Source: Verrucomicrobium sp. BvORR106 (GTDB lineage Bacteria; Verrucomicrobiota; Verrucomicrobiia; Verrucomicrobiales; Verrucomicrobiaceae). Taken from it: a stretch of DNA of 64,000 bases. Under the pieces are notes generated by a model, which was not told the DNA's origin, ran no database searches, and saw only the letters and a program-made list of their open reading frames with translations. The stretch is taken from NCBI RefSeq assembly GCF_000739655.1, contig NZ_BATR01000069.1:1-64000 (forward strand), written 5' to 3'. Shown piece after piece: positions 1-64,000 of this stretch. How positions within the stretch are numbered: position 1 is the first letter of the stretch; the number at the start of each line of letters is the position of its first letter. A program made the position numbers and the translations under genes.

Positions 1-90
1 CGTTGGCGAGCTTCCGGCGAGTCTACGTTGGGTGCCGTCCAACGATGATAATCAGGTGGCAAGACCGACAGCATCCGCTTATACTCCCAT

Positions 91-205
91 CGACTTCAAC
101 GCCTCCACGTTGATTGAATGCGATGTCCTGTGCTGACTGACGTTCCCGGCAAGATGCCGCGAACAGCACGCAAGATGCGTGTGCTCCCCAGCTTCTCCGG
201 CACGG
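91..205 (-). repeat. Inverted copy of the dispersed double-hairpin repeat
   Basis: This stretch matches, in reverse orientation, the repeat at about 43990-44125. Both contain the phrase CTGACTGACGTTCCCGGCAA, a TTCCCGGCA/TGCCGGGAA-type hairpin and a GCACGCA/TGCGTGC-type hairpin, and the similarity continues into the flank (TCAACGCCTCCACGT). The rest of 1-299 shows no gene I can support. Copies elsewhere lie only between genes, which suggests a REP-like dispersed element. Confidence 0.6.
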
Positions 206-299
206 GCCATTTAGGGCGTCAGTCGGGTGGTCGCGTGCGAACGAATTACGCGAGCTAAGCTTTGCACTGCTTTCAGCGAGATTTCCAAGGATCCCGGCT

Positions 300-319
300 T
301 GTCGCTAATTTTCGCTTCA
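300..319. promoter_or_regulatory. Copy 1 of a 20-bp imperfect palindrome (possible operator)
   Basis: TGTCGCTAATTTTCGCTTCA matches 17 of 20 positions of the consensus TGTAGCGAATTTTCGCTACA, whose outer 8 bases on each side are inverted repeats. It lies about 118 bp upstream of the GH16 start. Five related copies lie at 4151, 9838, 13425, 21844 and 26264. The operator role is inferred from position only. Confidence 0.4.
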
Positions 320-437
320 TGACCGGAGGCAGCGATGAGCGTTATTCTCTCTGTACACTTGGGCCTTCCATGTGTGCGTGACCTGCCCGAGCGCCCCCAC
401 TCTGTTTCCCAGGTTCATCCGCAATTCATTTGTGATC

Positions 438-1280
438 ATGATCCGACGTCCCTCTTCCCTATTCAGCCTGTTCTTGTTGCCATTCTTGCTCAGTGCAACG
501 GCAGTCATTGCGGACGAAGTCGAAGTTCCGCCAGCGATCCGCGATCAGGGATACAAGCTGGTGTTTCGTGACGAATTCAGCGGTGAAAAAGGTGCTCCCC
601 CTGATCCCACGAAATGGTCGCAAATGATCCCCGGCAAATGGCGGGATCTCTGGAACGTTGCGGATGCCTGCCAGCAGGATGGTGAGGGTAATCTGCGTAT
701 TGCCGTCCGCAAAAATGGCGACCGCTTTGAGACGGGTTATATCGGTACTCCGGGAAAGTTTGAAGCGACGCACGGATATTTTGAAGCCCGCATCCGCTTG
801 CAAACCCAGATTGGATTTTGGAGTGCGTTCTGGCTGAATTCGCCCACCTTTGGGAAACCGGTCGATGATCCGGTTCGTGCCGGAGTTGAGATCGATGTGA
901 TTGAACACGTCGCCTACAATGGAGACACCGTCCATCACACCGCGCACTGGAATGGATACAAGGAGCATCATCAGGCCTACTCGACTCCCGTGGTGAAAGT
1001 GCCGGGGCTTACCAAGGGGTTTCACACATTTGCCGTGAAGTGGGACGAGAAGGGCTATGTGTTCTATGTGGATGGCATGGAGACGGGGCGCTGGCCTCAG
1101 AGTGTCCCCATCTCCAACTGTCCTGAATACCTGCTCCTTTCTTGCGAGAGTGAGAAGTGGGCAGGAGACCTTACCAAGGCGGTTCTGCCGGATGATTTTG
1201 CGGTGGACTTCGTGCGCGTGTGGCAAACACCCGCCCAGATTGAGGCGGATCAGCAACGCAAGGCCACGAAGGGGAAGTAG
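438..1280 (+). CDS. Exported GH16 family beta-glucanase-like glycoside hydrolase
   Basis: Secreted enzyme of glycoside hydrolase family 16, which cleaves beta-1,3 or beta-1,4 linkages in laminarin, mixed glucans, agar or carrageenan. The exact substrate cannot be read from the sequence. The protein has about 280 residues, with a basic start and hydrophobic stretch (SLFSLFLLPFLLSATAVIA) that looks like a Sec signal peptide. The family signature E-I-D-x-I-E is present as VEIDVIEH and carries the catalytic nucleophile and acid/base. The fold closes with the usual VDFVRVWQ strand. The ATG at 438 is chosen because it starts directly before the signal peptide; an upstream in-frame start at 372 would add an unlikely leader. 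Its neighbours are a two-component pair and a second GH16, pointing to a polysaccharide-utilisation locus. Confidence 0.9.
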   Translation: MIRRPSSLFSLFLLPFLLSATAVIADEVEVPPAIRDQGYKLVFRDEFSGEKGAPPDPTKWSQMIPGKWRDLWNVADACQQDGEGNLRIAVRKNGDRFETGYIGTPGKFEATHGYFEARIRLQTQIGFWSAFWLNSPTFGKPVDDPVRAGVEIDVIEHVAYNGDTVHHTAHWNGYKEHHQAYSTPVVKVPGLTKGFHTFAVKWDEKGYVFYVDGMETGRWPQSVPISNCPEYLLLSCESEKWAGDLTKAVLPDDFAVDFVRVWQTPAQIEADQQRKATKGK

Positions 1281-1400
1281 CCGGCTTTTCCCACGGCCCA
1301 GTTTGGCCATCAAGCTCAACGAGGCATCGGATTGAGTTGAATCAGATGCAGTGATCCACTTCCCAAGCGGTGGCTGCTTGTGATAGTGTTCAGAAAAATA

Positions 1401-3446
1401 ATGCTGTTTCTCCGCCAGTTGCTGGCTGCCGTGTGCGGTCTGGGTTGCAGCGCATTCGCTGCGACCCCGGTGAAGCTGGAAGCGGTGGCGGCGACGACGT
1501 CGGAGCAGTCGCATTTTGCGGAGGCGGTGGATGGGATCCTGTCGCCGGCGAATGGCTGGCAGGTGCCGCGTTCGACGGAGCACGCGGGCGTCTTTCGCTG
1601 TGTGCCAGCGATGGCTGCGGGGCGTGTGCGGTTCATTTTTTCATTCCATGGTGCGGGGAAGAATAGCTATTTTTCCGAGTTCTCGATCTCAACGACGAGT
1701 GATCCCAATCCCTCATTGGAGAGCCGCTGGGTGCCCCTTTTCCTGACGGGTTGGGATGCCAATCAAGGCTGGGTGGGCGAGGCTCGACCCAATGTGCGCA
1801 TGCTGGGCGACACCAGCAAATCAGACCTCCAGCTCGATGGGCTGATCTCACAGGAGCATATCACCGGAGTTCGGATCCAGTCCTGGGTGTTGCCCTCTGC
1901 CCGACCGGGGGCGGCCGTGCTGACCGAACTGAAGATGGAGCGGATGCCCATGGGGACCACGAACGTTGCACTGGGGTGCCCAGTCACAGCCAGCCATGCC
2001 CTCGCGCCGAATCAGCAGCCTGAATTCCTCACTGACGGGTTGGTAGGCAGCTTCGCGTATCCAGACGGGGTTCGAGGACCGGAGTTCTACTTCGAGGTGG
2101 ATCTGCGACATGTCCGCGAGTTCGATCACATCACCTTGAGGGGGCGCTCGGAGGCCTCCGCGATGAACCGTTTTACAAACTTGCGCCTGGACCTCTACGA
2201 TGAAATGCCGGGGGAAAATGTGCCCGCGCTCTGGACCTGGGTGGAGGAGAGGGCTGGTGAAGTGCAGGAACCGGGCGAGGTGAAGGTGGTACGCGGAGCG
2301 GATGGTGAGGGCACGTTCCGCGGACGCTGGCTGCGCATCTCCAAGACGGTCACGATCAGCCATACGCCGCAGATTGCGGAGGTGGAAGTGTATGAATCTG
2401 TGGTGCCTCAAGACCTGAAGGTGCTGGCGGACGATCTTGTCCTGCCGCAGGGGGACCCGGTTCGAGTTCCGCCGGAGGTACGGCGGCTTGGGTTCTCGAC
2501 AGTGCAGCCCGAACTGCCAGACGGGCTGGTGCTGGAGCGGCGCTGGCGGCTGGCCGGGATGGGTGATAAATGGCTGCCGGCTCCCAACACCGGCCTCATT
2601 GAGAGTTTCGGGCTGCCTGCGGGCGAATATCTTTTTGAGGCGCAGGTCCGGCACAGTGACCGGGAGTGGAACAGCGCTTCGTTGCGCGTCCCACTGACCG
2701 TGCTGGCGCCCTGGTGGGAGAATCCTTGGGCAAGGCTGGCCGTCGCGCTGGCCGCCGTGGGGATCGTCGCCCTGCTGGCCTGGAATTTTTCCCGCCGTCG
2801 ACTTGCCCGGCAGCTCGCCGAGATGGAGCGCAGTCAGGAACTCTCCCGGGAGCGGGCGCGAATCGCCCGGGATATGCATGATGTGGTGGGCGCACGGCTC
2901 ACGCAGCTTACCGTGATGCATGAGCTCTTTGCCAGGCAGGAGTCGCTGACTCAGACAACCCGCGCGCGCCTTCAGGAATTGGGGGCGACCGCGCGGGATG
3001 CGGTCGGGGCGCTCGACGAGGCGGTGTGGGCGGTGAACCCGCGCAATGACACCCTGCAGAATCTTGCCGACTACCTCTGTCATGCCGCCAGCAGCTACCT
3101 GCGCCCGCTCGACATCCGGCTGCGGCAGCAAGTGCCGGTGACGTGGCCCGAGCGCGAGGTCGGCGCGCAAAAGCGCCACCAGTTCCTCCTCGCATTCAAG
3201 GAAGGGCTGCAGAATGTCGTCAAACATGCTGGCGCCACCACCGTCACGCTCATCCTCCGTTTTGAAGATCCGGTGCTGGTGGTTTGCCTTGATGACAACG
3301 GTTGCGGCCTGCCGAAAGACACCGATGGTATGGAGAAAGACGGGCTCGACAACATGGGTGCCCGACTCGCTGCGGTCGGCGGTGTTTGCATTGCAAAAAC
3401 CCTCGCCGAAGGGGGCACCCGAGTAGAGTTCCGTCTGCCCATCTAA
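1401..3446 (+). CDS. Sensor histidine kinase (HisKA_3/NarL type) with exported discoidin-like sensor
   Basis: Membrane sensor kinase of the NarX/DesK class. In order it has a signal peptide (MLFLRQLLAAVCGLGCSAFA), a periplasmic beta-rich region whose middle (about residues 185-330) resembles an F5/8 type C (discoidin-like) carbohydrate-binding domain, a Y_Y_Y-like strand segment, one transmembrane helix near residues 446-463, a short coiled coil, a HisKA_3 dimerisation domain with phospho-acceptor His493 in IARDMHDVVGARL, and a HATPase with N-box GLQNVVKHAG and G1 box DDNGCGLP. A GTG at 1380 is an alternative start; I prefer the ATG because the signal peptide begins there. The response regulator follows 12 bp downstream. 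The sensor layout suggests glycan sensing, which is inference. Confidence 0.9.
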   Translation: MLFLRQLLAAVCGLGCSAFAATPVKLEAVAATTSEQSHFAEAVDGILSPANGWQVPRSTEHAGVFRCVPAMAAGRVRFIFSFHGAGKNSYFSEFSISTTSDPNPSLESRWVPLFLTGWDANQGWVGEARPNVRMLGDTSKSDLQLDGLISQEHITGVRIQSWVLPSARPGAAVLTELKMERMPMGTTNVALGCPVTASHALAPNQQPEFLTDGLVGSFAYPDGVRGPEFYFEVDLRHVREFDHITLRGRSEASAMNRFTNLRLDLYDEMPGENVPALWTWVEERAGEVQEPGEVKVVRGADGEGTFRGRWLRISKTVTISHTPQIAEVEVYESVVPQDLKVLADDLVLPQGDPVRVPPEVRRLGFSTVQPELPDGLVLERRWRLAGMGDKWLPAPNTGLIESFGLPAGEYLFEAQVRHSDREWNSASLRVPLTVLAPWWENPWARLAVALAAVGIVALLAWNFSRRRLARQLAEMERSQELSRERARIARDMHDVVGARLTQLTVMHELFARQESLTQTTRARLQELGATARDAVGALDEAVWAVNPRNDTLQNLADYLCHAASSYLRPLDIRLRQQVPVTWPEREVGAQKRHQFLLAFKEGLQNVVKHAGATTVTLILRFEDPVLVVCLDDNGCGLPKDTDGMEKDGLDNMGARLAAVGGVCIAKTLAEGGTRVEFRLPI

Positions 3447-3458
3447 CCTGCCGCGACC

Positions 3459-4109
3459 ATGCCCATCCGCATTGCCATGATCGAAGACGATCAACCGTTC
3501 GCCCGGACGTTGCAGCAGTACTTTGAGCTCATGCCCGCCGTGACGTGCGAGGCTGTTTTTCCCAGTGCGGAAGAGGCCCTGCTCGGAGTCCCCTCGCTCG
3601 CGCCTGAGGTGCTGCTGGTGGACATCAATCTGCCCCAAAAGAGCGGCATCGAGTTCGTCGATGAGATTGTGCAACAATGTCCCGGCATCCTCTGCCTGAT
3701 GCTGACGATGTATGAGGAGAGTCCGCTCATCTTTGATGCGCTCAAGGCCGGTGCGTGTGGCTATCTGCTCAAGCGCACCCCGCCGCAGGAGATCGTCACC
3801 GCCATCGAAGAAGCGAAGGCGGGCGGTTCGCCCATGACGCCCCAGATCGCGCGCCGGGTGGTTGGTTTCTTTCAGGGTGAGCAACCCCGCCCCGTGGCGG
3901 CCTCACCGCCAGATGACACCCTCGCACTCGCCGAGCGGGAGCGCGAGGTGCTGGACCTCCTCACGCAAGGCTATCTCTACAAGGAGATCGCTGACAGCTT
4001 GCAGCTCTCCGTGCACACTGTGAACACCTACGTCCGCCGCATTTACGAAAAGCTGCAGGTGCGCTCACGCAGCCAGGCGGTGGCCAAGTATCGCGGGTTC
4101 GCGGAGTAA
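3459..4109 (+). CDS. NarL/FixJ family DNA-binding response regulator
   Basis: Partner of the histidine kinase 12 bp upstream. The receiver domain fills residues 1-125, with acidic pocket residues in MIEDDQ, phospho-acceptor Asp55 in LLVDINLP, and the conserved Lys in LLKRTPP. A LuxR-type helix-turn-helix occupies about residues 150-210 (LAEREREVLDLLTQG, KEIADSLQLSVHTVNTYVRR). At 216 residues it has the normal length for the family. Such regulators bind inverted half-sites as dimers. The 20-bp inverted repeats found in front of several enzyme genes here are candidate targets, and the nearest lies 42 bp past this gene's stop codon. That link is inference. Confidence 0.93.
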   Translation: MPIRIAMIEDDQPFARTLQQYFELMPAVTCEAVFPSAEEALLGVPSLAPEVLLVDINLPQKSGIEFVDEIVQQCPGILCLMLTMYEESPLIFDALKAGACGYLLKRTPPQEIVTAIEEAKAGGSPMTPQIARRVVGFFQGEQPRPVAASPPDDTLALAEREREVLDLLTQGYLYKEIADSLQLSVHTVNTYVRRIYEKLQVRSRSQAVAKYRGFAE

Positions 4110-4150
4110 GGGCCAAAAAGTTGGCCCCCGCCGTGGAGAGGCGGGTACGT

Positions 4151-4170
4151 TGTAGCGAGTTCTAGCTACA
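4151..4170. promoter_or_regulatory. Copy 2 of the 20-bp palindrome
   Basis: TGTAGCGAGTTCTAGCTACA matches the consensus at 17 of 20 positions, with complementary outer arms (TGTAGC/GCTACA). It sits between the response-regulator stop and the start of the GH16-cytochrome fusion at 4204. It could act as an operator for that gene; a role as a repeat or terminator is not excluded, although no T-tract follows. Confidence 0.45.
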
Positions 4171-4203
4171 TGCAAGAGGGGCGAGGGTGGCTGATGTTGG
4201 TCG

Positions 4204-6255
4204 ATGGACTGGATCTTCCCTTTCGTGTCTCTGTCTGCACGACAAACCCTTGCATCGCGCGGGGCCGGCCTGATGTTTCTTGGTTTGATGGCGGGCGGGC
4301 TGGCGCTTTCTGCAGCAGGTGCCAAAGGGGAGGTTGAGCCAGTCAACGCCAGGCTGGTGCCGACACCGTCGGCCACAAGCGCCACAAATTCCGGGGAGTG
4401 GAAGCTCGTCTGGCAGGATGAGTTCGAGGGCTCGGCGCTCGACGAAACGAAATGGAGCCATCGGCAGGTGGGCCCGCGCGAGGGGGCGATGATCGCAAAG
4501 GAGTGTGTGTCACTGGATGGCCGGGGGCATCTGGTGATGACGGTGTTTGAAAAAGACGGCGTGCTGCAGAACCCGATGATCGGTACGCAGAAAAAGTTAG
4601 AGCCCACTTACGGGAAGTTCGCCGCGCGGATCAAATTCCCGGAGCAGCAGGGCCAGCACGGGAGCTTCTGGATGCAGCCGGCGGTGAAGAGCACCGCGGT
4701 GAACAATCCGGCGCTCACGGGCGCGGAGATCGACATCATTGAGTGGTTTGGCGCGGGGCGGCCGGATGGTGGTACGGCCTCGAACCTCTACTGGCACGGT
4801 CCCTCCGGGCCGAAGGAGCACCACGCGGGCGGAACCAAACCCTTTGGCCTGCTGCGCGAAGGCGAGAAACTGTCCGATGATTTCCATGTCTTCGCCGTGG
4901 AGTGGAGCCCGGAAGGGTACGTGTTCAGCATGGACGATCAGGTGACCTACCGCATCCGCGAGGGGGTGTCCCGCGTGCCGCAATACATGATCCTGAGTCT
5001 GCTCACCGCAGACTGGGAAAAGGACCGGCTTGATCGCACGAAGCTGCCCGACTCGATGCTGGTGGACTGGGTGCGCGTGTGGCAGAAGGACGCCGCCCCG
5101 GTTGTGGCTGAAAAGATTTCCTTTAACCACGATGTGCGTCCGATCTTTTCGGACAAGTGTTTCGCCTGCCACGGCACGGATGCGAAGCACCGCGAGGCCG
5201 GGCTGCGGCTCGATACGCCGGAGGGCGCGTATCAAAACAACGACGGCGTGATCGCGATCACGCCGGGCGACCTCAAAAAGAGCGAGGCTTGGCTGCGCAT
5301 CATCACCGACGACGAGGACGATGTGATGCCGCCGCCGAAGTCGCACAAGACGCTGTCGAAGGCGGAGAAGGATCTGATCCGCCGGTGGATCGAGCAGGGG
5401 GCAGGCTATGAAAAGCACTGGTCGTTTGAGCCGCCCGTGAAGGTGTCGCCACCGCCGGTGAAGGCCAAGGAGCGCGTGCGCAATCCGATTGATGCCTTCC
5501 TTTTTTCAAAGCTGGACCAGCTCGGGCTCGCGCCGTCTCCAGAGGCGGACAAGGCGACGCTGATCCGCCGCGCGACGCTGGCCATCACGGGGCTGCCGCC
5601 CACGCCGGAGGAAGTGGACGCCTTCCTCGCGGACGCTTCACCCGATGCCTACAAGGTCCTGGTGGACCGGTTGCTCGACTCGCGTCGCTTTGGCGAGCAC
5701 ATGGCGCACTGGTGGCTGGACCTTGCGCGTTACGGAGACACCCACGGGCTGCACCTGGATAACGAGCGCTCCATCTGGTTGTATCGCGATTGGGTCATTG
5801 GCGCATTCAATCGGAATCTGCCGTTCGACCGCTTCACCATCGAGCAGCTCGCCGGTGATCAACTCCCCGACGCCACCAACGAGCAGAAGATCGCCAGCGG
5901 CTTCAACCGCTGCAATGTCACGACCAGCGAAGGCGGCGCCATCGGGGCAGAGTTCCTTTTCCGCTATGCCCTGGATCGCACGGCGACGACCGCGCAGACA
6001 TGGCTGGGGCTCACCGTGCAGTGCGCGGCCTGCCATGATCACAAGTTCGATCCCATCTCGCAGAAGGAAGTTTATCAGCTCTACGCCTTCTTCAACTCCA
6101 CGGCCGATCCCGCGATGGATGGCAACAAGATGCTGACCGAGCCCGTGTTGAAGAACGGCAGTCCGGAGCAGATGCGGCAACTCACCGAGCTTGGCACCCA
6201 GATTGCCGCGGCGCAAAAGAAGCTCACGGAGGCCGTGGCCAGCGTGGATTACTAG
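4204..6255 (+). CDS. GH16 domain fused to PSCyt1 cytochrome and DUF1549 (N-terminal part of interrupted gene)
   Basis: Residues about 25-300 form a second GH16 hydrolase with signal peptide (MFLGLMAGGLALSAAGAKGE), catalytic motif GAEIDIIEWFG and terminal VDWVRVWQ strand. Without a break it runs into a planctomycete-type cytochrome C domain (heme motif CFACH, residues 319-323) and a DUF1549 domain (from NPIDAFLFSKLDQLG; a second CAACH lies near residue 611). The frame ends at TAG 6253-6255 in a position where homologs continue (VDY-stop-DPAEG), and the same frame runs on to 8145 as the matching DUF1553 half. DUF1549/DUF1553 proteins are a PVC-specific family often beside sulfatases and polysaccharide enzymes, with unknown chemistry. 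The fusion of a glycanase to this cytochrome is unusual. Either the gene is broken, or there is readthrough or a sequence error. The ATG at 4273 is an alternative start. Confidence 0.85.
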   Translation: MDWIFPFVSLSARQTLASRGAGLMFLGLMAGGLALSAAGAKGEVEPVNARLVPTPSATSATNSGEWKLVWQDEFEGSALDETKWSHRQVGPREGAMIAKECVSLDGRGHLVMTVFEKDGVLQNPMIGTQKKLEPTYGKFAARIKFPEQQGQHGSFWMQPAVKSTAVNNPALTGAEIDIIEWFGAGRPDGGTASNLYWHGPSGPKEHHAGGTKPFGLLREGEKLSDDFHVFAVEWSPEGYVFSMDDQVTYRIREGVSRVPQYMILSLLTADWEKDRLDRTKLPDSMLVDWVRVWQKDAAPVVAEKISFNHDVRPIFSDKCFACHGTDAKHREAGLRLDTPEGAYQNNDGVIAITPGDLKKSEAWLRIITDDEDDVMPPPKSHKTLSKAEKDLIRRWIEQGAGYEKHWSFEPPVKVSPPPVKAKERVRNPIDAFLFSKLDQLGLAPSPEADKATLIRRATLAITGLPPTPEEVDAFLADASPDAYKVLVDRLLDSRRFGEHMAHWWLDLARYGDTHGLHLDNERSIWLYRDWVIGAFNRNLPFDRFTIEQLAGDQLPDATNEQKIASGFNRCNVTTSEGGAIGAEFLFRYALDRTATTAQTWLGLTVQCAACHDHKFDPISQKEVYQLYAFFNSTADPAMDGNKMLTEPVLKNGSPEQMRQLTELGTQIAAAQKKLTEAVASVDY

Positions 6256-6303
6256 GACCCTGCGGAGGGGAGCGAAACCGCCACGCCACGACAGATCGAG
6301 CAA

Positions 6304-8145
6304 GTGTGGATGGAAGACTCCTTCCCCGCAGGGGCGAAGCCGCTGGTCAATCCCGGCACGCCCGCGCTGATGTTTGTGGGCAATGAAGACATGCCGCCAG
6401 CGAGCGGCGAGCGCTGTCTGAAGCGCACGGCCAAGGGCATCGGCCAGGATCACTTTGCAGGTGGAGGGGCGTCGTTCGGCGTCCCGGCGGGCGGCATCAT
6501 CTCGGTAATGGCGCGCACTGATGGCGCCGACCAGCCGCGTGCAATCATGATCCAGTTTCACACCGCTGCGGGCTGGAAGAGCCGCGCGGTGTGGGGCGAG
6601 GAGGGCATCATCAACTATGGCAAACTAGGTACCCCGGAACACTACCTTGCCGGGCCGCTGCCTGCCGCGGGCAGTTGGACGCAGCTCGATGTGCCGGTGG
6701 AAGCGATCGGTCTCAAGCCCGGCGACAAGGTGGATGGCTACGCCTTCACCCAGTTCGACGGCACGGTGTATTGGGATCGGCTGGCCGTGCGCAGCATGGA
6801 TGATCCGGCGCATGATCCGGCACGGTCGTTCGCGGCGTGGTTGAAGGCAGGCGAAGGCAAGGACACGCCGAATGTTCCTCCGGACCTCAACAAGCTGCTC
6901 AAGCAGAAGGGTGATCAGCGCAAGATCGAGGAAACACACAGGCTGCGCGCCTACTTCGTGCAGAACGTGTGCGTCACCACACGTGATGGGTTTGATTCCG
7001 TGGAGAAGGAGATCGCCGCGCTGGAGAAGGAGCGGGACGCTCTCGACAAGTCGATCCCGGCGACGTTCGTCATGAAGGATCTGGACAAGCCGCGCGACTC
7101 GTTCGTCATGGAGCGTGGCCAGTACGACAAGCCGGGAGAGAAGGTTCAACCCGCAACACCCGCCGTTCTGCCACCGCTCGTCGCGGAGAATCCCAAGCGG
7201 CTCGATCTGGCGAGGTGGCTCGTGGACGAGCGGAACCCGCTGACGGCGCGCGTGACGGTGAATCGTTTCTGGCAGCAGTTCTTCGGTGTTGGGCTGGTCA
7301 AGACATCGGCGGATTTTGGATCGCAAGGCGAGCCTCCGAGCCATCCCGAACTGCTCGACTGGCTGGCTGTGACCTTCCGTGAAAGCGGGTGGGACATGAA
7401 GCAGCTCGTGCGGACGATTGTGCTGTCGTCCGCCTGGCAGCAATCTTCGCGCGCAACCCCGGAACTGCTCGCGCGTGATCCTGAGAACCGCCTGCTGGCC
7501 CGCGGCCCGCGCGTGCGTCTCAATGCTGAGGCGGTGCGCGACGAGGCGTTATTTGTTTCCGGCCTGCTCGTGGAAAAGCTGGGTGGCAAAGGCGTGAAGA
7601 CTTACCAGCCACCCAACATCTGGGAACCGGTGGGCTACAAGGACAGCAACACGCGCAACTACAGGCAGGACACTGGTGATGGGCTCTACCGGCGCAGCAT
7701 CTACACCTTCCTCAAGCGCACCGCGCCTGCGCCCTTCCTGATGAACTTCGACGCACCGGCGCGTGAGGAGTTCTGCACGAAGCGTGAGCGCAGTGACACG
7801 CCACTCCAGGCGCTCCAGCTGCTTAATGATGTGCAGTTCTTCGAGGCCGCGCGCGGCTTCGCGCAACGCATCCTGACCTATGGCGGCCAGACGCCTTCAT
7901 CCCGGCTCCACTTTGCCTTCCGCACGACGCTGGCACGGCCGCCCGAGCCCCGCGAAGCCGAACGCGTCCTGGTGATGCTGGATCATTTCCTGACCAAATA
8001 CCGTGCCGATGCCAATGCGGCAAAAGCCGTGCTCTCCAACGGCGAATCGAAGCCGCCCGCTCATCTCGATCCCGCGGAACTCGCCGCATGGACACAAGTG
8101 GGCAACCTCCTTCTCAACCTCGACGAAAACGTGTCCATCAACTGA
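6304..8145 (+). CDS. DUF1553 protein (C-terminal part of the interrupted cytochrome/DUF1549/DUF1553 gene)
   Basis: Same reading frame as the gene ending at 6255, separated by one TAG codon plus 16 codons that still read as protein. The first internal start is a GTG at 6304. An N-terminal beta-sandwich-like region (residues about 1-190) resembles the carbohydrate-binding module often inserted between DUF1549 and DUF1553. DUF1553 follows ([57 protein letters not shown]), the standard second half of these proteins. No signal peptide or ribosome-binding site is visible for independent translation and export, so I read it as the remainder of a gene that would encode about 1313 residues. Confidence 0.82.
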
Positions 8146-8155
8146 CTGCCCCGCC

Positions 8156-9631
8156 ATGAACCCATTCATCGAGCACGAAATCAATCTCACACGCCGCCAG
8201 TTCTTCGGGAATGTCGGGCTGCGCTTCGGCGGGCTGGCGTTGGCACAGTTGCTGGGGCAACAGGGATCCGGCCTCGCCGCGACCCAGGCGGCGGACCAGC
8301 AGGTGCATGCCGCACTGCCTGGCTTCCCGCACTTTCCGCCGAGGGCGAAGCGGCTGATCTATCTGCACATGAACGGTGCGCCGTCGCAGCTCGACCTGCT
8401 GGACTACAAGCCGGACCTCGCGCGGTTCTTCAACAAGGATCTGCCGGAATCGGTTCGTGGAAATCAGCGGCTCACCGGGATGACCTCCGGGCAGAAGCGG
8501 TTCCCGGTCGCGCCGTCGAAGTACAAGTTCACGCAACATGGCCAATGCGGCCGCTGGGTGAGTGAGCTGCTGCCGCACACGGCGAAGGTCGTGGACGACA
8601 TCGCGGTGATCAAGACCGTGCATACCAACGCGATCAACCACGACCCGGCCTGCACCTTCCTTTTCACCGGCGCGGAGATTCCCGGCAAGGCCAGCCTGGG
8701 CTCATGGCTCGCCTATGGCCTCGGCAGTGAATCGAACGACCTGCCGGCGTTCGTCGTGCTCACGCCGAAGTGGCCCGAGGGCTCCAACGGCCAGGCGCTC
8801 TTCTCGCGCATGTGGGGCTCCGGATTCCTGCCCGGACGCCACAATGGCGTCGCTTTCCGCGCCGGCGCGGATCCCGTGCTGTATCTGCCGAATCCCAATG
8901 GCGTGCAACGCGACGACCGGCGCTTGTTGCTCGACACCCTCGGCCAGCTCAACCAGCAGCAGCATGAACGCCTGGGTGATCCCGAGACGCTCACCCGCAT
9001 CGCCCAATACGAGATGGCGTTCCGCATGCAGGCCAGCGTGCCCGACCTTGTTGATTTCAAAAGCGAGGACGCCGCCACGCGTGAAATGTATGGCCCCGAC
9101 GTGGACAAGCCTGGCTCGTTCGCGCAGAGCTGTCTGCTCGCGCGACGTCTCGTCGAGCGCGGGGTGCGAGTCGTCCAGCTCATGCATCGCGGCTGGGATT
9201 CACACTCGAACCTGCCTCGAGAACTCGGCAACCAGTGCGCTGACACAGACCGTGGTTGCGCCGCGCTGATCCAGGATCTCAAGGCGCGAGGCCTGCTGGA
9301 GGACACGCTCGTGGTGTGGGGCGGTGAATTCGGGCGCACCGTCTATTCGCAAGGCACCCTCACGCAGGACAACTACGGCCGTGACCACCACCCGCGGAAC
9401 TACTGCATGTGGATGGCCGGCGGCGGCATCAAACCCGGCATCAGCTACGGTGAGACGGACGACTTCTCCTACAACATCGTCGAGAACCCGGTGCACCTGA
9501 ATGACCTCAACGCGACGATCCTGCATTGCATGGGGATCCACCATGAGAAGTTCACCTTCAAGGCCCAGGGGCTAGACCAGCGGCTCACCGGCGTGGAGCC
9601 CGCGAAGGTGGTGAAGGGGTTGCTGGCGTAG
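8156..9631 (+). CDS. DUF1501 family protein, Tat-exported
   Basis: Protein of 491 residues that begins with a twin-arginine-type leader ([24 protein letters not shown]). The DUF1501 family belongs to the alkaline-phosphatase/sulfatase-like fold; recognisable parts are [20 protein letters not shown], a [12 protein letters not shown] block and [17 protein letters not shown]. These proteins are almost always encoded directly after a DUF1549/DUF1553 cytochrome, as here (10 bp after the stop at 8145), and the pair is presumed to act together in the periplasm. The reaction is not established. This frame is intact although its partners on both sides are broken. The ATG at 8156 is chosen because the Tat leader starts there. 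Confidence 0.92.
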
Positions 9632-9665
9632 AGTAGCGGATGCCTGTTTGCTGAAAACTCCCACA

Positions 9666-9860
9666 TTATTTCGCAACCTTTTCTCCCCTTGTGAACATAC
9701 ACTTCAGTTGATGTTCATCGAGTGAGTCGAATCCCATTTGCAGGAGAGACACGGGATGGACGAATCGTCGTTTGTTCCAGTCCATGAGCCCATCCAGCAA
9801 AAGAAGAGCGAGCTCCCCATCCTCAATCAAACGGACTTGTAGCGAATTTTCGCGACGGGC
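9666..9860 (-). other. Unassigned coding-like remnant on the minus strand
   Basis: The minus strand reads as a plausible protein tail (for example DGLMDWNKRRFVHPVSLLQM and DEHQLKCMF), ending at TAA 9666. I cannot name its family; the composition is reminiscent of the end of an IS transposase, but no other IS parts or terminal repeats are visible. It overlaps copy 3 of the palindrome. The rest of 9632-9927 holds nothing else I can support. Confidence 0.2.
9838..9857. promoter_or_regulatory. Copy 3 of the 20-bp palindrome
   Basis: TGTAGCGAATTTTCGCGACG matches the consensus at 18 of 20 positions. It lies 70 bp upstream of the DUF1080 start, a distance compatible with promoter-proximal binding. 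Confidence 0.45.
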
Positions 9861-9927
9861 CGGACGCCAGATGTTCGCGGACGGATGCGTTGGTTTGGAA
9901 GGTCCACTTCGCACTCCGCTTCCTACC

Positions 9928-10682
9928 ATGAATCTCCGCCTTTCCTCGTCTTCAATGGTGATCGTTTTGATGACGACGCTGCTCGCCTTTCTCGCTCATT
10001 GTGAAAGCGCGCCCGCGCAAGCGCCCGCCGCACAGGCCAAGGCTTCCATCGACGGCAACGGCGAGGGTTGGCGCGCCATGGTGGAGACCGATTTCACGGT
10101 GGTGAACTGCCCGCCGGAGACGTTCACGTGGAAGGATGGCCTGATCTCCTGCACCGGCAAGCCGACGGGCGTCTTGCGCACAGTGAAGCAGATCACGAAT
10201 TTTGAGCTCGTCGTGGAGTGGCGGCATCTCAAGGTCGGGGGCAACTCAGGCATCTTTGTGTGGACCACGCCGGAGTCGATCCAGCGGCTCACGGATGCGG
10301 GCAAGCCGGGGCTGCCGCACGGGATCGAGGTGCAGGTGCTCGATCACGGCTACACGGAGCAATACGAGAGGACTTACAAGAAGCCGGCGGACTGGTTCAC
10401 GACCAACGGGGATGTGTTCCCGGTCGGCGCGGTGAAGATGACGCCGTTTGCCCCGGTCGCACCGGATGGAAGCGCAGCTTCCCGCGCAAGAACCTGAGCA
10501 AGGGCGTGAACGAGTGGAACCACTACTACGTGCGCGCGATCAACGGGGAAGTGCGGCTGTGGGTGAATGGCGAAGAGGTCTCCGGCGGCACGAAGATCCA
10601 GCCTGCGACAGGTTATCTCTGCCTGGAAAGCGAAGGTTCGCCGGTCGAGTTCCGCAACCTGCGCATCCGCGAGTTGCCCTAG
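9928..10682 (+). pseudogene. Exported DUF1080 (3-keto-disaccharide hydrolase-type) protein, frameshifted
   Basis: The frame starting at ATG 9928 has a signal peptide (SSSMVIVLMTTLLAFLAHC) and a DUF1080 domain, a jelly-roll fold related to GH16/LamG and found in glucoside 3-keto-hydrolases. It stops at 10497 after the abnormal tail SAASRART. The next frame carries the missing end (KRSFPRKNLSKGVNEWNHYY, VRLWVNGEEVSGG, EFRNLRIRELP) to TAG 10680-10682. The shift maps to about 10469-10470 (GATGG-AAG) and is repaired by adding one base. The product would have about 251 residues, normal for the family. It lies between DUF1501 and a PVC-type dehydrogenase. It is either a true pseudogene or a sequencing error. 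Confidence 0.85.
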
Positions 10683-10719
10683 CCAGCGCGCGACTTTTCA
10701 GATTCATCAGTTAGTTTCC

Positions 10720-13400
10720 ATGATCCCCATCCGACGTTCGCTTTCGCTCCTCAGCCTGCTGCCATTCACGCTCTGCGCGACGGCGGCGCCAATCGTTCCC
10801 AGCCCGGATCGCGAGACGTTCGCGAAGAACAATCCGACACCTGAGGGCGTGCCGGTGGAGGCGTTTCAGTTCGGCGAATCGCTCCCGAAAGACTTGCAGA
10901 TTGAGGTCTGGGCCACGACGCCGCAGGTCTATTCACCGGTCGCGATGGATGTCGATGCGCAGGGACGCGTGTGGTGCACGGAAGGCATCGACTACGGTCT
11001 GAAGCCCTCCATCGAGGCCGGGCAATCGATCATGGTGCTTGTGGACAAGGATGGCGACGGAAAGGCTGACAGCTCGCACATCTTTGTGACCGAAAAAGGG
11101 ATGCGGCCCGCGCCGCTCGGCATCGCGGTCTTTGACAACAAAGTCGTCCTCTCCGCGACGCCCTCGATCATCGTCTACACCGACGTGAATCGGAACGCGG
11201 TCTTCGATCCGGGCGTGGATACGCGAGAAGTCTTTCTCACCGGCTTTAACGGCGGCGCGCACGATCACACGTTGCACGCCGTGATGGGTGCGCCGAGCGG
11301 GCAGTGGTACTTCAGTCACGGGAACATGGGGCTCGATGTGAAGACGAAGGACGGGCGCGAATACATCGCAGGGTGCTACTACGGCTCATCCGACCTCATC
11401 GGGAAGAAGAGCTCGGACGGCCAGCTCTACGTGCCCGGCATGGCTTTCCGCATCAATCCGGACGGCACCGGTCTGATGCCCGTGGGAGAGAACATGCGCA
11501 ATCCGATGGATCTCTTCGTCACGTCCTTTGGCGACGTGTTCCAGAGCGACAATGATGATCCTGCGAACTGCCGCGTCACGTGGCTGATGGAATATGGCAA
11601 CCTTGGCTACGCCGACATCGAGAACGGCAGCAAATCGTGGGAAGAGATCTCGAAGTCGTGGGAGGAGCCGAACTTTGGCAAGAACGTTGACCGGCGCTCT
11701 ACGGCTTCGCACTGGCGGGAGAACTATCCTGGCACCACGCCGCCCGGTAATGTCTATGGCATTGGTTCGCCTACCGGGAATGTGTTCATCGAGGGCACCG
11801 AACTCGGCGCCGAGTTTTCCGGCCTGTATCTCGTTGCCGACATGGTGCTGAAGCAGGTGATGGCGTGCCGCCCGCAGGCGAAAGATGCGCAGATCGAGAT
11901 GGGCCCCATCACGCCGTTCCTCTCGCTGAAGAAAGGCCAGGGTGGCCAGTACTTTCTCCCGACCGACCTCGTGTTGCTGCCTGATGGCAGCCTGTTGCTG
12001 GCTGATTTTTACAACGACACGAGCCGCCGGACGAACCAGGTCGCGGGCACGATCTACCGCATCTCGCGACGTGGGGTGAAGCTGCCGGCGCCCGCGAAGA
12101 TTGATTTCGAGTCACTCGACGGGCTCATCGCCGCGATGCGCAGTCCGGTGGTGAATGTGCGCTCGCATGCCGCTGCGTTGCTGCAAACACACGGCGATAC
12201 CGCAGTGCTCAAGCTGATCGAGTTCTTCGAGCAAGAGAAGAATGCCTCCATCCAGGCCCGGGCGGTGTGGCCGCTCGCATTTAGCCCGAAGGGGCGCGAG
12301 TGGGTCGCGAAGCTGCTCGATTCCAAAGTCGAGGCGCAACGCATCGTCGCCTTCCGCGCCTTGCGTCTGGCCGATCCGGCGGGCTTGCTGAGGGTCGCGA
12401 CGAAGATGGCGAATGATCCATCGGCAGCGGTGCGGCGCGAAGTCGCGCTCTCGCTGCGTGAGGTGCCGTTCGCACAGTGCAAGGACATCCTCGCTGCGTT
12501 GATCAAAGGCTACGACGGCAAGAACCGCTGGTATCTCGAAGCGCTTGGCACCGCGTCGATGGACAAAGAGGCGCAGGTCTATGAACAACTGGTGCGGCCC
12601 GCGATGGCGGATAAAGCGCCCGCAGCGTGGCCTGAGACCGTGCTCAACCTTGCCTGGCGGCTCAATTCTCCACAAGCTTCTTCGGACCTCCTTGCGTGGG
12701 TCAAAGCACAGAAGCCTGCGCTCGAGATCTTCCGTCATTACCTCATGGCCTTCGCGTGCTTCCGCAATGAAGACGAGCGCACGGTGCGATTCAACGCGCT
12801 CAGCGCCCTGCTGAAAGAGCCCGCCTTGCCGGGGAAGGGTACCAGATCACGCTCAATGAGATCCTCCAGCGTGACCTCACCGTGCTGAAGGAGGAGATTG
12901 TGAAAACCAGTCTGTCCGTGCCAACTACCTTCGGCGTGAAGACCACGGTGTCCGACATTCCAACGATCGCCAAGCTCAGTGGCGATGCCGCTCGCGGTCA
13001 GGCGAGGGCGGCGATCTGCATGACCTGCCACCGGCTCGGGGCGCAAGGCGTACCCTTCGGACCCAACCTTGCCGGCTGGGCGGCCGTGCGCAGTCCCGAA
13101 CAGATCCTCAAGGACATCGTGAGTCCCTCGGAGCATCTCGCACATGGCTTCGACCGCCCTGTGCGTCTGACCTCCAAAGACAAAAAGGTCGTGATCGAAG
13201 GTCTGGCGTCGAACTACAGCTACCATTCCGGGTCGATCGACGTGAAGGTCTTTGGCGGACAGACCAGGAAAGTGCTCTTCCGCAAGAGCGGACTCAGCAT
13301 CGAGTTCCTGAAGGACCACTCCTGGATGCCCCCCGCTTCTGAGATGGGTCTGAGCGATCAGGACCTGGCCGACCTCATCACCTATCTCAAGACGTTGTAA
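10720..13400 (+). pseudogene. PVC-type membrane-bound dehydrogenase/heme-binding protein, frameshifted
   Basis: From ATG 10720 there is a signal peptide (LSLLSLLPFTLCATAAP) and then the beta-propeller of the Pirellula/Verrucomicrobium membrane-bound dehydrogenase domain (AMDVDAQGRVWCTEGIDYG, VDKDGDGKADSS, MRNPMDLFVTSFGDVFQSDN, TDLVLLPDGSLLLADFYNDT). HEAT-like helical repeats follow (about residues 455-690). The frame derails near 12839 and stops at 12888. The shifted frame gives YQITLNEILQRDLTVLKEE and then a cytochrome c-type domain with heme motif CMTCH and a final LADLITYLKTL, ending at 13400. Intact homologs have all three parts in one chain of about 890 residues. Because the junction is short, a small deletion beyond one base is also possible. 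This is the third disrupted frame in the locus. Confidence 0.85.
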
Positions 13401-13424
13401 GCGCGCCCCGGCCTTGCTTTTTGC

Positions 13425-13444
13425 TGTAGCGAGTTCTCGTCACA
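13425..13444. promoter_or_regulatory. Copy 4 of the 20-bp palindrome (divergent, not upstream of a gene start)
   Basis: TGTAGCGAGTTCTCGTCACA matches 16 of 20 consensus positions. It lies 24 bp after the end of the dehydrogenase-cytochrome gene and before the 3' end of the convergent AraC gene. This copy does not fit a simple operator role, so a terminator-like or mobile-hairpin role must be kept open. Confidence 0.35.
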
Positions 13445-13525
13445 GAAGAGGACGCTGTGACCGACCGTATGGATCAAGCAATGAGCTGGTTCCATGCCGC
13501 GGACGAGCGGGAGACGGGGGCTGAG

Positions 13526-14344
13526 TCAGTGCACGCTCTCCCGATAGCCTGTAGGGCTGAGGCCGACGCGCTCGCGGAACTGCTCAGCGAAGCTGCTGCC
13601 GTCCACGAAGCCGCAGCGCGTCGCGATCTCGGCGGCGGAGCGGTTGGTTTCCTCAAGCAGTTTCATGGCGGCGGCGACCCGCGTTCTCATGAGGAACTCC
13701 TGGGGGCTGAAGCCGAAGGCCTGCTGGAAGCGGCGCTGGAAGTGGCGCATGGAGAGGCCGCACTTGCGGGCGACCTCCGCGAGCACAATAGGGCCGGCGA
13801 ACTCGCGCCGGATGATCTCGACCGCGCGGGCGACGCTCTGGAGCATGGGGAGCTGCATCTCATGCTCGGCGGCGGGACGGACCACCCCGGCGGTGCCGCA
13901 GATGCGGCCGGTGTGGTCCTTGAGGGGCAGCTTGCTGACGAAGACCCAGTCCGGGGTGCCCTGCTTGTCATACCATAGCTCCACACGCTCGATGCAGCGG
14001 GATTTGCCCGAAAGGAGCCGGGCGTCATCCCGCACATAGCCGGCGGCCATGGGGTGCGGCACGACGTCGAAGTCCGTCAGGCCGATCAGTTCGCTCTCGT
14101 GGCGCATTTGATGGTGCTGGAGGAAGCTGCGGCTCACGAGCATGAAGCGGCCTTGCTCGTCCTTGCAGTAGAAACAGACGCCTGGAAGATGGTCGAAGAG
14201 CGTGTGAAAGTGGGCGCTGGGGTGAACCTGGCCCAGCCAGGCGTCCCGCTCGTGCTCGATCCGCTCCAGGGGGGCGCGGGCGGGCGGGTGCTTGGTGCCC
14301 CGTGGCGCATTTGGCATAGGCTTTGTCGTCACGGTGCGCTTCAT
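13526..14344 (-). CDS. AraC family transcriptional regulator with PAS sensor domain
   Basis: Regulator of 272 residues. An N-terminal PAS-like domain (about residues 45-160: [40 protein letters not shown]) is followed by an AraC/XylS DNA-binding domain (about residues 170-272) with two helix-turn-helix units ([20 protein letters not shown] and [20 protein letters not shown]). It is transcribed divergently from xylose isomerase with about 100 bp between the two starts, so it probably controls xylA and perhaps the xylanase genes beyond it. PAS-AraC regulators of this form occur next to sugar-catabolic genes in Verrucomicrobia; the ligand is unknown. ATG 14344 gives a basic leader; an internal start near 14314 is possible. 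Confidence 0.9.
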
Positions 14345-14445
14345 GGTGGGATATTATCACCCTGTCAACGGCTGTCTCAATGGCCAAATCCGACCGTTGG
14401 ATACGCGTTCAGTGTTCATCAGAATCCAATCCACCCGTAATCCTC
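14345..14445. promoter_or_regulatory. Divergent promoter region between the AraC regulator and xylA
   Basis: This 101-bp spacer must hold both divergent promoters. It contains AT-richer patches (GGGATATTATCACC near 14348, GTTCATCAGAATCC near 14414). No clear -10/-35 pair can be assigned by eye. Confidence 0.45.
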
Positions 14446-15759
14446 ATGTCATCGCACTTCCCCTCCATCTCCCGGATCGCCTATGAGGGTCCGAAATCGA
14501 AGAACCCGCTGGCCTTCAAGCACTACAACCCGGATGAGGTCGTCGAAGGCAAGACGATGCGCGACCATCTGCGGTTCTCGATCGTGTACTGGCACACGAT
14601 GTGTGGCCAGGGCGGCGACATGTTCGGCGCACCGACGGCGATCCGCCCGTGGGATGCGGGCAAGAGCGGCATCGAGCTGGCCAAGGCTCGCGTGCCGGTG
14701 TTCTTCGAGATCGCGGAGAAGCTGGGCATGCCCTACTACGCGTTTCATGATCGCGATGTCGCGCCTCACGGCCAGACCCTGCGCGAGAGCAATGAGTACC
14801 TCGACACGATCGTGGCCCTCCTGAAGGAGCAGCAGCAGCGCACGGGCATCAAGCTCCTGTGGGGCACCGCACAGCTCTTTGTGCATCCCCGTTTCATGCA
14901 CGGCGCGGCGACTTCGCCCAGCTCTGAGGTCTTCGCATTCTCCGCCGCCCAGGTGAAGAAGGCGCTCGAAGTCACCCACGAACTGGGGGGTGAAGGCTAC
15001 ACCTTCTGGGGTGGACGCGAGGGGTACATGACCTTGTGGAACACGGACATGAAGCGCGAGCTGGACCACCTCGCCAAGTTCCTGCACATGGCGGTGGACT
15101 ATGCCAAACAGATCGGATTCAAGGGGCAGTTCTACATCGAACCCAAGCCCAAGGAGCCGACGAAGCACCAGTACGACAGCGATGCCGCGGCGTGCCTGAA
15201 CTTCTTGCGAGAGTACGACCTGCTCCCCTACTTCAAGCTCAACCTGGAGACCAACCACGCCACGCTCGCGGGTCACTCCATGCAGCATGAAATGGAAGTC
15301 GCCGGTGCGGCCGGGGCGCTCGGCTCGCTGGATGCCAACACGGGCGATCTCCTCCTCGGTTGGGACACGGACCAGTTCCTCACGGATGCCTCGACGGCCA
15401 CGCAAATGATGCTCACCACGCTGAAGTACGGCGGCCTGACCACGGGCGGCGTCAACTTCGATGCCAAGGTGCGCCGCGAGAGCGTGGATCCCGAAGATCT
15501 GTTCTACTCGCACATCGGTGGCATGGACACGTTTGCCCGCGGGCTGAAGAACGCCGCCGCGATCCGGGCGGATGGTCGCCTGGGTGACTTCGTGAAGCAG
15601 CGCTACTCCACCTGGGACACGGGTCTGGGCGCCAGCATCGAAGCCGGCAAGGAATCCTTCTCCTCCCTGGAAGCCTTCGCCCTGGAGAAAGGCGAAGCCA
15701 CGCAGGTCCCCAGCGGCCGCCAGGAATTCCTCGAGAACTTGGTCAACGAGTTCATCTGA
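14446..15759 (+). CDS. xylA: Xylose isomerase
   Basis: Cytoplasmic enzyme that converts D-xylose to D-xylulose, the entry step from xylose to the pentose phosphate pathway. The 437 residues fit the longer (group II) XylA class. Both family signatures are present: [10 protein letters not shown] with the catalytic His, and [15 protein letters not shown] with metal-binding Glu and Lys. VFWGGREGY-type and [18 protein letters not shown] blocks carry further metal ligands. ATG 14446 is chosen because homologs start just before the [11 protein letters not shown] segment. No xylulokinase is in the window. Location between an AraC regulator and two GH10 genes makes a xylan-to-xylulose module. Confidence 0.97.
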
Positions 15760-15953
15760 GCAAGGAGAGGCTGCATCTCTCCGTGAAAGCGTGTCAGGTT
15801 TGAGCAGGCTGACTGCGTCCATTGCCCGCAAAGCAAAGGGGTCGCCTGCTCAGACCGGCCGCGCACCACTGCCCAAAGGGATCCGAAAGCAGCCTGCTTT
15901 GCCAGAGACTCCCGGGTCAGCCGCGCTGACGCCAGTGCCCAAGCCTATTGCTT

Positions 15954-17795
15954 ATGAAATCGATCCTCGCGTTGCTTTTCGTCCTCATAGGTGCCGGCAC
16001 GACAGCCGTCAAGGCCGCCGGGGTGCCTCACGCCGTACAGGTGCCTCCGGGGGGACATGACCTGCTGTTTCCCAATGAGGAGGGGGGCGTGCGGCCATCA
16101 GTGCCCAAGGAGCCAGGAATTGCCGGCGTCGAAGTGATGCGAGTGGCGGATGCGCCGTGGGAGCAGTATTGGCGGTTCGACATCAAGAAGGCGCCGGCGA
16201 ACTCGTGGAGTGTGCAACTGAGTGCGAAAGTCTCGGGTGGCATTACCAGGGGCGACAAGTGTCTCCTAATGTTCTACGCCCGTGCTGTCGACGGCAAAGC
16301 CTTCGGTTCCGCGCATGTGGAGGTCCAGAATCCCCCCAGCTACTCCAAGCTGGGCGGCACTCAGTTCCGGGTGGGCACCCAATGGCATCCAGTCATCCTC
16401 CCCTTCGTTGCGGATCAAGATGGGCCGCAGGGGAAGTGCGCTGTTTCCATTCACCTCGGCAGCGAAGTGCAAAAGGTGGATGTCGGAGGGTTGCGCCTGT
16501 TGAGCTACGGGACGACTTTTCCCGAAGACAAGCTGCCGCGCCCCTACTACACCTATGAAGGTCGTGAAGCGGACGCTTCCTGGCGCAAGGATGCCAAGGA
16601 GCGCATTGAAAAGCTCCGCAAAGGGGATTTTACACTCGTCATGGTGGACGAGGATGGCAAGCCCATGGCGAACACAGAGGTGCGCGCCGAGCTCAAGCGG
16701 CATGCGTTTGGTTTCGGTTCTGCCGTCACGGCAAAGCTGCTCAATGATCCCTCAGCCGACGGGGAACGCTATCGAGCCATTGTGGATGAGTGTTTCAGCC
16801 GGGTGGTGTTTGAGAACGATTTCAAGCCCGGGCCGTGGGAGGCTGCGAAAGATCCCAATACCAAAGGGGCCTACCGCAAGGCGTGGCTGGACCAGTCCCT
16901 CGCCTGGCTTGCTGATCGTCATTTTAGCGTGCGCGGCCATTATCTGTGCTGGGGGCCGTTTGAGGACTGGTCGGAGAAGCTGAGAAACAATCCGCAGGCG
17001 ATCCGGGAAAAGGTCATCAAGTGGATAGAGGAGATTACCCCTGCGATGGCGGGGCATGTGAGTGAATGGGATGCGCTCAATCATCCTGCCGGATGGGAGG
17101 CCGGCATGTGCATCGACCGGGTGCTCGGGAATGCCTTCTACAGTGAAGTCTTTCGCAAGGCACGCACCCTCACGACCCTCCCTCTGTGGATCAATGAGGA
17201 TCAGGTCTTCCGCCCTGGCCGGCAGCAGGAGGAGTACTATGAAATCATCAAGCGACTCCTCGCAGAAGGCACAAGGATTGACGGGATTGGCAATCAAGCG
17301 CATCTCCATTCCAGCTTTTTGCCCTCGCCCATGGAGATGCTGGCCAACTCGGACCGGTTCGCCGAGCTGGTGCCCGCGTTGCAGATCACCGAGTTCGACG
17401 TGGGGACGGAGGGTGACGAAGAGCTGGCCGCGGACTTCACCCGGGATGCCCTTATCACCACCTTCAGCCATCCCGCCTACACCGGTTTCGTTTTGTGGGG
17501 ATTCTGGGAGGGCGCGCACTGGATACCCGAGACGGCGCTGTGGCGCAAAGACTGGAGCGAAAAGCCTGCCGCCCGGGTCTGGCGCGATCTGGTGTGCAAA
17601 GAGTGGCGCACGGACGCGACCGGGAAGACGGACGTGGCAGGCCGATTTAAGCTGCGCGGCTTCTACGGTCGGTATGAGATCACAGTGAAACCGAGGGGGG
17701 CGGTGCAGACAGCAACGGTGCTGCTGGACAAAGGTCAAAGCGGCAAGGATGGGGTGACCGTGATATCATCGGCAGCGCCAGGAGGTCTGCGCTAG
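15954..17795 (+). CDS. Exported GH10-like protein with carbohydrate-binding N-terminus and altered acid/base site
   Basis: The 613-residue protein has a signal peptide (MKSILALLFVLIGAGTTAVKA), a jelly-roll carbohydrate-binding-like region (about residues 25-190) and a GH10 TIM-barrel (about residues 220-560: FGFGSAVTAKLL, FSVRGHYLCWGPFEDW, IDGIGNQAHLHSS, LWGFWEGAHWIPETAL), then a short beta-rich tail. The nucleophile of GH10 is present as Glu480 in LQITEFDVG. The usual acid/base motif WDVVNEA reads EWDALNHP, with His377 in place of Glu. I believe a PVC subgroup shares this, but could not check. It may therefore use another acid, or bind rather than cleave. It lies downstream of xylA and convergent with a canonical GH10-CE1 gene. 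Confidence 0.85.
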   Translation: MKSILALLFVLIGAGTTAVKAAGVPHAVQVPPGGHDLLFPNEEGGVRPSVPKEPGIAGVEVMRVADAPWEQYWRFDIKKAPANSWSVQLSAKVSGGITRGDKCLLMFYARAVDGKAFGSAHVEVQNPPSYSKLGGTQFRVGTQWHPVILPFVADQDGPQGKCAVSIHLGSEVQKVDVGGLRLLSYGTTFPEDKLPRPYYTYEGREADASWRKDAKERIEKLRKGDFTLVMVDEDGKPMANTEVRAELKRHAFGFGSAVTAKLLNDPSADGERYRAIVDECFSRVVFENDFKPGPWEAAKDPNTKGAYRKAWLDQSLAWLADRHFSVRGHYLCWGPFEDWSEKLRNNPQAIREKVIKWIEEITPAMAGHVSEWDALNHPAGWEAGMCIDRVLGNAFYSEVFRKARTLTTLPLWINEDQVFRPGRQQEEYYEIIKRLLAEGTRIDGIGNQAHLHSSFLPSPMEMLANSDRFAELVPALQITEFDVGTEGDEELAADFTRDALITTFSHPAYTGFVLWGFWEGAHWIPETALWRKDWSEKPAARVWRDLVCKEWRTDATGKTDVAGRFKLRGFYGRYEITVKPRGAVQTATVLLDKGQSGKDGVTVISSAAPGGLR

Positions 17796-17868
17796 AGCAG
17801 ACCATCAAGCAGGCAGCCTATCAAAGAGAATGCACGGCCGTGTCCTGGCGGGTGAGATCAAACCAGCG

Positions 17869-19857
<1,989 letters not shown>

Positions 19858-19897
19858 TTACGAAAACCATGCAAAGGATGCGCGTCGCTTCTGCCAC

Positions 19898-20812
19898 TTA
19901 CTTCCTTCCAGTTGAGTCGACGCCGCTGGGCGGGTAGCTTGCCGCCGTCTGCCAGGCGACCTCCTGCAGCGTGCGGTTGAGCTTCTCGTTCCACGCCTCC
20001 CGGTTTGCCTTCTTCAACACACTGGGCATCGGAAGACCCACAGGGGAGCGACCGTAAAGCACTGCAAAGTGGAGGTACGCATTGAGCGCCTCCAGCGGAG
20101 GTGAAGGGTGGGCTGCATCAACAAAGAGCTCGCTCTGGAGGTTGAGGCCTGGAATCTGCTTTTGATAAATTTTGGTACGGAGCGCCACCAGTGCCTGAGC
20201 GGTGGGCACGAGCGTCATGATTCGTTTGCCGCGACCATACTTTCGGTTGATCTCGTCAGCCTGGCGCTCACCTGCGCGGATGTTGCGTTCGTAAAGCTTC
20301 TTCAACTGCGCGGGTGACTTTTCGCGATCAACGATGTCCCACGAGCCGGTGGGAAAGTCCTGGTTGTCAGTGTCGCCACCGCCCCAGGATAGCTGAATGA
20401 TGAAGCGAATGTCGGGATTGTGTTTCAGCCCGAGCTTCACAAAATTCTCCACGCCCTCGTCCGGAAACTGGATGGGGGACATGACGAAGACATTCACTTT
20501 TCCCGTCCCCAGTGCTCGCTTGGCCTGGTTCTCGCCCTCGGGGAGCTCCCAGTGCTGAAAGGTTCTGGAAGCCCCGATTTTTTGCAGGCCCACCAGTTCA
20601 TGGCCTTGGATTCCGGCGGCAGCCGCCAGTTCACCAAGAGGTTCTGGAACATACCACATCAGGCTGTGCGACGCGTAAAAGACGCTTTGGCCTTTGGGCG
20701 AAGCTGCCAGGGGATTCCGGCTGGAGGCACCGGGCGGCCCTTGCGCTTCCGCGAGACTGGTGGATGCAAACAGCGACAGGATCGTGAGGAGACGAGTGAG
20801 CACGTGTGTCAT
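19898..20812 (-). CDS. Exported SGNH-hydrolase-like protein
   Basis: Protein of 304 residues with signal peptide (LLTILSLFASTSLAEAQ). Near the N-terminus ASHSLMWYVPEPLGELAAAA could hold the nucleophile Ser of an SGNH/GDSL fold. Near the C-terminus VDAAHPSPPLEALNAY supplies the matching Asp-x-x-His pair. Such proteins deacylate carbohydrates or other esters. The first block is not a classical GDSL sequence, so assignment rests on the paired motifs and topology. It is transcribed divergently from the MarR gene. The 149-bp spacer contains a perfect palindrome close to the MarR start, so both genes could respond to MarR. The GH10-CE1 gene follows on the same strand after 58 bp, so co-transcription is possible. 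Confidence 0.65.
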   Translation of the reverse strand: MTHVLTRLLTILSLFASTSLAEAQGPPGASSRNPLAASPKGQSVFYASHSLMWYVPEPLGELAAAAGIQGHELVGLQKIGASRTFQHWELPEGENQAKRALGTGKVNVFVMSPIQFPDEGVENFVKLGLKHNPDIRFIIQLSWGGGDTDNQDFPTGSWDIVDREKSPAQLKKLYERNIRAGERQADEINRKYGRGKRIMTLVPTAQALVALRTKIYQKQIPGLNLQSELFVDAAHPSPPLEALNAYLHFAVLYGRSPVGLPMPSVLKKANREAWNEKLNRTLQEVAWQTAASYPPSGVDSTGRK

Positions 20813-20924
20813 AAGCGGGCGGAGTGCGAGCTGCTGCCCGGCCCGGCGGGCAGGGGGGCGAGCAGAGGTTGCGGTTTTATTTGGCAGGCAAGCCTTTGCG
20901 TGGAATGCTTCAATTGAACCATTA

Positions 20925-20940
20925 TGACATCATGATGTCA
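20925..20940. promoter_or_regulatory. Perfect 16-bp palindrome, probable MarR operator
   Basis: TGACATCATGATGTCA is its own reverse complement over all 16 bases and lies 21 bp upstream of the MarR start codon, in the spacer shared with the divergent SGNH-like gene. MarR dimers typically bind 16-20 bp palindromes that overlap their own promoter, so autoregulation and control of the divergent gene is a direct prediction. Confidence 0.7.
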
Positions 20941-20961
20941 ATGTGAAATCAGAAGCCCAAA

Positions 20962-21423
20962 ATGAACCGTGCCATCAAACGAACACCTGCCGGCGAGGTG
21001 ATCACCGCTCTCACGCTGGACATTTTTCGTCTCAACAATCTCCTTCTGAACGCGGGTGACCGCCTGGTGACCGGCCTCGGACTGACGAGCGCACGCTGGC
21101 AGATTCTTGGAGCGATTGCGCGTGCCGAGCATTCCCAACCTGTCGCCTGGCTCGCGCGCAACATGGGAGCCAACCGCCAGAACGTGCAACGGATCGTCAA
21201 CGATCTGCATGACCAAGGTCATGTCATCTTTGAGGCCAATCCGCACCATCGCCGCGCCCAGCTCGTTGTGCTGACGGAAAAGGGCCGGATGGTTTACGAG
21301 GCCGCAATGGCCTTGCAAGCCCCCTGGGTCAACAGCGTGACGGAGGGACTTTCGCTCCGGGATCTGGCGGCTTTCGAACGCGTGCTTCTTGCTCTCCGGG
21401 CCAGGCTGGAGGCATCCGAGTAG
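20962..21423 (+). CDS. MarR family transcriptional regulator
   Basis: Winged-helix regulator of 153 residues, normal length for MarR. A helical N-terminus (ALTLDIFRLNNLLLNAGDRL) forms the dimer interface. The DNA-binding part is SARWQILGAIARAEHSQPVA, then recognition helix NMGANRQNVQRIVNDL, then the beta-wing (HVIFEANPHHRRAQLVVLT). These proteins respond to small aromatic or stress ligands. The perfect palindrome immediately upstream and the divergent exported SGNH-like gene suggest a local switch. A link to ferulate released by the nearby CE1 domain is attractive but is inference. Confidence 0.92.
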   Translation: MNRAIKRTPAGEVITALTLDIFRLNNLLLNAGDRLVTGLGLTSARWQILGAIARAEHSQPVAWLARNMGANRQNVQRIVNDLHDQGHVIFEANPHHRRAQLVVLTEKGRMVYEAAMALQAPWVNSVTEGLSLRDLAAFERVLLALRARLEASE

Positions 21424-21540
21424 CAAATCGGACGCCATGGTTCATCTGAACGGCTAACACGCCCGCAGCGACTGCCAAAGGGCCATACGGGGCCGGGTAG
21501 CATCATCAAGCTCGTGGCGAAACTCAGGGTTGCGCCATTC

Positions 21541-21726
21541 CGGGATCGAACCTCACAAGGGGCGCGAAAGCGGTGATGCTCACCGCAGTCCCAAAGCGGC
21601 TACGCCGCCAGGCATTGGGAGTGATGGGGGCGGGAGAGAGTCTGGGGGCTTGAGGGGGCGTGGGGACGTTTGACTGAAGGCTTATGCAAGATGCAGAAGC
21701 CAGCACGCTGGAAGCGTGCGGTCCCC
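21541..21726. repeat. Dispersed intergenic repeat R1, copy a
   Basis: About 186 bp, beginning CGAACCTCACAAGGGGCGCG and ending in two hairpins: CTTATGCA/TGCAGAAG-like and GCACGCT-GGA-AGCGTGC. Near-identical copies lie at about 32631, 32947 and 36051, with a partial copy at 43924. No coding role. The gap 21424-21978 holds only this repeat and the 20-bp palindrome. Confidence 0.8.
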
Positions 21727-21843
21727 ACTGACCCAAGGGAGGGTGCCGAGGGGAGGCCTGGAGTGTTCCATGCCCTATCCCACATTGATCGCGGAATTTC
21801 GCCCCCGATTATCAGGATTCGGGACGGGCAGCAATCCCTGTTT

Positions 21844-21864
21844 TGTAGCGAGAGTTCGCGACGA
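21844..21864. promoter_or_regulatory. Copy 5 of the 20-bp palindrome
   Basis: TGTAGCGAGAGTTCGCGACG (then A) fits the consensus with one extra base in the centre and substitutions in the right arm. It lies about 115 bp upstream of the PL8 gene, nearly the same distance as copy 1 from its GH16 gene. Confidence 0.4.
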
Positions 21865-21978
21865 GACAATGACTAGCAATTCCTCTTATCCTTTCGAGCA
21901 AAGGATGATTCCGGCTGCTTCATCCTCTGCAATACGACTTCTGTCTCTCGGGTCTTTCAACACTCTCTCCGCCTCGTC

Positions 21979-24900
21979 ATGATAGTGCCCTCACTCCCGT
22001 CAACGCTGCCCAAAAGGTGGTCTGGTGTCATTCGCGCCGCGGTCGGCGTTGCCCTCTGTTTTTTGCCGATCACGGCAGCGGCCACCCCGGCCTTCAACTG
22101 GGATTTCAAAACCTACTATCCGCACGCGGAGTCGCTGCAGGCGAGTTTGACGTCGCAGCAGCAGGCTTCGATCACGCAGCTCGACGGCTACTACCCGACC
22201 AGCATGGTCAATGCGACAGGCGCGGGGCTCACCGCCGCGGAGTTGAGCGAAGTGGCGGCCATGCCCGCCTATTTCATGCTCAGCCGCGATTCGCAATCGG
22301 GCGAGTTGAGCGGTCGGGCGATCATCGTGGATGATGAAGGCTCCGCTGCGGTGCCAAACACGGCGTTGGCCGCCAGCTTCAATGGCGACTTCATCGCCAA
22401 GGTGATGCGCCTGACCGACCTCTACGCGAAGGCCACCGCCGCGCAGGCACCACAGCTCGAGCAAGTGTACTCTGACCTGATCGAGCACTTCCTGAATCAA
22501 AACTACCTGCCAGGCGGGCAGTCGGTTCCGTGGATGGGCAACGGCTATATCTGGCGGGATCGTGGTTGGAAGACGCTGCGCATGGTGCACAAGCTCTCTG
22601 CGGACAAGCGCGACCTCTACGCCTTCAACCTCGCCTACCTCTCCGGATTCTACGTGCTCATGGCGAATGACGGGAGCCCCAGTGACTTCTACTCGTCCGT
22701 CGATCACTATCACTGTTACTATGGCACTGCGCAAAAGGGGCTGGCTCTGATGTCGGACACGCCGGCGAAGTGGCAGTTGATGAAGCTGATCCGCCGTGGC
22801 TACGACATCTCCATCGTCGGACAGGAGAGCAACGTGAAGAACCGCATCGTGCCGCTTGACGGCTCGATCATCCATCACGGTGACCACCACATCAGCTACG
22901 CCAGCTACACCTATGCCGGCATACTCCAGACCCACATCAATTGGACGCTGGCTGGCATCCTCAGCCCGGACACGGAGCCCACCATCGCGCGGCTGCGGAA
23001 GGGAGCGCTGGCATGGTGCTTCGCTTCCACGGGCGGCATCATGCCGCTGCACCAAAATTTTCGGGCGGGTTTGCTGTCTGCCAATTCGCCAAGTGATGGA
23101 GGCGCAGGCAGTGGGCCGGATTTTGCGTTGCGCGCTGCGCGCTTAACGGCTGCCTTCTATGGCACGACGATCGACAATGACCTGGAAATGGCCTATGCCG
23201 CGATCACCAAAACAGGTGTGGGAAGCACCAGCCTGCCCTTGGAGTGGCGAAGCATCACGCCGCCCGCAAACATCAATCCCCACTCGCCGCTCTACACCGC
23301 CTCCCTTCAGGGGCACTACTCTCACACCACCAACGGCACCGCCATTCATCGCGGACCGGGGCAATGGTATGTGTCGCTGCGCGGTCAGCCCACTGCCTGG
23401 CCCGGGGGCGAAGCTTATGACGACATGGGGCTGCCGGATCATTTCAATCTAAAGTCCATGCACGGTGCGCTGATGCTGATCACCACGGGCAGGAACGGAC
23501 GCAAACCGAACGAAGTGGATTCCGGCTATTTCTATGACGGTTGGGACTACAGCTACCACCCGAATGTCACCTGCCCTGACATTCCGCTTACCACGTTGCT
23601 CTATTGGAGAAAGCCTGCCTACTTCGGCGGGGAAAGCAGCCTCATGGGCAGTGCCAGCCTCCGTGAGAGCGGCGTGTGGATGCAGAAGATGTCCAACTCC
23701 TGCAAGAGTGCCTTCTTCCTGGGCAACCGCATCGTGCTGGTGAGCAACAACATCACCGGCAGCGGCCTGCACACCGGACTGATCCAGATGGGTCATCAGA
23801 CGCCGGCCTCGGAACCGCTCGTGCTCGACGGAGCTTCCTACACAGCTGATGGCGCGTGGACTCTAGCTGCAGGGGGCAACCACAAGATCGAAGACGCGCA
23901 GGGCAACGGGTATTTCGTGCATGGAGCAGCTGGCACCCCTGCCATCAACGCGCGTCGGGGAACCCAGAGCGCAACCTACGCCCTCCCCTCGGCATACACT
24001 GGCGGAGGCACCCCGCCGCCCTACACACTCAAGACGGATTTTCTCAACAACATCGGCAATTTCACACCCACCACGGCGAACTATTCGAAGGTGTGGTTTG
24101 ACCATGGATCAACCGCCACCAACCAGGCGCTGGAATACACCGTGCTGGTGAAGCCCCAGCCGGGGGAACTCAACGCGTATGCCAATGCCATGGCCAGCCC
24201 CTCGACAGCGCCAGTCACGGTGACGAAGACCTCAAAGGTCCACCGCTTTCAGGATCGCGCGACGGGCACCTGTGCGGTTGCCGTCTTCGACCCCTCGGAA
24301 GTTCTCAACATGGGCGAGATCGCGACGGTGAACCGTCCGGCTGCCTATATCTGGCGACGTGACGGCGAGCTGCTGCGTCTGAGTGTCAGTTCTGCGGAAA
24401 CAACCAACACCAATGCCTTCCAGATCGCGCTCAACGGTGTCTGGACGCTCGATGCGCAGACGGATACTTACAGCGCCAGCGTAGCCGCCAATGGCGGACA
24501 CACGACGGTCACGCTGTCCTACCGCGAGGCGGCACCGCAGAGCATCGTGCTGCGCCATGTGAACTCCGCGCCGGTATGGGCATCCTCGAGTCTCGGGAAA
24601 GCCGCCGCACCGGAAGACACCGCGTATTCCAGCAGCCTGGCAGGCGACGCTAGTGATGTGGACACCGGCGATACGCTGATCTTCAGCAAGGTGAGCGGCC
24701 CGGCGTGGCTGAGCATTGCCGCCAATGGCACGCTCTCCGGGACCCCGGACAATGACGATGTCGGGGCGAACAGTTTCACGGTGAAGGTGACTGACGCGGC
24801 CGGAGCGAGTGCCAACGCCACGCTCAACATCACGGTGGTCAATGTGAACGATGCCCCGCAGTTCACGACAGGCACGATCACCAAGCTCGGCGCCTCGGCT

Positions 24901-26232
24901 GGCGCGAGCTACAGCGGAAGCATCGCGAACTCAGCGTCTGATGAAGACGCGGGGGAAACGCTCACCTTCAGCAAAGTGAGCGGGCCTGCGTGGCTCAGTG
25001 TTGCGGCCAGCGGCGCACTCTCCGGCATGCCGGGCAGTAGTGATGTAGGCAACCAGTCGTGGACCGTGCGTGTCACCGACAGTCAGGGTGCCAGTGCCAC
25101 TGCCACGCTCAACATCACGGTTGCCAGCCAGTTGCCGGCAGGCTGGGCGCAGGCGGATATCGGTAGTGTGGGCGTGCCGGGCAGTTCATCGGGAAGCAAC
25201 GGCACCTACACTCTGCGTGGGTCTGGTGCAGGTATTGGGAGCGCGGAAGATGCGTTCCAGTTCAGTGCCAACGTGCTCGATGGAGACGGCGAAATTCGCG
25301 CCCGCGTGACTTCGCAATCGAATACCAATGCCTCGGCCAAGGCGGGGGTGATGCTCCGCGAGACGACCGGCGCGGGCTCGGCCCATGCGATGATCGCCCT
25401 CACACCGGGCCAGGGTTTCATCTTTCAGTACCGCACCGCCACCGGCAGCAACACCACGACTGTCGCGGGGCCCGCACTGAATGCCGCGCCGGACAACTGG
25501 GTGCGTCTCACGCGCAGCGGCACCTTGATCACGGCGTATGTCTCTACGGACGGCATCGCTTGGACGCAGGTCGGCACGGCGGTGGTCAGCATGACATCGA
25601 GCATCAACGCGGGGCTCGCGGTGACCAGCCATGACAACACGCAGGCAGGCACGGCGACCTTTGACAACGTCGGCGTCACGCCCTTCCCGCCGCCATGGCA
25701 GACGGTCGACATTGGGGCCACTGGCTTGCAAGGCAGGGCGGAGTACTTCTCCTCCAAGTTCACGGTCAAAGGGGCGGGTACCATCGGTGGCAATGCGGAC
25801 AAGTTCCGCTTCGTCTATCAGACGCTCAGCGGGGACGGCGAGATCAAGGCTCGGATCGTCGCCCCGCAGAACACCGGTACCAGTGCGCGTCTGGGCGTGA
25901 TGATCCGTGACTCGCTGACGCCCGACTCGCCCTTTGCCTTCATGGGTGTGAATGGTGGCAGCAGCTTCTACTGGCAGCGCCGCCGCTTCTACGGCAGCGG
26001 TCATAACACCACCGCCGGCGGCACCGGCGCGGCACCCGGTCTCTGGGTGAGGGTGGTTCGCACCGGCAACATGCTCCGCGGTTACAAGTCTGTAGACGGC
26101 GTCACCTGGACGCTGGTGAACGCCATGGGCATTGATATGGGCGCGACGATCTACATCGGTATGGCGGTCTCCAGTGGCGATACCACCACGCTGAACACCA
26201 GTGGTTTCGACAACGTGGAGGTGGTGCCTTAG
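21979..26232 (+). CDS. Exported polysaccharide lyase family 8, chondroitinase ABC-like, with Ig-like and DUF1349-like tail
   Basis: Protein of 1417 residues. After the signal peptide (VGVALCFLPITAAATP), an alpha/alpha-toroid (about residues 50-400) and beta-sandwiches (400-860) resemble chondroitin sulfate ABC lyase. The catalytic His/Tyr pair appears as His300 and Tyr307 (DGSIIHHGDHHISY) with the same spacing as in the Proteus enzyme, and TAIHRG, YFYDGWDY and AWTLAAGGNHKIEDAQGNGY match later blocks. The catalytic Arg and Glu are not obvious, so activity is uncertain. The C-terminal tail has two putative Ig (He_PIG) domains (about 862-1052, VSGPAWLSIAANGTLSGTP) and two DUF1349-like beta-sandwich domains (1053-1235, 1237-1417). 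The tail is nearly repeated in the next gene. Confidence 0.8.
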   Translation: MIVPSLPSTLPKRWSGVIRAAVGVALCFLPITAAATPAFNWDFKTYYPHAESLQASLTSQQQASITQLDGYYPTSMVNATGAGLTAAELSEVAAMPAYFMLSRDSQSGELSGRAIIVDDEGSAAVPNTALAASFNGDFIAKVMRLTDLYAKATAAQAPQLEQVYSDLIEHFLNQNYLPGGQSVPWMGNGYIWRDRGWKTLRMVHKLSADKRDLYAFNLAYLSGFYVLMANDGSPSDFYSSVDHYHCYYGTAQKGLALMSDTPAKWQLMKLIRRGYDISIVGQESNVKNRIVPLDGSIIHHGDHHISYASYTYAGILQTHINWTLAGILSPDTEPTIARLRKGALAWCFASTGGIMPLHQNFRAGLLSANSPSDGGAGSGPDFALRAARLTAAFYGTTIDNDLEMAYAAITKTGVGSTSLPLEWRSITPPANINPHSPLYTASLQGHYSHTTNGTAIHRGPGQWYVSLRGQPTAWPGGEAYDDMGLPDHFNLKSMHGALMLITTGRNGRKPNEVDSGYFYDGWDYSYHPNVTCPDIPLTTLLYWRKPAYFGGESSLMGSASLRESGVWMQKMSNSCKSAFFLGNRIVLVSNNITGSGLHTGLIQMGHQTPASEPLVLDGASYTADGAWTLAAGGNHKIEDAQGNGYFVHGAAGTPAINARRGTQSATYALPSAYTGGGTPPPYTLKTDFLNNIGNFTPTTANYSKVWFDHGSTATNQALEYTVLVKPQPGELNAYANAMASPSTAPVTVTKTSKVHRFQDRATGTCAVAVFDPSEVLNMGEIATVNRPAAYIWRRDGELLRLSVSSAETTNTNAFQIALNGVWTLDAQTDTYSASVAANGGHTTVTLSYREAAPQSIVLRHVNSAPVWASSSLGKAAAPEDTAYSSSLAGDASDVDTGDTLIFSKVSGPAWLSIAANGTLSGTPDNDDVGANSFTVKVTDAAGASANATLNITVVNVNDAPQFTTGTITKLGASAGASYSGSIANSASDEDAGETLTFSKVSGPAWLSVAASGALSGMPGSSDVGNQSWTVRVTDSQGASATATLNITVASQLPAGWAQADIGSVGVPGSSSGSNGTYTLRGSGAGIGSAEDAFQFSANVLDGDGEIRARVTSQSNTNASAKAGVMLRETTGAGSAHAMIALTPGQGFIFQYRTATGSNTTTVAGPALNAAPDNWVRLTRSGTLITAYVSTDGIAWTQVGTAVVSMTSSINAGLAVTSHDNTQAGTATFDNVGVTPFPPPWQTVDIGATGLQGRAEYFSSKFTVKGAGTIGGNADKFRFVYQTLSGDGEIKARIVAPQNTGTSARLGVMIRDSLTPDSPFAFMGVNGGSSFYWQRRRFYGSGHNTTAGGTGAAPGLWVRVVRTGNMLRGYKSVDGVTWTLVNAMGIDMGATIYIGMAVSSGDTTTLNTSGFDNVEVVP

Positions 26233-26263
26233 CACGCTGAACGGATAGATCGTTCGCGACGGT

Positions 26264-26283
26264 TGAAGCGAATTTTCGCTACA
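26264..26283. promoter_or_regulatory. Copy 6 (best match) of the 20-bp palindrome
   Basis: TGAAGCGAATTTTCGCTACA differs from the consensus at one position. It lies 70 bp upstream of the metzincin protease and 32 bp after the PL8 stop. An AT-rich stretch (about 26287-26312) follows and could hold a promoter. Confidence 0.45.
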
Positions 26284-26352
26284 TGACGATTTCATTAAAT
26301 TCCCTTATTTAATCGAGGGTCACTTCTGCACGGTCTTCGACTTAATCACTGC

Positions 26353-29300
26353 ATGAATCCGAAACTTGCTCTTACGATATTGTGTCCCCCTGTCCTGGCT
26401 GCTGCGTGGCTGGTGATGTCCCCCTCACGGCCTGCGGAGGAAGCGGATGATGCGCCTGTCAAAACGGCGTCTCCGGTCAGTGCGAAGTCTCCAGCGAGAA
26501 AGCTGGCAAACCCGACGATCCCACCGGATGAGGAGGCGAAGGTCCGGACTCAGTCGCCGCAGGCAGATGGTCTGGGTGGATTCAAGAGCTGGGCAGAGAG
26601 CTACCTCCGGGAAACCGATGACGCGGTGCGTACGACGCTTGTGGAAACGGGCGTGGATCTGGCAGTAAAACGTCGCGAGACGATGCGCGAGCTCATTGCG
26701 AGTGATCCGAAGAAGGCCATCGAGTCCGCGGTGCCGTATGAGGTGCGTGACCGCTTGCCGGCCAGGGTGGTCGAGAAGCTGGAAACGCCCGTGAACCACA
26801 AAGGAGACTACTATGTGGAGGCCCAGGTGCCCGGGGAGGGACAGGCTCTGGATGGGCCTGCCATCAAGCGTTCGGCGCGAGTGGGTGACAAGTCATACGC
26901 TGTATCTGCCTATGGTGAAGGATTGCAGCGGCCGACGCGTGAGAATGTGCCGATTCACGGCGTCGCTCTCGATGACCAGCTGGCATTGAACGAGACACCC
27001 TACCGTCGGATGTCGCGGCAGGAAGTCGACTATCGCAAGTCCAAAGGGCAGCTCGACGGTGCTTGCCCGGTTTCTGGCAAGCCTGCAGGCGAGGGTGAGG
27101 TGCCTCCTGCGGCGGACATTGCTGGCGAGTTACTGGTGACATGCAGCGAGGCGCACTTGCTGGATGATCTCAACAAGGCACAAGCTGCGGCTGGAGGAAC
27201 GGGAAGTTCCGGCGGAGCGCCAGTGACGGCGGAATCCCCCAGCACAGGAAACCGGACCTTCCTCTACATTCGCGTGCGCTTCTCGGATCAGGGCGATGCC
27301 AACTACGAGCCGCAAACGCTGGCCAGTGCGGAGCAGCAGGCGGCGGATTCGAGCGCGTACCTGGCCAGCGCTTCCTTCGGTGCGCATACCTTGGCCATCA
27401 CCATCCCTCCGGTCCTGACGCTGCCGGAGACCGAGGCCTACTACAATACGCAAGGGTGGACGAAGGTGCTGGCGGATGCCCGTGTGGCCGCCAACGCCGC
27501 AGGCTACAACCCTGCGAACTACAATGACGACGGCGTGCGCTACAACAACGGGCCGGGATCGTTTGGCGGAGTTGCCTGGGTGGGAGGAAAGGGCCTGGCA
27601 GTGAAGTACAATGGACAAGGTCTATTCTGCCACGAGTACGGCCACAACATGGGACTGTGGCATGCCAACTACTGGGCCACCAATGATGGCACGGCGATTG
27701 GTTCAGGAGCCAATCAGGAGTATGGCGATCCCTTTGACGTCCTCGGCAGCTCCTCAGCGGGCATGAAAGGGCACTACAATGCGTATTTCAAATCCCGGCT
27801 GGGTTGGCTTCCTGGTGCGAATGTTCATTCTGCCGCCACTGCGGCGGGATCAAGGAACACCTGCCGCATCTATGCCAACGATCTCGGCGGAAGCCTGAAT
27901 GCTCTCAAGTATGCCGTCCGGATCCCAAAAGATGCGGACCGCGAATACTGGGTGAGCTATCGCCAGCATGCAGGCTGGGGCGGCAATGGGATCTCGCAGG
28001 GGGCGGAGTTGCATTGGGACGCGTGGGCCAACAGCGCTAACGGTTCGCATCTTATCGACACCACTCCGGGCAGCGCAGGCGGCAAATCGGATGGCGTCAT
28101 TGTGCCGGGTCGCACCTTCTCCGACACGGAGGCTGACATCCACTTTACCGTGATTCAAAACCTGCCTGCAGATGGGATCAACCCGCCGGCGCTCGATGTG
28201 GTCGTGGCGAAAGGCCCGTTCGCCGGGAACCAGGCTCCTGAGGTAGTTGTTACCGTGAACCCGCCCAATCCCGCGCCCGGCCAGACCGTGACGCTGACGG
28301 CAAATGCGAGTGACCCGGACGGCGACACGCTGACCTACCTGTGGAACGCAGGTGATGGCGTGGTGCATGGTGCCACGGCGAGCATCAGCACTGCCTGGTC
28401 TCTTGGTGGAGTGAAGTCTGTGACCTGCACGGTTTCTGACATGAAGGGCATGACGACGACGGAGACGATCCAGGTGCAGGTGGGCTCCGCCCTGCCGGAG
28501 CAATGGGTGGCTGGCGACATCGGAAACCCAGCGCCGGGCGGAGAAGAGTACCAGTCGGCCACCGGGGCGTTCACAGTCCAGGGGGCTGGGGCGGACATCT
28601 GGGGCACTGCGGACAGCTTCCGCTATGCCTTTCAGACCCTGAATGGGGATGGAGAAATCCGTGCCCGAGTCACCTCTCAGTCGAACACGAACCCCTGGGC
28701 GAAAGCCGGGGTGATGATCCGCGATGGCGTGACCCCAGGTGCCATCAACGCCTTCGCTGCGATCACGCCGGGCAATGGCTACCGCTTCCAGAACCGAACC
28801 GCTGCGGGAGGGGACAGTGTCTCCTCCGGTGGACCGGGACTGAATGCGGCACCGAACAACTGGCTGCGCCTGAAACGCAGCGGGACGACCCTCGCGGCGT
28901 ACTCTTCCGCCAACGGCATTGTGTGGACACCGTTCGCGACGGCGAATGTTGCCATGTCAAACAGCGTGCAGGTGGGGCTGGCGGTGACCAGTCACAACAC
29001 CAGCGTCATGGGCGCGGCAACCTTCGACAACGTGCAGATCATCAGCGGCGATTCCAGTGGTGATCCCGATGCGGACGGATTCCCGACCGGGCTGGAGCTG
29101 GCCCTTGGCACCGATCCCAACAGCAACGCTTCGCAGCCGCCGGCCATTTACTCCGGGCTCCGCGCCTGGTGGGAGTTGGATGAAAACAGCGGTAACATGG
29201 CGCAGGACGCCACCGGCAGAACGCAGGATGGGGCACTCGTGAATGCGCCAGTGCGGGTCGAAGGGCAGTCGGGTGGGGCAGTGACGCTCAACGGCACGAA

Positions 29301-31446
29301 TCAGTCCATCCAGATTCCGGCGCTGAACCTCAATACGAATGCCGTCACCATCTCCGCATGGATCAAGCGCAATGGCGCGCAGGCCCAGTGGGCGGGCCTG
29401 GTCTTCGCACGGGGCGGTCCCGTCTCGGGTCTCAACCTCGGGCCGAACAATGACCTCCGCTATCACTGGAACAGTGCCTCCAACACGTACAACTTCAGCA
29501 GCGGCCTGGTGGTGCCGGACAACACCTGGACGTTCTGCGCGTTGGTCATCGAACCGGCTAAGGCGACGCTCTACCTCCAGCCTTCCGGCGGTGTGCTGCA
29601 GACGGCGGTGAACACGGTGGCTCACAGTGCAGTGGCTTTCAGCGGGAACGTCTATCTTGGACAGGATTCGACGGGTGGGCGCTTCTTCAAGGGCGGGCTC
29701 GATGACGTCCGTGTGTACTCACGCTCGCTGAGCGCTGCGGAGATCAATGAGGTGTACGTGGGTGCCAATCCGCCGCAAGCGCCTGTTTTCACGAGCAATC
29801 CCATCATCGCACCGGCCGCCCAGGAGGATGTTTCCTATAACGGTGGCACGCTGGCGGACAGCGCGGTGGATGGCAATCCTGATGACACGCTGACCTACGC
29901 AAAGGTGAGCGGCCCTGCCTGGCTCACCGTCGCCACCGATGGCGCGCTGAGCGGCACCCCGTCGGCCAGTGATGTGGGAGTGAACCAGTTTGTTGTCCGC
30001 GTCACGGACAGCACCAGCCGCACCGCCACCGCAGCGCTGAACATTGACGTCGCACCGGTGAATGATGCGCCTGTGTTTGCGTCGAATGCGATCAGCAAAC
30101 CCGGTGCGACGATTGGAAACAACTACAGCAGCAGTCTTGCGGGCACGGCTTCCGATGAGGATGCCGGCGACACGCTTACCTTCAGCAAGGTGAGCGGTCC
30201 CGCGTGGCTCAGCGTTGCCTCAGATGGTGCGCTCTCCGGTATGCCGGGCAGTGGTGATGCTGGCAACCAGTCGTGGACCGTGCGTGTCACTGACAGCCAG
30301 GGGGCAAGCGCCACCGCCACGCTCAACATTGCCGTGGCCAGCCAGTTGCCTGCAGGCTGGGCGCAGTCGGACATCGGGAACGTAGGTGCTCCGGGCAGTT
30401 CATCGGAAAGCAACGGCACCTATACGATGCGTGGTTCTGGCGCAGGCATAGGGGGCACGGCGGATGAGTTCCAGTTCAATGCTAACGCGCTCGATGGTGA
30501 CGGTGAAATTCGCGCCCGCGTGACTTCGCAATCGAATACGAACGCCCTGGCGAAGGCTGGGGTGATGCTTCGCGAAACGACCGATGCGGGCTCGGCCCAT
30601 GCGTTGATCGCCATCACGCCGGGACAGGGTTTCATCTTCCAGTACCGCACAACGACTGGAGGCAACACCCTGACGGTCGCTGGTCCTGCGCTGAATGCTG
30701 CGCCGGGCAACTGGGTGCTTCTCACACGCAGCGGCACCTTGATCACGGCGTATGTCTCTGCGGACGGCACCACCTGGACGCAGGTTGGCACTGCGGTGGT
30801 CAGCATGACCTCAAGCATCAGTGCGGGGCTCGCGGTGACCAGCCATGACAACACGCAGGCGGGCACGGCGACCTTTGACAACGTCGGCGTCACGCCCTTC
30901 CCGCCGCCGTGGCAGACGGTCGATCTCGGGGCCACCGGGCTGCAAGGCAGCGCGGAGTACTTCTCCTCCAAGTTCACCGTTAAGGGAGCGGGCATCATCG
31001 GGGGCAATGCGGACAAGTTCCGCTTCGTCTATCAGATGCTGAACGGGGATGGCGAGATCCGGGTGCGGATCGCCGCGCCGCAGAACACCGGCACCGGCGC
31101 CCGCCTCGGGGTGATGATTCGCGACTCGCTGACGCCCGACTCGCCCTTTGCCTTCATGGGCGTGGACGGTGGCAGCAACTTCTACTGGCAGCGCCGCCGC
31201 TTCTACGGCAGCGGCCACAACACCACTGCGGGTGGCACCGGTGCCGCGCCCGGTCTCTGGGTGAGGGTGGTTCGCACCGGCAACACTTTGCGCGGCTACA
31301 AGTCCGTGGACGGTGTCACCTGGACGGTCGTGAACGCCATGGGCATTGATATGGGCGCGAACATCTATATCGGTCTCGCGGTTTCCAGCGGTGATGCCGC
31401 TACGCTGAACACGAGTGTCATCGACAACGTGCAAATGGTGCCATGA
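26353..31446 (+). CDS. Very large exported metzincin protease (M11/gametolysin-like) with PKD, LamG, Ig-like and DUF1349-like domains
   Basis: Protein of 1697 residues. Signal peptide (LALTILCPPVLAAAWLVM), a long pro-region (about 40-290), then a zinc-protease domain (about 295-600). The metzincin motif HEYGHNMGLWH occupies residues 427-437 (His427, Glu428, His431, His437). DPFDVLGSSSAGMKGHYNAY, LGWL, provides the Met-turn-like part seen in peptidase M11. Downstream follow a PKD-like domain (APEVVVTVNPPNPAPGQTVT), a DUF1349-like domain, a LamG domain (LRAWWELDENSGN), two Ig-like domains, and two DUF1349-like domains that mirror the end of the preceding PL8 protein. It may digest the proteoglycan core while the neighbour cuts chondroitin-type chains; that pairing is inference. 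The stop overlaps the next start (ATGA). Confidence 0.85.
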   Translation: MNPKLALTILCPPVLAAAWLVMSPSRPAEEADDAPVKTASPVSAKSPARKLANPTIPPDEEAKVRTQSPQADGLGGFKSWAESYLRETDDAVRTTLVETGVDLAVKRRETMRELIASDPKKAIESAVPYEVRDRLPARVVEKLETPVNHKGDYYVEAQVPGEGQALDGPAIKRSARVGDKSYAVSAYGEGLQRPTRENVPIHGVALDDQLALNETPYRRMSRQEVDYRKSKGQLDGACPVSGKPAGEGEVPPAADIAGELLVTCSEAHLLDDLNKAQAAAGGTGSSGGAPVTAESPSTGNRTFLYIRVRFSDQGDANYEPQTLASAEQQAADSSAYLASASFGAHTLAITIPPVLTLPETEAYYNTQGWTKVLADARVAANAAGYNPANYNDDGVRYNNGPGSFGGVAWVGGKGLAVKYNGQGLFCHEYGHNMGLWHANYWATNDGTAIGSGANQEYGDPFDVLGSSSAGMKGHYNAYFKSRLGWLPGANVHSAATAAGSRNTCRIYANDLGGSLNALKYAVRIPKDADREYWVSYRQHAGWGGNGISQGAELHWDAWANSANGSHLIDTTPGSAGGKSDGVIVPGRTFSDTEADIHFTVIQNLPADGINPPALDVVVAKGPFAGNQAPEVVVTVNPPNPAPGQTVTLTANASDPDGDTLTYLWNAGDGVVHGATASISTAWSLGGVKSVTCTVSDMKGMTTTETIQVQVGSALPEQWVAGDIGNPAPGGEEYQSATGAFTVQGAGADIWGTADSFRYAFQTLNGDGEIRARVTSQSNTNPWAKAGVMIRDGVTPGAINAFAAITPGNGYRFQNRTAAGGDSVSSGGPGLNAAPNNWLRLKRSGTTLAAYSSANGIVWTPFATANVAMSNSVQVGLAVTSHNTSVMGAATFDNVQIISGDSSGDPDADGFPTGLELALGTDPNSNASQPPAIYSGLRAWWELDENSGNMAQDATGRTQDGALVNAPVRVEGQSGGAVTLNGTNQSIQIPALNLNTNAVTISAWIKRNGAQAQWAGLVFARGGPVSGLNLGPNNDLRYHWNSASNTYNFSSGLVVPDNTWTFCALVIEPAKATLYLQPSGGVLQTAVNTVAHSAVAFSGNVYLGQDSTGGRFFKGGLDDVRVYSRSLSAAEINEVYVGANPPQAPVFTSNPIIAPAAQEDVSYNGGTLADSAVDGNPDDTLTYAKVSGPAWLTVATDGALSGTPSASDVGVNQFVVRVTDSTSRTATAALNIDVAPVNDAPVFASNAISKPGATIGNNYSSSLAGTASDEDAGDTLTFSKVSGPAWLSVASDGALSGMPGSGDAGNQSWTVRVTDSQGASATATLNIAVASQLPAGWAQSDIGNVGAPGSSSESNGTYTMRGSGAGIGGTADEFQFNANALDGDGEIRARVTSQSNTNALAKAGVMLRETTDAGSAHALIAITPGQGFIFQYRTTTGGNTLTVAGPALNAAPGNWVLLTRSGTLITAYVSADGTTWTQVGTAVVSMTSSISAGLAVTSHDNTQAGTATFDNVGVTPFPPPWQTVDLGATGLQGSAEYFSSKFTVKGAGIIGGNADKFRFVYQMLNGDGEIRVRIAAPQNTGTGARLGVMIRDSLTPDSPFAFMGVDGGSNFYWQRRRFYGSGHNTTAGGTGAAPGLWVRVVRTGNTLRGYKSVDGVTWTVVNAMGIDMGANIYIGLAVSSGDAATLNTSVIDNVQMVP

Positions 31447-32567
31447 AAAAACTTGCGCTGCTCCTCATCGGTTCCGCCGTCGTTGGCACGGCTGCACTCT
31501 GCCTCACGCAGAGTCCACAGCCGGGCGTGACGACGCGCAGGGCCGATGCCGGGCACGGGCCGGTTGTTTCCCAGATGCGGAGCGAAAGGGGAGCTTCGTC
31601 CGCATCTGGGCACAAGGCGGAGGAGGGCCGTCGTCCACTGGAATCAGCTGCCTCGTCTGTGGACCGCGTGGGGCAGCTCCTCCGCGATGTCGAAAACGGT
31701 CGTTTGGTGCTCGAGGCCGACGACGATGAGCTCGACGGGCTGGATCTCTCCCGACCTGATGCCGTGCCGCTCGTTGTCCGCTTGTGGGCGCGCCGTGATG
31801 CCATGGCCGCGATCCAATGGGTGCAGTCATTGCCTGAAGGGGTGCTGAAGACGGAGTCGATGCGACAGATCGCCGTGGTGCTCGCGGAGACCGATCCCGG
31901 CACGGCCGTGAAATGGGTGGAGACGCTGGAGCCGGGACCTTCACGCGAGGCGGCGTTGGAATCGCTGGCCACGCGGTTTGCTTCGACCAGTCCGGACTGG
32001 GCCTTGCGGTTTGCCGGGACGATGGCACCGGGGGCGAATCGCGACCAGACGATGATTCACGCGTTCTCCCAGTGGGCGTCGCAAGCACCGGCCGAGGCTG
32101 CCGAGCAGGCTCGCGGCCTGGAAGACGTGAACCTCCGATCCAACGCCCTCGCCGCCGTCGCCACGGCGTGGGCCGATCAACAGCCCTCCGCGGCCGCCGC
32201 GGCCGCCGCGATCGTCGCCGACGAGATAGACGACCGTGCCGCCCAAGCGCGGGCCGCGATTTCTGTGATCCAACGCTGGGCCCAGACGGATCCCGCCAGC
32301 ACTGCTGCGTGGGTGGCCGGGTTCGAGCCCGATGCCTTTGCCGACACTGCCGTGGAGCAGTTGCTCACCACTTGGTCGCGTCGTGATCCCGCCGCCGCCG
32401 GGCAGTGGGTCGGCACGATGGAGGACGCCGCGCGCAGGGACGCGGGCTATGCGACGCTTGCCCGCCACCTCAGCGCGTCTGATCCCGGCCGGGCCGCCCA
32501 GTTTGCGGCGCTCATTGCGGATCCGTCCCGGCGTCAGAGCAGCTTCGCCGCGCTGCAAAGTCGCTAG
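31443..32567 (+). CDS. Exported helical-repeat protein coupled to the metzincin protease
   Basis: Protein of 374 residues beginning with a signal peptide (KKLALLLIGSAVVGTAALCL). The remainder is built of degenerate helical repeats of about 33-36 residues containing a W-V/A-x-x-L-E/D-P pattern (for example AVKWVETLEPGPSREAALES, WALRFAGTMAPGANRDQTMI, STAAWVAGFEPDAFADTAVE, AAGQWVGTMEDAARRDAGYA). Similar Verrucomicrobia proteins have no assigned function. The start codon lies inside the protease stop (ATGA overlap), which usually means translational coupling, so the product may be a chaperone, inhibitor or secretion partner of the protease. Alanine-rich runs near residues 245-260 make the DNA locally repetitive (GCCGCC). 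Confidence 0.8.
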   Translation: MKKLALLLIGSAVVGTAALCLTQSPQPGVTTRRADAGHGPVVSQMRSERGASSASGHKAEEGRRPLESAASSVDRVGQLLRDVENGRLVLEADDDELDGLDLSRPDAVPLVVRLWARRDAMAAIQWVQSLPEGVLKTESMRQIAVVLAETDPGTAVKWVETLEPGPSREAALESLATRFASTSPDWALRFAGTMAPGANRDQTMIHAFSQWASQAPAEAAEQARGLEDVNLRSNALAAVATAWADQQPSAAAAAAAIVADEIDDRAAQARAAISVIQRWAQTDPASTAAWVAGFEPDAFADTAVEQLLTTWSRRDPAAAGQWVGTMEDAARRDAGYATLARHLSASDPGRAAQFAALIADPSRRQSSFAALQSR

Positions 32568-32630
32568 GGTGGGCGCAAAGATCGCCTGGGGGCGGGGGAA
32601 GGTGGCTCCGTTGCCCCGCTGATGCTTTCA

Positions 32631-32799
32631 GGTTCGAGGAATATCACAAGGGGCGCGAAAGCGGCGCTTCACGCCGCACTCCACAGCGACTTCGTCGCCA
32701 GGTGTTGGATGTAGTGGGGGCGGGAGGGAGTCTGGAGGCTTGCGGTGTGGGAGGGACGTTTGACTGTTCCCGGCATCCTTCCGGGAACTTCAGTCGCGC
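32631..32799. repeat. Dispersed repeat R1, copy b (divergent end)
   Basis: Shares ATCACAAGGGGCGCGAAAGC and the following CACGCCGCACTCCACAGCG block with copy c, then ends in a TTCCCGGCATCCTTCCGGGAA hairpin instead of the usual pair. The 32568-33311 gap contains this copy, copy c and unique sequence between them, with no gene I can support. Confidence 0.75.
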
Positions 32800-32946
32800 G
32801 TCTCCCCCGAGGCTGAGGCCGCTTGGTGTTGTTATTACCTATTGCGTCCTCCACCTGATCCCGCTTGCGGGATTTTGGGAGTGCGGCAAGCATTGCCGCT
32901 TTGGGGAGTCCTGTGTCGGGCTGGTGACGACATGGCGAGAACGGAG

Positions 32947-33158
32947 GGGGTGGGCTCCGGTGGTGTTTGTACGGGGCTCGAACCTCACAAGGGGCGCGAA
33001 AGCGGCGCTTCACGCCGCACTCCACAGCGGCTGCGCCGCCAGGTGTTGGGGGGCGTGAGGGGGAGGGGGAGTCTGGGGGCTTGAGAGGTCGTGGGGACGT
33101 TTGGCTGAGGGCTTCTGCAAGATGCAGAAGCCGGCACGCTGGAAGCGTGCGGTCCCCA
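32947..33158. repeat. Dispersed repeat R1, copy c
   Basis: Full-length copy, including the leading GGGCTCCGGTGGTGTTTGTA that it shares with copy d, and the two terminal hairpins CTTCTGCA/TGCAGAAG and GCACGCT/AGCGTGC. Confidence 0.8.
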
Positions 33159-33311
33159 GACATGAGACCATCGTCCTATGGAAGGTCGGGTCTGGGGCTG
33201 GGACACTAGGGTTTGATCAACCGGGCCGCCCAGCTTCCAGCATGGTCTGGCAGAGGTTCACCTCTGTCCTCCGGCGGCATTGTCTGTGGAGGGGACAACT
33301 AAACTGCCGCC

Positions 33312-35855
33312 ATGAAGAAGTTTGGCCTCGCACTCTCCGGAGGGGGATTTCGCGCCAGCCTCTATCATCTGGGCCTTGTCCGGTTCCTGCGGGATGCGGG
33401 GTTGTTGCAGAATGTGACGCACATCACCTCGGTGTCGGGAGGCAGCATCTTCGCTGCGCATCTGGTGCTGAACTGGAAGCGCTATGGCGGATCTGACGAG
33501 GAGTTCGAAGGAGCTGCGGCGGAGTTTCTTGCCTTTGTGCGTCTGAATGTGCGGAGCCGGATCTTGCGCCGGTTTCCGCTGCTTCTGCCTCTCCGCTGGG
33601 TCAGAAAGTTTCTAGGCCGGTCCAACCGAAAACTGACGCGCACGGGGCTGCTGGAACAGCACTATGAGAAGTTTCTCTACGGGGATGTGAGCTTGTTCGA
33701 GCTGCCGAAGAGTCCGAAGCTTCACCTGCTCACCACCAATTTGACGGAGGGCTGTCTCTGTTCTTTTGGTCGCGAAGGACTGTCGATGGTGCGTCGGGGG
33801 GCAGGGCATTCCTTCCGGGTGGACAACATTCATACAGGCCTGGCGACGGTGCCGATGGCGGTGGCGGCGTCCTCGGCCTTTCCGGGATTCTTCCCGCCAC
33901 TGGAACTGACCGGTCAGGAGGTGGGGGTGAGCGGCGGGGAGTTTGGCAGGCAGTCCTACACGGACGGAGGTGTGTACGACAACCTGGGTGTGCGCATGTT
34001 TCGATTCTTCGAACGGGATCTCCTGGCGGCGGACACCCTGGATGCGGATGACTTTGAGGACCTGCATGGTGCGCTGGAGGCGCTGCGAGAGGCGACCCTG
34101 TCTGAAGAGGACTCGCCGTTGCGCCGCCTGACGCTGTTGCTGGAGAAAGCGGGCCAGTCCCCGGCAGACACGCCTCTCAATCACCTGGCCTCTGCACTGG
34201 AAGAGGTGATGAGCCGTCCTGAGGGGGCGAGGGAGCCTGCGTGTTCCGCCGGGTTGGAGAGGATCCTGGCCAGTCTGTGGCATGTGATGTGCCACTATCA
34301 GTTCCAGCATGAGGCGGGCTTCGCGGGCCTGACCCCGGATGATGCTTCTGCAGATGAACTGCTGCGGACCAGCCGCCTCGGGGCACAGGAACTGAACTCC
34401 GGAGACCAGCTCTGGCTCAACCGGCACCTCCTGGAGGAGGCGTTCCGACAGGCCACGGGCAGGCGCTGCTTCCGGCGTCTGCAGGGCGGGCTGGATGGTG
34501 TGATCGTGAGTGATGTGGGCAGGCAGATCAAGGTGGTGCGGGGACACGGGGGCGGCTTGATACGGACAGCGCTACGCGCCAGTGACATCCTCATGGACCG
34601 TGTGTGGCAACTGGAGAACGAGACCTTTGCGGGGCCTGGCGGCTTCTTGTTTGCCCGGATCACGGATGTGGTGGAGCCCGAGGAGGATCCCACCGCGCCC
34701 CATCCTGAGATCCAGCGCCAGACGGCGAACATCCGCACGGATCTGGACTGCTTTGACTCCCTGGAAGTCAGCAGCCTGGTGCGCCACGGCTACTGTGTGG
34801 CGCGGAAGGTCTGCCGCGGTCGACCGGATCTATTTGGTGACGCCCTCCCAGCATCGCCCCCTTGGGAACCCATCCCGGAACGCAGACAACCAGCAGGTGA
34901 TGGAGGCCGGGGCGAGGGCGCTGTGGCGGTGACCCGGGGCGCGACGGACACGACAGCGGAATCAAGGAAATTACAAGGCTCATCGGGTCGTCGTTTCTGG
35001 AGCTCGTTGTTCGACCGGCGGGACTGGGTCACCTATCTCTATGTGCCCATTCTGGTGCCGATCATGATGCTGATTCCGTATTTCTCCTTTCAGTACTACA
35101 AGCGAATGGTGCGGCTCAATACGCTGACCTTGTCCTTCGCGCAGGGGAGTCCGGAACTGGGCCGGTTGGGGGATCTGCTCGACGAAGGGCCGCCCCGGCC
35201 ATGGACGGGCGTCACGGTGGAGGAGTCGGACGATGCTTCTGCGCCGGACCTCAGCGGGTTCCGCGTGCTGAGTGACTCCCGGATTACGGATCTCCGCGCC
35301 TGGAAGCCTGAGTCGACGGGCACGGCGGGCGACTCCCGGATCTATGTGTATCGTCGTTTGCTTGTGGTGAAAGTGCCCGAAAACAAGAGCCAGCACGTCT
35401 TCCGGCAGCGGCTCATTCTCTCGGGTGCCGAGGGGCAGGTGAGATTCCCCTCACAGGAGTTGGAAGCCAGGGTGGTGAAGGCCCCGCTGGGTGAAGACGG
35501 CCGTTATCGTTGGGATGTGGTGTTCGACTTCAGCAAGGTGCCGGCTGGAAAACCAATCGAACTGCTGGCGGAGATTCAGTCGCCCGGCCTGTTCATGCAT
35601 GGGACCAAGTCCACCTCGAGGATGGCGTTCGCCGTTGAGGCGGAGACCTCGGAACTGCTTCAGTGGGTGCTGTTGCCGGAGGGGCGTGCCTACAAGAAGT
35701 ACCGGTACCTTTATTACGAGCACGACCGCCCTGAAACGGCCAAGGAACGGGTCTTCACCACCCAGTATCTCTCAAAGGATTCCACCGTGCTGGCGTTCAA
35801 GATTCTCTCGCTCGATCCCGGGTATGACCATGAGATCCTGTGGGAGTACCAGTAG
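33312..35855 (+). CDS. Patatin-like phospholipase with C-terminal membrane anchor region
   Basis: Protein of 847 residues. The patatin domain covers roughly residues 1-470: oxyanion motif ALSGGGFRAS (6-15), nucleophile Ser42 in SVSGGS, and catalytic Asp218 in YTDGGVYDNLG. This fold hydrolyses acyl esters of phospholipids. A low-complexity stretch leads to one strongly hydrophobic helix (about 572-592, YVPILVPIMMLIPYFSFQYY), and a beta-rich domain of about 250 residues follows and has no recognisable family. There is no signal peptide, so the lipase half is probably cytoplasmic with the C-terminal domain across the membrane. Length is well above typical patatins because of the insertion after Asp218 and the C-terminal domain. 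It is flanked by R1 repeats on both sides and stands alone. Confidence 0.88.
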   Translation: MKKFGLALSGGGFRASLYHLGLVRFLRDAGLLQNVTHITSVSGGSIFAAHLVLNWKRYGGSDEEFEGAAAEFLAFVRLNVRSRILRRFPLLLPLRWVRKFLGRSNRKLTRTGLLEQHYEKFLYGDVSLFELPKSPKLHLLTTNLTEGCLCSFGREGLSMVRRGAGHSFRVDNIHTGLATVPMAVAASSAFPGFFPPLELTGQEVGVSGGEFGRQSYTDGGVYDNLGVRMFRFFERDLLAADTLDADDFEDLHGALEALREATLSEEDSPLRRLTLLLEKAGQSPADTPLNHLASALEEVMSRPEGAREPACSAGLERILASLWHVMCHYQFQHEAGFAGLTPDDASADELLRTSRLGAQELNSGDQLWLNRHLLEEAFRQATGRRCFRRLQGGLDGVIVSDVGRQIKVVRGHGGGLIRTALRASDILMDRVWQLENETFAGPGGFLFARITDVVEPEEDPTAPHPEIQRQTANIRTDLDCFDSLEVSSLVRHGYCVARKVCRGRPDLFGDALPASPPWEPIPERRQPAGDGGRGEGAVAVTRGATDTTAESRKLQGSSGRRFWSSLFDRRDWVTYLYVPILVPIMMLIPYFSFQYYKRMVRLNTLTLSFAQGSPELGRLGDLLDEGPPRPWTGVTVEESDDASAPDLSGFRVLSDSRITDLRAWKPESTGTAGDSRIYVYRRLLVVKVPENKSQHVFRQRLILSGAEGQVRFPSQELEARVVKAPLGEDGRYRWDVVFDFSKVPAGKPIELLAEIQSPGLFMHGTKSTSRMAFAVEAETSELLQWVLLPEGRAYKKYRYLYYEHDRPETAKERVFTTQYLSKDSTVLAFKILSLDPGYDHEILWEYQ

Positions 35856-35869
35856 GGGGGAGGGGGGAG

Positions 35870-35985
35870 TTGAGATGTGCCGCAAGCGGCACGTTGAGAC
35901 GCTGCGCTGGTTGAGACGCTGCGCTGGTTGAGACGCAGCCGCCGGTGCGGCTGCTGGTTGAGACGTTCCGCATGCGCGACTGGTT
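35870..35985. repeat. Short tandem GTTGAGACGCTGCGCTG repeats with hairpins
   Basis: A 17-bp unit GTTGAGACGCTGCGCTG occurs twice exactly and then in variant forms that all begin GGTTGAGACG. Hairpins GTGCCG-CAAG-CGGCAC and CAGCCG-CCGGTG-CGGCTG lie within it. It starts 15 bp after the patatin stop, so it could affect transcript ends. Confidence 0.7.
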
Positions 35986-36050
35986 GATGGGTGCCGCCGC
36001 CACGGACGTGAAACAAAGGAGTGCCGCCATTGCGGGATAAGCCGGAGGAG

Positions 36051-36350
36051 ATGGGCTCCGGTGGTGTTTGTACGGGGCTCGAACCTCACAAGGGGCGCGA
36101 AAGCGGTGATGCTCACCGCAGTCCCAAAGCGGCTGCGCCGCCAGGTGTTGGGGAACGTGAGGGAGAGGGGGAGTCTGGGGGCTTGAGAGGTCGTGGGGAC
36201 GTTTGACTGAGGGCTTCTGCGAGATGCAGAAGCCGGCACGCTGGAAGCGTGCGGTTTCCGGTGAGTCTAGGGCGTCGCAGGGCAGATTGGGGAGCGCACG
36301 TATCCATGCGTGTTGTTCCCGGCATCTGCCGGGAATGTCAGTCGCGTACT
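36051..36350. repeat. Dispersed repeat R1, copy d, plus double-hairpin unit
   Basis: 36051-36260 is a full copy of R1, nearly identical to copy c. 36291-36350 carries the second unit with a GCACGTATCCATGCGTGTTG-type stem and TTCCCGGCA/TGCCGGGAA hairpin, as at 44012. Together with the tandem repeats at 35870 these fill the 35856-36408 gap. Confidence 0.75.
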
Positions 36351-36408
36351 ATGTTGGCACCTCGGGCTGACAGCACGTATTTGACTGCTAGCCAGGAGAC
36401 GTCGTCCT

Positions 36409-36702
36409 CTAAGACTTGTACGCGTTGGCCAGTTTGCCAGATGAAGTGAGTATCCCAGAGTCGATGAGCGACTGGATACGCTCTTTTTTGGTCATGACTT
36501 TGACTCTCGCGACCGCTGCATCCAAGTCCTTTTGCTGGATTCCTGAAACGCTGACACCCGTCAATAGAGGGGCTTTGCTCGATTTTCGGACGATCTTCGA
36601 GCGAATGCGAGGCTTCTTGCTGACTGCCAGCTTCCGAACGGCACTCTTGACCGATGACTTCTTACGAGCCCCGATAGTAGATTTGCGCCGAGTTGCTGCC
36701 AT
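36409..36702 (-). CDS. Small Lys/Arg-rich protein, possible partner or antitoxin of the ART-like gene
   Basis: Protein of 97 residues. The first half is very basic and Ser-rich (ATRRKSTIGARKKSSVKSAV), as in nucleic-acid binding tails. The second half looks folded and helical (KDLDAAVARVKVMTKKERIQ) and ends in SLIDSGILTSSGKLANAYK, a form common at the end of small proteins in toxin-antitoxin pairs. It begins 21 bp after the stop of the ART-like gene on the same strand, so the two are likely one transcript. I do not recognise a named family. Its role as antitoxin or DNA-binding partner is inference from size, charge and coupling. Confidence 0.6.
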   Translation of the reverse strand: MAATRRKSTIGARKKSSVKSAVRKLAVSKKPRIRSKIVRKSSKAPLLTGVSVSGIQQKDLDAAVARVKVMTKKERIQSLIDSGILTSSGKLANAYKS

Positions 36703-36723
36703 GGTAAAAGGGTCGCAGAGAAA

Positions 36724-37302
36724 CTACGAAACGTCAAGGCTGCCCGCAGGCACGAAATAGCCGATAATTGATGCGGGGTCCCGGACAGCGATCTGGATGT
36801 GAGACTTTTCGAATATGTAACCGGTAGGGTAGATTGGGGTGCCCTCCAAAAACACTCCCCGGACTGTATGAAACTTAGAGGATGAGATGGATTCGACCCT
36901 GGGAATGGCCCAGTCGATGAAAGCGCAGTCCAGTCGATGAAGGTAGGGTGTGTTCTTGGGGAGTGCCGCTCCAGATGCGACCATCGCTTTTTCAAACTCA
37001 GGCCACAGTGTCTTGAGGTATCTGGTGAAGCGAAGGTCGAGCAAGTCAAAACAATTGCCGAGCTGGATCAGCGCACCAATTTTTGATGGTTTCGCGATCC
37101 TCGTTTTTTTGCGTTTTGCCACTTCCTTTGCCCAATCCATGGCTCTTGCGGGCCCGTTCTCCCAGAAGTAGATGCCTCGTCCAAGCCAGTCGTAGTCGTT
37201 GCGGCTCTCATTCAATGGAATTCCGCGAAGTGCCGAATCTACCAAAGATTGATCGCAACCATGATAAGCGGTGACGAGGCGTTGATATTCGAAGAATGCC
37301 AT
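36724..37302 (-). CDS. Putative ADP-ribosyltransferase-like protein (YHGCD/GRGIYFWE family)
   Basis: Protein of 192 residues. The N-terminal part has the order expected of an ADP-ribosyltransferase fold: LVTAYHGCDQSLVDSALRG (His-like NAD-binding strand), then NDYDWLGRGIYFWENGPARA (G-x-G-F/Y-x-T-like strand with aromatic residues). These blocks resemble DUF3990-like and other ART-superfamily proteins. The C-terminal half (FHTVRGVFLEGTPIYPTGYI, FEKSHIQIAVRDPASIIGYF) contains candidate catalytic Glu positions. I have assigned the start to ATG 37302 (MAFFEYQRL); a TTG at 37338 is less likely. There is no signal peptide, so it acts in the cytoplasm. The following Lys-rich gene makes this a candidate toxin-antitoxin or defence pair. 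The family is suggested, not proven. Confidence 0.6.
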   Translation of the reverse strand: MAFFEYQRLVTAYHGCDQSLVDSALRGIPLNESRNDYDWLGRGIYFWENGPARAMDWAKEVAKRKKTRIAKPSKIGALIQLGNCFDLLDLRFTRYLKTLWPEFEKAMVASGAALPKNTPYLHRLDCAFIDWAIPRVESISSSKFHTVRGVFLEGTPIYPTGYIFEKSHIQIAVRDPASIIGYFVPAGSLDVS

Positions 37303-37485
37303 TGGGTGTCTGTATCGATGAAATGAAGGTTGTGTCAACCTCGTTTCATCAAGAGTGTTTGCCCTGTTGCGGAATGGTCCAGCTCATCGTTTGCGGATTG
37401 AGGAAGCGGGCTTGTGTGCGCTGAGCATGCCTCGTCCTGTTTTCCCAGCGCCCAACCGACCCACTTACCTCTAACCACTCACCAT

Positions 37486-38733
37486 TCACCGAGTTTCCAG
37501 ACTCGCGCGCAACACATCCATCATGCGCTTCATGCGGTCATCCGCGACGGCCTTGCCTTTCAGGGCCTTGGCCTTGGCAGCAGCCGGATCATTCACAATG
37601 GCGAGCACGGCGGGGGTGAGGCCTTTTTCGGCTTCATCGAAGTCGTGGTCGAACAGCCATTCGCTGAGGCCGATGTCCTTCCACATGAAGCCCTTGCTGG
37701 TTTGTTCCTTGTACCGGCAGACGATGGCGGGGATGCCGTGGCCGATGCACATGATGGGGCTGTGCTGCTCGTTGCCGAAGAGGCCCGCGCTGCGGTTGTA
37801 CACGCTCTGGGCGAAGTCGGTGAGCCAGTAGTCCTGCCGCCAGACGACTTTCTTCTTCACGTCCTCCGGCAGCTTGTCGTAGATCATCTCCTTGTTGAGC
37901 TTCATCTGGCTGGCGTCCTCGGGGCAGAGGAGGACCTTCATGGGCGTCTGTTGCACCACGGCGATCACGGCATTGCGCAGCGGGGCGATGTCGTGCTCTT
38001 TCATCTCCTCGTTGCGGGCGTTTTTCTTCTCGTCAAACTTCACGCCTTTCTTGATCTCCCAGTAGGGCGTGTTCCGCAGCTTCGGGATGCAGCAGACGAA
38101 CTTGCCGTCCTCCAGGCCGACTTCCTTGAGCCACGCGGCGGCGGGTTCATCGTTCACCAGATCGCAGGCGAAGGTGGCGTCCGGGCCGAACTCCATGATG
38201 GGGCAGGTGGCACCCTTTGACTTGGCCAGCTCTAGGGAGACGGAGTCGCGGAAGAAGGCGAACTTGCCGCCGCTGATGACCTTGATGGCCTCGCCGTTGT
38301 CCTTGCCACCGCTCCAGGTGACGCCGCCGATGCCGTAGGGCTTGCCGGTCTTTTCCGTCCACTCGATGATGGACTTCTGCCCGACAATGCCGGGTCCGGA
38401 GCCATGCAGGAGGAAGTCGTGAGTGTCGAATGCTTCCTTTTTCGCCTCGGCGGTGGGGGCGAGGATCTTGAGCTTGGGGAAGCGCTTGGTCAGCATCTCG
38501 GCCACGCCGTTGTCCACGCTGCTGGGCCAGAGGGTGACGTCGTACTCAGGCAGGTGCTTCTCGAGCAGGTGCAGCATGCCGGGGGTGTGGGCGATATCGC
38601 CGATGTTCACCGTCTGCCAGGAAGAGCGCAGGAGGATGCGTTTCTTGGCCTTGCTCTCTTGCGCAAGGGCGAGGGAGGGAAGGGCGGCGGTGGCCAGCGT
38701 GGTGCGGAGGAAATGACGGCGGTCCATGCGCAT
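37486..38733 (-). CDS. Tat-exported polysaccharide pyruvyl transferase family protein
   Basis: Protein of 415 residues with a twin-arginine leader (MDRRHFLRTTLATAALPSLALA). The rest fits the polysaccharide pyruvyl transferase fold: an N-terminal SSWQTVNIGDIAHTPGMLHL block, HGSGPGIVGQ, FFRDSVSLELAKSKG, a middle DYWLTDFAQSVYNRS, and FGNEQHSPIMCIGHGIPAI near the C-terminus. Family members add pyruvyl ketals to cell-surface glycans in the cytoplasm, so a Tat leader is odd; secreted homologs occur in Verrucomicrobia and Planctomycetes but are uncharacterised. It is the last gene of a minus-strand operon after DUF1592-type and DUF1552 proteins (30 bp gap), so it may work with those exported proteins. 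Confidence 0.85.
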   Translation of the reverse strand: MRMDRRHFLRTTLATAALPSLALAQESKAKKRILLRSSWQTVNIGDIAHTPGMLHLLEKHLPEYDVTLWPSSVDNGVAEMLTKRFPKLKILAPTAEAKKEAFDTHDFLLHGSGPGIVGQKSIIEWTEKTGKPYGIGGVTWSGGKDNGEAIKVISGGKFAFFRDSVSLELAKSKGATCPIMEFGPDATFACDLVNDEPAAAWLKEVGLEDGKFVCCIPKLRNTPYWEIKKGVKFDEKKNARNEEMKEHDIAPLRNAVIAVVQQTPMKVLLCPEDASQMKLNKEMIYDKLPEDVKKKVVWRQDYWLTDFAQSVYNRSAGLFGNEQHSPIMCIGHGIPAIVCRYKEQTSKGFMWKDIGLSEWLFDHDFDEAEKGLTPAVLAIVNDPAAAKAKALKGKAVADDRMKRMMDVLRASLETR

Positions 38734-38763
38734 TTGTGGGCGAGTTCGCGATGCTTGTCCAGC

Positions 38764-40017
38764 CTACACCTCGCTGATGATGCCGTTGCTGGCGCCGAAG
38801 GTGGCGGACTCTATGCCCATGTGGTGGAGCATGCGGACGTAGAGGTTCGACATGAGGGTGTTGTTCTTCGTGTCGTACGCGAGGTGCCCCTGGTGCTTGA
38901 AGGTGCCGCCGGCGAGGAGGATGGGGAGGTTGTTGTTGTCGTGGTTCGAGGAGTTGCCGAGGTTGCTGGCGTAGAGCACGGCAGTGCGGTCGAAGAGCGG
39001 GCGGTCGCCATCATTGGTGGCCTTGAGCTTGGCGAGGAATTCGCCGAAGACCTTGATCTCCGCCTCCTCGATGAGGGCCAGTTGATCGAGCTTGGCGGGG
39101 TCCAGCCCATGGTGGGAGGCATCGTGGTGGCCCAGGTTCACGCCATCGATCTCCGGGCGCTCCTGAGTGCCGAGCCAGAGGGTAACCACGCGGGTGGAAT
39201 CGGTCTGCAGAGCGAGGTGGACGATGTCATACCACTGGCGGGAGCGCTCGATCAACTGGGGGCCGCCGAAGTCGCTGGTGGGCTGCTTGATGCCCACCTG
39301 GGGCTTGGGCGTGGTGCTCCAGTGCTCATCCTGCTGGAGGGACTGCTCGGCCTCCCGCACGGAGGTGAGGAAGAGGTCGAGCCGCTCCCGGTCGGGGTGG
39401 CCCACCTTGCGATTCAGGGCGCGGATCTGGTCGCCCACATCATCCAGGATGCTCTGGCCGTCCTTGATGCGCTGGAGCTCCCGCGTCTCCTCCTCCGGGG
39501 TGCCGGCGATGAAGAGCTTGCGGAAGACCTGGGTGGCGCGGCTCTCTGCCGGGAGACGGACGCCGCGGCGGTTCCATGAAACATCACCGCCGCCCAGGAT
39601 GAGGGAGCGGAAGCGGGTCTGGTTGCCGATGTGGGAGGCGGCCTCCTGGTCGAGCGAGATGCCGTTCTTGATGTCCTTGTCCCGGATGAGTTCCGGGGCC
39701 ACACCGGTGAAGAGGCCCACCTCGGCAAAGTGACCCGCGGCATAGCGGTGGGACATGCCGGAGAAGACGGTGAATTGATCCCGGTACGCCTCGATGTTCT
39801 TGAGGTAGCGGCTGGGCACGTAGTCGCGACCGGCCTTTTCCGGGAAGAAGTTGGGCCCATACATGCCGAGCGGCTGACCCACGAGGACCATGCGCTGTGG
39901 CTGGCTGCCGGTGCCGGTGCCTGCTGCGGCCCGGAGACGGGTGGGAAGCATGGCCTCCAGGAAGGGCAGGCCAATGGCGACTCCCGAGGCGCGGAGGAAG
40001 GTGCGGCGGTTGAGCAT
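38764..40017 (-). CDS. DUF1552 family protein, Tat-exported
   Basis: Protein of 417 residues starting with a twin-arginine leader (LNRRTFLRASGVAIGLPFLE). The body matches DUF1552, an alkaline-phosphatase-like relative of DUF1501 (GQPLGMYGPNFFPEKAGRDY, YAAGHFAEVGLFTGVAPELI, FDRTAVLYASNLGNSSNHDN, LPILLAGGTFKHQGHLAYDT). It almost always pairs with the DUF1587/1588/1592 cytochrome protein encoded 68 bp upstream in the same operon. Function in the periplasm is unknown. The leader of the transcript before the ATG is nearly pure pyrimidine on the coding strand and has no purine-rich ribosome-binding site. Confidence 0.93.
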   Translation of the reverse strand: MLNRRTFLRASGVAIGLPFLEAMLPTRLRAAAGTGTGSQPQRMVLVGQPLGMYGPNFFPEKAGRDYVPSRYLKNIEAYRDQFTVFSGMSHRYAAGHFAEVGLFTGVAPELIRDKDIKNGISLDQEAASHIGNQTRFRSLILGGGDVSWNRRGVRLPAESRATQVFRKLFIAGTPEEETRELQRIKDGQSILDDVGDQIRALNRKVGHPDRERLDLFLTSVREAEQSLQQDEHWSTTPKPQVGIKQPTSDFGGPQLIERSRQWYDIVHLALQTDSTRVVTLWLGTQERPEIDGVNLGHHDASHHGLDPAKLDQLALIEEAEIKVFGEFLAKLKATNDGDRPLFDRTAVLYASNLGNSSNHDNNNLPILLAGGTFKHQGHLAYDTKNNTLMSNLYVRMLHHMGIESATFGASNGIISEV

Positions 40018-40085
40018 GGGGGGGGAGAGGGAAAAGGGAAGAGGAGGTTAGAGGGATAAGGGAGGCGGAAAGAGGGAATCGAGAG

Positions 40086-42611
40086 CTATTTGTTCAGGAA
40101 AATGCGGCTCTGGGTGATTTCATGAACCAGATCGCGGAGGCCGTATTGGGTGGGGCGGATCTTGGTGATGATGGCCTCTACGACTTCACGATCGGCGAAC
40201 TGGATGTCGGCACCGGTGCCGTAGATGATGAGCTTCTCGGTGAGGCTGCGGGCGAGCTGGTCCTTGTCCTCCAGCAGGATCTTCTTGTAGTCGGTGATGT
40301 CGTTGAAGGCCCGGCCTTCATGGGTGGTGCTGCCTTTCTCCACATTTGGGCCGCGGTAGACGCCGCGGCCGGTGTAGGGGACGTCCACCTGGCCCGCCTT
40401 GGTGCGGGTGGTCACGCGGTAGAAGTCGCGCCAGTTGCCGATGGGGTCGTAGTTCTCCAGAGCGAAACCGGGCGGATCAATGTGGACGTGGCAGGAGGCG
40501 CAGGCGGTGGAGTTCCGGTGCAGATCCAGCTGCTGGCGGATGGTGGTGGCGCCGCGGATGTCGGGCTCGATGGCGGGGATGTCTGGCGGCGGGGGCGAGG
40601 GGGGCTTGCCAATGATGCGCTCCAGCACCCACTTGCCCCGCAGGATGGGGGAGGTGCGGGTGCCGTCGGCGGTGACCTTCAGCACGGAGGCCTGGGTCAT
40701 CACGCCGCCGCGGCGGCTCTCGGCGGGGAGCTTTACCTTGCGGAACTCGCTGCCGTTGACTCCTGGAATCCCGTAAAGCGCCGCGAGCCGTTCATTGAGC
40801 ATGCTCCAGTCAGAGTCCACGAAGTTCAGCAGGCTCAGGTTGTGGCGCAGCACTTCATTGAAGAACGCCTGGGTCTCCAGGGGCATGGCCCAGAGGAGGA
40901 GGTTGTCGAAGTCGCTGTAGAGCTGGGGATCGGGGATGGTGAAGTCGATCTTCCGCAGGTCCAGCCACTGGCCGGCGAAGTTTTCCGTGAACCGTGCGGC
41001 CTTGGGCGAGTTCAGCAGGCGCTCCACCTGGGCGCGGAGCACGGCGGGGGTGCTGAGCTTCTTGCTGGCGGCGAGCGTGAGCAGCTCCTCATCGGGCAGG
41101 CTGGACCAGAGGAAATAAGACAGCCTCTCGGCAAGGGCGTAGTCATCCAGCCGCGTGCTGGGCAGGGTGCCATCCGGCGCGGGGGCGGTGGCCGGGGCGC
41201 TGTCGAGGAAGAGGAAGTCGGGTGAGGAGAGGATGAGCTTGTACCCGTAGCTCATGGCATCCAGGAAGGAGGCGCCCTCATCCAGCCGGCGGTGCACCTT
41301 CTGCACATAGTGTTGGGCGGTGGGCTCGTCCACGGGGCGGCGGAAGGCCCGCGGGAGGAAGGCGTGGATGAGCCGGGTAGCGTCCTCCTTGGGGTTAGAG
41401 GAAACAGGAACGAGCGGGTCGTTGTTCCACTGGAACTCGTTGCGGTTCTCCGGGATCTTGGGCACCTTGGTGCCGGTGCTCTCTGCCCGGGCCACGGAGC
41501 GAGGCTTGAGCGGGATGCCGGAGAAGAGGGTGCTGTAGGCAGGCGGCGGGAAGGCATCAAGCGGCCCGTCGATCTTGAGCCACTCCACGAGCAGCCCGGG
41601 GCCGGTGTATTCCTCCAGGGGTTTCTTGAAGCCGCGGATGTCCCAGTTGGTGAGGAGATTGGCGACGAAGGACTGGTTGCGTTCGAGGTCAAACTCGAAC
41701 TCGATGACCTGCGGCTCCCCATGGGGGATGTCGCGCACCTCACGCAGTATGGGGCCCTCGCGGCCGCTGTTCATCACCGTCATGAAGCCGACGGGGATGG
41801 GCTTGCCCTCCGCGCCCACGGCGCAGGCTTTCATCTGGATGCGGTAGCGTCCTGTGGCCGGGACGGGGGCGGTGGAGCAGAGACCGTAGCGAGGCAGCTT
41901 GCTGTAGATGATGAGCGTGTCACCCTGCAGCTTGGAGTTGCGCCCCAGCCCTTGTTTGAAGTTGGGGCCCTTCTGCGTGATCTCCATTCCCGTGCGGGCA
42001 TTGCTGAAGGGCAGGGGCGGATGCACGGGGATGACGGAGGCCACGGCCTTGGCGGCGGCTTCCTGGAAGAGGAGGAAGTGCGTGGAGGAGAGGTCCAGCC
42101 CGGCGCTCACATTGTCGAAGCCTGCGGTGGTGGCGTCCTCAGGCAGCATCTCTCTGAGGGAGAGCTTGGTGCCCAGCAGATCATTGAGCGTGTTCTCATA
42201 CTCCCGACCGTTGAGCCGGCGCAGGGTGACGCGGCCATACTTCTGCTGTCGGGTGAGGGAGGCGGTGTGAAGCTGACTGCGTAGGAACGTGGTGGCGGCG
42301 GCCGCCATGGCCTGGGGTGGGCGTTCCTGTTTCTTGGGCGGCATTTCGCCGGAAGCGACCTTGTCCAGGATGTGGGTCCACTTGGCGGCCAGCTTTTCGT
42401 CCTGGAAGTCCACCGCGAGATTATCGAGCCGGAGCCCGCCTTTCTGCACATCTTCGCCATGGCAATCGGTGCAATGGGCCTCCAGCAAAGGCTTCACCTG
42501 GGTGCTGTATCCGGCGGGAGCAGAGGGAGCCGCAGCCCCGTGGACGGATGTGGTCGCGGTCGCGGCGGCCAGGGCCAGGAGGCAGGGGGTACGGAGGCGG
42601 AGCGGAGACAT
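40086..42611 (-). CDS. PVC-type cytochrome protein with DUF1587/1592/1588/1585 domains
   Basis: Exported protein of 841 residues. After the signal peptide (LLALAAATATTSVHGAAAP) comes a PSCyt1 heme domain with CTDCHG, then DUF1587 (VTLRRLNGREYENTLNDLLG), a carbohydrate-binding-like beta region, DUF1595, DUF1592 (ADERLSYFLWSSLPDEELL-type block, here ALAERLSYFLWSSLPDEELL), DUF1588 with a second heme-like motif CASCHVHIDPPGF, and DUF1585 at the end. This is the complete standard order. Partner of DUF1552 encoded directly downstream. The start at 42611 is chosen at the signal peptide; an in-frame ATG at 42674 would add 21 residues. It is divergent from the GH18 gene. Confidence 0.92.
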   Translation of the reverse strand: MSPLRLRTPCLLALAAATATTSVHGAAAPSAPAGYSTQVKPLLEAHCTDCHGEDVQKGGLRLDNLAVDFQDEKLAAKWTHILDKVASGEMPPKKQERPPQAMAAAATTFLRSQLHTASLTRQQKYGRVTLRRLNGREYENTLNDLLGTKLSLREMLPEDATTAGFDNVSAGLDLSSTHFLLFQEAAAKAVASVIPVHPPLPFSNARTGMEITQKGPNFKQGLGRNSKLQGDTLIIYSKLPRYGLCSTAPVPATGRYRIQMKACAVGAEGKPIPVGFMTVMNSGREGPILREVRDIPHGEPQVIEFEFDLERNQSFVANLLTNWDIRGFKKPLEEYTGPGLLVEWLKIDGPLDAFPPPAYSTLFSGIPLKPRSVARAESTGTKVPKIPENRNEFQWNNDPLVPVSSNPKEDATRLIHAFLPRAFRRPVDEPTAQHYVQKVHRRLDEGASFLDAMSYGYKLILSSPDFLFLDSAPATAPAPDGTLPSTRLDDYALAERLSYFLWSSLPDEELLTLAASKKLSTPAVLRAQVERLLNSPKAARFTENFAGQWLDLRKIDFTIPDPQLYSDFDNLLLWAMPLETQAFFNEVLRHNLSLLNFVDSDWSMLNERLAALYGIPGVNGSEFRKVKLPAESRRGGVMTQASVLKVTADGTRTSPILRGKWVLERIIGKPPSPPPPDIPAIEPDIRGATTIRQQLDLHRNSTACASCHVHIDPPGFALENYDPIGNWRDFYRVTTRTKAGQVDVPYTGRGVYRGPNVEKGSTTHEGRAFNDITDYKKILLEDKDQLARSLTEKLIIYGTGADIQFADREVVEAIITKIRPTQYGLRDLVHEITQSRIFLNK

Positions 42612-42817
42612 CAGGGAAGAGGGGCAGGGCGAGCTGTGTCCTGAACGGCGGGATTTTGCCCAGTGTTGCACCATTCCGGCGAGGCAGGTGGCGGTGCAGG
42701 AGGAAAGTTACTTTCTCCAGCAGATGGAGAGGGGATCCTAATGGGAGGCGTGCTGGAAATCTCGCTCCCAGGCGGTGGAGTCTTGCCGATGCCTGAACCC
42801 TCCCTCATGCTGGAGAG

Positions 42818-43828
42818 ATGTTGCACACCCGAATTCGCACCTCCAGAGCGCGCTCCCTTTTCCACGGCATGCTGGTGGCGTTGACTGTTGCGCTGACGTT
42901 GACGGTGATGGTGGGCTCGGTGTCTGGCGCGGAACGGAAGATGGTGGTGGCCTATGTGCCGAACTGGATCGACTTGAAGAATTTCGCCACCCAGATCCCG
43001 TATGAGCGGGTGACGCATCTGAATGTGGCGTTTGAAAATCCGGTGAATGATGGGGGTGAGTTGTCCTATAGTGAGGCGAATGCGGTGCTGCTGCGGGAGG
43101 CCAAACGCCATGGCGTGAAGGTGTGCGTGTCCATCGGTGGTGGATCGGCCTCCGGGGACAAGGTGCTGAAGGGGCGGTATGCCCGCCTCCTGGGGGCCGG
43201 GCAGCGAGAGGCCTTTGCGCAGCGCCTGGTGGCGTATGTGGAGCGCCACGGGTTCGATGGTCTGGACGTGGACATCGAGGGGCCGTCTATCACGGAGGAT
43301 TATGGTCCTTTCATCGCAGTGCTCACACCGCTTATGAAGGCCAAGGGGTACCTGCTGACCGCGGCGCTCTCCAAAGGGTATGGCGGCGACCGGGTACCGG
43401 ATGCCGTGCTGGGGCAGATGGACTACATCCACATCATGGCCTATGACGGCGCAGGCTACTGGTCGCCGGACCGGCCGGGGCAACATTCGTCATTGGAGTT
43501 CGCCAAAGAGAGTGTGGACTACTGGCTGAAGCGCGGGCTGCCGCCGGCCAAGGCCGTGCTGGGTGTGCCGTTCTACGGCTACGGATTTGGCGAGGCCTTC
43601 AAGAAGCGGGACTATCCGTATGCGACGATTCTTTCGCAGTACCCCGATGCGGCGACGAAGGATCAAGTGGGCAGCACGATCTGGTACAACGGCATTCCCA
43701 CGATCCAGGCCAAGACGCGTCTGGCGCTGGAGAAGCATCTGGCGGGGGTGATGATCTGGTCTCTGGACCTGGATGTGCCGGGGCCGGAGTCGTTGTTGCG
43801 GGCGATTGATGGGGAGATGAGTCGGTAG
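42818..43828 (+). CDS. Exported GH18 family glycoside hydrolase (chitinase-like)
   Basis: Protein of 336 residues with basic leader and signal peptide (LVALTVALTLTVMVGSVSGA). The TIM-barrel shows the family 18 hallmarks: KVCVSIGGGS on strand 3 and catalytic DGLDVDIEG on strand 4 (acid/base Glu154), then HIMAYDGAG, GVPFYGYGFG and a terminal GVMIWSLDLDV. These enzymes cut chitin or peptidoglycan-type N-acetylglucosamine linkages with substrate-assisted catalysis. No chitin-binding domain is attached. Divergent from the DUF1592 gene with 206 bp between starts; no operon partner on the plus strand. The region after the stop is filled with repeats. Confidence 0.92.
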   Translation: MLHTRIRTSRARSLFHGMLVALTVALTLTVMVGSVSGAERKMVVAYVPNWIDLKNFATQIPYERVTHLNVAFENPVNDGGELSYSEANAVLLREAKRHGVKVCVSIGGGSASGDKVLKGRYARLLGAGQREAFAQRLVAYVERHGFDGLDVDIEGPSITEDYGPFIAVLTPLMKAKGYLLTAALSKGYGGDRVPDAVLGQMDYIHIMAYDGAGYWSPDRPGQHSSLEFAKESVDYWLKRGLPPAKAVLGVPFYGYGFGEAFKKRDYPYATILSQYPDAATKDQVGSTIWYNGIPTIQAKTRLALEKHLAGVMIWSLDLDVPGPESLLRAIDGEMSR

Positions 43829-43923
43829 ACACAAGACTAGAAGACACAAGACGCAAGACCTGAGGGGATGGGTGAGGAGGGAGTACCCGGAGAGAAGGGA
43901 GTGTCGGGTGCGGCGGGCCTGAA

Positions 43924-44125
43924 CCTTCTGCAAGATGCAGAAGGTGGCACGCTGGAAGCGCGCGGTCCCCAATGACCGCGGAGCGTTGTTGCAGGGAAGC
44001 TTGGGGAGCGCACGCATCCTGCGTGCTGTTTCCGGCATCTTGCCGGGAACGTCAGTCAGCGTGTGGCATTGTGAAGTGCAATCAAACATTCGTGCGACAT
44101 CACATCCGTCTGACGTGGAGGCGTT
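43924..44125. repeat. Dispersed repeat R1 partial copy e, with double-hairpin unit
   Basis: 43924-43970 has CTTCTGCA/TGCAGAAG and a GCACGCT/AGCGCGC hairpin. 44012-44054 has GCACGCA-TCC-TGCGTGC and TTCCCGGCA-TCT-TGCCGGGAA. The sequence to 44125 matches the inverted copy at 91-205. Short AGACACAAGA repeats at 43828-43858 precede it. Confidence 0.75.
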
Positions 44126-44156
44126 GATTGCGGTGGGGAGATAGCGGATACTTTCG

Positions 44157-44255
44157 GCTTTCCCACCTGAGCATCCTCTGCGGAGGCCCCCAAGGTTGAC
44201 TCGCTTAGGGCTCGTCCAACCTTGGGCTGTGCTACAGATCCCATACTGGGATCAA
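44157..44255. repeat. Repeat R4 (TTGACTCGCTTAGG element), copy 1
   Basis: Contains TTCCCACCTGA, then CCAAGGTTGACTCGCTTAGG, CTCGTCCAACCTTGGGCTGT. The arms CCAAGGTT and AACCTTGG are complementary. Other copies start near 60296 and 62126. Confidence 0.75.
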
Positions 44256-44436
44256 CTTCGGTCTGATGCGGGCACCTCAAGGTTGTTCCTTGGCGGCTAT
44301 CTCAAAAACGCGCGCGGTTGGTCTGTTCTCCTCACGTCGACATCCACAGAGATGCTGGGTGGTGGGGGATCAAAGACCGGTGGGTCAGGGTAGAGGTGTT
44401 TGCATGAGACATCGAACCGCATCCAGGAAATGAAAA

Positions 44437-44482
44437 ACCCAAGGTGGACTCGCGCGCGGTTCGCGGCTGGTCGACCTTGGGT
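44437..44482. terminator. Long hairpin after the DGPR-repeat gene, possible terminator or degenerate R4
   Basis: CCCAAGGT at 44438 and ACCTTGGG at 44473 are complementary, with an inner GCGCG-rich stem. It lies 45-90 bp beyond the stop of the minus-strand gene. Its GGACTCG and GGTCGACCTTGGG words resemble R4, so it may be a degenerate R4 copy serving as a terminator. No T-tract is obvious. Confidence 0.4.
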
Positions 44483-44525
44483 CTGGTGGAGGGAGGAAGT
44501 TATTTCTCAGTCCTGAATGTCTGAA

Positions 44526-45572
44526 TCAAAGGCGCTCGCCGGGAGGGCCGTCATTGCGGGGTCCGTCTTGACGAGGACCATCGGGGCCGGGGCCTTCACG
44601 ACGGGGGCTGTCACCGCGAGGTCCGTCTTGGCGGGGGCCGTCGTTGCGAGGGCCATCAGCACGTGGTCCTTCATTGCGGGGGCCATCGGCGCGGGGGGCA
44701 AACTGGGGCGGGCCGTCGTGGCGGCGGTCGTCACTGCGGGGGCTGTCGGCACGAGGTCCATCGTGGCGGGGGCCGTCAGCACGGGGGCCGTCATCGCGAC
44801 GATCATTGTCACGGGACTGTTCACGGCGCGGCTCGTCCTTGCGGTCAAACTCCGGGCGACGTTGGCGGTCGGGGCCGGGACCGTCAGCGCGGCCGTCACG
44901 ATCACCGCGGGTGTTCAAGGAGCGGCGCAGTTCTTCCACGGCGCGCTTGAGCTGCTGCACCTCATTGCGGAGGTCGTTGTCACCTGAACCCTGTTGTTTG
45001 GGTTGTTGTTGAGGCGCGAACCCTGGGTGGCGGCGCTCACCGCGGGCCTGGAAGTTGGGGCGGGCGAAGGGGCCGGGTTGGCCACCGCGGCCTGCGCCGA
45101 ATCCGGAGCCGAAGCCGGGGCCATAAGGAAGGTGGGGATGGCGGAACTGACGCGGGCCGGCATTGGACTGCCAGGGGCCTTCACGGCGGCGATCGTTGTT
45201 GCGCGGGCCGCGGCGGAAGTCGCGGCGGTTCTGCTGGTCCTGCGGGCCGGCACCTTGCGGATTGTTCTTGAGCGACTGCTGGATGCGCTCTGCCAGGTGG
45301 CCAAGGCCTGCGGCACGGAGGTGCTTCAGGGCTTCTTCAATGTGCTCGCGTTTTTCCGCGGAGTCACCGGCGCCTTGCTGAGGGCCACGACGGAAGTCGT
45401 GGTCGCGACGGGGGCCGGGGCCCTGCTCGGCTCGGCCATGGGGCCCTTCATTGCCCCGGGGTGCGGGCGGTGGTCCGGGTGGTTGATCCCCACCGGGGCC
45501 AGGGCCCTCCGCGAAGGCGGCGGTGGTGAAACTGAGGGCGGCGAGAAGCGAGACGATGCGTGGTGTCTTCAT
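44526..45572 (-). CDS. Exported low-complexity protein with DGPR pentapeptide repeats
   Basis: Protein of 348 residues. After a signal peptide (VSLLAALSFTTAAFA) come Pro/Gly/Arg-rich sequence, a short helical motif (EKREHIEEALKHLRAAGLGH), another Gly/Arg/Pro-rich part, a coiled coil (NDLRNEVQQLKRAVEELRRS), and a tail of about 18 copies of a five-residue unit (D/N/E)GPR(A/N/Q/H)(D). The tail is strongly charged and almost surely disordered. Proteins with the helical motif and a disordered basic tail occur widely in Verrucomicrobia and Planctomycetes but have no known function. The 15-nt periodicity of the DNA would allow slippage and length variation. Encoded alone. Confidence 0.8.
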   Translation of the reverse strand: MKTPRIVSLLAALSFTTAAFAEGPGPGGDQPPGPPPAPRGNEGPHGRAEQGPGPRRDHDFRRGPQQGAGDSAEKREHIEEALKHLRAAGLGHLAERIQQSLKNNPQGAGPQDQQNRRDFRRGPRNNDRRREGPWQSNAGPRQFRHPHLPYGPGFGSGFGAGRGGQPGPFARPNFQARGERRHPGFAPQQQPKQQGSGDNDLRNEVQQLKRAVEELRRSLNTRGDRDGRADGPGPDRQRRPEFDRKDEPRREQSRDNDRRDDGPRADGPRHDGPRADSPRSDDRRHDGPPQFAPRADGPRNEGPRADGPRNDGPRQDGPRGDSPRREGPGPDGPRQDGPRNDGPPGERL

Positions 45573-45715
45573 GCACGAGTTGAAAACCCGTACTGCGAAA
45601 TGGTTGCAAAATTTCTTTCAGGCCCGGCCGGAGCCGGGCTCGCTGTAACGGAAGCAAGGAGCAAATAGGTTGTTTCTAGAACCCGCGCTGGCCTCCCTTG
45701 AGGTCCTGTTGTTGG

Positions 45716-46093
45716 CTAGGATTCCATCCGGTTCAGATGGCCCCACAGGCCGGTGATGGTCTTCTCCGCGGCTCGCATCAGTTCCTCTGCGGACTTGTCG
45801 GGTGGCAGGGTGTCATCCACCACGGGATCACCCGTCAGGGAGCTGAGCAGATTGGTGGCGTCCGCGCTGGTGGGATAGAGGAAGTTCTTCTCCTGCTCGG
45901 CATCGGAAAGGATGTAAACCGCCAGGCCCAGGACCCAGGTGCCGTCCTTGCGCAGGAAGTAGCGCATCTGATCCAGCGTCGTGCTGCCGGGGGCGGAGCC
46001 CTGCTGCCGGATGAGGAACGGGCCGCGACCCTGCGGGCCATCACCAACGTTCAGGAGCTGGCAGTTGTCGTAGCTATTGGTCAGGGTGGGCAT
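45716..46093 (-). CDS. Conserved-looking small protein of unknown function
   Basis: Protein of 125 residues with no signal peptide or membrane segment. The sequence looks globular (QMRYFLRKDGTWVLGLAVYI, LSDAEQEKNFLYPTSADATN, AAEKTITGLWGHLNRMES). I do not recognise the family. It lies 61 bp upstream-side of the alpha/beta-hydrolase lipoprotein on the same strand (after it in transcription order), so it may belong to the same transcript as the two hydrolases. Confidence 0.65.
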   Translation of the reverse strand: MPTLTNSYDNCQLLNVGDGPQGRGPFLIRQQGSAPGSTTLDQMRYFLRKDGTWVLGLAVYILSDAEQEKNFLYPTSADATNLLSSLTGDPVVDDTLPPDKSAEELMRAAEKTITGLWGHLNRMES

Positions 46094-46154
46094 GACTTCA
46101 GTGGGTTGGGTTTGGCGGGGGCAGCGGATTGGCTGGAGTCTCGATCAGCATACA

Positions 46155-47414
46155 CTACTTTTTCAACAAGGTCATCACCCAATCCAGCGTCTCCTGCTCG
46201 CGGAGGATTTCGGTGTGCTCGTGCAGCAGGTGGCGGAAGGAGCCGGTGCTTTGCTTGATGCGGAGGTCGGTCTCGCTGACGACGGTGACGACCCCGTCGT
46301 TCTCACCGCGCAGGTAGAAGGGGCCGCCTTTGATCGAGCCATAGACTAGGTGGTGGACGGTCCCCTTCGGCAGCGGCGTGGCGTAGATGTGCAGGAGGTA
46401 ATCACTGCCGGGCCGGACATCCAGCCAGGAGGGCACGGGCTTCTTCAAGTGACGGATGCCAGACTCGGCCGCCTGATGCCCGCCCCATGGGGTGGAGATG
46501 CTGACGAACTTGGGGATGAAGTTGACTCCCTCATCCTTGACCGCCTCGGTGATGGCCGTGCGGGAGACCAGCCCGCCCATGCTGTGGGCCACCACATAGC
46601 AGACGGGAAATTGGTGGCGCTGGCGGAGCCCCCGCAGGCCGGTGGCGAGCACACTGGAGACGCGGTCCAGCCGCATGCCGCTGGGGTAGTGGTAAAACCA
46701 GAACTGGTATCGTTTGCGGTCGAAGTGATCGATGAAATAACGAAAGTCCTGCGGGCTGCCGCCGATGCCGTACACAAACACCACGGGGATGCGGTGGGGA
46801 TCGTAGGGCTCGGTGAAGTAGAGTCCGAGGGTGTTGGTGCTGAGAAAGTCGAGTGGACGCCAGAGGCCGCTGCCGCCCACCTCCGGGGCGAAGCGCGGCT
46901 CATCGAGAGAGGCCACGTCCCCCAGGGCGACCTGCGTGATGCCGCCGAGCGCTTTGTTTTCCACGGGCATCTCGATGACGGTACCGGGCGGCAGGTTGTG
47001 CTCGCGATGCAGGGTGAGCTTCCAGATTTTCACCCGTGCCTTTGGATCGCTCAGGGAGAGAGGCTGGACATCTTTGATGAAGTCCAGCGGCTCGCCCGCA
47101 TCATAGTGGCGGTTGTCGTTCTCGTCCGTAAAAGCGCCGACGCGGTAGGTGCTATCGAGGCTTAGATTGAAGGCGGCGATGCCATCCGGGCGCACCTTCT
47201 GGAAGCCGGCGGAGTCCTTGCGCAGACCGTTCTCCATGCGCCACGCGAGAGCGTAGGTGGAGTGGCGGGCGTCCTTGGGCAGGTTCGTGACCTCGACGGC
47301 AATGCCGCCGCGGGACTCCAGGGTCTCCACCTGCTGACGGAGGCCCAGTAGGGAGCAGGAGCTCAGCAAGGGCAGGGCCAGCAGGAGGCCGACGAGGTGA
47401 AGGCGAGTCTGCAT
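46155..47414 (-). CDS. Lipoprotein alpha/beta hydrolase (lipase-like)
   Basis: Protein of 419 residues with a lipoprotein signal (LLLALPLLSSCS; lipobox LSSC). A beta-rich N-terminal region (about 30-165) precedes an alpha/beta-hydrolase fold: oxyanion region FVYGIGGSPQDF, nucleophile elbow VVAHSMGGLVSR, and a late GENDGVVTVVSE and HEHTEIL block that would supply Asp and His. The first Gly of the usual GHSMG is Ala. Probable membrane-attached esterase or lipase; substrate unknown. ATG 47414 is chosen at the signal peptide. A second lipoprotein hydrolase is encoded 61 bp upstream on the same strand, so the two likely form an operon. Confidence 0.85.
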   Translation of the reverse strand: MQTRLHLVGLLLALPLLSSCSLLGLRQQVETLESRGGIAVEVTNLPKDARHSTYALAWRMENGLRKDSAGFQKVRPDGIAAFNLSLDSTYRVGAFTDENDNRHYDAGEPLDFIKDVQPLSLSDPKARVKIWKLTLHREHNLPPGTVIEMPVENKALGGITQVALGDVASLDEPRFAPEVGGSGLWRPLDFLSTNTLGLYFTEPYDPHRIPVVFVYGIGGSPQDFRYFIDHFDRKRYQFWFYHYPSGMRLDRVSSVLATGLRGLRQRHQFPVCYVVAHSMGGLVSRTAITEAVKDEGVNFIPKFVSISTPWGGHQAAESGIRHLKKPVPSWLDVRPGSDYLLHIYATPLPKGTVHHLVYGSIKGGPFYLRGENDGVVTVVSETDLRIKQSTGSFRHLLHEHTEILREQETLDWVMTLLKK

Positions 47415-47475
47415 GAGCAAGTGCGTGTGGTGAGGCGGGGTGGGGTGGGAGCGGAGTGGAAGGGAGACGGAGCGC

Positions 47476-48327
47476 TCAAGCGCGGGGTGTTGGTGTGGAG
47501 GTGCTCTGAGCCGGGGGCTGGGGCGCGGGATGCCCTGTGAAGATCGGCGCCACGTGGTCCCGGATGAAGTCCTCCTTCACGTTGTCGAAGTGGTGGCCCT
47601 TGTCCTCGTCCTTCCGGAATTCCTTGGTGTAGTGGATGGTGACAATCTTCTCTGCGTAGAGGCGACGGGTGGCCGGGGAGGCCCCAGTTGGCAGCACGAA
47701 CCCTTTGATGCCCGCACCGGGGTCGTGGAACTTCCGGTCCGCGGTGCCGGAGAGAGGCATGAGGATCTTGAGCATGCGGTCATGCGTGGAGGTGATGATG
47801 GTGAGCCGCTTCACGCGCTTGAGAGCCTGGGTCATGTCATAGTCCCGACTGATGGAGGCCCCGAGTAGCACGACGTGGTCCACCTGGACGGACTCCGGCA
47901 GGGCCTCCAGGGCAAAGACCGCCTCCGCCGTGCCTGCGGAGAAGCCCAGAATGCCCACGGGAGCATTCGGGTACTTCGTCTTGTACTTCAGGATGCTGGC
48001 GGCAGCCTGGGCGGCTTTGGCCCGCTTGTACTCCACGCTGGCATCCTGGTCTGCGATGAGGCCCTTGCCCGTCTCCCAAGTGACGAGTTCCCCGGCACCG
48101 GTGTACCCGGCATCCAGCATGCCGGCCACCACGCCAGCGGCGTAGTTGGATTTGTCGGTGCCGCCACCGGCGCCATCCATGTAGAAGATGCAGCCCCGGG
48201 TGAGCCGCTGCTTGTAGTCGGGGCGGTGCTGCGGCTTCCAGACCGGCTTGGTCTGGCAGGCGGGGACGGCAAGGAACAGGGCGAGGAGCAAGACCAGACG
48301 GACGGACAGCAGGATGGCGTTGTTCAT
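47476..48327 (-). CDS. Lipoprotein with alpha/beta-hydrolase-like fold
   Basis: Protein of 283 residues. Lipoprotein leader (LVLLLALFLAVPACQT; lipobox VPAC), then an alpha/beta-hydrolase-like core with nucleophile elbow ILGFSAGTAEAVFAL, a DHVVLLGASISRDYDM strand and GHHFDNVKEDFI that could give the late His. YMDGAGGG near the N-terminus is the likely oxyanion loop. Probable surface or periplasmic esterase; substrate unknown. The frame stays open upstream to 48693, but that part is repeat-derived and low complexity (LHHSTTPPLHHS); ATG 48327 at the signal peptide is the real start. Confidence 0.82.
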   Translation of the reverse strand: MNNAILLSVRLVLLLALFLAVPACQTKPVWKPQHRPDYKQRLTRGCIFYMDGAGGGTDKSNYAAGVVAGMLDAGYTGAGELVTWETGKGLIADQDASVEYKRAKAAQAAASILKYKTKYPNAPVGILGFSAGTAEAVFALEALPESVQVDHVVLLGASISRDYDMTQALKRVKRLTIITSTHDRMLKILMPLSGTADRKFHDPGAGIKGFVLPTGASPATRRLYAEKIVTIHYTKEFRKDEDKGHHFDNVKEDFIRDHVAPIFTGHPAPQPPAQSTSTPTPRA

Positions 48328-48447
48328 GGGAACCAGAGGGGGATGCCAGTGAGCGGTAGGTCGCAACCAAGAGGATGCGGATGTCCGTGCAGTATCGGCA
48401 ATAAGCGCGGGTAATGGAAGGGGTTTTTCAATGGAGTGGCATTCGGT

Positions 48448-48514
48448 GAGCGGTGAGTGGTGGAGTGGTGGAGTGGTGGAGTGGTGGAGTGGCGGAGTGG
48501 CGGAGTGGCGGAGG
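48448..48514. repeat. GGAGTGGT octanucleotide microsatellite
   Basis: About four GGAGTGGT units followed by three GGAGTGGC units. It lies 120-190 bp upstream of the minus-strand lipoprotein hydrolase. A shorter version (GGAGTGGT x3) is at about 57416-57442. Eight-base repeats are prone to slippage. The 48328-48808 gap holds this, one R3 hairpin copy and no gene. Confidence 0.75.
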
Positions 48515-48616
48515 AAAGGTAGAAGAGCCGTCCCGGCTCTTGGCAGCGGGGGAGCGAAGAGGCGTGGTATGAAGGGCGATGGGGCAAAGTGGACGTGGGG
48601 CGCGATGAGGCGGTCC

Positions 48617-48738
48617 GGCGTCCCTCCGGGACGCGAGGGCGAGGGGGATTGATCAATCCGGTGGTGGAGGCCTGTCATCAGGCCGGGAACCACCGGATCA
48701 ACGTGAGAGGAATTGTTTCCGTCCCGGATGGGGCGGCG
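48617..48738. repeat. Hairpin repeat R3, copy 1 (long form)
   Basis: GCGTCCC-TCC-GGGACGC, then the long hairpin with outer stem CCGGTGGT/ACCACCGG and inner stem GGCCTG/CAGGCC, then TTCCGTCCCGGATGGGGCGG. Nine copies occur between 48.6 and 60.8 kb. Confidence 0.85.
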
Positions 48739-48808
48739 GAAGGCTGGCCAACTGCGTCATGGTCGATGCTTGAGGAAAGTGGCAAGTTGGGTGTACACTG
48801 CTCTAAAG

Positions 48809-49234
48809 ATGAAAACTCATTGGTTGCTCGCTGGTATTCTGTTTGGCTGCCTGCGGCTCGCGTGGGGCGGTGAGGAGCTCAAGATCACGGAGGCTGAACT
48901 TCGATCCTTGGAAGGGGAGTACACCTTCAATGCCTCCTGCACGGATGAGGCGGCAACCGTGAAGCTCAAGTTTCGACATGCGACCGAACGTGAAGGCAGT
49001 AGTGATGGCTGGCGTGCTGACGGAACCATGCACAACTCCGTTCACGGGACGGAAGTTCAGTTCAAAGGGGCGATCGTCTCCAGGATTGGAGAGGTGATCG
49101 TTGTTGACGGACAGTTCTTCGGCTTTGAACTTAACAACGGAACCCTTAACTGGACCAAAAACTACGAAAGAGAGCTTTATTTGAAGAGCAAGCCAAAGGT
49201 TGGAGAGGGCGGTAAAGTGAAGTTGGGGTCTTAA
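48809..49234 (+). CDS. Exported small protein of unknown function
   Basis: Protein of 141 residues with a signal peptide (HWLLAGILFGCLRLAWGG). The mature part looks like a small beta-barrel (GEYTFNASCTDEAATVKLKF, GTMHNSVHGTEVQFKGAIVS, GEVIVVDGQFFGFELNNGTL). I do not recognise a family. ATG 48809 is chosen at the signal peptide. First gene of the small-gene array; R3 hairpins lie on both sides. Confidence 0.7.
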   Translation: MKTHWLLAGILFGCLRLAWGGEELKITEAELRSLEGEYTFNASCTDEAATVKLKFRHATEREGSSDGWRADGTMHNSVHGTEVQFKGAIVSRIGEVIVVDGQFFGFELNNGTLNWTKNYERELYLKSKPKVGEGGKVKLGS

Positions 49235-49294
49235 GATTGTATTCTGGATGACACGGCGACGGGTAATCGCGGACACTCTGGAGCAGTCTCCATT

Positions 49295-49382
49295 CCGGCT
49301 TCCCTCCGGGACGCGAGGGTGAGGGGGATTGATCAATCCGGTGGCTGTCACCACCGGCTACCATCCGGCGTCCCTCCGGGAC
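49295..49382. repeat. Hairpin repeat R3, copy 2 (short form)
   Basis: TCCCTCCGGGACGC-type hairpin, then CCGGTGGCTGTCACCACCGG, then GGCGTCCCTCCGGGAC. Same order as copies 4, 7, 8 and 9. Confidence 0.85.
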
Positions 49383-49493
49383 GGAGGTGTGCAGCGTCAT
49401 CAGGTGATTGTCGCGGGTGTGATTTTGCGACGTCTGTGACCGGCTGCTTGTGTGCGAGCCGTGGAAGATCGGCGCGTGGTGGCCAAGGAATGG

Positions 49494-49597
49494 GTCCCGG
49501 AGGGACCGTGGAAGGTAGCCGGTGGTGGAGGCCTGTCATCAGGCCGGGAACCACCGGATCAACGTGAGAGGAATTGTTTCCGTCCCGGATGGGACGG
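49494..49597. repeat. Hairpin repeat R3, copy 3 (long form)
   Basis: Begins GTCCCGGAGGGACC and contains the long hairpin almost identical to copy 1, followed by the same AACGTGAGAGGAATTGTTTC word. The 49235-49769 gap contains copies 2 and 3 and no supported gene. Confidence 0.85.
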
Positions 49598-49769
49598 CGG
49601 AAGGTTGGCGGGTTGATGAACTCTATGGCTTTGTTGTTGTCGTGTCGAACAACATAGGATTATGTTCCAATGCCCTTGTGATATGCCTGCGACGATCGAC
49701 CGAAATAGAAAAGGCTGCTCGTTTCAGCGAAGCTTGCGTCTATGAAAAGCGTGATGGGTCTCTAGATGT

Positions 49770-50415
49770 ATGAGCGACTCCCGATCACAACCTCCCGTAT
49801 CCGTTTTATTTCAATGGGACGGAGCTTCCTAAATGGTCGGCTCAGTGGCATCTGGTTCCCCTGGGCAGGTTGCTCAATGACTTTACAGATGGCCCGGCGA
49901 CGGGATGGGATGAGTTTGTGGGATATCAGCACATCTGGCATCTCCAGTGTCGCATTGATCACGTGGGTTGGATCGACAGTGAGGACCCTGGGATTTTTTA
50001 TGTCTGCGCCCAAGAGGTGCTCCGGGTGATGCTCTTGAACCGTGACCAGGTGGTTCAATCCATTGGAGGAAGAGACACCAAAGGTGAGTCCGAGAATGAA
50101 GTGCACCTCCAGATCGTTGAGGGAATTGCGAAGATGCTGGAACTGTGTGCCCGAGACGGGTGCGCCTTCTGGACGAGTGGGTATGAGGAGGACCGGCTTC
50201 GTGTTGAGGAATGGATGAAACGGAGCGCCCTGCCGCCTTCACATCCTGATTATCTTGAGCCTCCGCACGTGGGGCAACGCCGGTCTGAGCAGATTCGGCG
50301 GGCGGGCTTTCAGCTTTCAGAGCTGAGAAGGCTGGCTCAGCAGGGAGTTTTGGACAAGCGATTGAGGCAATTGGTGCATCAACTGCCTGAATTGACTGAG
50401 GATGCGCGGGGTTGA
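49770..50415 (+). pseudogene. Small cytoplasmic protein gene with probable +1 frameshift near its start
   Basis: The main frame gives about 205 residues from YPFYFNGTELPKWSAQWHLV through GWDEFVGYQHIWHLQCRIDH to a helical C-terminus (LRRLAQQGVLDKRLRQLVHQ), stop at 50413-50415. This frame has no good start: its upstream end is a TGA at 49771 and its first start-like codons are TTG/CTG near 49852-49870, inside what reads as protein. ATG 49770 opens another frame as MSDSRSQPP, and removal of one C from the CCTCCCG run near 49790-49796 joins them smoothly. I do not know the family; size and setting resemble immunity-type proteins. Either a frameshifted gene, a sequence error, or use of TTG 49870. 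Confidence 0.6.
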
Positions 50416-50450
50416 TACCATGTCCCCCTCCGAGGGGGGCGCCGTAGTTC

Positions 50451-50536
50451 CGGCGTCCCTCCGGGACGCAATAGCGTGAGGGGCGGTGATCCGGTGGTTG
50501 TCACCACCGGCTACATTCCGACGTCCCTCCGGGACG
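50451..50536. repeat. Hairpin repeat R3, copy 4 (short form)
   Basis: GCGTCCCTCCGGGACGC, then CCGGTGGTTGTCACCACCGG (8-bp stem, 4-base loop), then GTCCCTCCGGGAC. Confidence 0.85.
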
Positions 50537-50680
50537 AGGGCGTAGATCCAAGGGGCACTCTGTTGACGTATTGTGAGTCTTCGTGGACGATGGAGGTTGT
50601 TCGATTTAACCCCTAAAGAGTCATGCTCGGATTTGGATGGTGTCACCTGTGGCGGAAGGCTTGCAGGAGACGTGCGACTG

Positions 50681-50747
50681 ACGAGCTGAAGCTCTGGACT
50701 ACATTGCTTCTGATGGAAGCTTAAAGTAGTGCAGAGCTTTAGCTCGT
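50681..50747. repeat. Long inverted repeat (22-bp arms, 20 of 22 paired)
   Basis: The left arm (50681-50702) starts ACGAGCTGAAGCTCTGG. The right arm (50726-50747) ends GCAGAGCTTTAGCTCGT. The 23-base loop contains its own small stem (GCTTC/GAAGC). No gene. The size and symmetry suit a miniature transposable hairpin or a strong transcript structure. It explains most of the second half of the 50416-50830 gap. Confidence 0.8.
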
Positions 50748-50830
50748 GAGTTGGTGCCGTCAGCGAGTTGTGATGGCGATTAACGAGGGGATGCCATCCA
50801 TTGATCAAATCCCGATCATTGCCTATTCCA

Positions 50831-51379
50831 ATGAATCCAATGAAGAGCCCCGAGTCATTCACCATTCGCCGGGCCGCAGCAGACGGCAAAACCATCGAGG
50901 CCCTGGCTGACCTGACGCTCGATTGTGTGGAAGGCGGAGCTTCCATCGGGTTCATGCTGCCGCTGTCTCGATCCAGGGTGCTGCAATTTTGGGAGGAGGT
51001 GATGGCGGGCGCGGCGCGAGGCGAGCGCATCGTACTGGTGGCGGAGGACACGGTCTCCGGGATGATTTTAGGCACTGTGCAGTTGGTTCTGACCATGCCG
51101 GACAATCAGCCGCATCGGGCGGACGTGGCCAAGATGCAGGTGCACCGTGTTGCGCGTCGTCGCGGTGTGGGCAGTGCGCTCTTGCGGGCGATTGAAGAAG
51201 AGGCTCGCCAGGCTGACCGGACCTTGCTGGTGTTGGATACGGTCACCGGCAGCGATGCAGAACGTCTCTATGCCAGCCACGGTTGGGAACGTTGTGGCGT
51301 CATCCCGGAATACGCGCTCTGGCCCCAGGGAGGGTTGTGCAGCACGACGGTGTTTTATCGGCAGTTGGCACCTCATTGA
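50831..51379 (+). CDS. GNAT family N-acetyltransferase
   Basis: Protein of 182 residues from ATG 50831. The GNAT fold is clear: an N-terminal FTIRRAAADGKTIEALADLT block, central strand GMILGTVQLVLTMPDNQPHR, acetyl-CoA binding motif VHRVARRRGVGSALLRAIEE (R-x-x-G-V/x-G), then LLVLDTVTGSDAERLYASHG and the final WPQGGLCSTTVFYRQL. It acetylates an amine on an unknown substrate; homologs are often annotated as aminoglycoside or general acetyltransferases. The stop is only 31 bp before the next start, so co-transcription is likely. Confidence 0.9.
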   Translation: MNPMKSPESFTIRRAAADGKTIEALADLTLDCVEGGASIGFMLPLSRSRVLQFWEEVMAGAARGERIVLVAEDTVSGMILGTVQLVLTMPDNQPHRADVAKMQVHRVARRRGVGSALLRAIEEEARQADRTLLVLDTVTGSDAERLYASHGWERCGVIPEYALWPQGGLCSTTVFYRQLAPH

Positions 51380-51410
51380 CGAGATGAGATCGGGCGTGGA
51401 CAATACAGCG

Positions 51411-51839
51411 ATGGCCATCGAGAATAGGTTCACGCTGCAATTCGTCTCTGCCGAGGAGTGGGTGGAAGTGGCCCAACGCTACCAGCATGAATACCCTACG
51501 ACTCCGTCGACTGTTGGAATAGAGGTGGAAACTGAGCAGCGGATCCATGAGCAGTTGTGCCAGAAGTGGGTGAATGGATGGGACTTCTGTACCGCTATTG
51601 AGTTCTTCGGGGATCGTGGATTGAGCATTCTTTTGCAGAACCGCGCGATGGACTGGCAGAGCCTTTGGAACTGGCTTATGGCAGAGCACCCATCGATGCC
51701 TGAGGGCGTGATGATCAACTTCGAAGTTTGGGATAGCATCAGCGATGGAGTGATGACTGGCGGCGAGATGCTTCACCGGAGGTTGCTCTTGTCGGACGGA
51801 ATCTATGCCGAGCGGATTGATGGCGGGTTGAGTGTATGA
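51411..51839 (+). CDS. Small protein of unknown function (immunity-like size and setting)
   Basis: Protein of 142 residues with no signal peptide. Aromatic-rich and acidic (LQFVSAEEWVEVAQRYQHEY, LCQKWVNGWDFCTAIEFFGD, MDWQSLWNWLMAEHPSMPEG). I do not recognise the family. Acidity, abundant Trp and position among other small single genes are like immunity proteins of polymorphic toxins, but no toxin is in view. An alternative start is ATG 51384. The end is about 60 bp before the RibD-like gene. Confidence 0.65.
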   Translation: MAIENRFTLQFVSAEEWVEVAQRYQHEYPTTPSTVGIEVETEQRIHEQLCQKWVNGWDFCTAIEFFGDRGLSILLQNRAMDWQSLWNWLMAEHPSMPEGVMINFEVWDSISDGVMTGGEMLHRRLLLSDGIYAERIDGGLSV

Positions 51840-51898
51840 GCGATGACGTACGATCTGATACTTGATCCCTGACGGCTGGGCAGTACAGGATGGCCTCC

Positions 51899-52453
51899 AT
51901 GAAAACCCAGTATTATACCGCGACCAGTCTTGATGGCTTCATTGCCACGGAAGACAACTCCCTTGAATGGCTGTTTCCCTTGGGAGAGCTGAATGAGTCC
52001 AGCTATCCGGCGTTCATTGCGGAGGTGGGGGCGCTGGCCATGGGCTCCACCACGTATGAGTGGATGCTGCGTAACGAGGAGAAGGTCGTGGCCGAGGTGG
52101 GCTCGGCGTGGCCGTATACTCAGCCGACGTGGGTTTTCACGAGCCGGGAGTTGCCCGGGATTGCAGGGGCGGACATCCGCTTTGTGCAAGGGGATGTGCG
52201 CCCGGTGCATGAGGAGATGAAAACGGCTGCCGGTGGCAAGAATCTCTGGGTGGTGGGCGGCGGCGATCTGGCGGGGCAGTTCTATGATGCGGGGCTACTG
52301 GACGAGCTGATCCTGCAGGTGGGTTCGGTGACCCTTGGCAAGGGCAAGCCGCTTTTTCCTCGTACCGTGTTGAGCCCGGTGCTGCGTCTCACGGCGGTGC
52401 GCCAGATGGGGGCGAGCATGGTGGAGATGCGGTATGAGGTGAAGAAGGGGTGA
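51899..52453 (+). CDS. Dihydrofolate reductase/RibD C-terminal family protein
   Basis: Protein of 184 residues. The fold of bacterial RibD C-terminal/DHFR-like proteins is clear: KTQYYTATSLDGFIATEDNS at the start, GSTTYEWMLRNEEKVVAEVG, then LWVVGGGDLAGQFYDAGLLD (NADPH-binding Gly-rich loop) and LDELILQVGSVTLGKGKPLF. Members reduce pterin- or deazaflavin-like substrates with NADPH, but most stand-alone copies have unknown substrate. ATG 51899 is chosen because homologs start at the MKTQYY strand. The next possible start overlaps its stop. Confidence 0.9.
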   Translation: MKTQYYTATSLDGFIATEDNSLEWLFPLGELNESSYPAFIAEVGALAMGSTTYEWMLRNEEKVVAEVGSAWPYTQPTWVFTSRELPGIAGADIRFVQGDVRPVHEEMKTAAGGKNLWVVGGGDLAGQFYDAGLLDELILQVGSVTLGKGKPLFPRTVLSPVLRLTAVRQMGASMVEMRYEVKKG

Positions 52454-52457
52454 AGAC

Positions 52458-52496
52458 CCAAAGCTTCAAACTTCAAACTTCAATCTTCAAACTCCC
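52458..52496 (+). repeat. Short CTTCAAA tandem repeat
   Basis: AGCTTCAAACTTCAAACTTC followed by AATCTTCAAACTCC gives four imperfect seven-base units directly after the RibD-like stop and before the membrane-protein start. A slippage-prone spacer. Confidence 0.7.
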
Positions 52497-52506
52497 TGAC
52501 ACTGCG

Positions 52507-52920
52507 ATGAAGAACGGATTGGCGAGGTATTTTCCTAGTGCGTTCCTTATCGCTATCACATGGTTGCCTGTGCTATTCGTGTTTCGGATGATCTCATCGA
52601 CACCCGACACGGCCTCTTCTGGGGGGTGGCTTGTGGTGGCGATGTTGGTCGGTGTGCATGTGATCGGGGGAGGCTTGGGCTTGATCGGGAAGCCGGAATC
52701 ACACAGCGCCCATCTGGGGGTCTTGTTGGCTCCCATCGTGTCTTTTGTCGTTTGGATCGTGGCCGCAAGTGGGTACGGAGTGTTTGTCAGGGGGAGTTCC
52801 GCGGGAGATGTGCTGAGGGGGTTGGTGTTGACCTCCATCGTAGTTGTCCCGCTTTGTGCGCCCGCTGCAGGCATGGCGCGGCTGGTCCAGATAGTGCGGG
52901 GGAGAGTTGTGGGCACGTGA
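52507..52920 (+). CDS. Small integral membrane protein
   Basis: Protein of 137 residues with four predicted membrane helices (FPSAFLIAITWLPVLFVFRM, WLVVAMLVGVHVIGGGLGLI, LGVLLAPIVSFVVWIVAASG, VLTSIVVVPLCAPAAGMARL). No family recognised. ATG 52507 is chosen because the frame upstream (from GTG 52450) reads through the CTTCAAA repeat and is unlikely to be protein. It follows the RibD-like gene closely. Inner-membrane role unknown. Confidence 0.7.
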   Translation: MKNGLARYFPSAFLIAITWLPVLFVFRMISSTPDTASSGGWLVVAMLVGVHVIGGGLGLIGKPESHSAHLGVLLAPIVSFVVWIVAASGYGVFVRGSSAGDVLRGLVLTSIVVVPLCAPAAGMARLVQIVRGRVVGT

Positions 52921-53029
52921 AGGGGTAAGTGGAAGATCGCGGACAATGCTGTTCGTATTTGCGAACAACCCGCGGAACCGTCATGACAGTCCAAGGCGGC
53001 GAGGGGTGTCGGAGCCAGGCATGCGAAGT

Positions 53030-53133
53030 GTCCCGGAGGGACGCCGGACTGTAGCCGGTGGTGAAGGCCTGTCCGCAGGCCGGGAACCACCGGGTGAGGG
53101 GAGATGAGATTGCTTCCGTCCCGGATGGGACGG
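53030..53133. repeat. Hairpin repeat R3, copy 5 (long form)
   Basis: GTCCCGGAGGGAC then a long hairpin with outer stem CCGGTGGT/ACCACCGG and inner GGCCTG-TCCG-CAGGCC, then GCTTCCGTCCCGGATGGGAC. The inner loop differs from copies 1 and 3 by a compensated change, so pairing is kept. Confidence 0.85.
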
Positions 53134-53195
53134 TGGATCGGTGAGGTGCGTTGGAGATAGGCTGTGTTCTTGCCCGGTTACATTGCGTCGGGTCG

Positions 53196-53242
53196 TTCCG
53201 GTGGTTGTCACCACCGGCTACGTTCCGATGCCGCTCCGGGAC
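53196..53242. repeat. Hairpin repeat R3, copy 6 (partial, short form)
   Basis: CCGGTGGTTGTCACCACCGG hairpin followed by GATGCCGCTCCGGGAC; lacks the leading hairpin. With copy 5 it accounts for most of the 52921-53414 gap. The remainder (53243-53414) shows no clear gene or repeat. Confidence 0.8.
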
Positions 53243-53414
53243 GATGCAGCGGAGTTGCGGGGCTAGATTAAGTTTTGCTCCTGGTATGCCGACGAGAGAT
53301 GATCGCTATAGTACGGTGCCCGCTCAATGGCGCTGATCGATTCACTTGTACATTGACCAAACGTCAAAGTTTCCCCAGTCTTGTGGAGTGCTCTTTCTAC
53401 AGGGCGGCTGCATT

Positions 53415-53882
53415 ATGAGTGCCTGTATCTTCTGCCAGATCCTATCCCAGCAAATCCCCTCCGTGCGCGTGGCGGAGAATGATCTGGCGGTTGCCTTTCT
53501 GGACATTCGTCCGGTCAATCCGGGGCACGTCCTGGTGGTGCCGCGGCGTCATGTGGCTTCGTTCACCGGGCTCACGGATCTGGAGGGGGCGCAGGTGTTT
53601 GATCTGGTGCGGCGGGTGGGACGGGCGCTCAAGGCCGCCTTGCCGGGATGTGAGGGAGTGACGCTTTCTGCGGCCGATGGAGAAGCGGCCCATCAAGAAG
53701 TGCCTCATGCGCATTTCCATGTCATTCCGAGATCACCGGAGGATGGGTTTGGCTGGCGGCGTTTTGGTGAGCTGGCTGGACGGGAGGCGTTGGAGGAAAC
53801 GGGCATCTTGATCAGTCTGGCGATGGCCTTGTCACAGGATGCCGAAGTGAACCCGGCACGCTCGCCGGGAACAAATGGCTGA
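53415..53882 (+). CDS. HIT family protein (nucleotide hydrolase/transferase)
   Basis: Protein of 155 residues. Histidine-triad fold: CIFCQILSQQIPSVRVAEND (zinc-type Cys-x-x-Cys start), DIRPVNPGHVLVVPRRHVAS, and the active-site triad HAHFHVIPRSPEDGFGW. Such enzymes cleave AMP-lysine or dinucleoside polyphosphates. ATG 53415 fits the family start MSxCIFC. The extra C-terminal tail after the triad (about 50 residues) is longer than usual and low in conservation. A small membrane protein gene follows after 26 bp. Confidence 0.93.
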   Translation: MSACIFCQILSQQIPSVRVAENDLAVAFLDIRPVNPGHVLVVPRRHVASFTGLTDLEGAQVFDLVRRVGRALKAALPGCEGVTLSAADGEAAHQEVPHAHFHVIPRSPEDGFGWRRFGELAGREALEETGILISLAMALSQDAEVNPARSPGTNG

Positions 53883-53908
53883 AGGATGACAACACGATTA
53901 GCTACGCC

Positions 53909-54154
53909 ATGAAGAATGTTTCTATCGGTCTCGTCATCTTGGTCGGGTGCTACTTTGTCTCCTGGACGGTGGCGTTCGTCGGAGTCAATGGTCCGGAGTT
54001 TTCCCGCTACTTCGAGTACCTTGAGCTGTTCTGGACTCTGAGTGGGCTCGAACGGCCCGCGGTGACTGGGGTGATCAGCATCGGGCTGACCATCCCTCTG
54101 GTTGCGGGTGTTGTTTGGTATTTGCGGCGGAGGCGGCAATGCTCCAACGTGTGA
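53909..54154 (+). CDS. Small two-helix membrane protein
   Basis: Protein of 81 residues with two membrane helices (SIGLVILVGCYFVSWTVAFV and VISIGLTIPLVAGVVWYL) and a basic C-terminal end (RRRRQ) that should be cytoplasmic. No family recognised. Spaced 26 bp after the HIT gene. Confidence 0.6.
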   Translation: MKNVSIGLVILVGCYFVSWTVAFVGVNGPEFSRYFEYLELFWTLSGLERPAVTGVISIGLTIPLVAGVVWYLRRRRQCSNV

Positions 54155-54224
54155 TGTCGCAACGGGTGCTTGAGTCATTCACAGTGGCGATTGATGCGTC
54201 TGCATCTCCTGCGAGGTCTATACA

Positions 54225-54869
54225 ATGAACCTTAAGCGGTGCATCATTCCTGGCTTGGTCATCATGCTCGGTTGTACCATTGGCCTCTGGTCACTGCTTA
54301 CTTCAAGGGGGGAGTTTCGCCATGCGCCTCCAGCACCGCTGGCGATCATCCCGATGGAGCAAATGCGCTCGTTGGATCCGGCCTTGCTCGAGGTGGTGGC
54401 CGACTTTTCCCTGGACGGCCGCTTCACGAAAGTCAGAAGTGCCCACCTCACTTCGTTCGTCTCTTCCCATAATGCGCAACCCGACAAGAATCCGCCACGT
54501 CTCACCGAATGGCGCTTCTACGAGCGAATTGCTTTTGGAGACTACGTAAACAACCAACGTGACAAGATGGAGCGCCACTTGCGGTTCCGAGTGAGCAACC
54601 CTTCAGGAATGAGCATCCCGCCCGAACGATTGCGACTCCAGATTGAGACGGGCTTGGACCGCAAGCAACTCGCGTTCTCCTGGGTGAACGGGTCCCTCGT
54701 TTCCTCTCCGTTTCTCTTTGTGACGGAGGATCGACCGCCGTACTACGTAGGGCTGACTGAGATTCTCAATGACGAACGAAAGGCAACCTATCACTACGGT
54801 CTTTACGAGGTGAGGCAACCCAAAAACCAGCAAGATGCGGGAGGCAACGATACAAGCTTTGGTAATTGA
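54225..54869 (+). CDS. Membrane-anchored protein of unknown function
   Basis: Protein of 214 residues with one N-terminal hydrophobic segment (CIIPGLVIMLGCTIGLWSLL) acting as anchor or uncleaved signal. The rest is soluble and mixed alpha/beta (WRFYERIAFGDYVNNQRDKM, LRFRVSNPSGMSIPPERLRL, SSPFLFVTEDRPPYYVGLTE). No family recognised. The stop is 32 bp before the lipoprotein gene. Confidence 0.65.
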   Translation: MNLKRCIIPGLVIMLGCTIGLWSLLTSRGEFRHAPPAPLAIIPMEQMRSLDPALLEVVADFSLDGRFTKVRSAHLTSFVSSHNAQPDKNPPRLTEWRFYERIAFGDYVNNQRDKMERHLRFRVSNPSGMSIPPERLRLQIETGLDRKQLAFSWVNGSLVSSPFLFVTEDRPPYYVGLTEILNDERKATYHYGLYEVRQPKNQQDAGGNDTSFGN

Positions 54870-54901
54870 TGTTTGTGAAAACGGTCCAACGTTAGCTCAC
54901 T

Positions 54902-55393
54902 ATGCCAAAGTACTTCGCTCTGATCTTGCTACTGGCGCTGATGGGCGCCTGCTCAAAGCCAACCCCGGGCCCGGAGGGGATCGCCCAGCTTGATGAGGTT
55001 CAGTCCCTTGCTGAGAGGTTTGTGTTGCACGGTGAGTCCGGTGCGATTCTCGCTCATCTCAATCTCGACGGCGTGCCGCCCGATGCCGCCCAGAAGGCAA
55101 GGATCACATTCGAAAAGTGGCGCGGCGTGCCGGACCATCTTAAACACACCGGGACACAAGTGCTGTCTTTTACCGAATACGAAGCCCAGCGGCGGGAGGA
55201 CAAGAAGGACCTCTCCGAAGAAATGCGGAATGCTCTGCTCTCGGGCATCCGATGGAACGTGACGCCTGAGAAGCTGATTGTCTTCACCTTCGGCAGCAAA
55301 GATCCCAAGGATACGACGACAATAGTGCGGTGGTCTGCTGGGGCATATCAGTCGAACGGCCTCTGGTATTTCGCCGCGAGCTACATCCCCTGA
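54902..55393 (+). CDS. Small lipoprotein of unknown function
   Basis: Protein of 163 residues with a lipoprotein signal (YFALILLLALMGACSKP; lipobox LMGAC). The mature domain (GIRWNVTPEKLIVFTFGSKD, TIVRWSAGAYQSNGLWYFAA) looks like a compact alpha/beta fold. Family unknown. It follows the preceding anchored protein closely, so the two may be co-expressed. Confidence 0.68.
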   Translation: MPKYFALILLLALMGACSKPTPGPEGIAQLDEVQSLAERFVLHGESGAILAHLNLDGVPPDAAQKARITFEKWRGVPDHLKHTGTQVLSFTEYEAQRREDKKDLSEEMRNALLSGIRWNVTPEKLIVFTFGSKDPKDTTTIVRWSAGAYQSNGLWYFAASYIP

Positions 55394-55565
55394 GGCCTGG
55401 GTAGGCGGGCCAACGGGGACGCCATGAGGTGGCAGACATTCATTCATGCGTTCATCCGGTGGTTGTCCCCGCCTTCTCTCGCTCCATCAGGCAACGATTT
55501 GGAGCTTGATGCGGCGGGGCTCGACCGGCAGAATAGGGAGCGTCCATTCACTCAGCGACTGACCG

Positions 55566-55946
55566 ATGAAGGTGAAAGCAGTTTCACGCAATGATCTGGC
55601 AGGCTGGTGGAGCCGGTGGGCCCTGGTCGGGATCTTTGCGTGCGGCATGCTTCTTGCCCTGCGTAGTGACACCACAAAAGGGACGGTTGGCGTCAAAGTA
55701 GTCTTCGAGTACGCACGCTCTGTCGAGCCCGATGGGAAGCATAGGATCACCAAGGTCGTCGCATGGCGGGATGGCATGACGGCGGCTGGAGCGATCATGG
55801 CTGCCGGCGGATATCAGTCGTCTTACATCCGCAAAGGGAAGGTGATTCGGGGATCCGCTGAGATACCACTCGACTTGAAGAGGATGGTGATGACTGGGGA
55901 AGGCGATGTCCGCATTCAGGCGGAAGACACAGTCCTCTTGTATTAG
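55566..55946 (+). CDS. Small membrane-anchored protein, possibly SLBB/ubiquitin-like
   Basis: Protein of 126 residues. After a basic start there is one membrane helix (RWALVGIFACGMLLAL). The soluble part (HRITKVVAWRDGMTAAGAIM, AAGGYQSSYIRKGKVIRGSA, GDVRIQAEDTVLLY) resembles a single SLBB-type beta-grasp domain: an A-x-x-A-A-G-G-Y segment followed by a strand ending in DTVLLY, as in polysaccharide-export proteins. The match is weak and alone; function is unknown. Its stop is 7 bp before the next start. Confidence 0.62.
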   Translation: MKVKAVSRNDLAGWWSRWALVGIFACGMLLALRSDTTKGTVGVKVVFEYARSVEPDGKHRITKVVAWRDGMTAAGAIMAAGGYQSSYIRKGKVIRGSAEIPLDLKRMVMTGEGDVRIQAEDTVLLY

Positions 55947-55953
55947 GGATGCC

Positions 55954-56361
55954 ATGAAGCGATGGGAAAAGATTCTGGCTTGGTGCTTGTTTGCGCTGCT
56001 ATGCGGAGCAGCGTGCCTGGCCGTTGTAATTTATGACCACGTCCATCAGACGGTGCCGGATTGTGATGCTCAATGGGCGACAGCTGAGTTGATCATTGCT
56101 TACAGAAAAGACAGGGGAACCATGCCGGCTGGCTGGTCGCATCTGCAGCCTTACTTCAAGGATGCGGCGCGTCATCTCGGCGGTCAGTCGTTTGAACAGA
56201 TTCAGCGTCGTATCCATGTTGATTTCTCTGCGCTGCCCCAGTTGGAGCTGGGCCATGGTGATGGGCGAATGCCGGAGGTCATCACCTGTGCGAGTGGAAT
56301 TGGAGCTCACTGGAGTGGAGCGGAACCAAACGAACTGGTGAATGAGGAGTTCAGGAAGTAA
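55954..56361 (+). CDS. Small membrane-anchored protein of unknown function
   Basis: Protein of 135 residues with an N-terminal membrane helix (ILAWCLFALLCGAACLAVVI) and a soluble C-terminal part (HQTVPDCDAQWATAELIIAY, GRMPEVITCASGIGAHWSGA) with two Cys that could pair outside the cell. ATG 55954 is 7 bp after the previous stop. Layout matches the preceding gene, so the pair is probably co-transcribed. Family not recognised. Confidence 0.62.
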   Translation: MKRWEKILAWCLFALLCGAACLAVVIYDHVHQTVPDCDAQWATAELIIAYRKDRGTMPAGWSHLQPYFKDAARHLGGQSFEQIQRRIHVDFSALPQLELGHGDGRMPEVITCASGIGAHWSGAEPNELVNEEFRK

Positions 56362-56430
56362 GTGGGAAACGAAGGCTGGTCTTGTTTTGTGTAGGGATCC
56401 AGATTGTGCAACGATCCGTATCGGCGCTTG

Positions 56431-56646
56431 ATGTTGAAACCAGAAGAAGTCGAGATCACCCTTGGGAGGGCCGAGGGAGGAGATTTCATGCTGATTGAGC
56501 ACAAGCCTACTGGCGTACGCCTAGGCATGGGGCCGCCATTGCCAAGTCCGATGAAAGCGAGACTCGAACTGCTCCAGCAAATGGAGACAGAATTGCGCCA
56601 GAGGGGGCTAACTCAGTATATTCTCGCCGACAAGAGGCTCAAATAA
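56431..56646 (+). CDS. Very small cytoplasmic protein
   Basis: Protein of 71 residues (KPEEVEITLGRAEGGDFMLI, then EHKPTGVRLGMGPPLPSPMK) ending in a basic helix (ARLELLQQMETELRQRGLTQ). It reads as protein-like, and ATG 56431 is a reasonable start; a TTG at 56404 is an alternative. No family recognised. Modest confidence because of size. Confidence 0.5.
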   Translation: MLKPEEVEITLGRAEGGDFMLIEHKPTGVRLGMGPPLPSPMKARLELLQQMETELRQRGLTQYILADKRLK

Positions 56647-56742
56647 ACAGGGCCCATGGGAGCTTTGTCGTCGGTTGCAATCCGGGCGGATCCGGTGATG
56701 AGTCAGTAAAGTTTGCCCTTGGCATCCGCCACCTGTTCCCCT

Positions 56743-57387
56743 ATGCACCTCCTCTTCGATCTCGACGGAACCCTCACGGATCCCTTTCCGGGGATCACCC
56801 GGAGTATTCAGCATGCGCTGGCTAGTCTGGAGGTGGTGCCACCTCCTGCCGAGAACCTGGGATGGTGCATCGGGCCGCCGCTGAAGAAGAGCTTCGCCAC
56901 GCTGCTGGGCCCGGAGAAGGAGCATCTGGCGGAGGAGGCACTGGGGAAGTACCGCGAGCGGTTCGGGACGATCGGGCTGTTTGAAAACGCGGTGTATGCC
57001 GGCATTGTGGAGACGCTTGAGGCGTTGCAGCAGAGGGGGCACGTCATCCGGGTGGCCACTTCCAAGCCGACGGTCTTTGCCCGGCGGATCGTGGATCACT
57101 TTGGGTTAAACAAGTATTTCCACACGGTGGATGGCAGCGAGCTGGATGGCACACGGACGGAGAAGATCGAGCTGATTGCGTACATCCTGGAGCGGGAGGC
57201 CATCCGCCCTGAGGAGGCGGTGATGATTGGGGATCGCGAGTACGACATGAGGGGCGCGAGCCACAATGGGGTGAGGGGGTTGGGTGTGTTGTGGGGCTAT
57301 GGGACGCGGGAGGAGCTGCAGGCGGCGGGTGCCGCGGCGTGCGTGGCGGAGCCAGCGGAGCTTCTGGGGCTGGTGGAGAGGCGTTGA
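56743..57387 (+). CDS. HAD superfamily phosphatase (phosphoglycolate phosphatase-like)
   Basis: Protein of 214 residues. All HAD motifs are in order: motif I LLFDLDGTLTDP (nucleophile Asp), cap region, motif II VATSKPTVF, conserved Lys region, and motif III AVMIGDREYDMRGA. The cap and the GVLWGYGTREEL segment match the phosphoglycolate phosphatase/Gph group, which removes phosphate from small organic phosphates. ATG 56743 is chosen as the family starts two residues before the LFDLDGT strand. The first start-like codon upstream (56713) is weak. It is followed by the microsatellite and an R3 copy. Confidence 0.92.
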   Translation: MHLLFDLDGTLTDPFPGITRSIQHALASLEVVPPPAENLGWCIGPPLKKSFATLLGPEKEHLAEEALGKYRERFGTIGLFENAVYAGIVETLEALQQRGHVIRVATSKPTVFARRIVDHFGLNKYFHTVDGSELDGTRTEKIELIAYILEREAIRPEEAVMIGDREYDMRGASHNGVRGLGVLWGYGTREELQAAGAAACVAEPAELLGLVERR

Positions 57388-57415
57388 GCGGGAGGAGGGG
57401 ACGGAGTGATGGAGA

Positions 57416-57537
57416 AGTGGAGTGGTGGAGTGGTGGAGTGGTGCCGATCCGGCGTCCCTCCGGGACGCGAGGGCGGTGGGATGGTGTGATCCGGTGGTTG
57501 TCACCACCGGCTACAGTCCAGCGTCCCTCCGGGACGG
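57416..57537. repeat. GGAGTGGT microsatellite and hairpin repeat R3, copy 7 (short form)
   Basis: 57416-57442 has three GGAGTGGT-type units, and 57451-57537 is an R3 short copy (GCGTCCCTCCGGGACGC, CCGGTGGTTGTCACCACCGG, GCGTCCCTCCGGGACGG). The same microsatellite-plus-R3 pair occurs at 48448-48738. Confidence 0.82.
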
Positions 57538-57683
57538 GGAGGGGCTCGCTTATTGCGCTGCCAGATGGAGCGTCTGACATCCTCTTTGCATTGGACAATG
57601 GTGACCTGCCCCTGTTCCAGGATGATAGTGGGTTGAAAGTGAGACGCGGTAAGGTATGGGGAGAACATCGCATCCAAAAAGAT

Positions 57684-58133
57684 ATGCAGTTCGACGCACC
57701 CAAAGTTCTTGAAGCGCTGGATGCGGAATGGCGATGGGTGTTGCTGAAGATGGATGCGGTCCTGGCAGTGAGTTCCATGGGGAATGTCCTGCTGCGGAGC
57801 GTGAACAGATGCTATTGGCGGGTATGTCCGGAAGAACTGTCGGCGGTGAGGTTTGCTGCCGATGACGACGAGCTTGAGGCCGCCTTTGCCGATCCTGAAC
57901 AGAAGTCTGACTGGCAGATGGCGGCCCTGGTGGAGGAATTGGTGGGGGCTTAAGGCGAGCCGGCAGTTGGAGAGTGCTTTGGACTTGTTGTGCCAGCAGT
58001 GCTTGGTGGGAAGTATTCTGTGAACAACATTCGCCGCCGCGGCCTGTATGAGTATTTGCGATTTACCGGTGACATCGGGAATCAAACCAAAGAGATGAAG
58101 GATGGAGAAAAGCTAGTGTTTAGGTTTGAGTGA
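57684..58133 (+). pseudogene. T6SS immunity Tdi1/DUF1851-like protein with in-frame stop
   Basis: ATG 57684 opens a frame reading APKVLEALDAEWRWVLLKMD, AVSSMGNVLLRSVNRCYWRV, AAFADPEQKSDWQMAALVEE, up to TAA 57951-57953. The same frame continues after the TAA with GEPAVGECFGLVVPAVLGGK and YSVNNIRRRGLYEYLRFTGD to TGA 58131-58133. In DUF1851/Tdi1-type immunity proteins the Cys-Tyr/Phe-Gly-x(3)-P-x-x-L-G-G-x-Y block follows directly after the helix that ends here at GA, so the TAA cuts one gene. The product would have about 149 residues. Upstream of 57684 the frame stays open to the R3 repeat but lacks support. Family members neutralise NAD-targeting or similar toxins; no toxin is in the window. 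Confidence 0.7.
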
Positions 58134-58170
58134 AGGCGGGGTGGAAGCTGGTGATGGCTTGAAGCCGATC

Positions 58171-58260
58171 CGGCGACCCTCCGGGACGCGAGGGCGGTGG
58201 AGGAGGATGATCCGGTGGTTGTCTCCACCGGCTACAGTCCAGGCGTCCCTCCGGGACGGG
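58171..58260. repeat. Hairpin repeat R3, copy 8 (short form)
   Basis: Starts CGGCGACCCTCCGGGACGCG, then CCGGTGGTTGTCTCCACCGG and GCGTCCCTCCGGGACGG. The first stem and the loop region carry single changes. The rest of 58134-58505 shows no gene I can support. Confidence 0.83.
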
Positions 58261-58505
58261 GACTTCGAAGGCAATGGTAAGGAGGAGTGGCAGGTGGGGG
58301 AAAGTGCCTGTGCATATTTGTCTTCGCCCGATGTCTGTTTCAGTCTGTAGGGCATGCGCTCCACGTGTCTCGCATTGCTCCTAAAGGTGGTAATACCGCA
58401 AGTTCGGATGGCCCTACGACCCAGGGTGGCTGGAAGTTTGATGCAGGTTAGAGTTGATCGAATTGTCAGGTGCATGACTCTTGCTGAAACACCGTGCGGG
58501 CCCTC

Positions 58506-59192
58506 ATGAGCAAACAAGTCACTCAGATTACATGGCTTCTCGCATGCCTAGTGGCCGTCACCGCCTTTGCGACGGAGCCGAAGTCCGATGACGTTCCGAA
58601 GACGATCGCATCCGTGATGGATGGCACCCCTAGGGTGACGTTCTCCCCGTGCCCGGATGAACCGCAGATTGTGGCGGCTTACAGTGAGAGGGAGCCTCAG
58701 TGGTGGGGACGGTTGCAAGTGTTTCACCGCAAAGGAGACGCCATTCCCTGGGAGTACGTCTTTCCGGAGGACTACGAAGAGTATCGCGGGCACTATGTGG
58801 TGCGATTCCGCTGGGTTCGGCTGGAGCGGATCGCAAAGCCCGTATTGGAGGTGATCGAGAGCACCCATATGGGCAACGGCTCATTGCGAATCTGGGAGGT
58901 GGAGGGGCGAAAGTTGCGACTGATGCTGGATACGACGGTGCGGGGGCGCTTCTGGTCGGTGCCGGAGGCGTTTGGCGTGCCAGAGAATGGAGAGGCCCGC
59001 TTCGAGGGCGACCACTTGCAGGTGGAGTACCGTCGTGCGGCGGATAAGTCGTCGGATGTTGTCTCTTTGACGGGTACAGTGGCGATTCAGGATCTTGAGG
59101 GGAGAGCGTTGCCTTCGCGGAGGTTTGAGCAGATCTGTGTGTGGGATGCGGAGAAGCGAATCTTTGTGGCGCAGAGTCCGACGACGCCGTGA
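58506..59192 (+). CDS. Exported protein of unknown function
   Basis: Protein of 228 residues with signal peptide (ITWLLACLVAVTAFA). The mature part is rich in beta strands and Trp/Arg (EPQWWGRLQVFHRKGDAIPW, YRGHYVVRFRWVRLERIAKP, GSLRIWEVEGRKLRLMLDTT, GEARFEGDHLQVEYRRAADK). I do not recognise a family, although similar exported proteins occur in Verrucomicrobia. An in-frame ATG at 58494 is an alternative start. Encoded alone. Confidence 0.72.
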   Translation: MSKQVTQITWLLACLVAVTAFATEPKSDDVPKTIASVMDGTPRVTFSPCPDEPQIVAAYSEREPQWWGRLQVFHRKGDAIPWEYVFPEDYEEYRGHYVVRFRWVRLERIAKPVLEVIESTHMGNGSLRIWEVEGRKLRLMLDTTVRGRFWSVPEAFGVPENGEARFEGDHLQVEYRRAADKSSDVVSLTGTVAIQDLEGRALPSRRFEQICVWDAEKRIFVAQSPTTP

Positions 59193-59300
59193 GCAACGTG
59201 ACCGGGGAATTTGGAGGACTTGGTGACCAGGTAGCGTTCGGCACGTGCAACCACTGAATCCAAAGCTTGCGCCGGTTTGAACCGTCAGGCAGTTTGGCAT

Positions 59301-59930
59301 ATGAAGCAACCCGAGATCAAAGCTGCGTTGATTCGTGCATTGGAGGACGAAATGGATTCCCCCCTTACGGCACTCGGTTATCACCGACCACCCAAAGGAC
59401 TGGTCTATTCGCGGCAAGAGGGCGGAATGAAATGTCAGTTTGCCTTCGAGTTCGCAAGTAATCCAAGTTACGCGGTTGGGGCTATAGCGCATCTGACTCC
59501 TGCCCTCCGAACGGCCAATGCTCGAATCTCGGAACTCGCCCTTCAATTGACGGAAGATCCTTGGCTTCTCGCGAATGCCCCAGACGTGATCCAAAACCAG
59601 CGCCTTACGTTGGTGACGAAGCCGCACATGCCGGAATGCTATCTCGCTAATTTTTCCCAAGTGAGAGACGCTACAAAAGGAATCCTTAGCAAATTCATCG
59701 AGCACGGTCTGACATTTCTCGAGGATTACTCGACACCGAGAGGCATTGTGAGCCAATATGAGGCCGGAGATTCGCGGGGGTTGCTTCAACAGCACTATTA
59801 TGTCTATGTCGTAGCTGCGTCGCTGCTGGAGGGCAGGACGGAGGTCGCGAAGACGATTGTGGAGGACAAATTTTCGAAACCCGGAGTCAAGAAGCGATTC
59901 GAAGCCCTCTGGAGGAACGTGAATGCCTGA
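59301..59930 (+). CDS. Cytoplasmic protein, DUF4304-like (possible immunity protein)
   Basis: Protein of 209 residues. The N-terminal part (IKAALIRALEDEMDSPLTAL, GYHRPPKGLVYSRQEGGMKC, FAFEFASNPSYAVGAIAHLT) has the plan of DUF4304 and related immunity-type families: an amphipathic helix, the phrase L-x-x-L-G-Y/F, then strands. The C-terminal half is helical (LQQHYYVYVVAASLLEGRTE). No signal peptide. A start at ATG 59301 is used; CTG/TTG codons upstream are weaker. The assignment to DUF4304 is by pattern only. Confidence 0.6.
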   Translation: MKQPEIKAALIRALEDEMDSPLTALGYHRPPKGLVYSRQEGGMKCQFAFEFASNPSYAVGAIAHLTPALRTANARISELALQLTEDPWLLANAPDVIQNQRLTLVTKPHMPECYLANFSQVRDATKGILSKFIEHGLTFLEDYSTPRGIVSQYEAGDSRGLLQQHYYVYVVAASLLEGRTEVAKTIVEDKFSKPGVKKRFEALWRNVNA

Positions 59931-59975
59931 GGGCGTGTCGCGGATAGTGAATGCTCTCAAGTTAGTTTCGTTCCA

Positions 59976-60206
59976 ATGATTCAAGCAGGCAACAGAGTCA
60001 GGTTTGTGAAGATGCCGGATTGGGTGGCTGAGCTTCCTGAGGAAAGCCGCCGCATCTTCGAATTCTGCTTGGGGAGAATCTACTTGGTTAAAGAGGTCGA
60101 AGAACGAGGGCTGTGCGTTGTTGACGTGAGCCCGGAGGTTGATGAACGGTTTGGTGGTTTCATGAATGACCTTCGGCTTGAAGAGGATTGTTTGGAGCAG
60201 TTGTGA
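59976..60206 (+). CDS. Small conserved-looking cytoplasmic protein
   Basis: Protein of 76 residues. It starts as a small beta-barrel (QAGNRVRFVKMPDWVAELPE), then ESRRIFEFCLGRIYLVKEVE, GLCVVDVSPEVDERFGGFMN. I recognise the type as a conserved hypothetical found near immunity-like genes, but have no named family. The predicted SH3-like start could bind protein or nucleic acid. 45 bp separate it from the previous stop. Confidence 0.62.
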   Translation: MIQAGNRVRFVKMPDWVAELPEESRRIFEFCLGRIYLVKEVEERGLCVVDVSPEVDERFGGFMNDLRLEEDCLEQL

Positions 60207-60295
60207 TTCTGGGTATTGGTGGCACTGCTGTGAATGAGCGGAGCTGGGAGATGATGGGTTCCGGTGAGTGTCTTAAGGTGGAGAGGGAGCGTGGT

Positions 60296-60390
60296 CGGCT
60301 TCCACACCTGATGGATCGTGTGGCGATGCACCCAGGGTTGACTCGCTTAGGCTCGTCCAACCACTGGGCTGTGGTAGATATCCCTTTCAG
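60296..60390. repeat. Repeat R4, copy 2
   Basis: Contains CTTCCACACCTGATGG, CACCCAGGGTTGACTCGCTT, AGGCTCGTCCAACCACTGGG and GTGGTAGATATCCCTTTCAG. Same order as copies at 44157 and 62126. Confidence 0.8.
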
Positions 60391-60429
60391 CGTCAATAAC
60401 CGATTAAAATCGGAACAGTGTTCCAGGGA

Positions 60430-60568
60430 AGTTGGATGCCGGAGGCGACGTCGCTGGCATCCGCTCCGGGATGCAATACTGAATCTGAACTTCCGGAGGT
60501 ATCAGTCGCTACGCTCCTTCAACCGTCCGGCTAATGGCTTTGATGCCTCCGGCATCGGGCAATCCGGG
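60430..60568. repeat. GATGCCGGAGGC-type hairpin element
   Basis: GATGCCGGAGGCGACGTCGC at the start and GATGCCTCCGGCATCGGGCA at the end are related in inverted form (GATGCCGGAGGC/GCCTCCGGCATC), with TTCCGGAGGTATCAGTCGCT and CTACGCTCCTTCAACCGTCC between. Only one copy was noticed in this window. Confidence 0.6.
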
Positions 60569-60694
60569 CGGGGCCACCATCAGATCGTCAAAGTCGACAA
60601 GCCAACTTCCCGATGAGGGATGAGCTTCGAGCGGTGCCAGGTGTTTTTAGCGAGGATCGGGCGAAGGCTTGGAGAGCGTGGAGTGAAGCCGATC

Positions 60695-60781
60695 CGGCGT
60701 CCCTCCGGGACGCGTGGGAGGGGGGGCGGTGTGGTCCGGTGGTTGTCACCACCGGCTATAGTCCAGCGTCCCTCCGGGACG
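60695..60781. repeat. Hairpin repeat R3, copy 9 (short form)
   Basis: GCGTCCCTCCGGGACGC, CCGGTGGTTGTCACCACCGG, GCGTCCCTCCGGGACGG. With R4 copy 2 and the GATGCCGGAGGC element, it accounts for most of the 60207-61063 gap. 60782-61063 shows nothing clear. Confidence 0.85.
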
Positions 60782-61063
60782 GGGGCTTTGAAGGCAATTG
60801 TAAGGGGGAGTGGGAGATGTCCGTGACTGGGTGCGCTCGTGAGTTTGGAGCTGGGTTGCGGAGTTCTGGGAACTGGCACTGAGGAGGCCTCCATACACGG
60901 AGGAAGATGACAGGGGAGCGGCGAATTGGAGTGGACGGCATGATCAGATCGCGATTTTTTCGATCTGTAGGCCGCCATAGATCTGGTGGTGGGTCAGAAG
61001 CTGGGCTAGTTTGCTGTGGAATTTTATCCTTCCTTCATTCCAACCACCTCTCTGAACCTCACT

Positions 61064-61441
61064 ATGGACGGCAAAACTCTCGTCACCCGCATCGCCCTGT
61101 TGATCATCGGCTTCTCACTGCTCAATGCTGTCTTGTGGGGCGTCTTGGTCGGCACCCGTGGCCTTGCTGGAAATGTGGCGGGTCTGGTGGTCAACGTGGT
61201 GCTGGCCGTGTTTCTCATCTCTGGCCAGGGGTGGGCGCGGTGGATCACGGCTGCTCGTTGTGGGGTGGGGGCCATCATCACGTTTGCCTCATGGACTCAG
61301 CTGGGGAATCTGAACGTGAGCTTTTTCTCCATCATCCGTTTGTGGCTGCTTTTCTCTGTCCTGTTCTCGGCCGCGATCGGGGTTTATCTTGTGCTCTCAA
61401 AGCGGGTGAATGATCACTTCAATCCGGGGTCGGGCTTTTGA
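61064..61441 (+). CDS. Small integral membrane protein
   Basis: Protein of 125 residues with four membrane helices (VTRIALLIIGFSLLNAVLWG, NVAGLVVNVVLAVFLISGQG, GVGAIITFASWTQLGNLNVS, LWLLFSVLFSAAIGVYLVLS). No family recognised. ATG 61064 is chosen at the start of the first helix. Downstream is a truncated gene. Confidence 0.72.
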   Translation: MDGKTLVTRIALLIIGFSLLNAVLWGVLVGTRGLAGNVAGLVVNVVLAVFLISGQGWARWITAARCGVGAIITFASWTQLGNLNVSFFSIIRLWLLFSVLFSAAIGVYLVLSKRVNDHFNPGSGF

Positions 61442-61485
61442 TCGACGGAGCGGAAATGACATCGGGAGATCAAAGAGACTGCGGC

Positions 61486-61630
61486 ATGACCCAGCTTCTG
61501 CGATTTCGTGGCTCGGTTAACCGAGATCCGGGCATTGAGGTCTGGATGGATGGGCATGCTGGTGAGTTATGCGGGATGGCGCGTCGATGGTTTGAGGTGA
61601 TGCGCCAGTGTGGCGATGACGTGCGGGAGG
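61486..61630 (+). pseudogene. Truncated DUF1801-like gene remnant
   Basis: ATG 61486 opens about 48 residues (TQLLRFRGSVNRDPGIEVWM, AGELCGMARRWFEVMRQCGD, then DVREV) that match what I recall of the N-terminal third of a family with R-x-W-F-x-V-M-R-x-C-G-D-D-V-R-E-L-L-H-D-G (DUF1801-related). After GDDVRE the similarity stops and the frame continues as unrelated sequence. The break is followed by a word (GGGGCAAGGTGATG) also present in the next gene at about 61802-61815, which hints at recombination. Recognition from memory only. Confidence 0.4.
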
Positions 61631-61682
61631 TGGGCCGGGGCAAGGTGATGGGGAGGCGTGAAAGTGGCGTATCGCATCTGTT

Positions 61683-62054
61683 ATGGAGGATTTTGTTCCC
61701 AGTTATGAGGTCGTTGATGCGGTGGAGCATCAGAAGCTACACGCGGCGACCTTCGAGTTGCCCGATGAATGGAATCGTCAGCGCCTGGAGGTGGGAGAAT
61801 GGGGCAAGGTGATGTTTCGCTTTCCCGTTAATCGTGATCCTGAGGTGGAGCGTCTGTGGGTGCGCGTCACCGGGTACACGTCGTTGGGTTACAAGGGGGT
61901 GCTCGACAACGATGCGTCAAACACTGAGCTTATCAGGACTGGTGAGGTGATCGAGTTTGAGCCGAGACATGTGATCAGCATCTGGCCGCCGAGGTTCTAT
62001 TTTGATTCGCTGACGTTGGAGGAAGACGAGGGGAATGAGGGAGAGGCGAAGTGA
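61683..62054 (+). CDS. DUF2314-like small protein (possible immunity protein)
   Basis: Protein of 123 residues without signal or membrane segments. It contains HAATFELPDEWNRQRLEVGE, WGKVMFRFPVNRDPEVERLW, VRVTGYTSLGYKGVLDNDAS and TGEVIEFEPRHVISIWPPRF. The W-V-x-V-T-G-Y ... G-x-L-D-N-D ... G-x-x-I-x-F-x-x-x-H-V/I pattern is that of DUF2314 and related proteins, some of which act as immunity proteins. The start could be internal to the remnant upstream. The family call is by pattern only. Confidence 0.62.
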   Translation: MEDFVPSYEVVDAVEHQKLHAATFELPDEWNRQRLEVGEWGKVMFRFPVNRDPEVERLWVRVTGYTSLGYKGVLDNDASNTELIRTGEVIEFEPRHVISIWPPRFYFDSLTLEEDEGNEGEAK

Positions 62055-62125
62055 GGGGGTGCGAGGCCGCGTGATGTGAGAGATGGGTCTCCGTGTGAGT
62101 CGGGGGTGGCAGTTCGTTTTTGCCG

Positions 62126-62222
62126 GCTTCCCCACCTGATCTTGATGGGGTGCGGGTACCCAGGGTTGACTCGCTTAGGGCTCGTCCAACCGCTGGGCTG
62201 TGGTAGATATCCCTTTCAGGGA
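62126..62222. repeat. Repeat R4, copy 3
   Basis: Contains CTTCCCCACCTGATCTTGAT, ACCCAGGGTTGACTCGCTTA, GGGCTCGTCCAACCGCTGGG, then GTGGTAGATATCCCTTTCAG, continuing GGATGAGCTTCGG. Confidence 0.8.
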
Positions 62223-62270
62223 TGAGCTTCGGAGGGGGGCGAGGAGACGTCGTGGGCGGCTTGTAGAGTG

Positions 62271-62292
62271 AGCCGCGTAAACGCGGTACTCC
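62271..62292. repeat. CCGCGTAAACGCGG hairpin
   Basis: CCGCGT-AA-ACGCGG forms a 6-bp stem, followed by TACTCCAACCC. A short hairpin of unknown role in the 62055-62545 gap. Confidence 0.5.
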
Positions 62293-62409
62293 AACCCTGT
62301 TTGCGGATCTTGTAGGGATGCCAGGGGGTGTTTTGGTTTGGCGGGACTCGTCTGCCGGGAGTCGGAGAACGGAAGCCACGGCGCGTTTGCCTCGAATCAA
62401 TTCTTTCCT

Positions 62410-62445
62410 AAAACCTCTGTGCCCTCTGCGTCTCTGTGGTTAAAC
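62410..62445 (-). repeat. CACAGAG-type intergenic repeat
   Basis: On the minus strand this reads AACCACAGAGACGCAGAGGG then CACAGAGG, with CACAGAG/CGCAGAG units spaced regularly. I recognise this kind of word from intergenic regions of many environmental bacteria, but cannot confirm it here. Only one copy was seen in the window. Confidence 0.5.
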
Positions 62446-62455
62446 CTGAACCCGC

Positions 62456-62493
62456 AAAACAAAAAAGCATGCCCTCTTGCGAAGGCATGCTTT
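62456..62493 (-). terminator. Intrinsic terminator of the rhodanese gene
   Basis: On the minus strand AAAGCATGCC and GGCATGCTTT form a 10-bp stem around CTTCGCAAGAG-like loop bases, followed by a T-rich run (TTTTTTGTTTT). It lies about 50 bp past the rhodanese stop codon, on the correct strand. The clearest intrinsic terminator in the window. Confidence 0.9.
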
Positions 62494-62545
62494 GGGGTGT
62501 GATTCCTGAGCTGAACCAAACCGGAGGCAGACGCTGGTCTGCGCC

Positions 62546-63484
62546 TTATTTGCCGGCGGTTTTTGGGGCGTCGGTTTCGGCGGGGAGGGACTTGTCCTTG
62601 AGCCAGACGTATTCCTTCCAGGCGCCTTCATAGAGGCGGACGTTGGGGTAGCCGGCCACGTGCTTGAGGTAGAAGCGCAGGAGGCTGCCTTCGCGGGAGG
62701 TGCCGCAGTAGCACATGATCTCCTTGTCCTTGGTGATGCCGGCGGCTTCGAGGTCGGCCTTCACTTCGGAGAAGGGTTTGAACTTGTGGGTGTTGTCCTT
62801 CTCGGTGAGGCGGGCCCAGTGGAAGCTCACCGCGCCGGGGATGTGGCCTTTGCGCAGCCAGACTTCGTCCTGGCCGAGGTATTCGTTGATGGGACGGGCA
62901 TCCACGAGGATGACGCCTTTTTTGTCCTTTTTGGCGATCACTTCATCTGCGGTGAGGGCGACTTCGGGGTTGCCTTTCTCCGGGAGTTTCCCGGCGGGGT
63001 TGCCGAAGTATTCCTGGGTGGGCTTGAACCCGGCTGCCTTCCAGGCGGGGAGGCCGCCGTCGAGGATGCGGATGTTCTGGATGCCTTCCTTCTCGAGCAC
63101 GTGCACCACCATGGTGGCGCTGAGGATTTCGTCGTTGGGGAGGGCCTCACCGGTGGCGTACACGATGTGGAGGCGGTCCTTGTCGGCACCAGCGCGCACG
63201 AGGAGGGCCTTGGTCAGGTCCTCGGGCAGGTACTGCACGGGCACGGCATGGTCGGTGCCGCGCAGGGTGTCGAAGTTGATGTGGTGGGCGGTGGGCAGGT
63301 GGCCGCGGAAGTAGTCCTTGTAGCCGCCGCGGGTGTCGAGCACGATCGGGCGCTTGGCGGGATCCGGATTCTCGATGAGGGCCTTGGCGTCGGCGGGGCT
63401 GATGAGGCCGATCTCGGCCTGGGCCATGCCGGCGAGGAGGGTGGTGACGCCGAGCACGGCGGCAGCGAACAGAGTGGGTTTCAT
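62546..63484 (-). CDS. Exported tandem rhodanese (sulfurtransferase)
   Basis: Protein of 312 residues with signal peptide (LFAAAVLGVTTLLAGMAQA). Two rhodanese domains: the first (about 28-155: VLDTRGGYKDYFRGHLPTAH, LDGGLPAWKAAG) lacks the active-site Cys, having HIVYATGEAL instead. The second (about 175-300: VDARPINEYLGQDEVWLRKG, HIPGAVSFHWARL) has catalytic Cys260 in CYCGTSREGS. This is the normal plan of thiosulfate or 3-mercaptopyruvate sulfurtransferases. Periplasmic location suggests sulfur transfer or cyanide detoxification outside the cytoplasm. The outer-membrane protein gene upstream ends 65 bp before, so the two may be co-transcribed. A strong terminator follows. Confidence 0.93.
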   Translation of the reverse strand: MKPTLFAAAVLGVTTLLAGMAQAEIGLISPADAKALIENPDPAKRPIVLDTRGGYKDYFRGHLPTAHHINFDTLRGTDHAVPVQYLPEDLTKALLVRAGADKDRLHIVYATGEALPNDEILSATMVVHVLEKEGIQNIRILDGGLPAWKAAGFKPTQEYFGNPAGKLPEKGNPEVALTADEVIAKKDKKGVILVDARPINEYLGQDEVWLRKGHIPGAVSFHWARLTEKDNTHKFKPFSEVKADLEAAGITKDKEIMCYCGTSREGSLLRFYLKHVAGYPNVRLYEGAWKEYVWLKDKSLPAETDAPKTAGK

Positions 63485-63549
63485 GGGTAGGTTACTTGTC
63501 GACTGAACAGGTTTGCGGATGAGGAAAGGGGAGGATCGCTCCGTGAGAT

Positions 63550-64000
63550 CTAGAACTTGAAGACGAAGTTCAGCTTCACGGTGTAGATGGTGTCGCCATC
63601 GTCGAAGGGCTGGCTGGCCCAGGACTCGAGCACGACGTTCTCATGCACGGCGTAGAGGAAGCCGAGACTGCCCATCCACTGGGACTCGTCCTGGACCTGG
63701 GTGAAGTCGCTGCGCAGGGTGAGGTCGCGCTCGAAGAGCTTCACGGTCTTGTCCACACCGAGCAGGACGCTGTTGTTGTCCGTCTGGAAGCCGTAGCCGG
63801 CGTGGGCGCGGAAGAGGCCGCCGAAGTCATGCGAGAGCACGAGGTAGCTGAAGGGATCGCCCGCGCGGTCGCGGTCGTCTTCCGTGATGGCGATGTTCGC
63901 CACGCCGATGCCGAGGGAGGGGAGGCCTTCACCGAAGGGGAGGCTGTACTTCGCCTGGAGCACCACGGGGCCGCCCTTGTCCGGGAGGATGTGGGAGTCC
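63550..64000 (-). CDS. Probable outer-membrane beta-barrel protein (5' end outside window)
   Basis: The open frame covers the last 149 residues of a protein; the start lies beyond 64000. It is made of alternating amphipathic strands (VVLQAKYSLPFGEGLPSLGI, GLFRAHAGYGFQTDNNSVLL, VLESWASQPFDDGDTIYTVK) and ends in LNFVFKF with terminal Phe, the sorting signal of outer-membrane barrels. Strand pattern and the phrase DKTVKLFERDLTLRSDFTQV resemble transport or porin-like barrels of unknown substrate. Partner of the rhodanese gene by position. Confidence 0.75.
   Translation of the reverse strand, partial: DSHILPDKGGPVVLQAKYSLPFGEGLPSLGIGVANIAITEDDRDRAGDPFSYLVLSHDFGGLFRAHAGYGFQTDNNSVLLGVDKTVKLFERDLTLRSDFTQVQDESQWMGSLGFLYAVHENVVLESWASQPFDDGDTIYTVKLNFVFKF

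What the first reader, a model, noticed from the sequence alone, without database searches (positions are those of the whole stretch)
36409..37302. Two-gene unit: ADP-ribosyltransferase-like protein and Lys-rich partner
YHGCD and GRGIYFWENGPARA segments in the first protein are of ART type. The second gene starts 21 bp later and codes for a 97-residue protein with a very basic head and an antitoxin-like tail. The unit stands alone between an R1 repeat and a convergent-free region, as mobile defence or toxin-antitoxin pairs do. The family is not one I can match to DarT, Tre or ParT.
Basis: partly seen in the sequence, partly recalled or inferred. Interest (0 to 1): 0.65.

Follow-up and report, generated by a model that had tools for sequence, protein, structure and literature searches.

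The report
Chaperone-free CmdT-like toxin–antitoxin gene pair
Two neighbouring bacterial genes look like a toxin that attaches ADP-ribose to some cell component and its small antidote; the toxin is a distant relative of a known phage-stopping enzyme, but comes with a different small partner and without that system's chaperone.

Summary
The two-gene unit is real, but on the minus strand: a 192-aa protein (37302-36724) and, 21 bp on, a 97-aa protein (36702-36409). The first has a confident ART-like model (pLDDT 89) and an H14-Y45-Q170 triad, HYQ in 77 of 77 cluster representatives that cover it. It is a distant relative of CmdT, the mRNA ADP-ribosyltransferase of anti-phage CmdTAC (profile-profile 94%, E 1e-7), but the genome has no SecB match and the partner is not detectably CmdA. 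The partner is a small family of its own: a 12-seed profile finds it beside the ART in 54 of 76 held-out clusters, and pairs occur in at least five phyla, on plasmids and in viral contigs. It lies upstream of the ART in one clade and downstream in the window's: a single switch on the tree. The unit is GC-poor and absent at the matching place of a congener. Best reading: a chaperone-free, CmdT-like type II toxin-antitoxin module. Toxicity, neutralisation and target are untested; RNA is a guess by descent. Neither window protein has a Pfam or NCBIfam hit. New variant of a known kind.

The parts
36724..37302 (-). Gene 1: ART-fold protein, 192 aa, CmdT-like toxin candidate
   Evidence: ORF; fold; PADLOC PD-T4-9_A E 4.6e-6; hhalign with CmdT
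37261..37263 (-). Codon of H14, first residue of the triad
   Evidence: H in 83 of 83 cluster representatives covering the column (5 of 88 have a gap)
37168..37170 (-). Codon of Y45 (WLGxGxYFW motif), second residue of the triad; aligns with the motif tyrosine of two CmdT
   Evidence: Y in 84 of 84 covering the column; motif in CmdT
36793..36795 (-). Codon of Q170 (HIQI motif), proposed third residue of the triad
   Evidence: Q in 82 of 82 covering the column; same IQI in two CmdT; its catalytic role is inferred from sequence position
36703..36723 (-). 21-bp spacer between the genes
36409..36702 (-). Gene 2: 97-aa partner, antitoxin candidate
   Evidence: ORF; partner profile hit 56 bits (this locus is one of its seeds)
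36568..36702 (-). Basic, probably disordered head of gene 2 (residues 1-45; 17 K/R, 0 D/E)
   Evidence: ten-residue block means of pLDDT 57-70 over residues 1-50
36412..36534 (-). Conserved core of gene 2 (residues 57-97): helices 57-69 and 72-81, then the stretch SGILTSSGKLANAY
   Evidence: block means of pLDDT 91-96 from residue 61 on; alignment
36043..36347 (.). Dispersed repeat bordering the unit (not part of the module)
   Evidence: pieces of this range match many places of the own genome and two congeners

Best explanation
A mobile two-gene type II toxin-antitoxin module. Gene 1 is an ADP-ribosyltransferase of the H-Y-[EDQ] kind, a sister lineage of CmdT. It would bind NAD+ and transfer ADP-ribose to an acceptor, most likely single-stranded RNA as CmdT does, and so stop growth. 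Gene 2 is a small helical protein that would bind and silence (and perhaps help fold) gene 1. Release of gene 1 by loss of the labile partner, for example on infection or on loss of the element, would cause arrest. Shown: ART-like fold, conserved triad, kinship to CmdT, conserved pairing, one switch of gene order, no SecB match in the genome, patchy occurrence. Inferred: enzymatic activity, toxicity, neutralisation, RNA as target, defence or addiction role.
For: AlphaFold2 model with a 13-row alignment: pLDDT 89.3, pTM 0.85. VIA-align Z 8.1 NatT, 8.0 tankyrase 2, 7.5 MbcT, 7.3 diphtheria toxin; of the 50 rows shown, 49 are PARPs (tankyrases and PARP13 included), NatT, MbcT or diphtheria toxin, and one is an insecticidal protein whose class its title does not tell. 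HYQ in 77 of 77 representatives with all three columns. 13 of 13 members of A1 match PD-T4-9_A. Profile-profile against two bona fide CmdT (272 and 223 bits to a PADLOC model, each beside a PD-T4-9_C chaperone) gives 94.2%, E 1.1e-7, with WLGxGxYFW, CFDL and IQI in line; profile A3 reaches one of these CmdT in a genome search, E 9.8e-5. Partner: a 12-seed profile finds a same-strand neighbour in 52 of 76 held-out clusters, plus one on the opposite strand and one in an overlapping ORF. A profile from upstream partners alone finds 17 of 23 downstream partners at E<=0.1 with no other hit among the representatives' ORFs. Gene order changes once on the tree (support 99/96; shuffled mean 16). Purifying selection on both genes in relatives. 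GC 51.9% against 61.3 +/- 3.2%. Unit absent at the matching place of G067.
Against: No activity or toxicity data. Foldseek gives no PDB match at E<=0.001 (best 5e-3, TM-scores about 0.3-0.4); the tool notes that Z under 8 may mean only a common arrangement. One of the five models was poor (pLDDT 60.6). The PADLOC match covers 53 of 191 profile positions. 22 of 76 held-out clusters gave no partner hit in the first round, and 7 of 88 none in the second, whose profile was trained on first-round hits. ARTs without a detected partner (7 of 88) and partners without an ART (4 of 27, two of them weak) are about equally rare, so no toxin-antitoxin asymmetry is shown. The partner has no known relative, so 'antitoxin' rests on context. 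CmdT itself is not toxic without CmdA (PMC11618068, passages), so the partner might be a folding factor. No PADLOC hit (E<=1e-4) in the eight neighbours scanned.
Confidence: 0.75

Rival explanations
1. Gene 1 is an NAD-consuming toxin (NADase or NAD phosphorylase) like the RES-domain toxins, killing by NAD depletion rather than by marking a macromolecule.
For: The best structural neighbours include NatT (Z 8.1) and MbcT (Z 7.5); that these are NAD-degrading RES-type toxins is recalled, and RES-Xre toxins are said to degrade NAD in a passage of PMC9503650.
Against: Tankyrase 2 (8.0) and diphtheria toxin (7.3) tie with them within 1 Z. Detected sequence kinship is to CmdT, a transferase. Neither window protein has a Pfam or NCBIfam hit, RES or Xre included; 13 partners scanned gave one weak unrelated Pfam hit.
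Confidence: 0.15
2. Gene 1 is an ART toxin but its target is DNA, tRNA, rRNA or a protein, not mRNA.
For: Similarity to CmdT is weak and, for the PADLOC model, lies in one part (profile 6-58 of 191). That ARTs change targets within families is recalled.
Against: The aromatic WLGxGxYFW block and the IQI motif are shared with two CmdT.
Confidence: 0.3
3. Gene 2 is an activator or folding factor of gene 1 rather than an antidote, as CmdA is needed for CmdT to accumulate and be toxic.
For: CmdT alone is not toxic; CmdT with CmdA is (PMC11618068, passages; PMC9519451, passages).
Against: In CmdTAC the same CmdA is also the antitoxin. A gene 2 relative without any ART match occurs in G067 and G047, which fits an antidote somewhat better but is not decisive.
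Confidence: 0.18
4. The module is simply CmdTAC with a diverged antitoxin and a chaperone supplied from elsewhere in the genome.
For: Kinship of the toxin; CmdA is variable and often unannotated (PMC11618068, methods passage).
Against: No PF02556 match in the whole genome at E<=0.01, while 5 of 14 control genomes ring. Among all ORFs of the loci behind 88 clusters (flanks of a few kb at most) SecB profiles hit one locus, L052, which lacks this partner.
Confidence: 0.05

Closest known systems
CmdTAC (PD-T4-9), E. coli ECOR22, toxin-antitoxin-chaperone system with an mRNA ADP-ribosyltransferase (PMC11618068, PMC9519451)
   Same: ART toxin of similar length with collinear motifs WLGxGxYFW, CFDL, IQI; HY-[EDQ] type active site; small partner gene. 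Compared with two CmdT from Bacteroidota genomes; the E. coli protein itself was not obtained
   Different: No SecB-like chaperone found in the unit or genome; partner not detectably related to two CmdA-position proteins (hhalign 2.2%); 24 bits at most to the PADLOC models against 223-272 for real CmdT; two genes, not three
RES-Xre modules (NatRT, MbcTA)
   Same: Comparable structural scores (Z 8.1 and 7.5); two-gene module (recalled)
   Different: No RES or Xre family match for the window proteins
DarTG
   Same: ART toxin with a partner gene (recalled)
   Different: Partner is 97 aa with no macrodomain or NADAR match; gene 1 has no DarT match in PADLOC
phrog_14664 (phage family of unknown function)
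   Same: 13 of 13 members of A1 match it, best 2.1e-25; window protein over residues 10-173, E 4.8e-15; probably the same family as seen in phages
   Different: Unnamed; no function or partner given in the library row

Membership tests
ART superfamily, H-Y-[EDQ] clade | ART fold | tested here: met
   pLDDT 89.3; 49 of 50 VIA rows shown are PARPs, NatT, MbcT or diphtheria toxin, Z 7.2-8.1; Foldseek weaker, best E 5e-3
ART superfamily, H-Y-[EDQ] clade | H-Y-[E/D/Q] triad conserved | tested here: met
   HYQ in 77 of 77 representatives with all three columns; third residue placed by sequence position, not by superposition
ART superfamily, H-Y-[EDQ] clade | NAD-dependent transfer of ADP-ribose | not testable with these tools
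   needs protein
CmdTAC | Toxin homologous to CmdT | tested here: met
   hhalign 94.2%, E 1.1e-7; weak, partial PADLOC match. Distant relative, not shown to be an orthologue
CmdTAC | SecB-like chaperone CmdC within two genes of CmdT | tested here: not met
   no PF02556 in the genome; 1 of 88 clusters has one, and that one (L052) lacks this partner
CmdTAC | Antitoxin related to CmdA | tested here: inconclusive
   hhalign 2.2% against two CmdA-position proteins; CmdA is variable
Type II toxin-antitoxin module | Two adjacent genes, conserved as a pair | tested here: met
   54 of 76 held-out clusters; held-out clusters include relatives of the seeds
Type II toxin-antitoxin module | Toxic gene neutralised by direct binding of the partner protein | not testable with these tools
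   needs expression and pull-down
RES-Xre | RES-domain toxin and Xre/HTH antitoxin | tested here: inconclusive
   No Pfam/NCBIfam match for either protein, but NatT and MbcT are among the best structural matches
DarTG | Macrodomain (or NADAR) antitoxin | tested here: not met
   97-aa partner, no Pfam or NCBIfam match

The most novel reading that the evidence does not exclude
A broad, so far unnamed toxin-antitoxin family that is the chaperone-free sister, perhaps the ancestral form, of CmdTAC. Its small antitoxin silences an RNA-modifying ART directly, so that comparing the two lineages would show how a phage-sensing chaperone was added to (or lost from) a plain module.
Probability: 0.35. Interest if true: 0.75.

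Novelty: new variant of a known kind. Interest (0 to 1): 0.6.

Why it matters
CmdT is reported as the founder of a broadly distributed class of ARTs that modify mRNA (PMC11618068, abstract), described inside a three-gene, chaperone-controlled system. A related ART held with one small partner, with ART relatives under names from seven phyla and on 66 plasmid records, would make the toxin's substrate range and the origin of chaperone control testable, and would give many 'hypothetical' genes a testable function.

Tried and rejected
Family libraries: Pfam and NCBIfam gave nothing at E<=5 for either window protein; among 13 ART relatives Pfam PARP is hit by 4, best 0.0077. PDB sequence searches gave only weak hits that I take as chance for the ART. 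The partner profile's low E-values against designed armadillo repeats have no stretch that passes on its own, and the other hits are marginal; I take all as spurious. Foldseek with the partner model finds nothing (best E 5.1), so its fold is undetermined beyond two helices. SecB on plasmids was an attempt to find CmdTAC records; the rows were ordinary SecB, and genuine CmdTAC loci came instead from the phylum of G260. Promoter scan: 0 found against 0.7 expected; 3 terminator-like sites against 1.5 expected; neither is used as evidence. No tRNA in the window. A chance two-ORF reading was rejected on dN/dS in relatives and on pairing. CmdTAC membership was rejected on the chaperone. In the VIA list no DarT row appears among the 50 shown; this excludes nothing.

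Results against the reading: 22 of 76 held-out clusters had no partner hit in round one. In round two 7 of 88 (L015, L034, L052, L055, L056, L077, L087) had none; by eye L034 and possibly L015 and L056 have one, L052 is CmdTAC-like, L077 and L087 show none that I could see. Four of 27 partner hits in 68 family genomes are not beside an ART; two of those are weak. I had first read an asymmetry (partner without toxin common, toxin without partner rare) into these numbers; on recount they do not show it, the claim is withdrawn, and confidence was lowered from 0.78 to 0.75 (novel case 0.40 to 0.35, folding-factor rival 0.15 to 0.18). I had also thought the basic head special to the window's clade; some upstream-type partners (L096, L097, L109) have basic heads too. 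Six of 40 ART rows in the family carry stops. The second-round profile was trained on first-round hits, and the upstream/downstream cross-test uses sequences picked with that profile; the downstream-only profile also had 3 other hits at E<=0.1, two of them tandem partner copies. Rows dropped: L039 and L112 gave no ART ORF; L001, L053, L065, L066 were set aside. The tree used 77 of 88 clusters (ORFs under 150 aa or under 140 bits left out), 72 of them labelled; labels of L011, L015, L023 and L034 were set by hand, and the bootstrap had not settled.

Literature: searches listed no paper whose title or abstract start describes a two-gene CmdT-like module; only open-access papers are held, and PMC6126934 is not. 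PMC11618068: outline, abstract, passages, sections 5 and 12. PMC9519451, PMC11833690, PMC13036486: passages. PMC9503650: passages, sections 13 and 27. All others: search listing only. What DarT, Tre and ParT are is recalled.

Full report
Observation. The span 36409-37302 holds two ORFs on the minus strand: 37302-36724 (192 aa) and 36702-36409 (97 aa), 21 bp apart. The motifs and the basic head are as described. The unit occurs once in its genome. Some genomes that the tool calls 'same family' contain contigs with the very lengths of Prosthecobacter and Verrucomicrobiaceae records (for example G023:C161 and L003, both 54,868 bases), so the host is taken to be a member of the Verrucomicrobiota.

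The first protein. Pfam and NCBIfam give nothing. PADLOC gives PD-T4-9_A, E 4.6e-6, over residues 10-61; 13 of 13 aligned relatives match it. PD-T4-9 was renamed CmdTAC (PMC9519451, passage); its toxin CmdT modifies adenines in GA of single-stranded RNA (PMC11618068, abstract). The best of five AlphaFold2 models is confident (pLDDT 89.3, pTM 0.85). In the second look at PDB matches, 49 of the 50 rows shown are PARPs, NatT, MbcT or diphtheria toxin, Z 7.2-8.1. Foldseek alone is weaker: PARP1 and PARP4 at E 5e-3 to 1.3e-2, then NatT 2.4e-2, TM-scores about 0.3-0.4. In the viral library ART-PolyVal-like proteins appear among the best. Over the 88 cluster representatives, H14 is H in 83 of 83, Y45 is Y in 84 of 84 and Q170 is Q in 82 of 82 that cover the column, and all 77 with the three columns read HYQ.

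Kinship to CmdT. Two loci from genomes in the phylum of G260 (the genome of a record titled Bacteroidetes) are genuine CmdTAC: toxin 272 and 223 bits to PD-T4-9_A, chaperone 185 and 168 bits to PD-T4-9_C. Profile comparison of the window's family with these two CmdT gives 94.2%, E 1.1e-7, with WLGxGxYFW, CFDL and IQI in line. The same comparison for the partners gives 2.2%. So the toxins are related and the partners are not detectably so. The E. coli CmdT itself was not obtained.

No chaperone. The genome (99.94% complete) has no SecB match at E<=0.01, while 5 of 14 control genomes ring. SecB profiles over all ORFs of the loci behind the 88 clusters hit one, L052, a phage contig from human faecal samples; the flanks held are a few kb at most. 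Its ART is the lowest-scoring (49 bits) and is followed by an 81-aa ORF and the SecB-like ORF; the partner family studied here was not found there. In this set chaperone and partner exclude each other, but with only one chaperone case.

The pairing. 112 loci (115 less four set aside, plus the window) gave 110 with an ART ORF and 88 clusters at 90% identity. A partner profile made from 12 seed loci finds, at E<=0.1 among 6344 ORFs, a same-strand neighbour in 52 of 76 held-out clusters (37 upstream, 15 downstream), one opposite-strand neighbour (L011) and one in an ORF overlapping the ART's end (L023); 22 had none. The held-out clusters include relatives of the seeds, so they are not fully independent. 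A second profile, trained on those hits, raises this to 79 of 88 plus L011 and L023 at E<=1. Beyond these, hits in the representatives' loci are second, tandem partner copies in L037 and L042 (E 4e-9) and two marginal ones (0.19, 0.24). A profile from upstream partners alone finds 17 of 23 downstream partners at E<=0.1 and nothing else; one from downstream partners alone finds 29 of 56 upstream ones and 3 other ORFs (two of them the tandem copies); shuffled ORFs give 0 at that level. The two arrangements therefore hold the same partner family. On the ART tree (77 of 88 clusters, 72 labelled) they separate with one change (99/96 support; shuffles mean 16, 0 of 500 as low). The window is in the downstream clade, with other Verrucomicrobiota and three viral contigs; a planctomycete and a myxobacterial relative fall there too but were not counted.

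Partners and toxins apart. In the window's family (68 genomes) 25 genomes hold an ART match and 23 a partner match; 23 of 27 partner matches lie beside an ART. Two clear ones do not: G067, a congener of the window with no ART match, and G047; two more are weak. ARTs without a detected partner are 7 of 88 clusters. These rates are alike, so no asymmetry of the toxin-antitoxin kind is shown.

Distribution and mobility. 66 of 72,556 plasmid records have the ART (35 predicted conjugative, 7 mobilizable, 24 neither); of the 60 listed, 58 call it 'hypothetical protein', one has no feature there and one has no annotation. I read the surroundings of 15. 35 viral-contig loci hold it, as well as a cyanophage (S-B28, also among the 35). 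In the phylum of G260 9 of 296 genomes match the ART profile, five strongly (G260 itself, the centre, among them); one of the weak ones is a genuine CmdT. Record names give seven phyla for the ART: Verrucomicrobiota, Planctomycetota, Myxococcota, Bacteroidota, Pseudomonadota, Campylobacterota, Cyanobacteriota. A same-strand pair was seen in five of them (not in the planctomycete or, except on the opposite strand, the myxobacterium). The unit's GC is 51.9% against a mean of 61.3% (SD 3.2); 0.2% of windows of its size are as low. In the congener G067 the stretch matching the repeat (36043-36151) and the stretch matching the next gene (37496 on) are 119 bp apart; here they are 1344 bp apart. The repeat is dispersed, so this is good but not perfect proof of an empty site. 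In G065, within the stretch held, only the right flank matches apart from a 38-bp piece. Of ten neighbouring proteins scanned, six have Pfam hits, all ordinary: Ig/lectin-like domains (two), patatin, polysaccharide pyruvyl transferase, DUF1552, PSD/cytochrome families.

The partner. Its model (pLDDT 76.5, pTM 0.40) has a low-confidence head and a confident C-terminal part with two helices. Many upstream-type partners are only 53-60 aa and lack a head; others, such as L096, L097 and L109, have a basic one. What the head does is open: nucleic acid binding for autoregulation and substrate mimicry are guesses.

Mechanism. I read this as a type II toxin-antitoxin module whose toxin is a CmdT-like ART. 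The step to 'modifies RNA' rests on descent and on shared aromatic motifs, and I put it near 0.5 given that the enzyme is active. The step to 'antitoxin' rests on pairing and on the CmdA precedent. A defence role is plausible by kinship and by the mobile setting, but none of the eight neighbours scanned matched PADLOC.

Novelty. The curated libraries searched do not name the pair, and the literature searches listed no description; these cover open-access papers only. I file it as a new variant of a known kind.

Noticed in passing
window 36043-36347: A dispersed repeat; pieces of about 50-300 bp recur in many places in this genome and in two congeners; nature not determined.
   Followed up: partly
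window 35856-35987: Short direct repeats around GCTGGTTGAGACG (17-nt spacing) that also occur at many other places of the genome and its congeners.
   Followed up: no
L052 3342-4722 (MT837118.1, phage contig from faecal samples): Unannotated CmdTAC-like trio: ART, 81-aa ORF, SecB-like ORF.
   Followed up: partly
L051 2302-2812 (Synechococcus phage S-B28): A phage with a partner-like ORF followed by only the first part of the ART with another tail (117 aa); could be a decoy or remnant.
   Followed up: no
L037 and L042: Two tandem partner genes next to one ART; the two loci carry the same partner sequences, so this may be one event.
   Followed up: no
L134 (G067) and L135 (G047): Partner genes in genomes without any ART match.
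   Followed up: yes
rows, e.g. L034, L036, L039: Six of 40 ART matches in the family carry in-frame stops, so copies seem to decay often.
   Followed up: no
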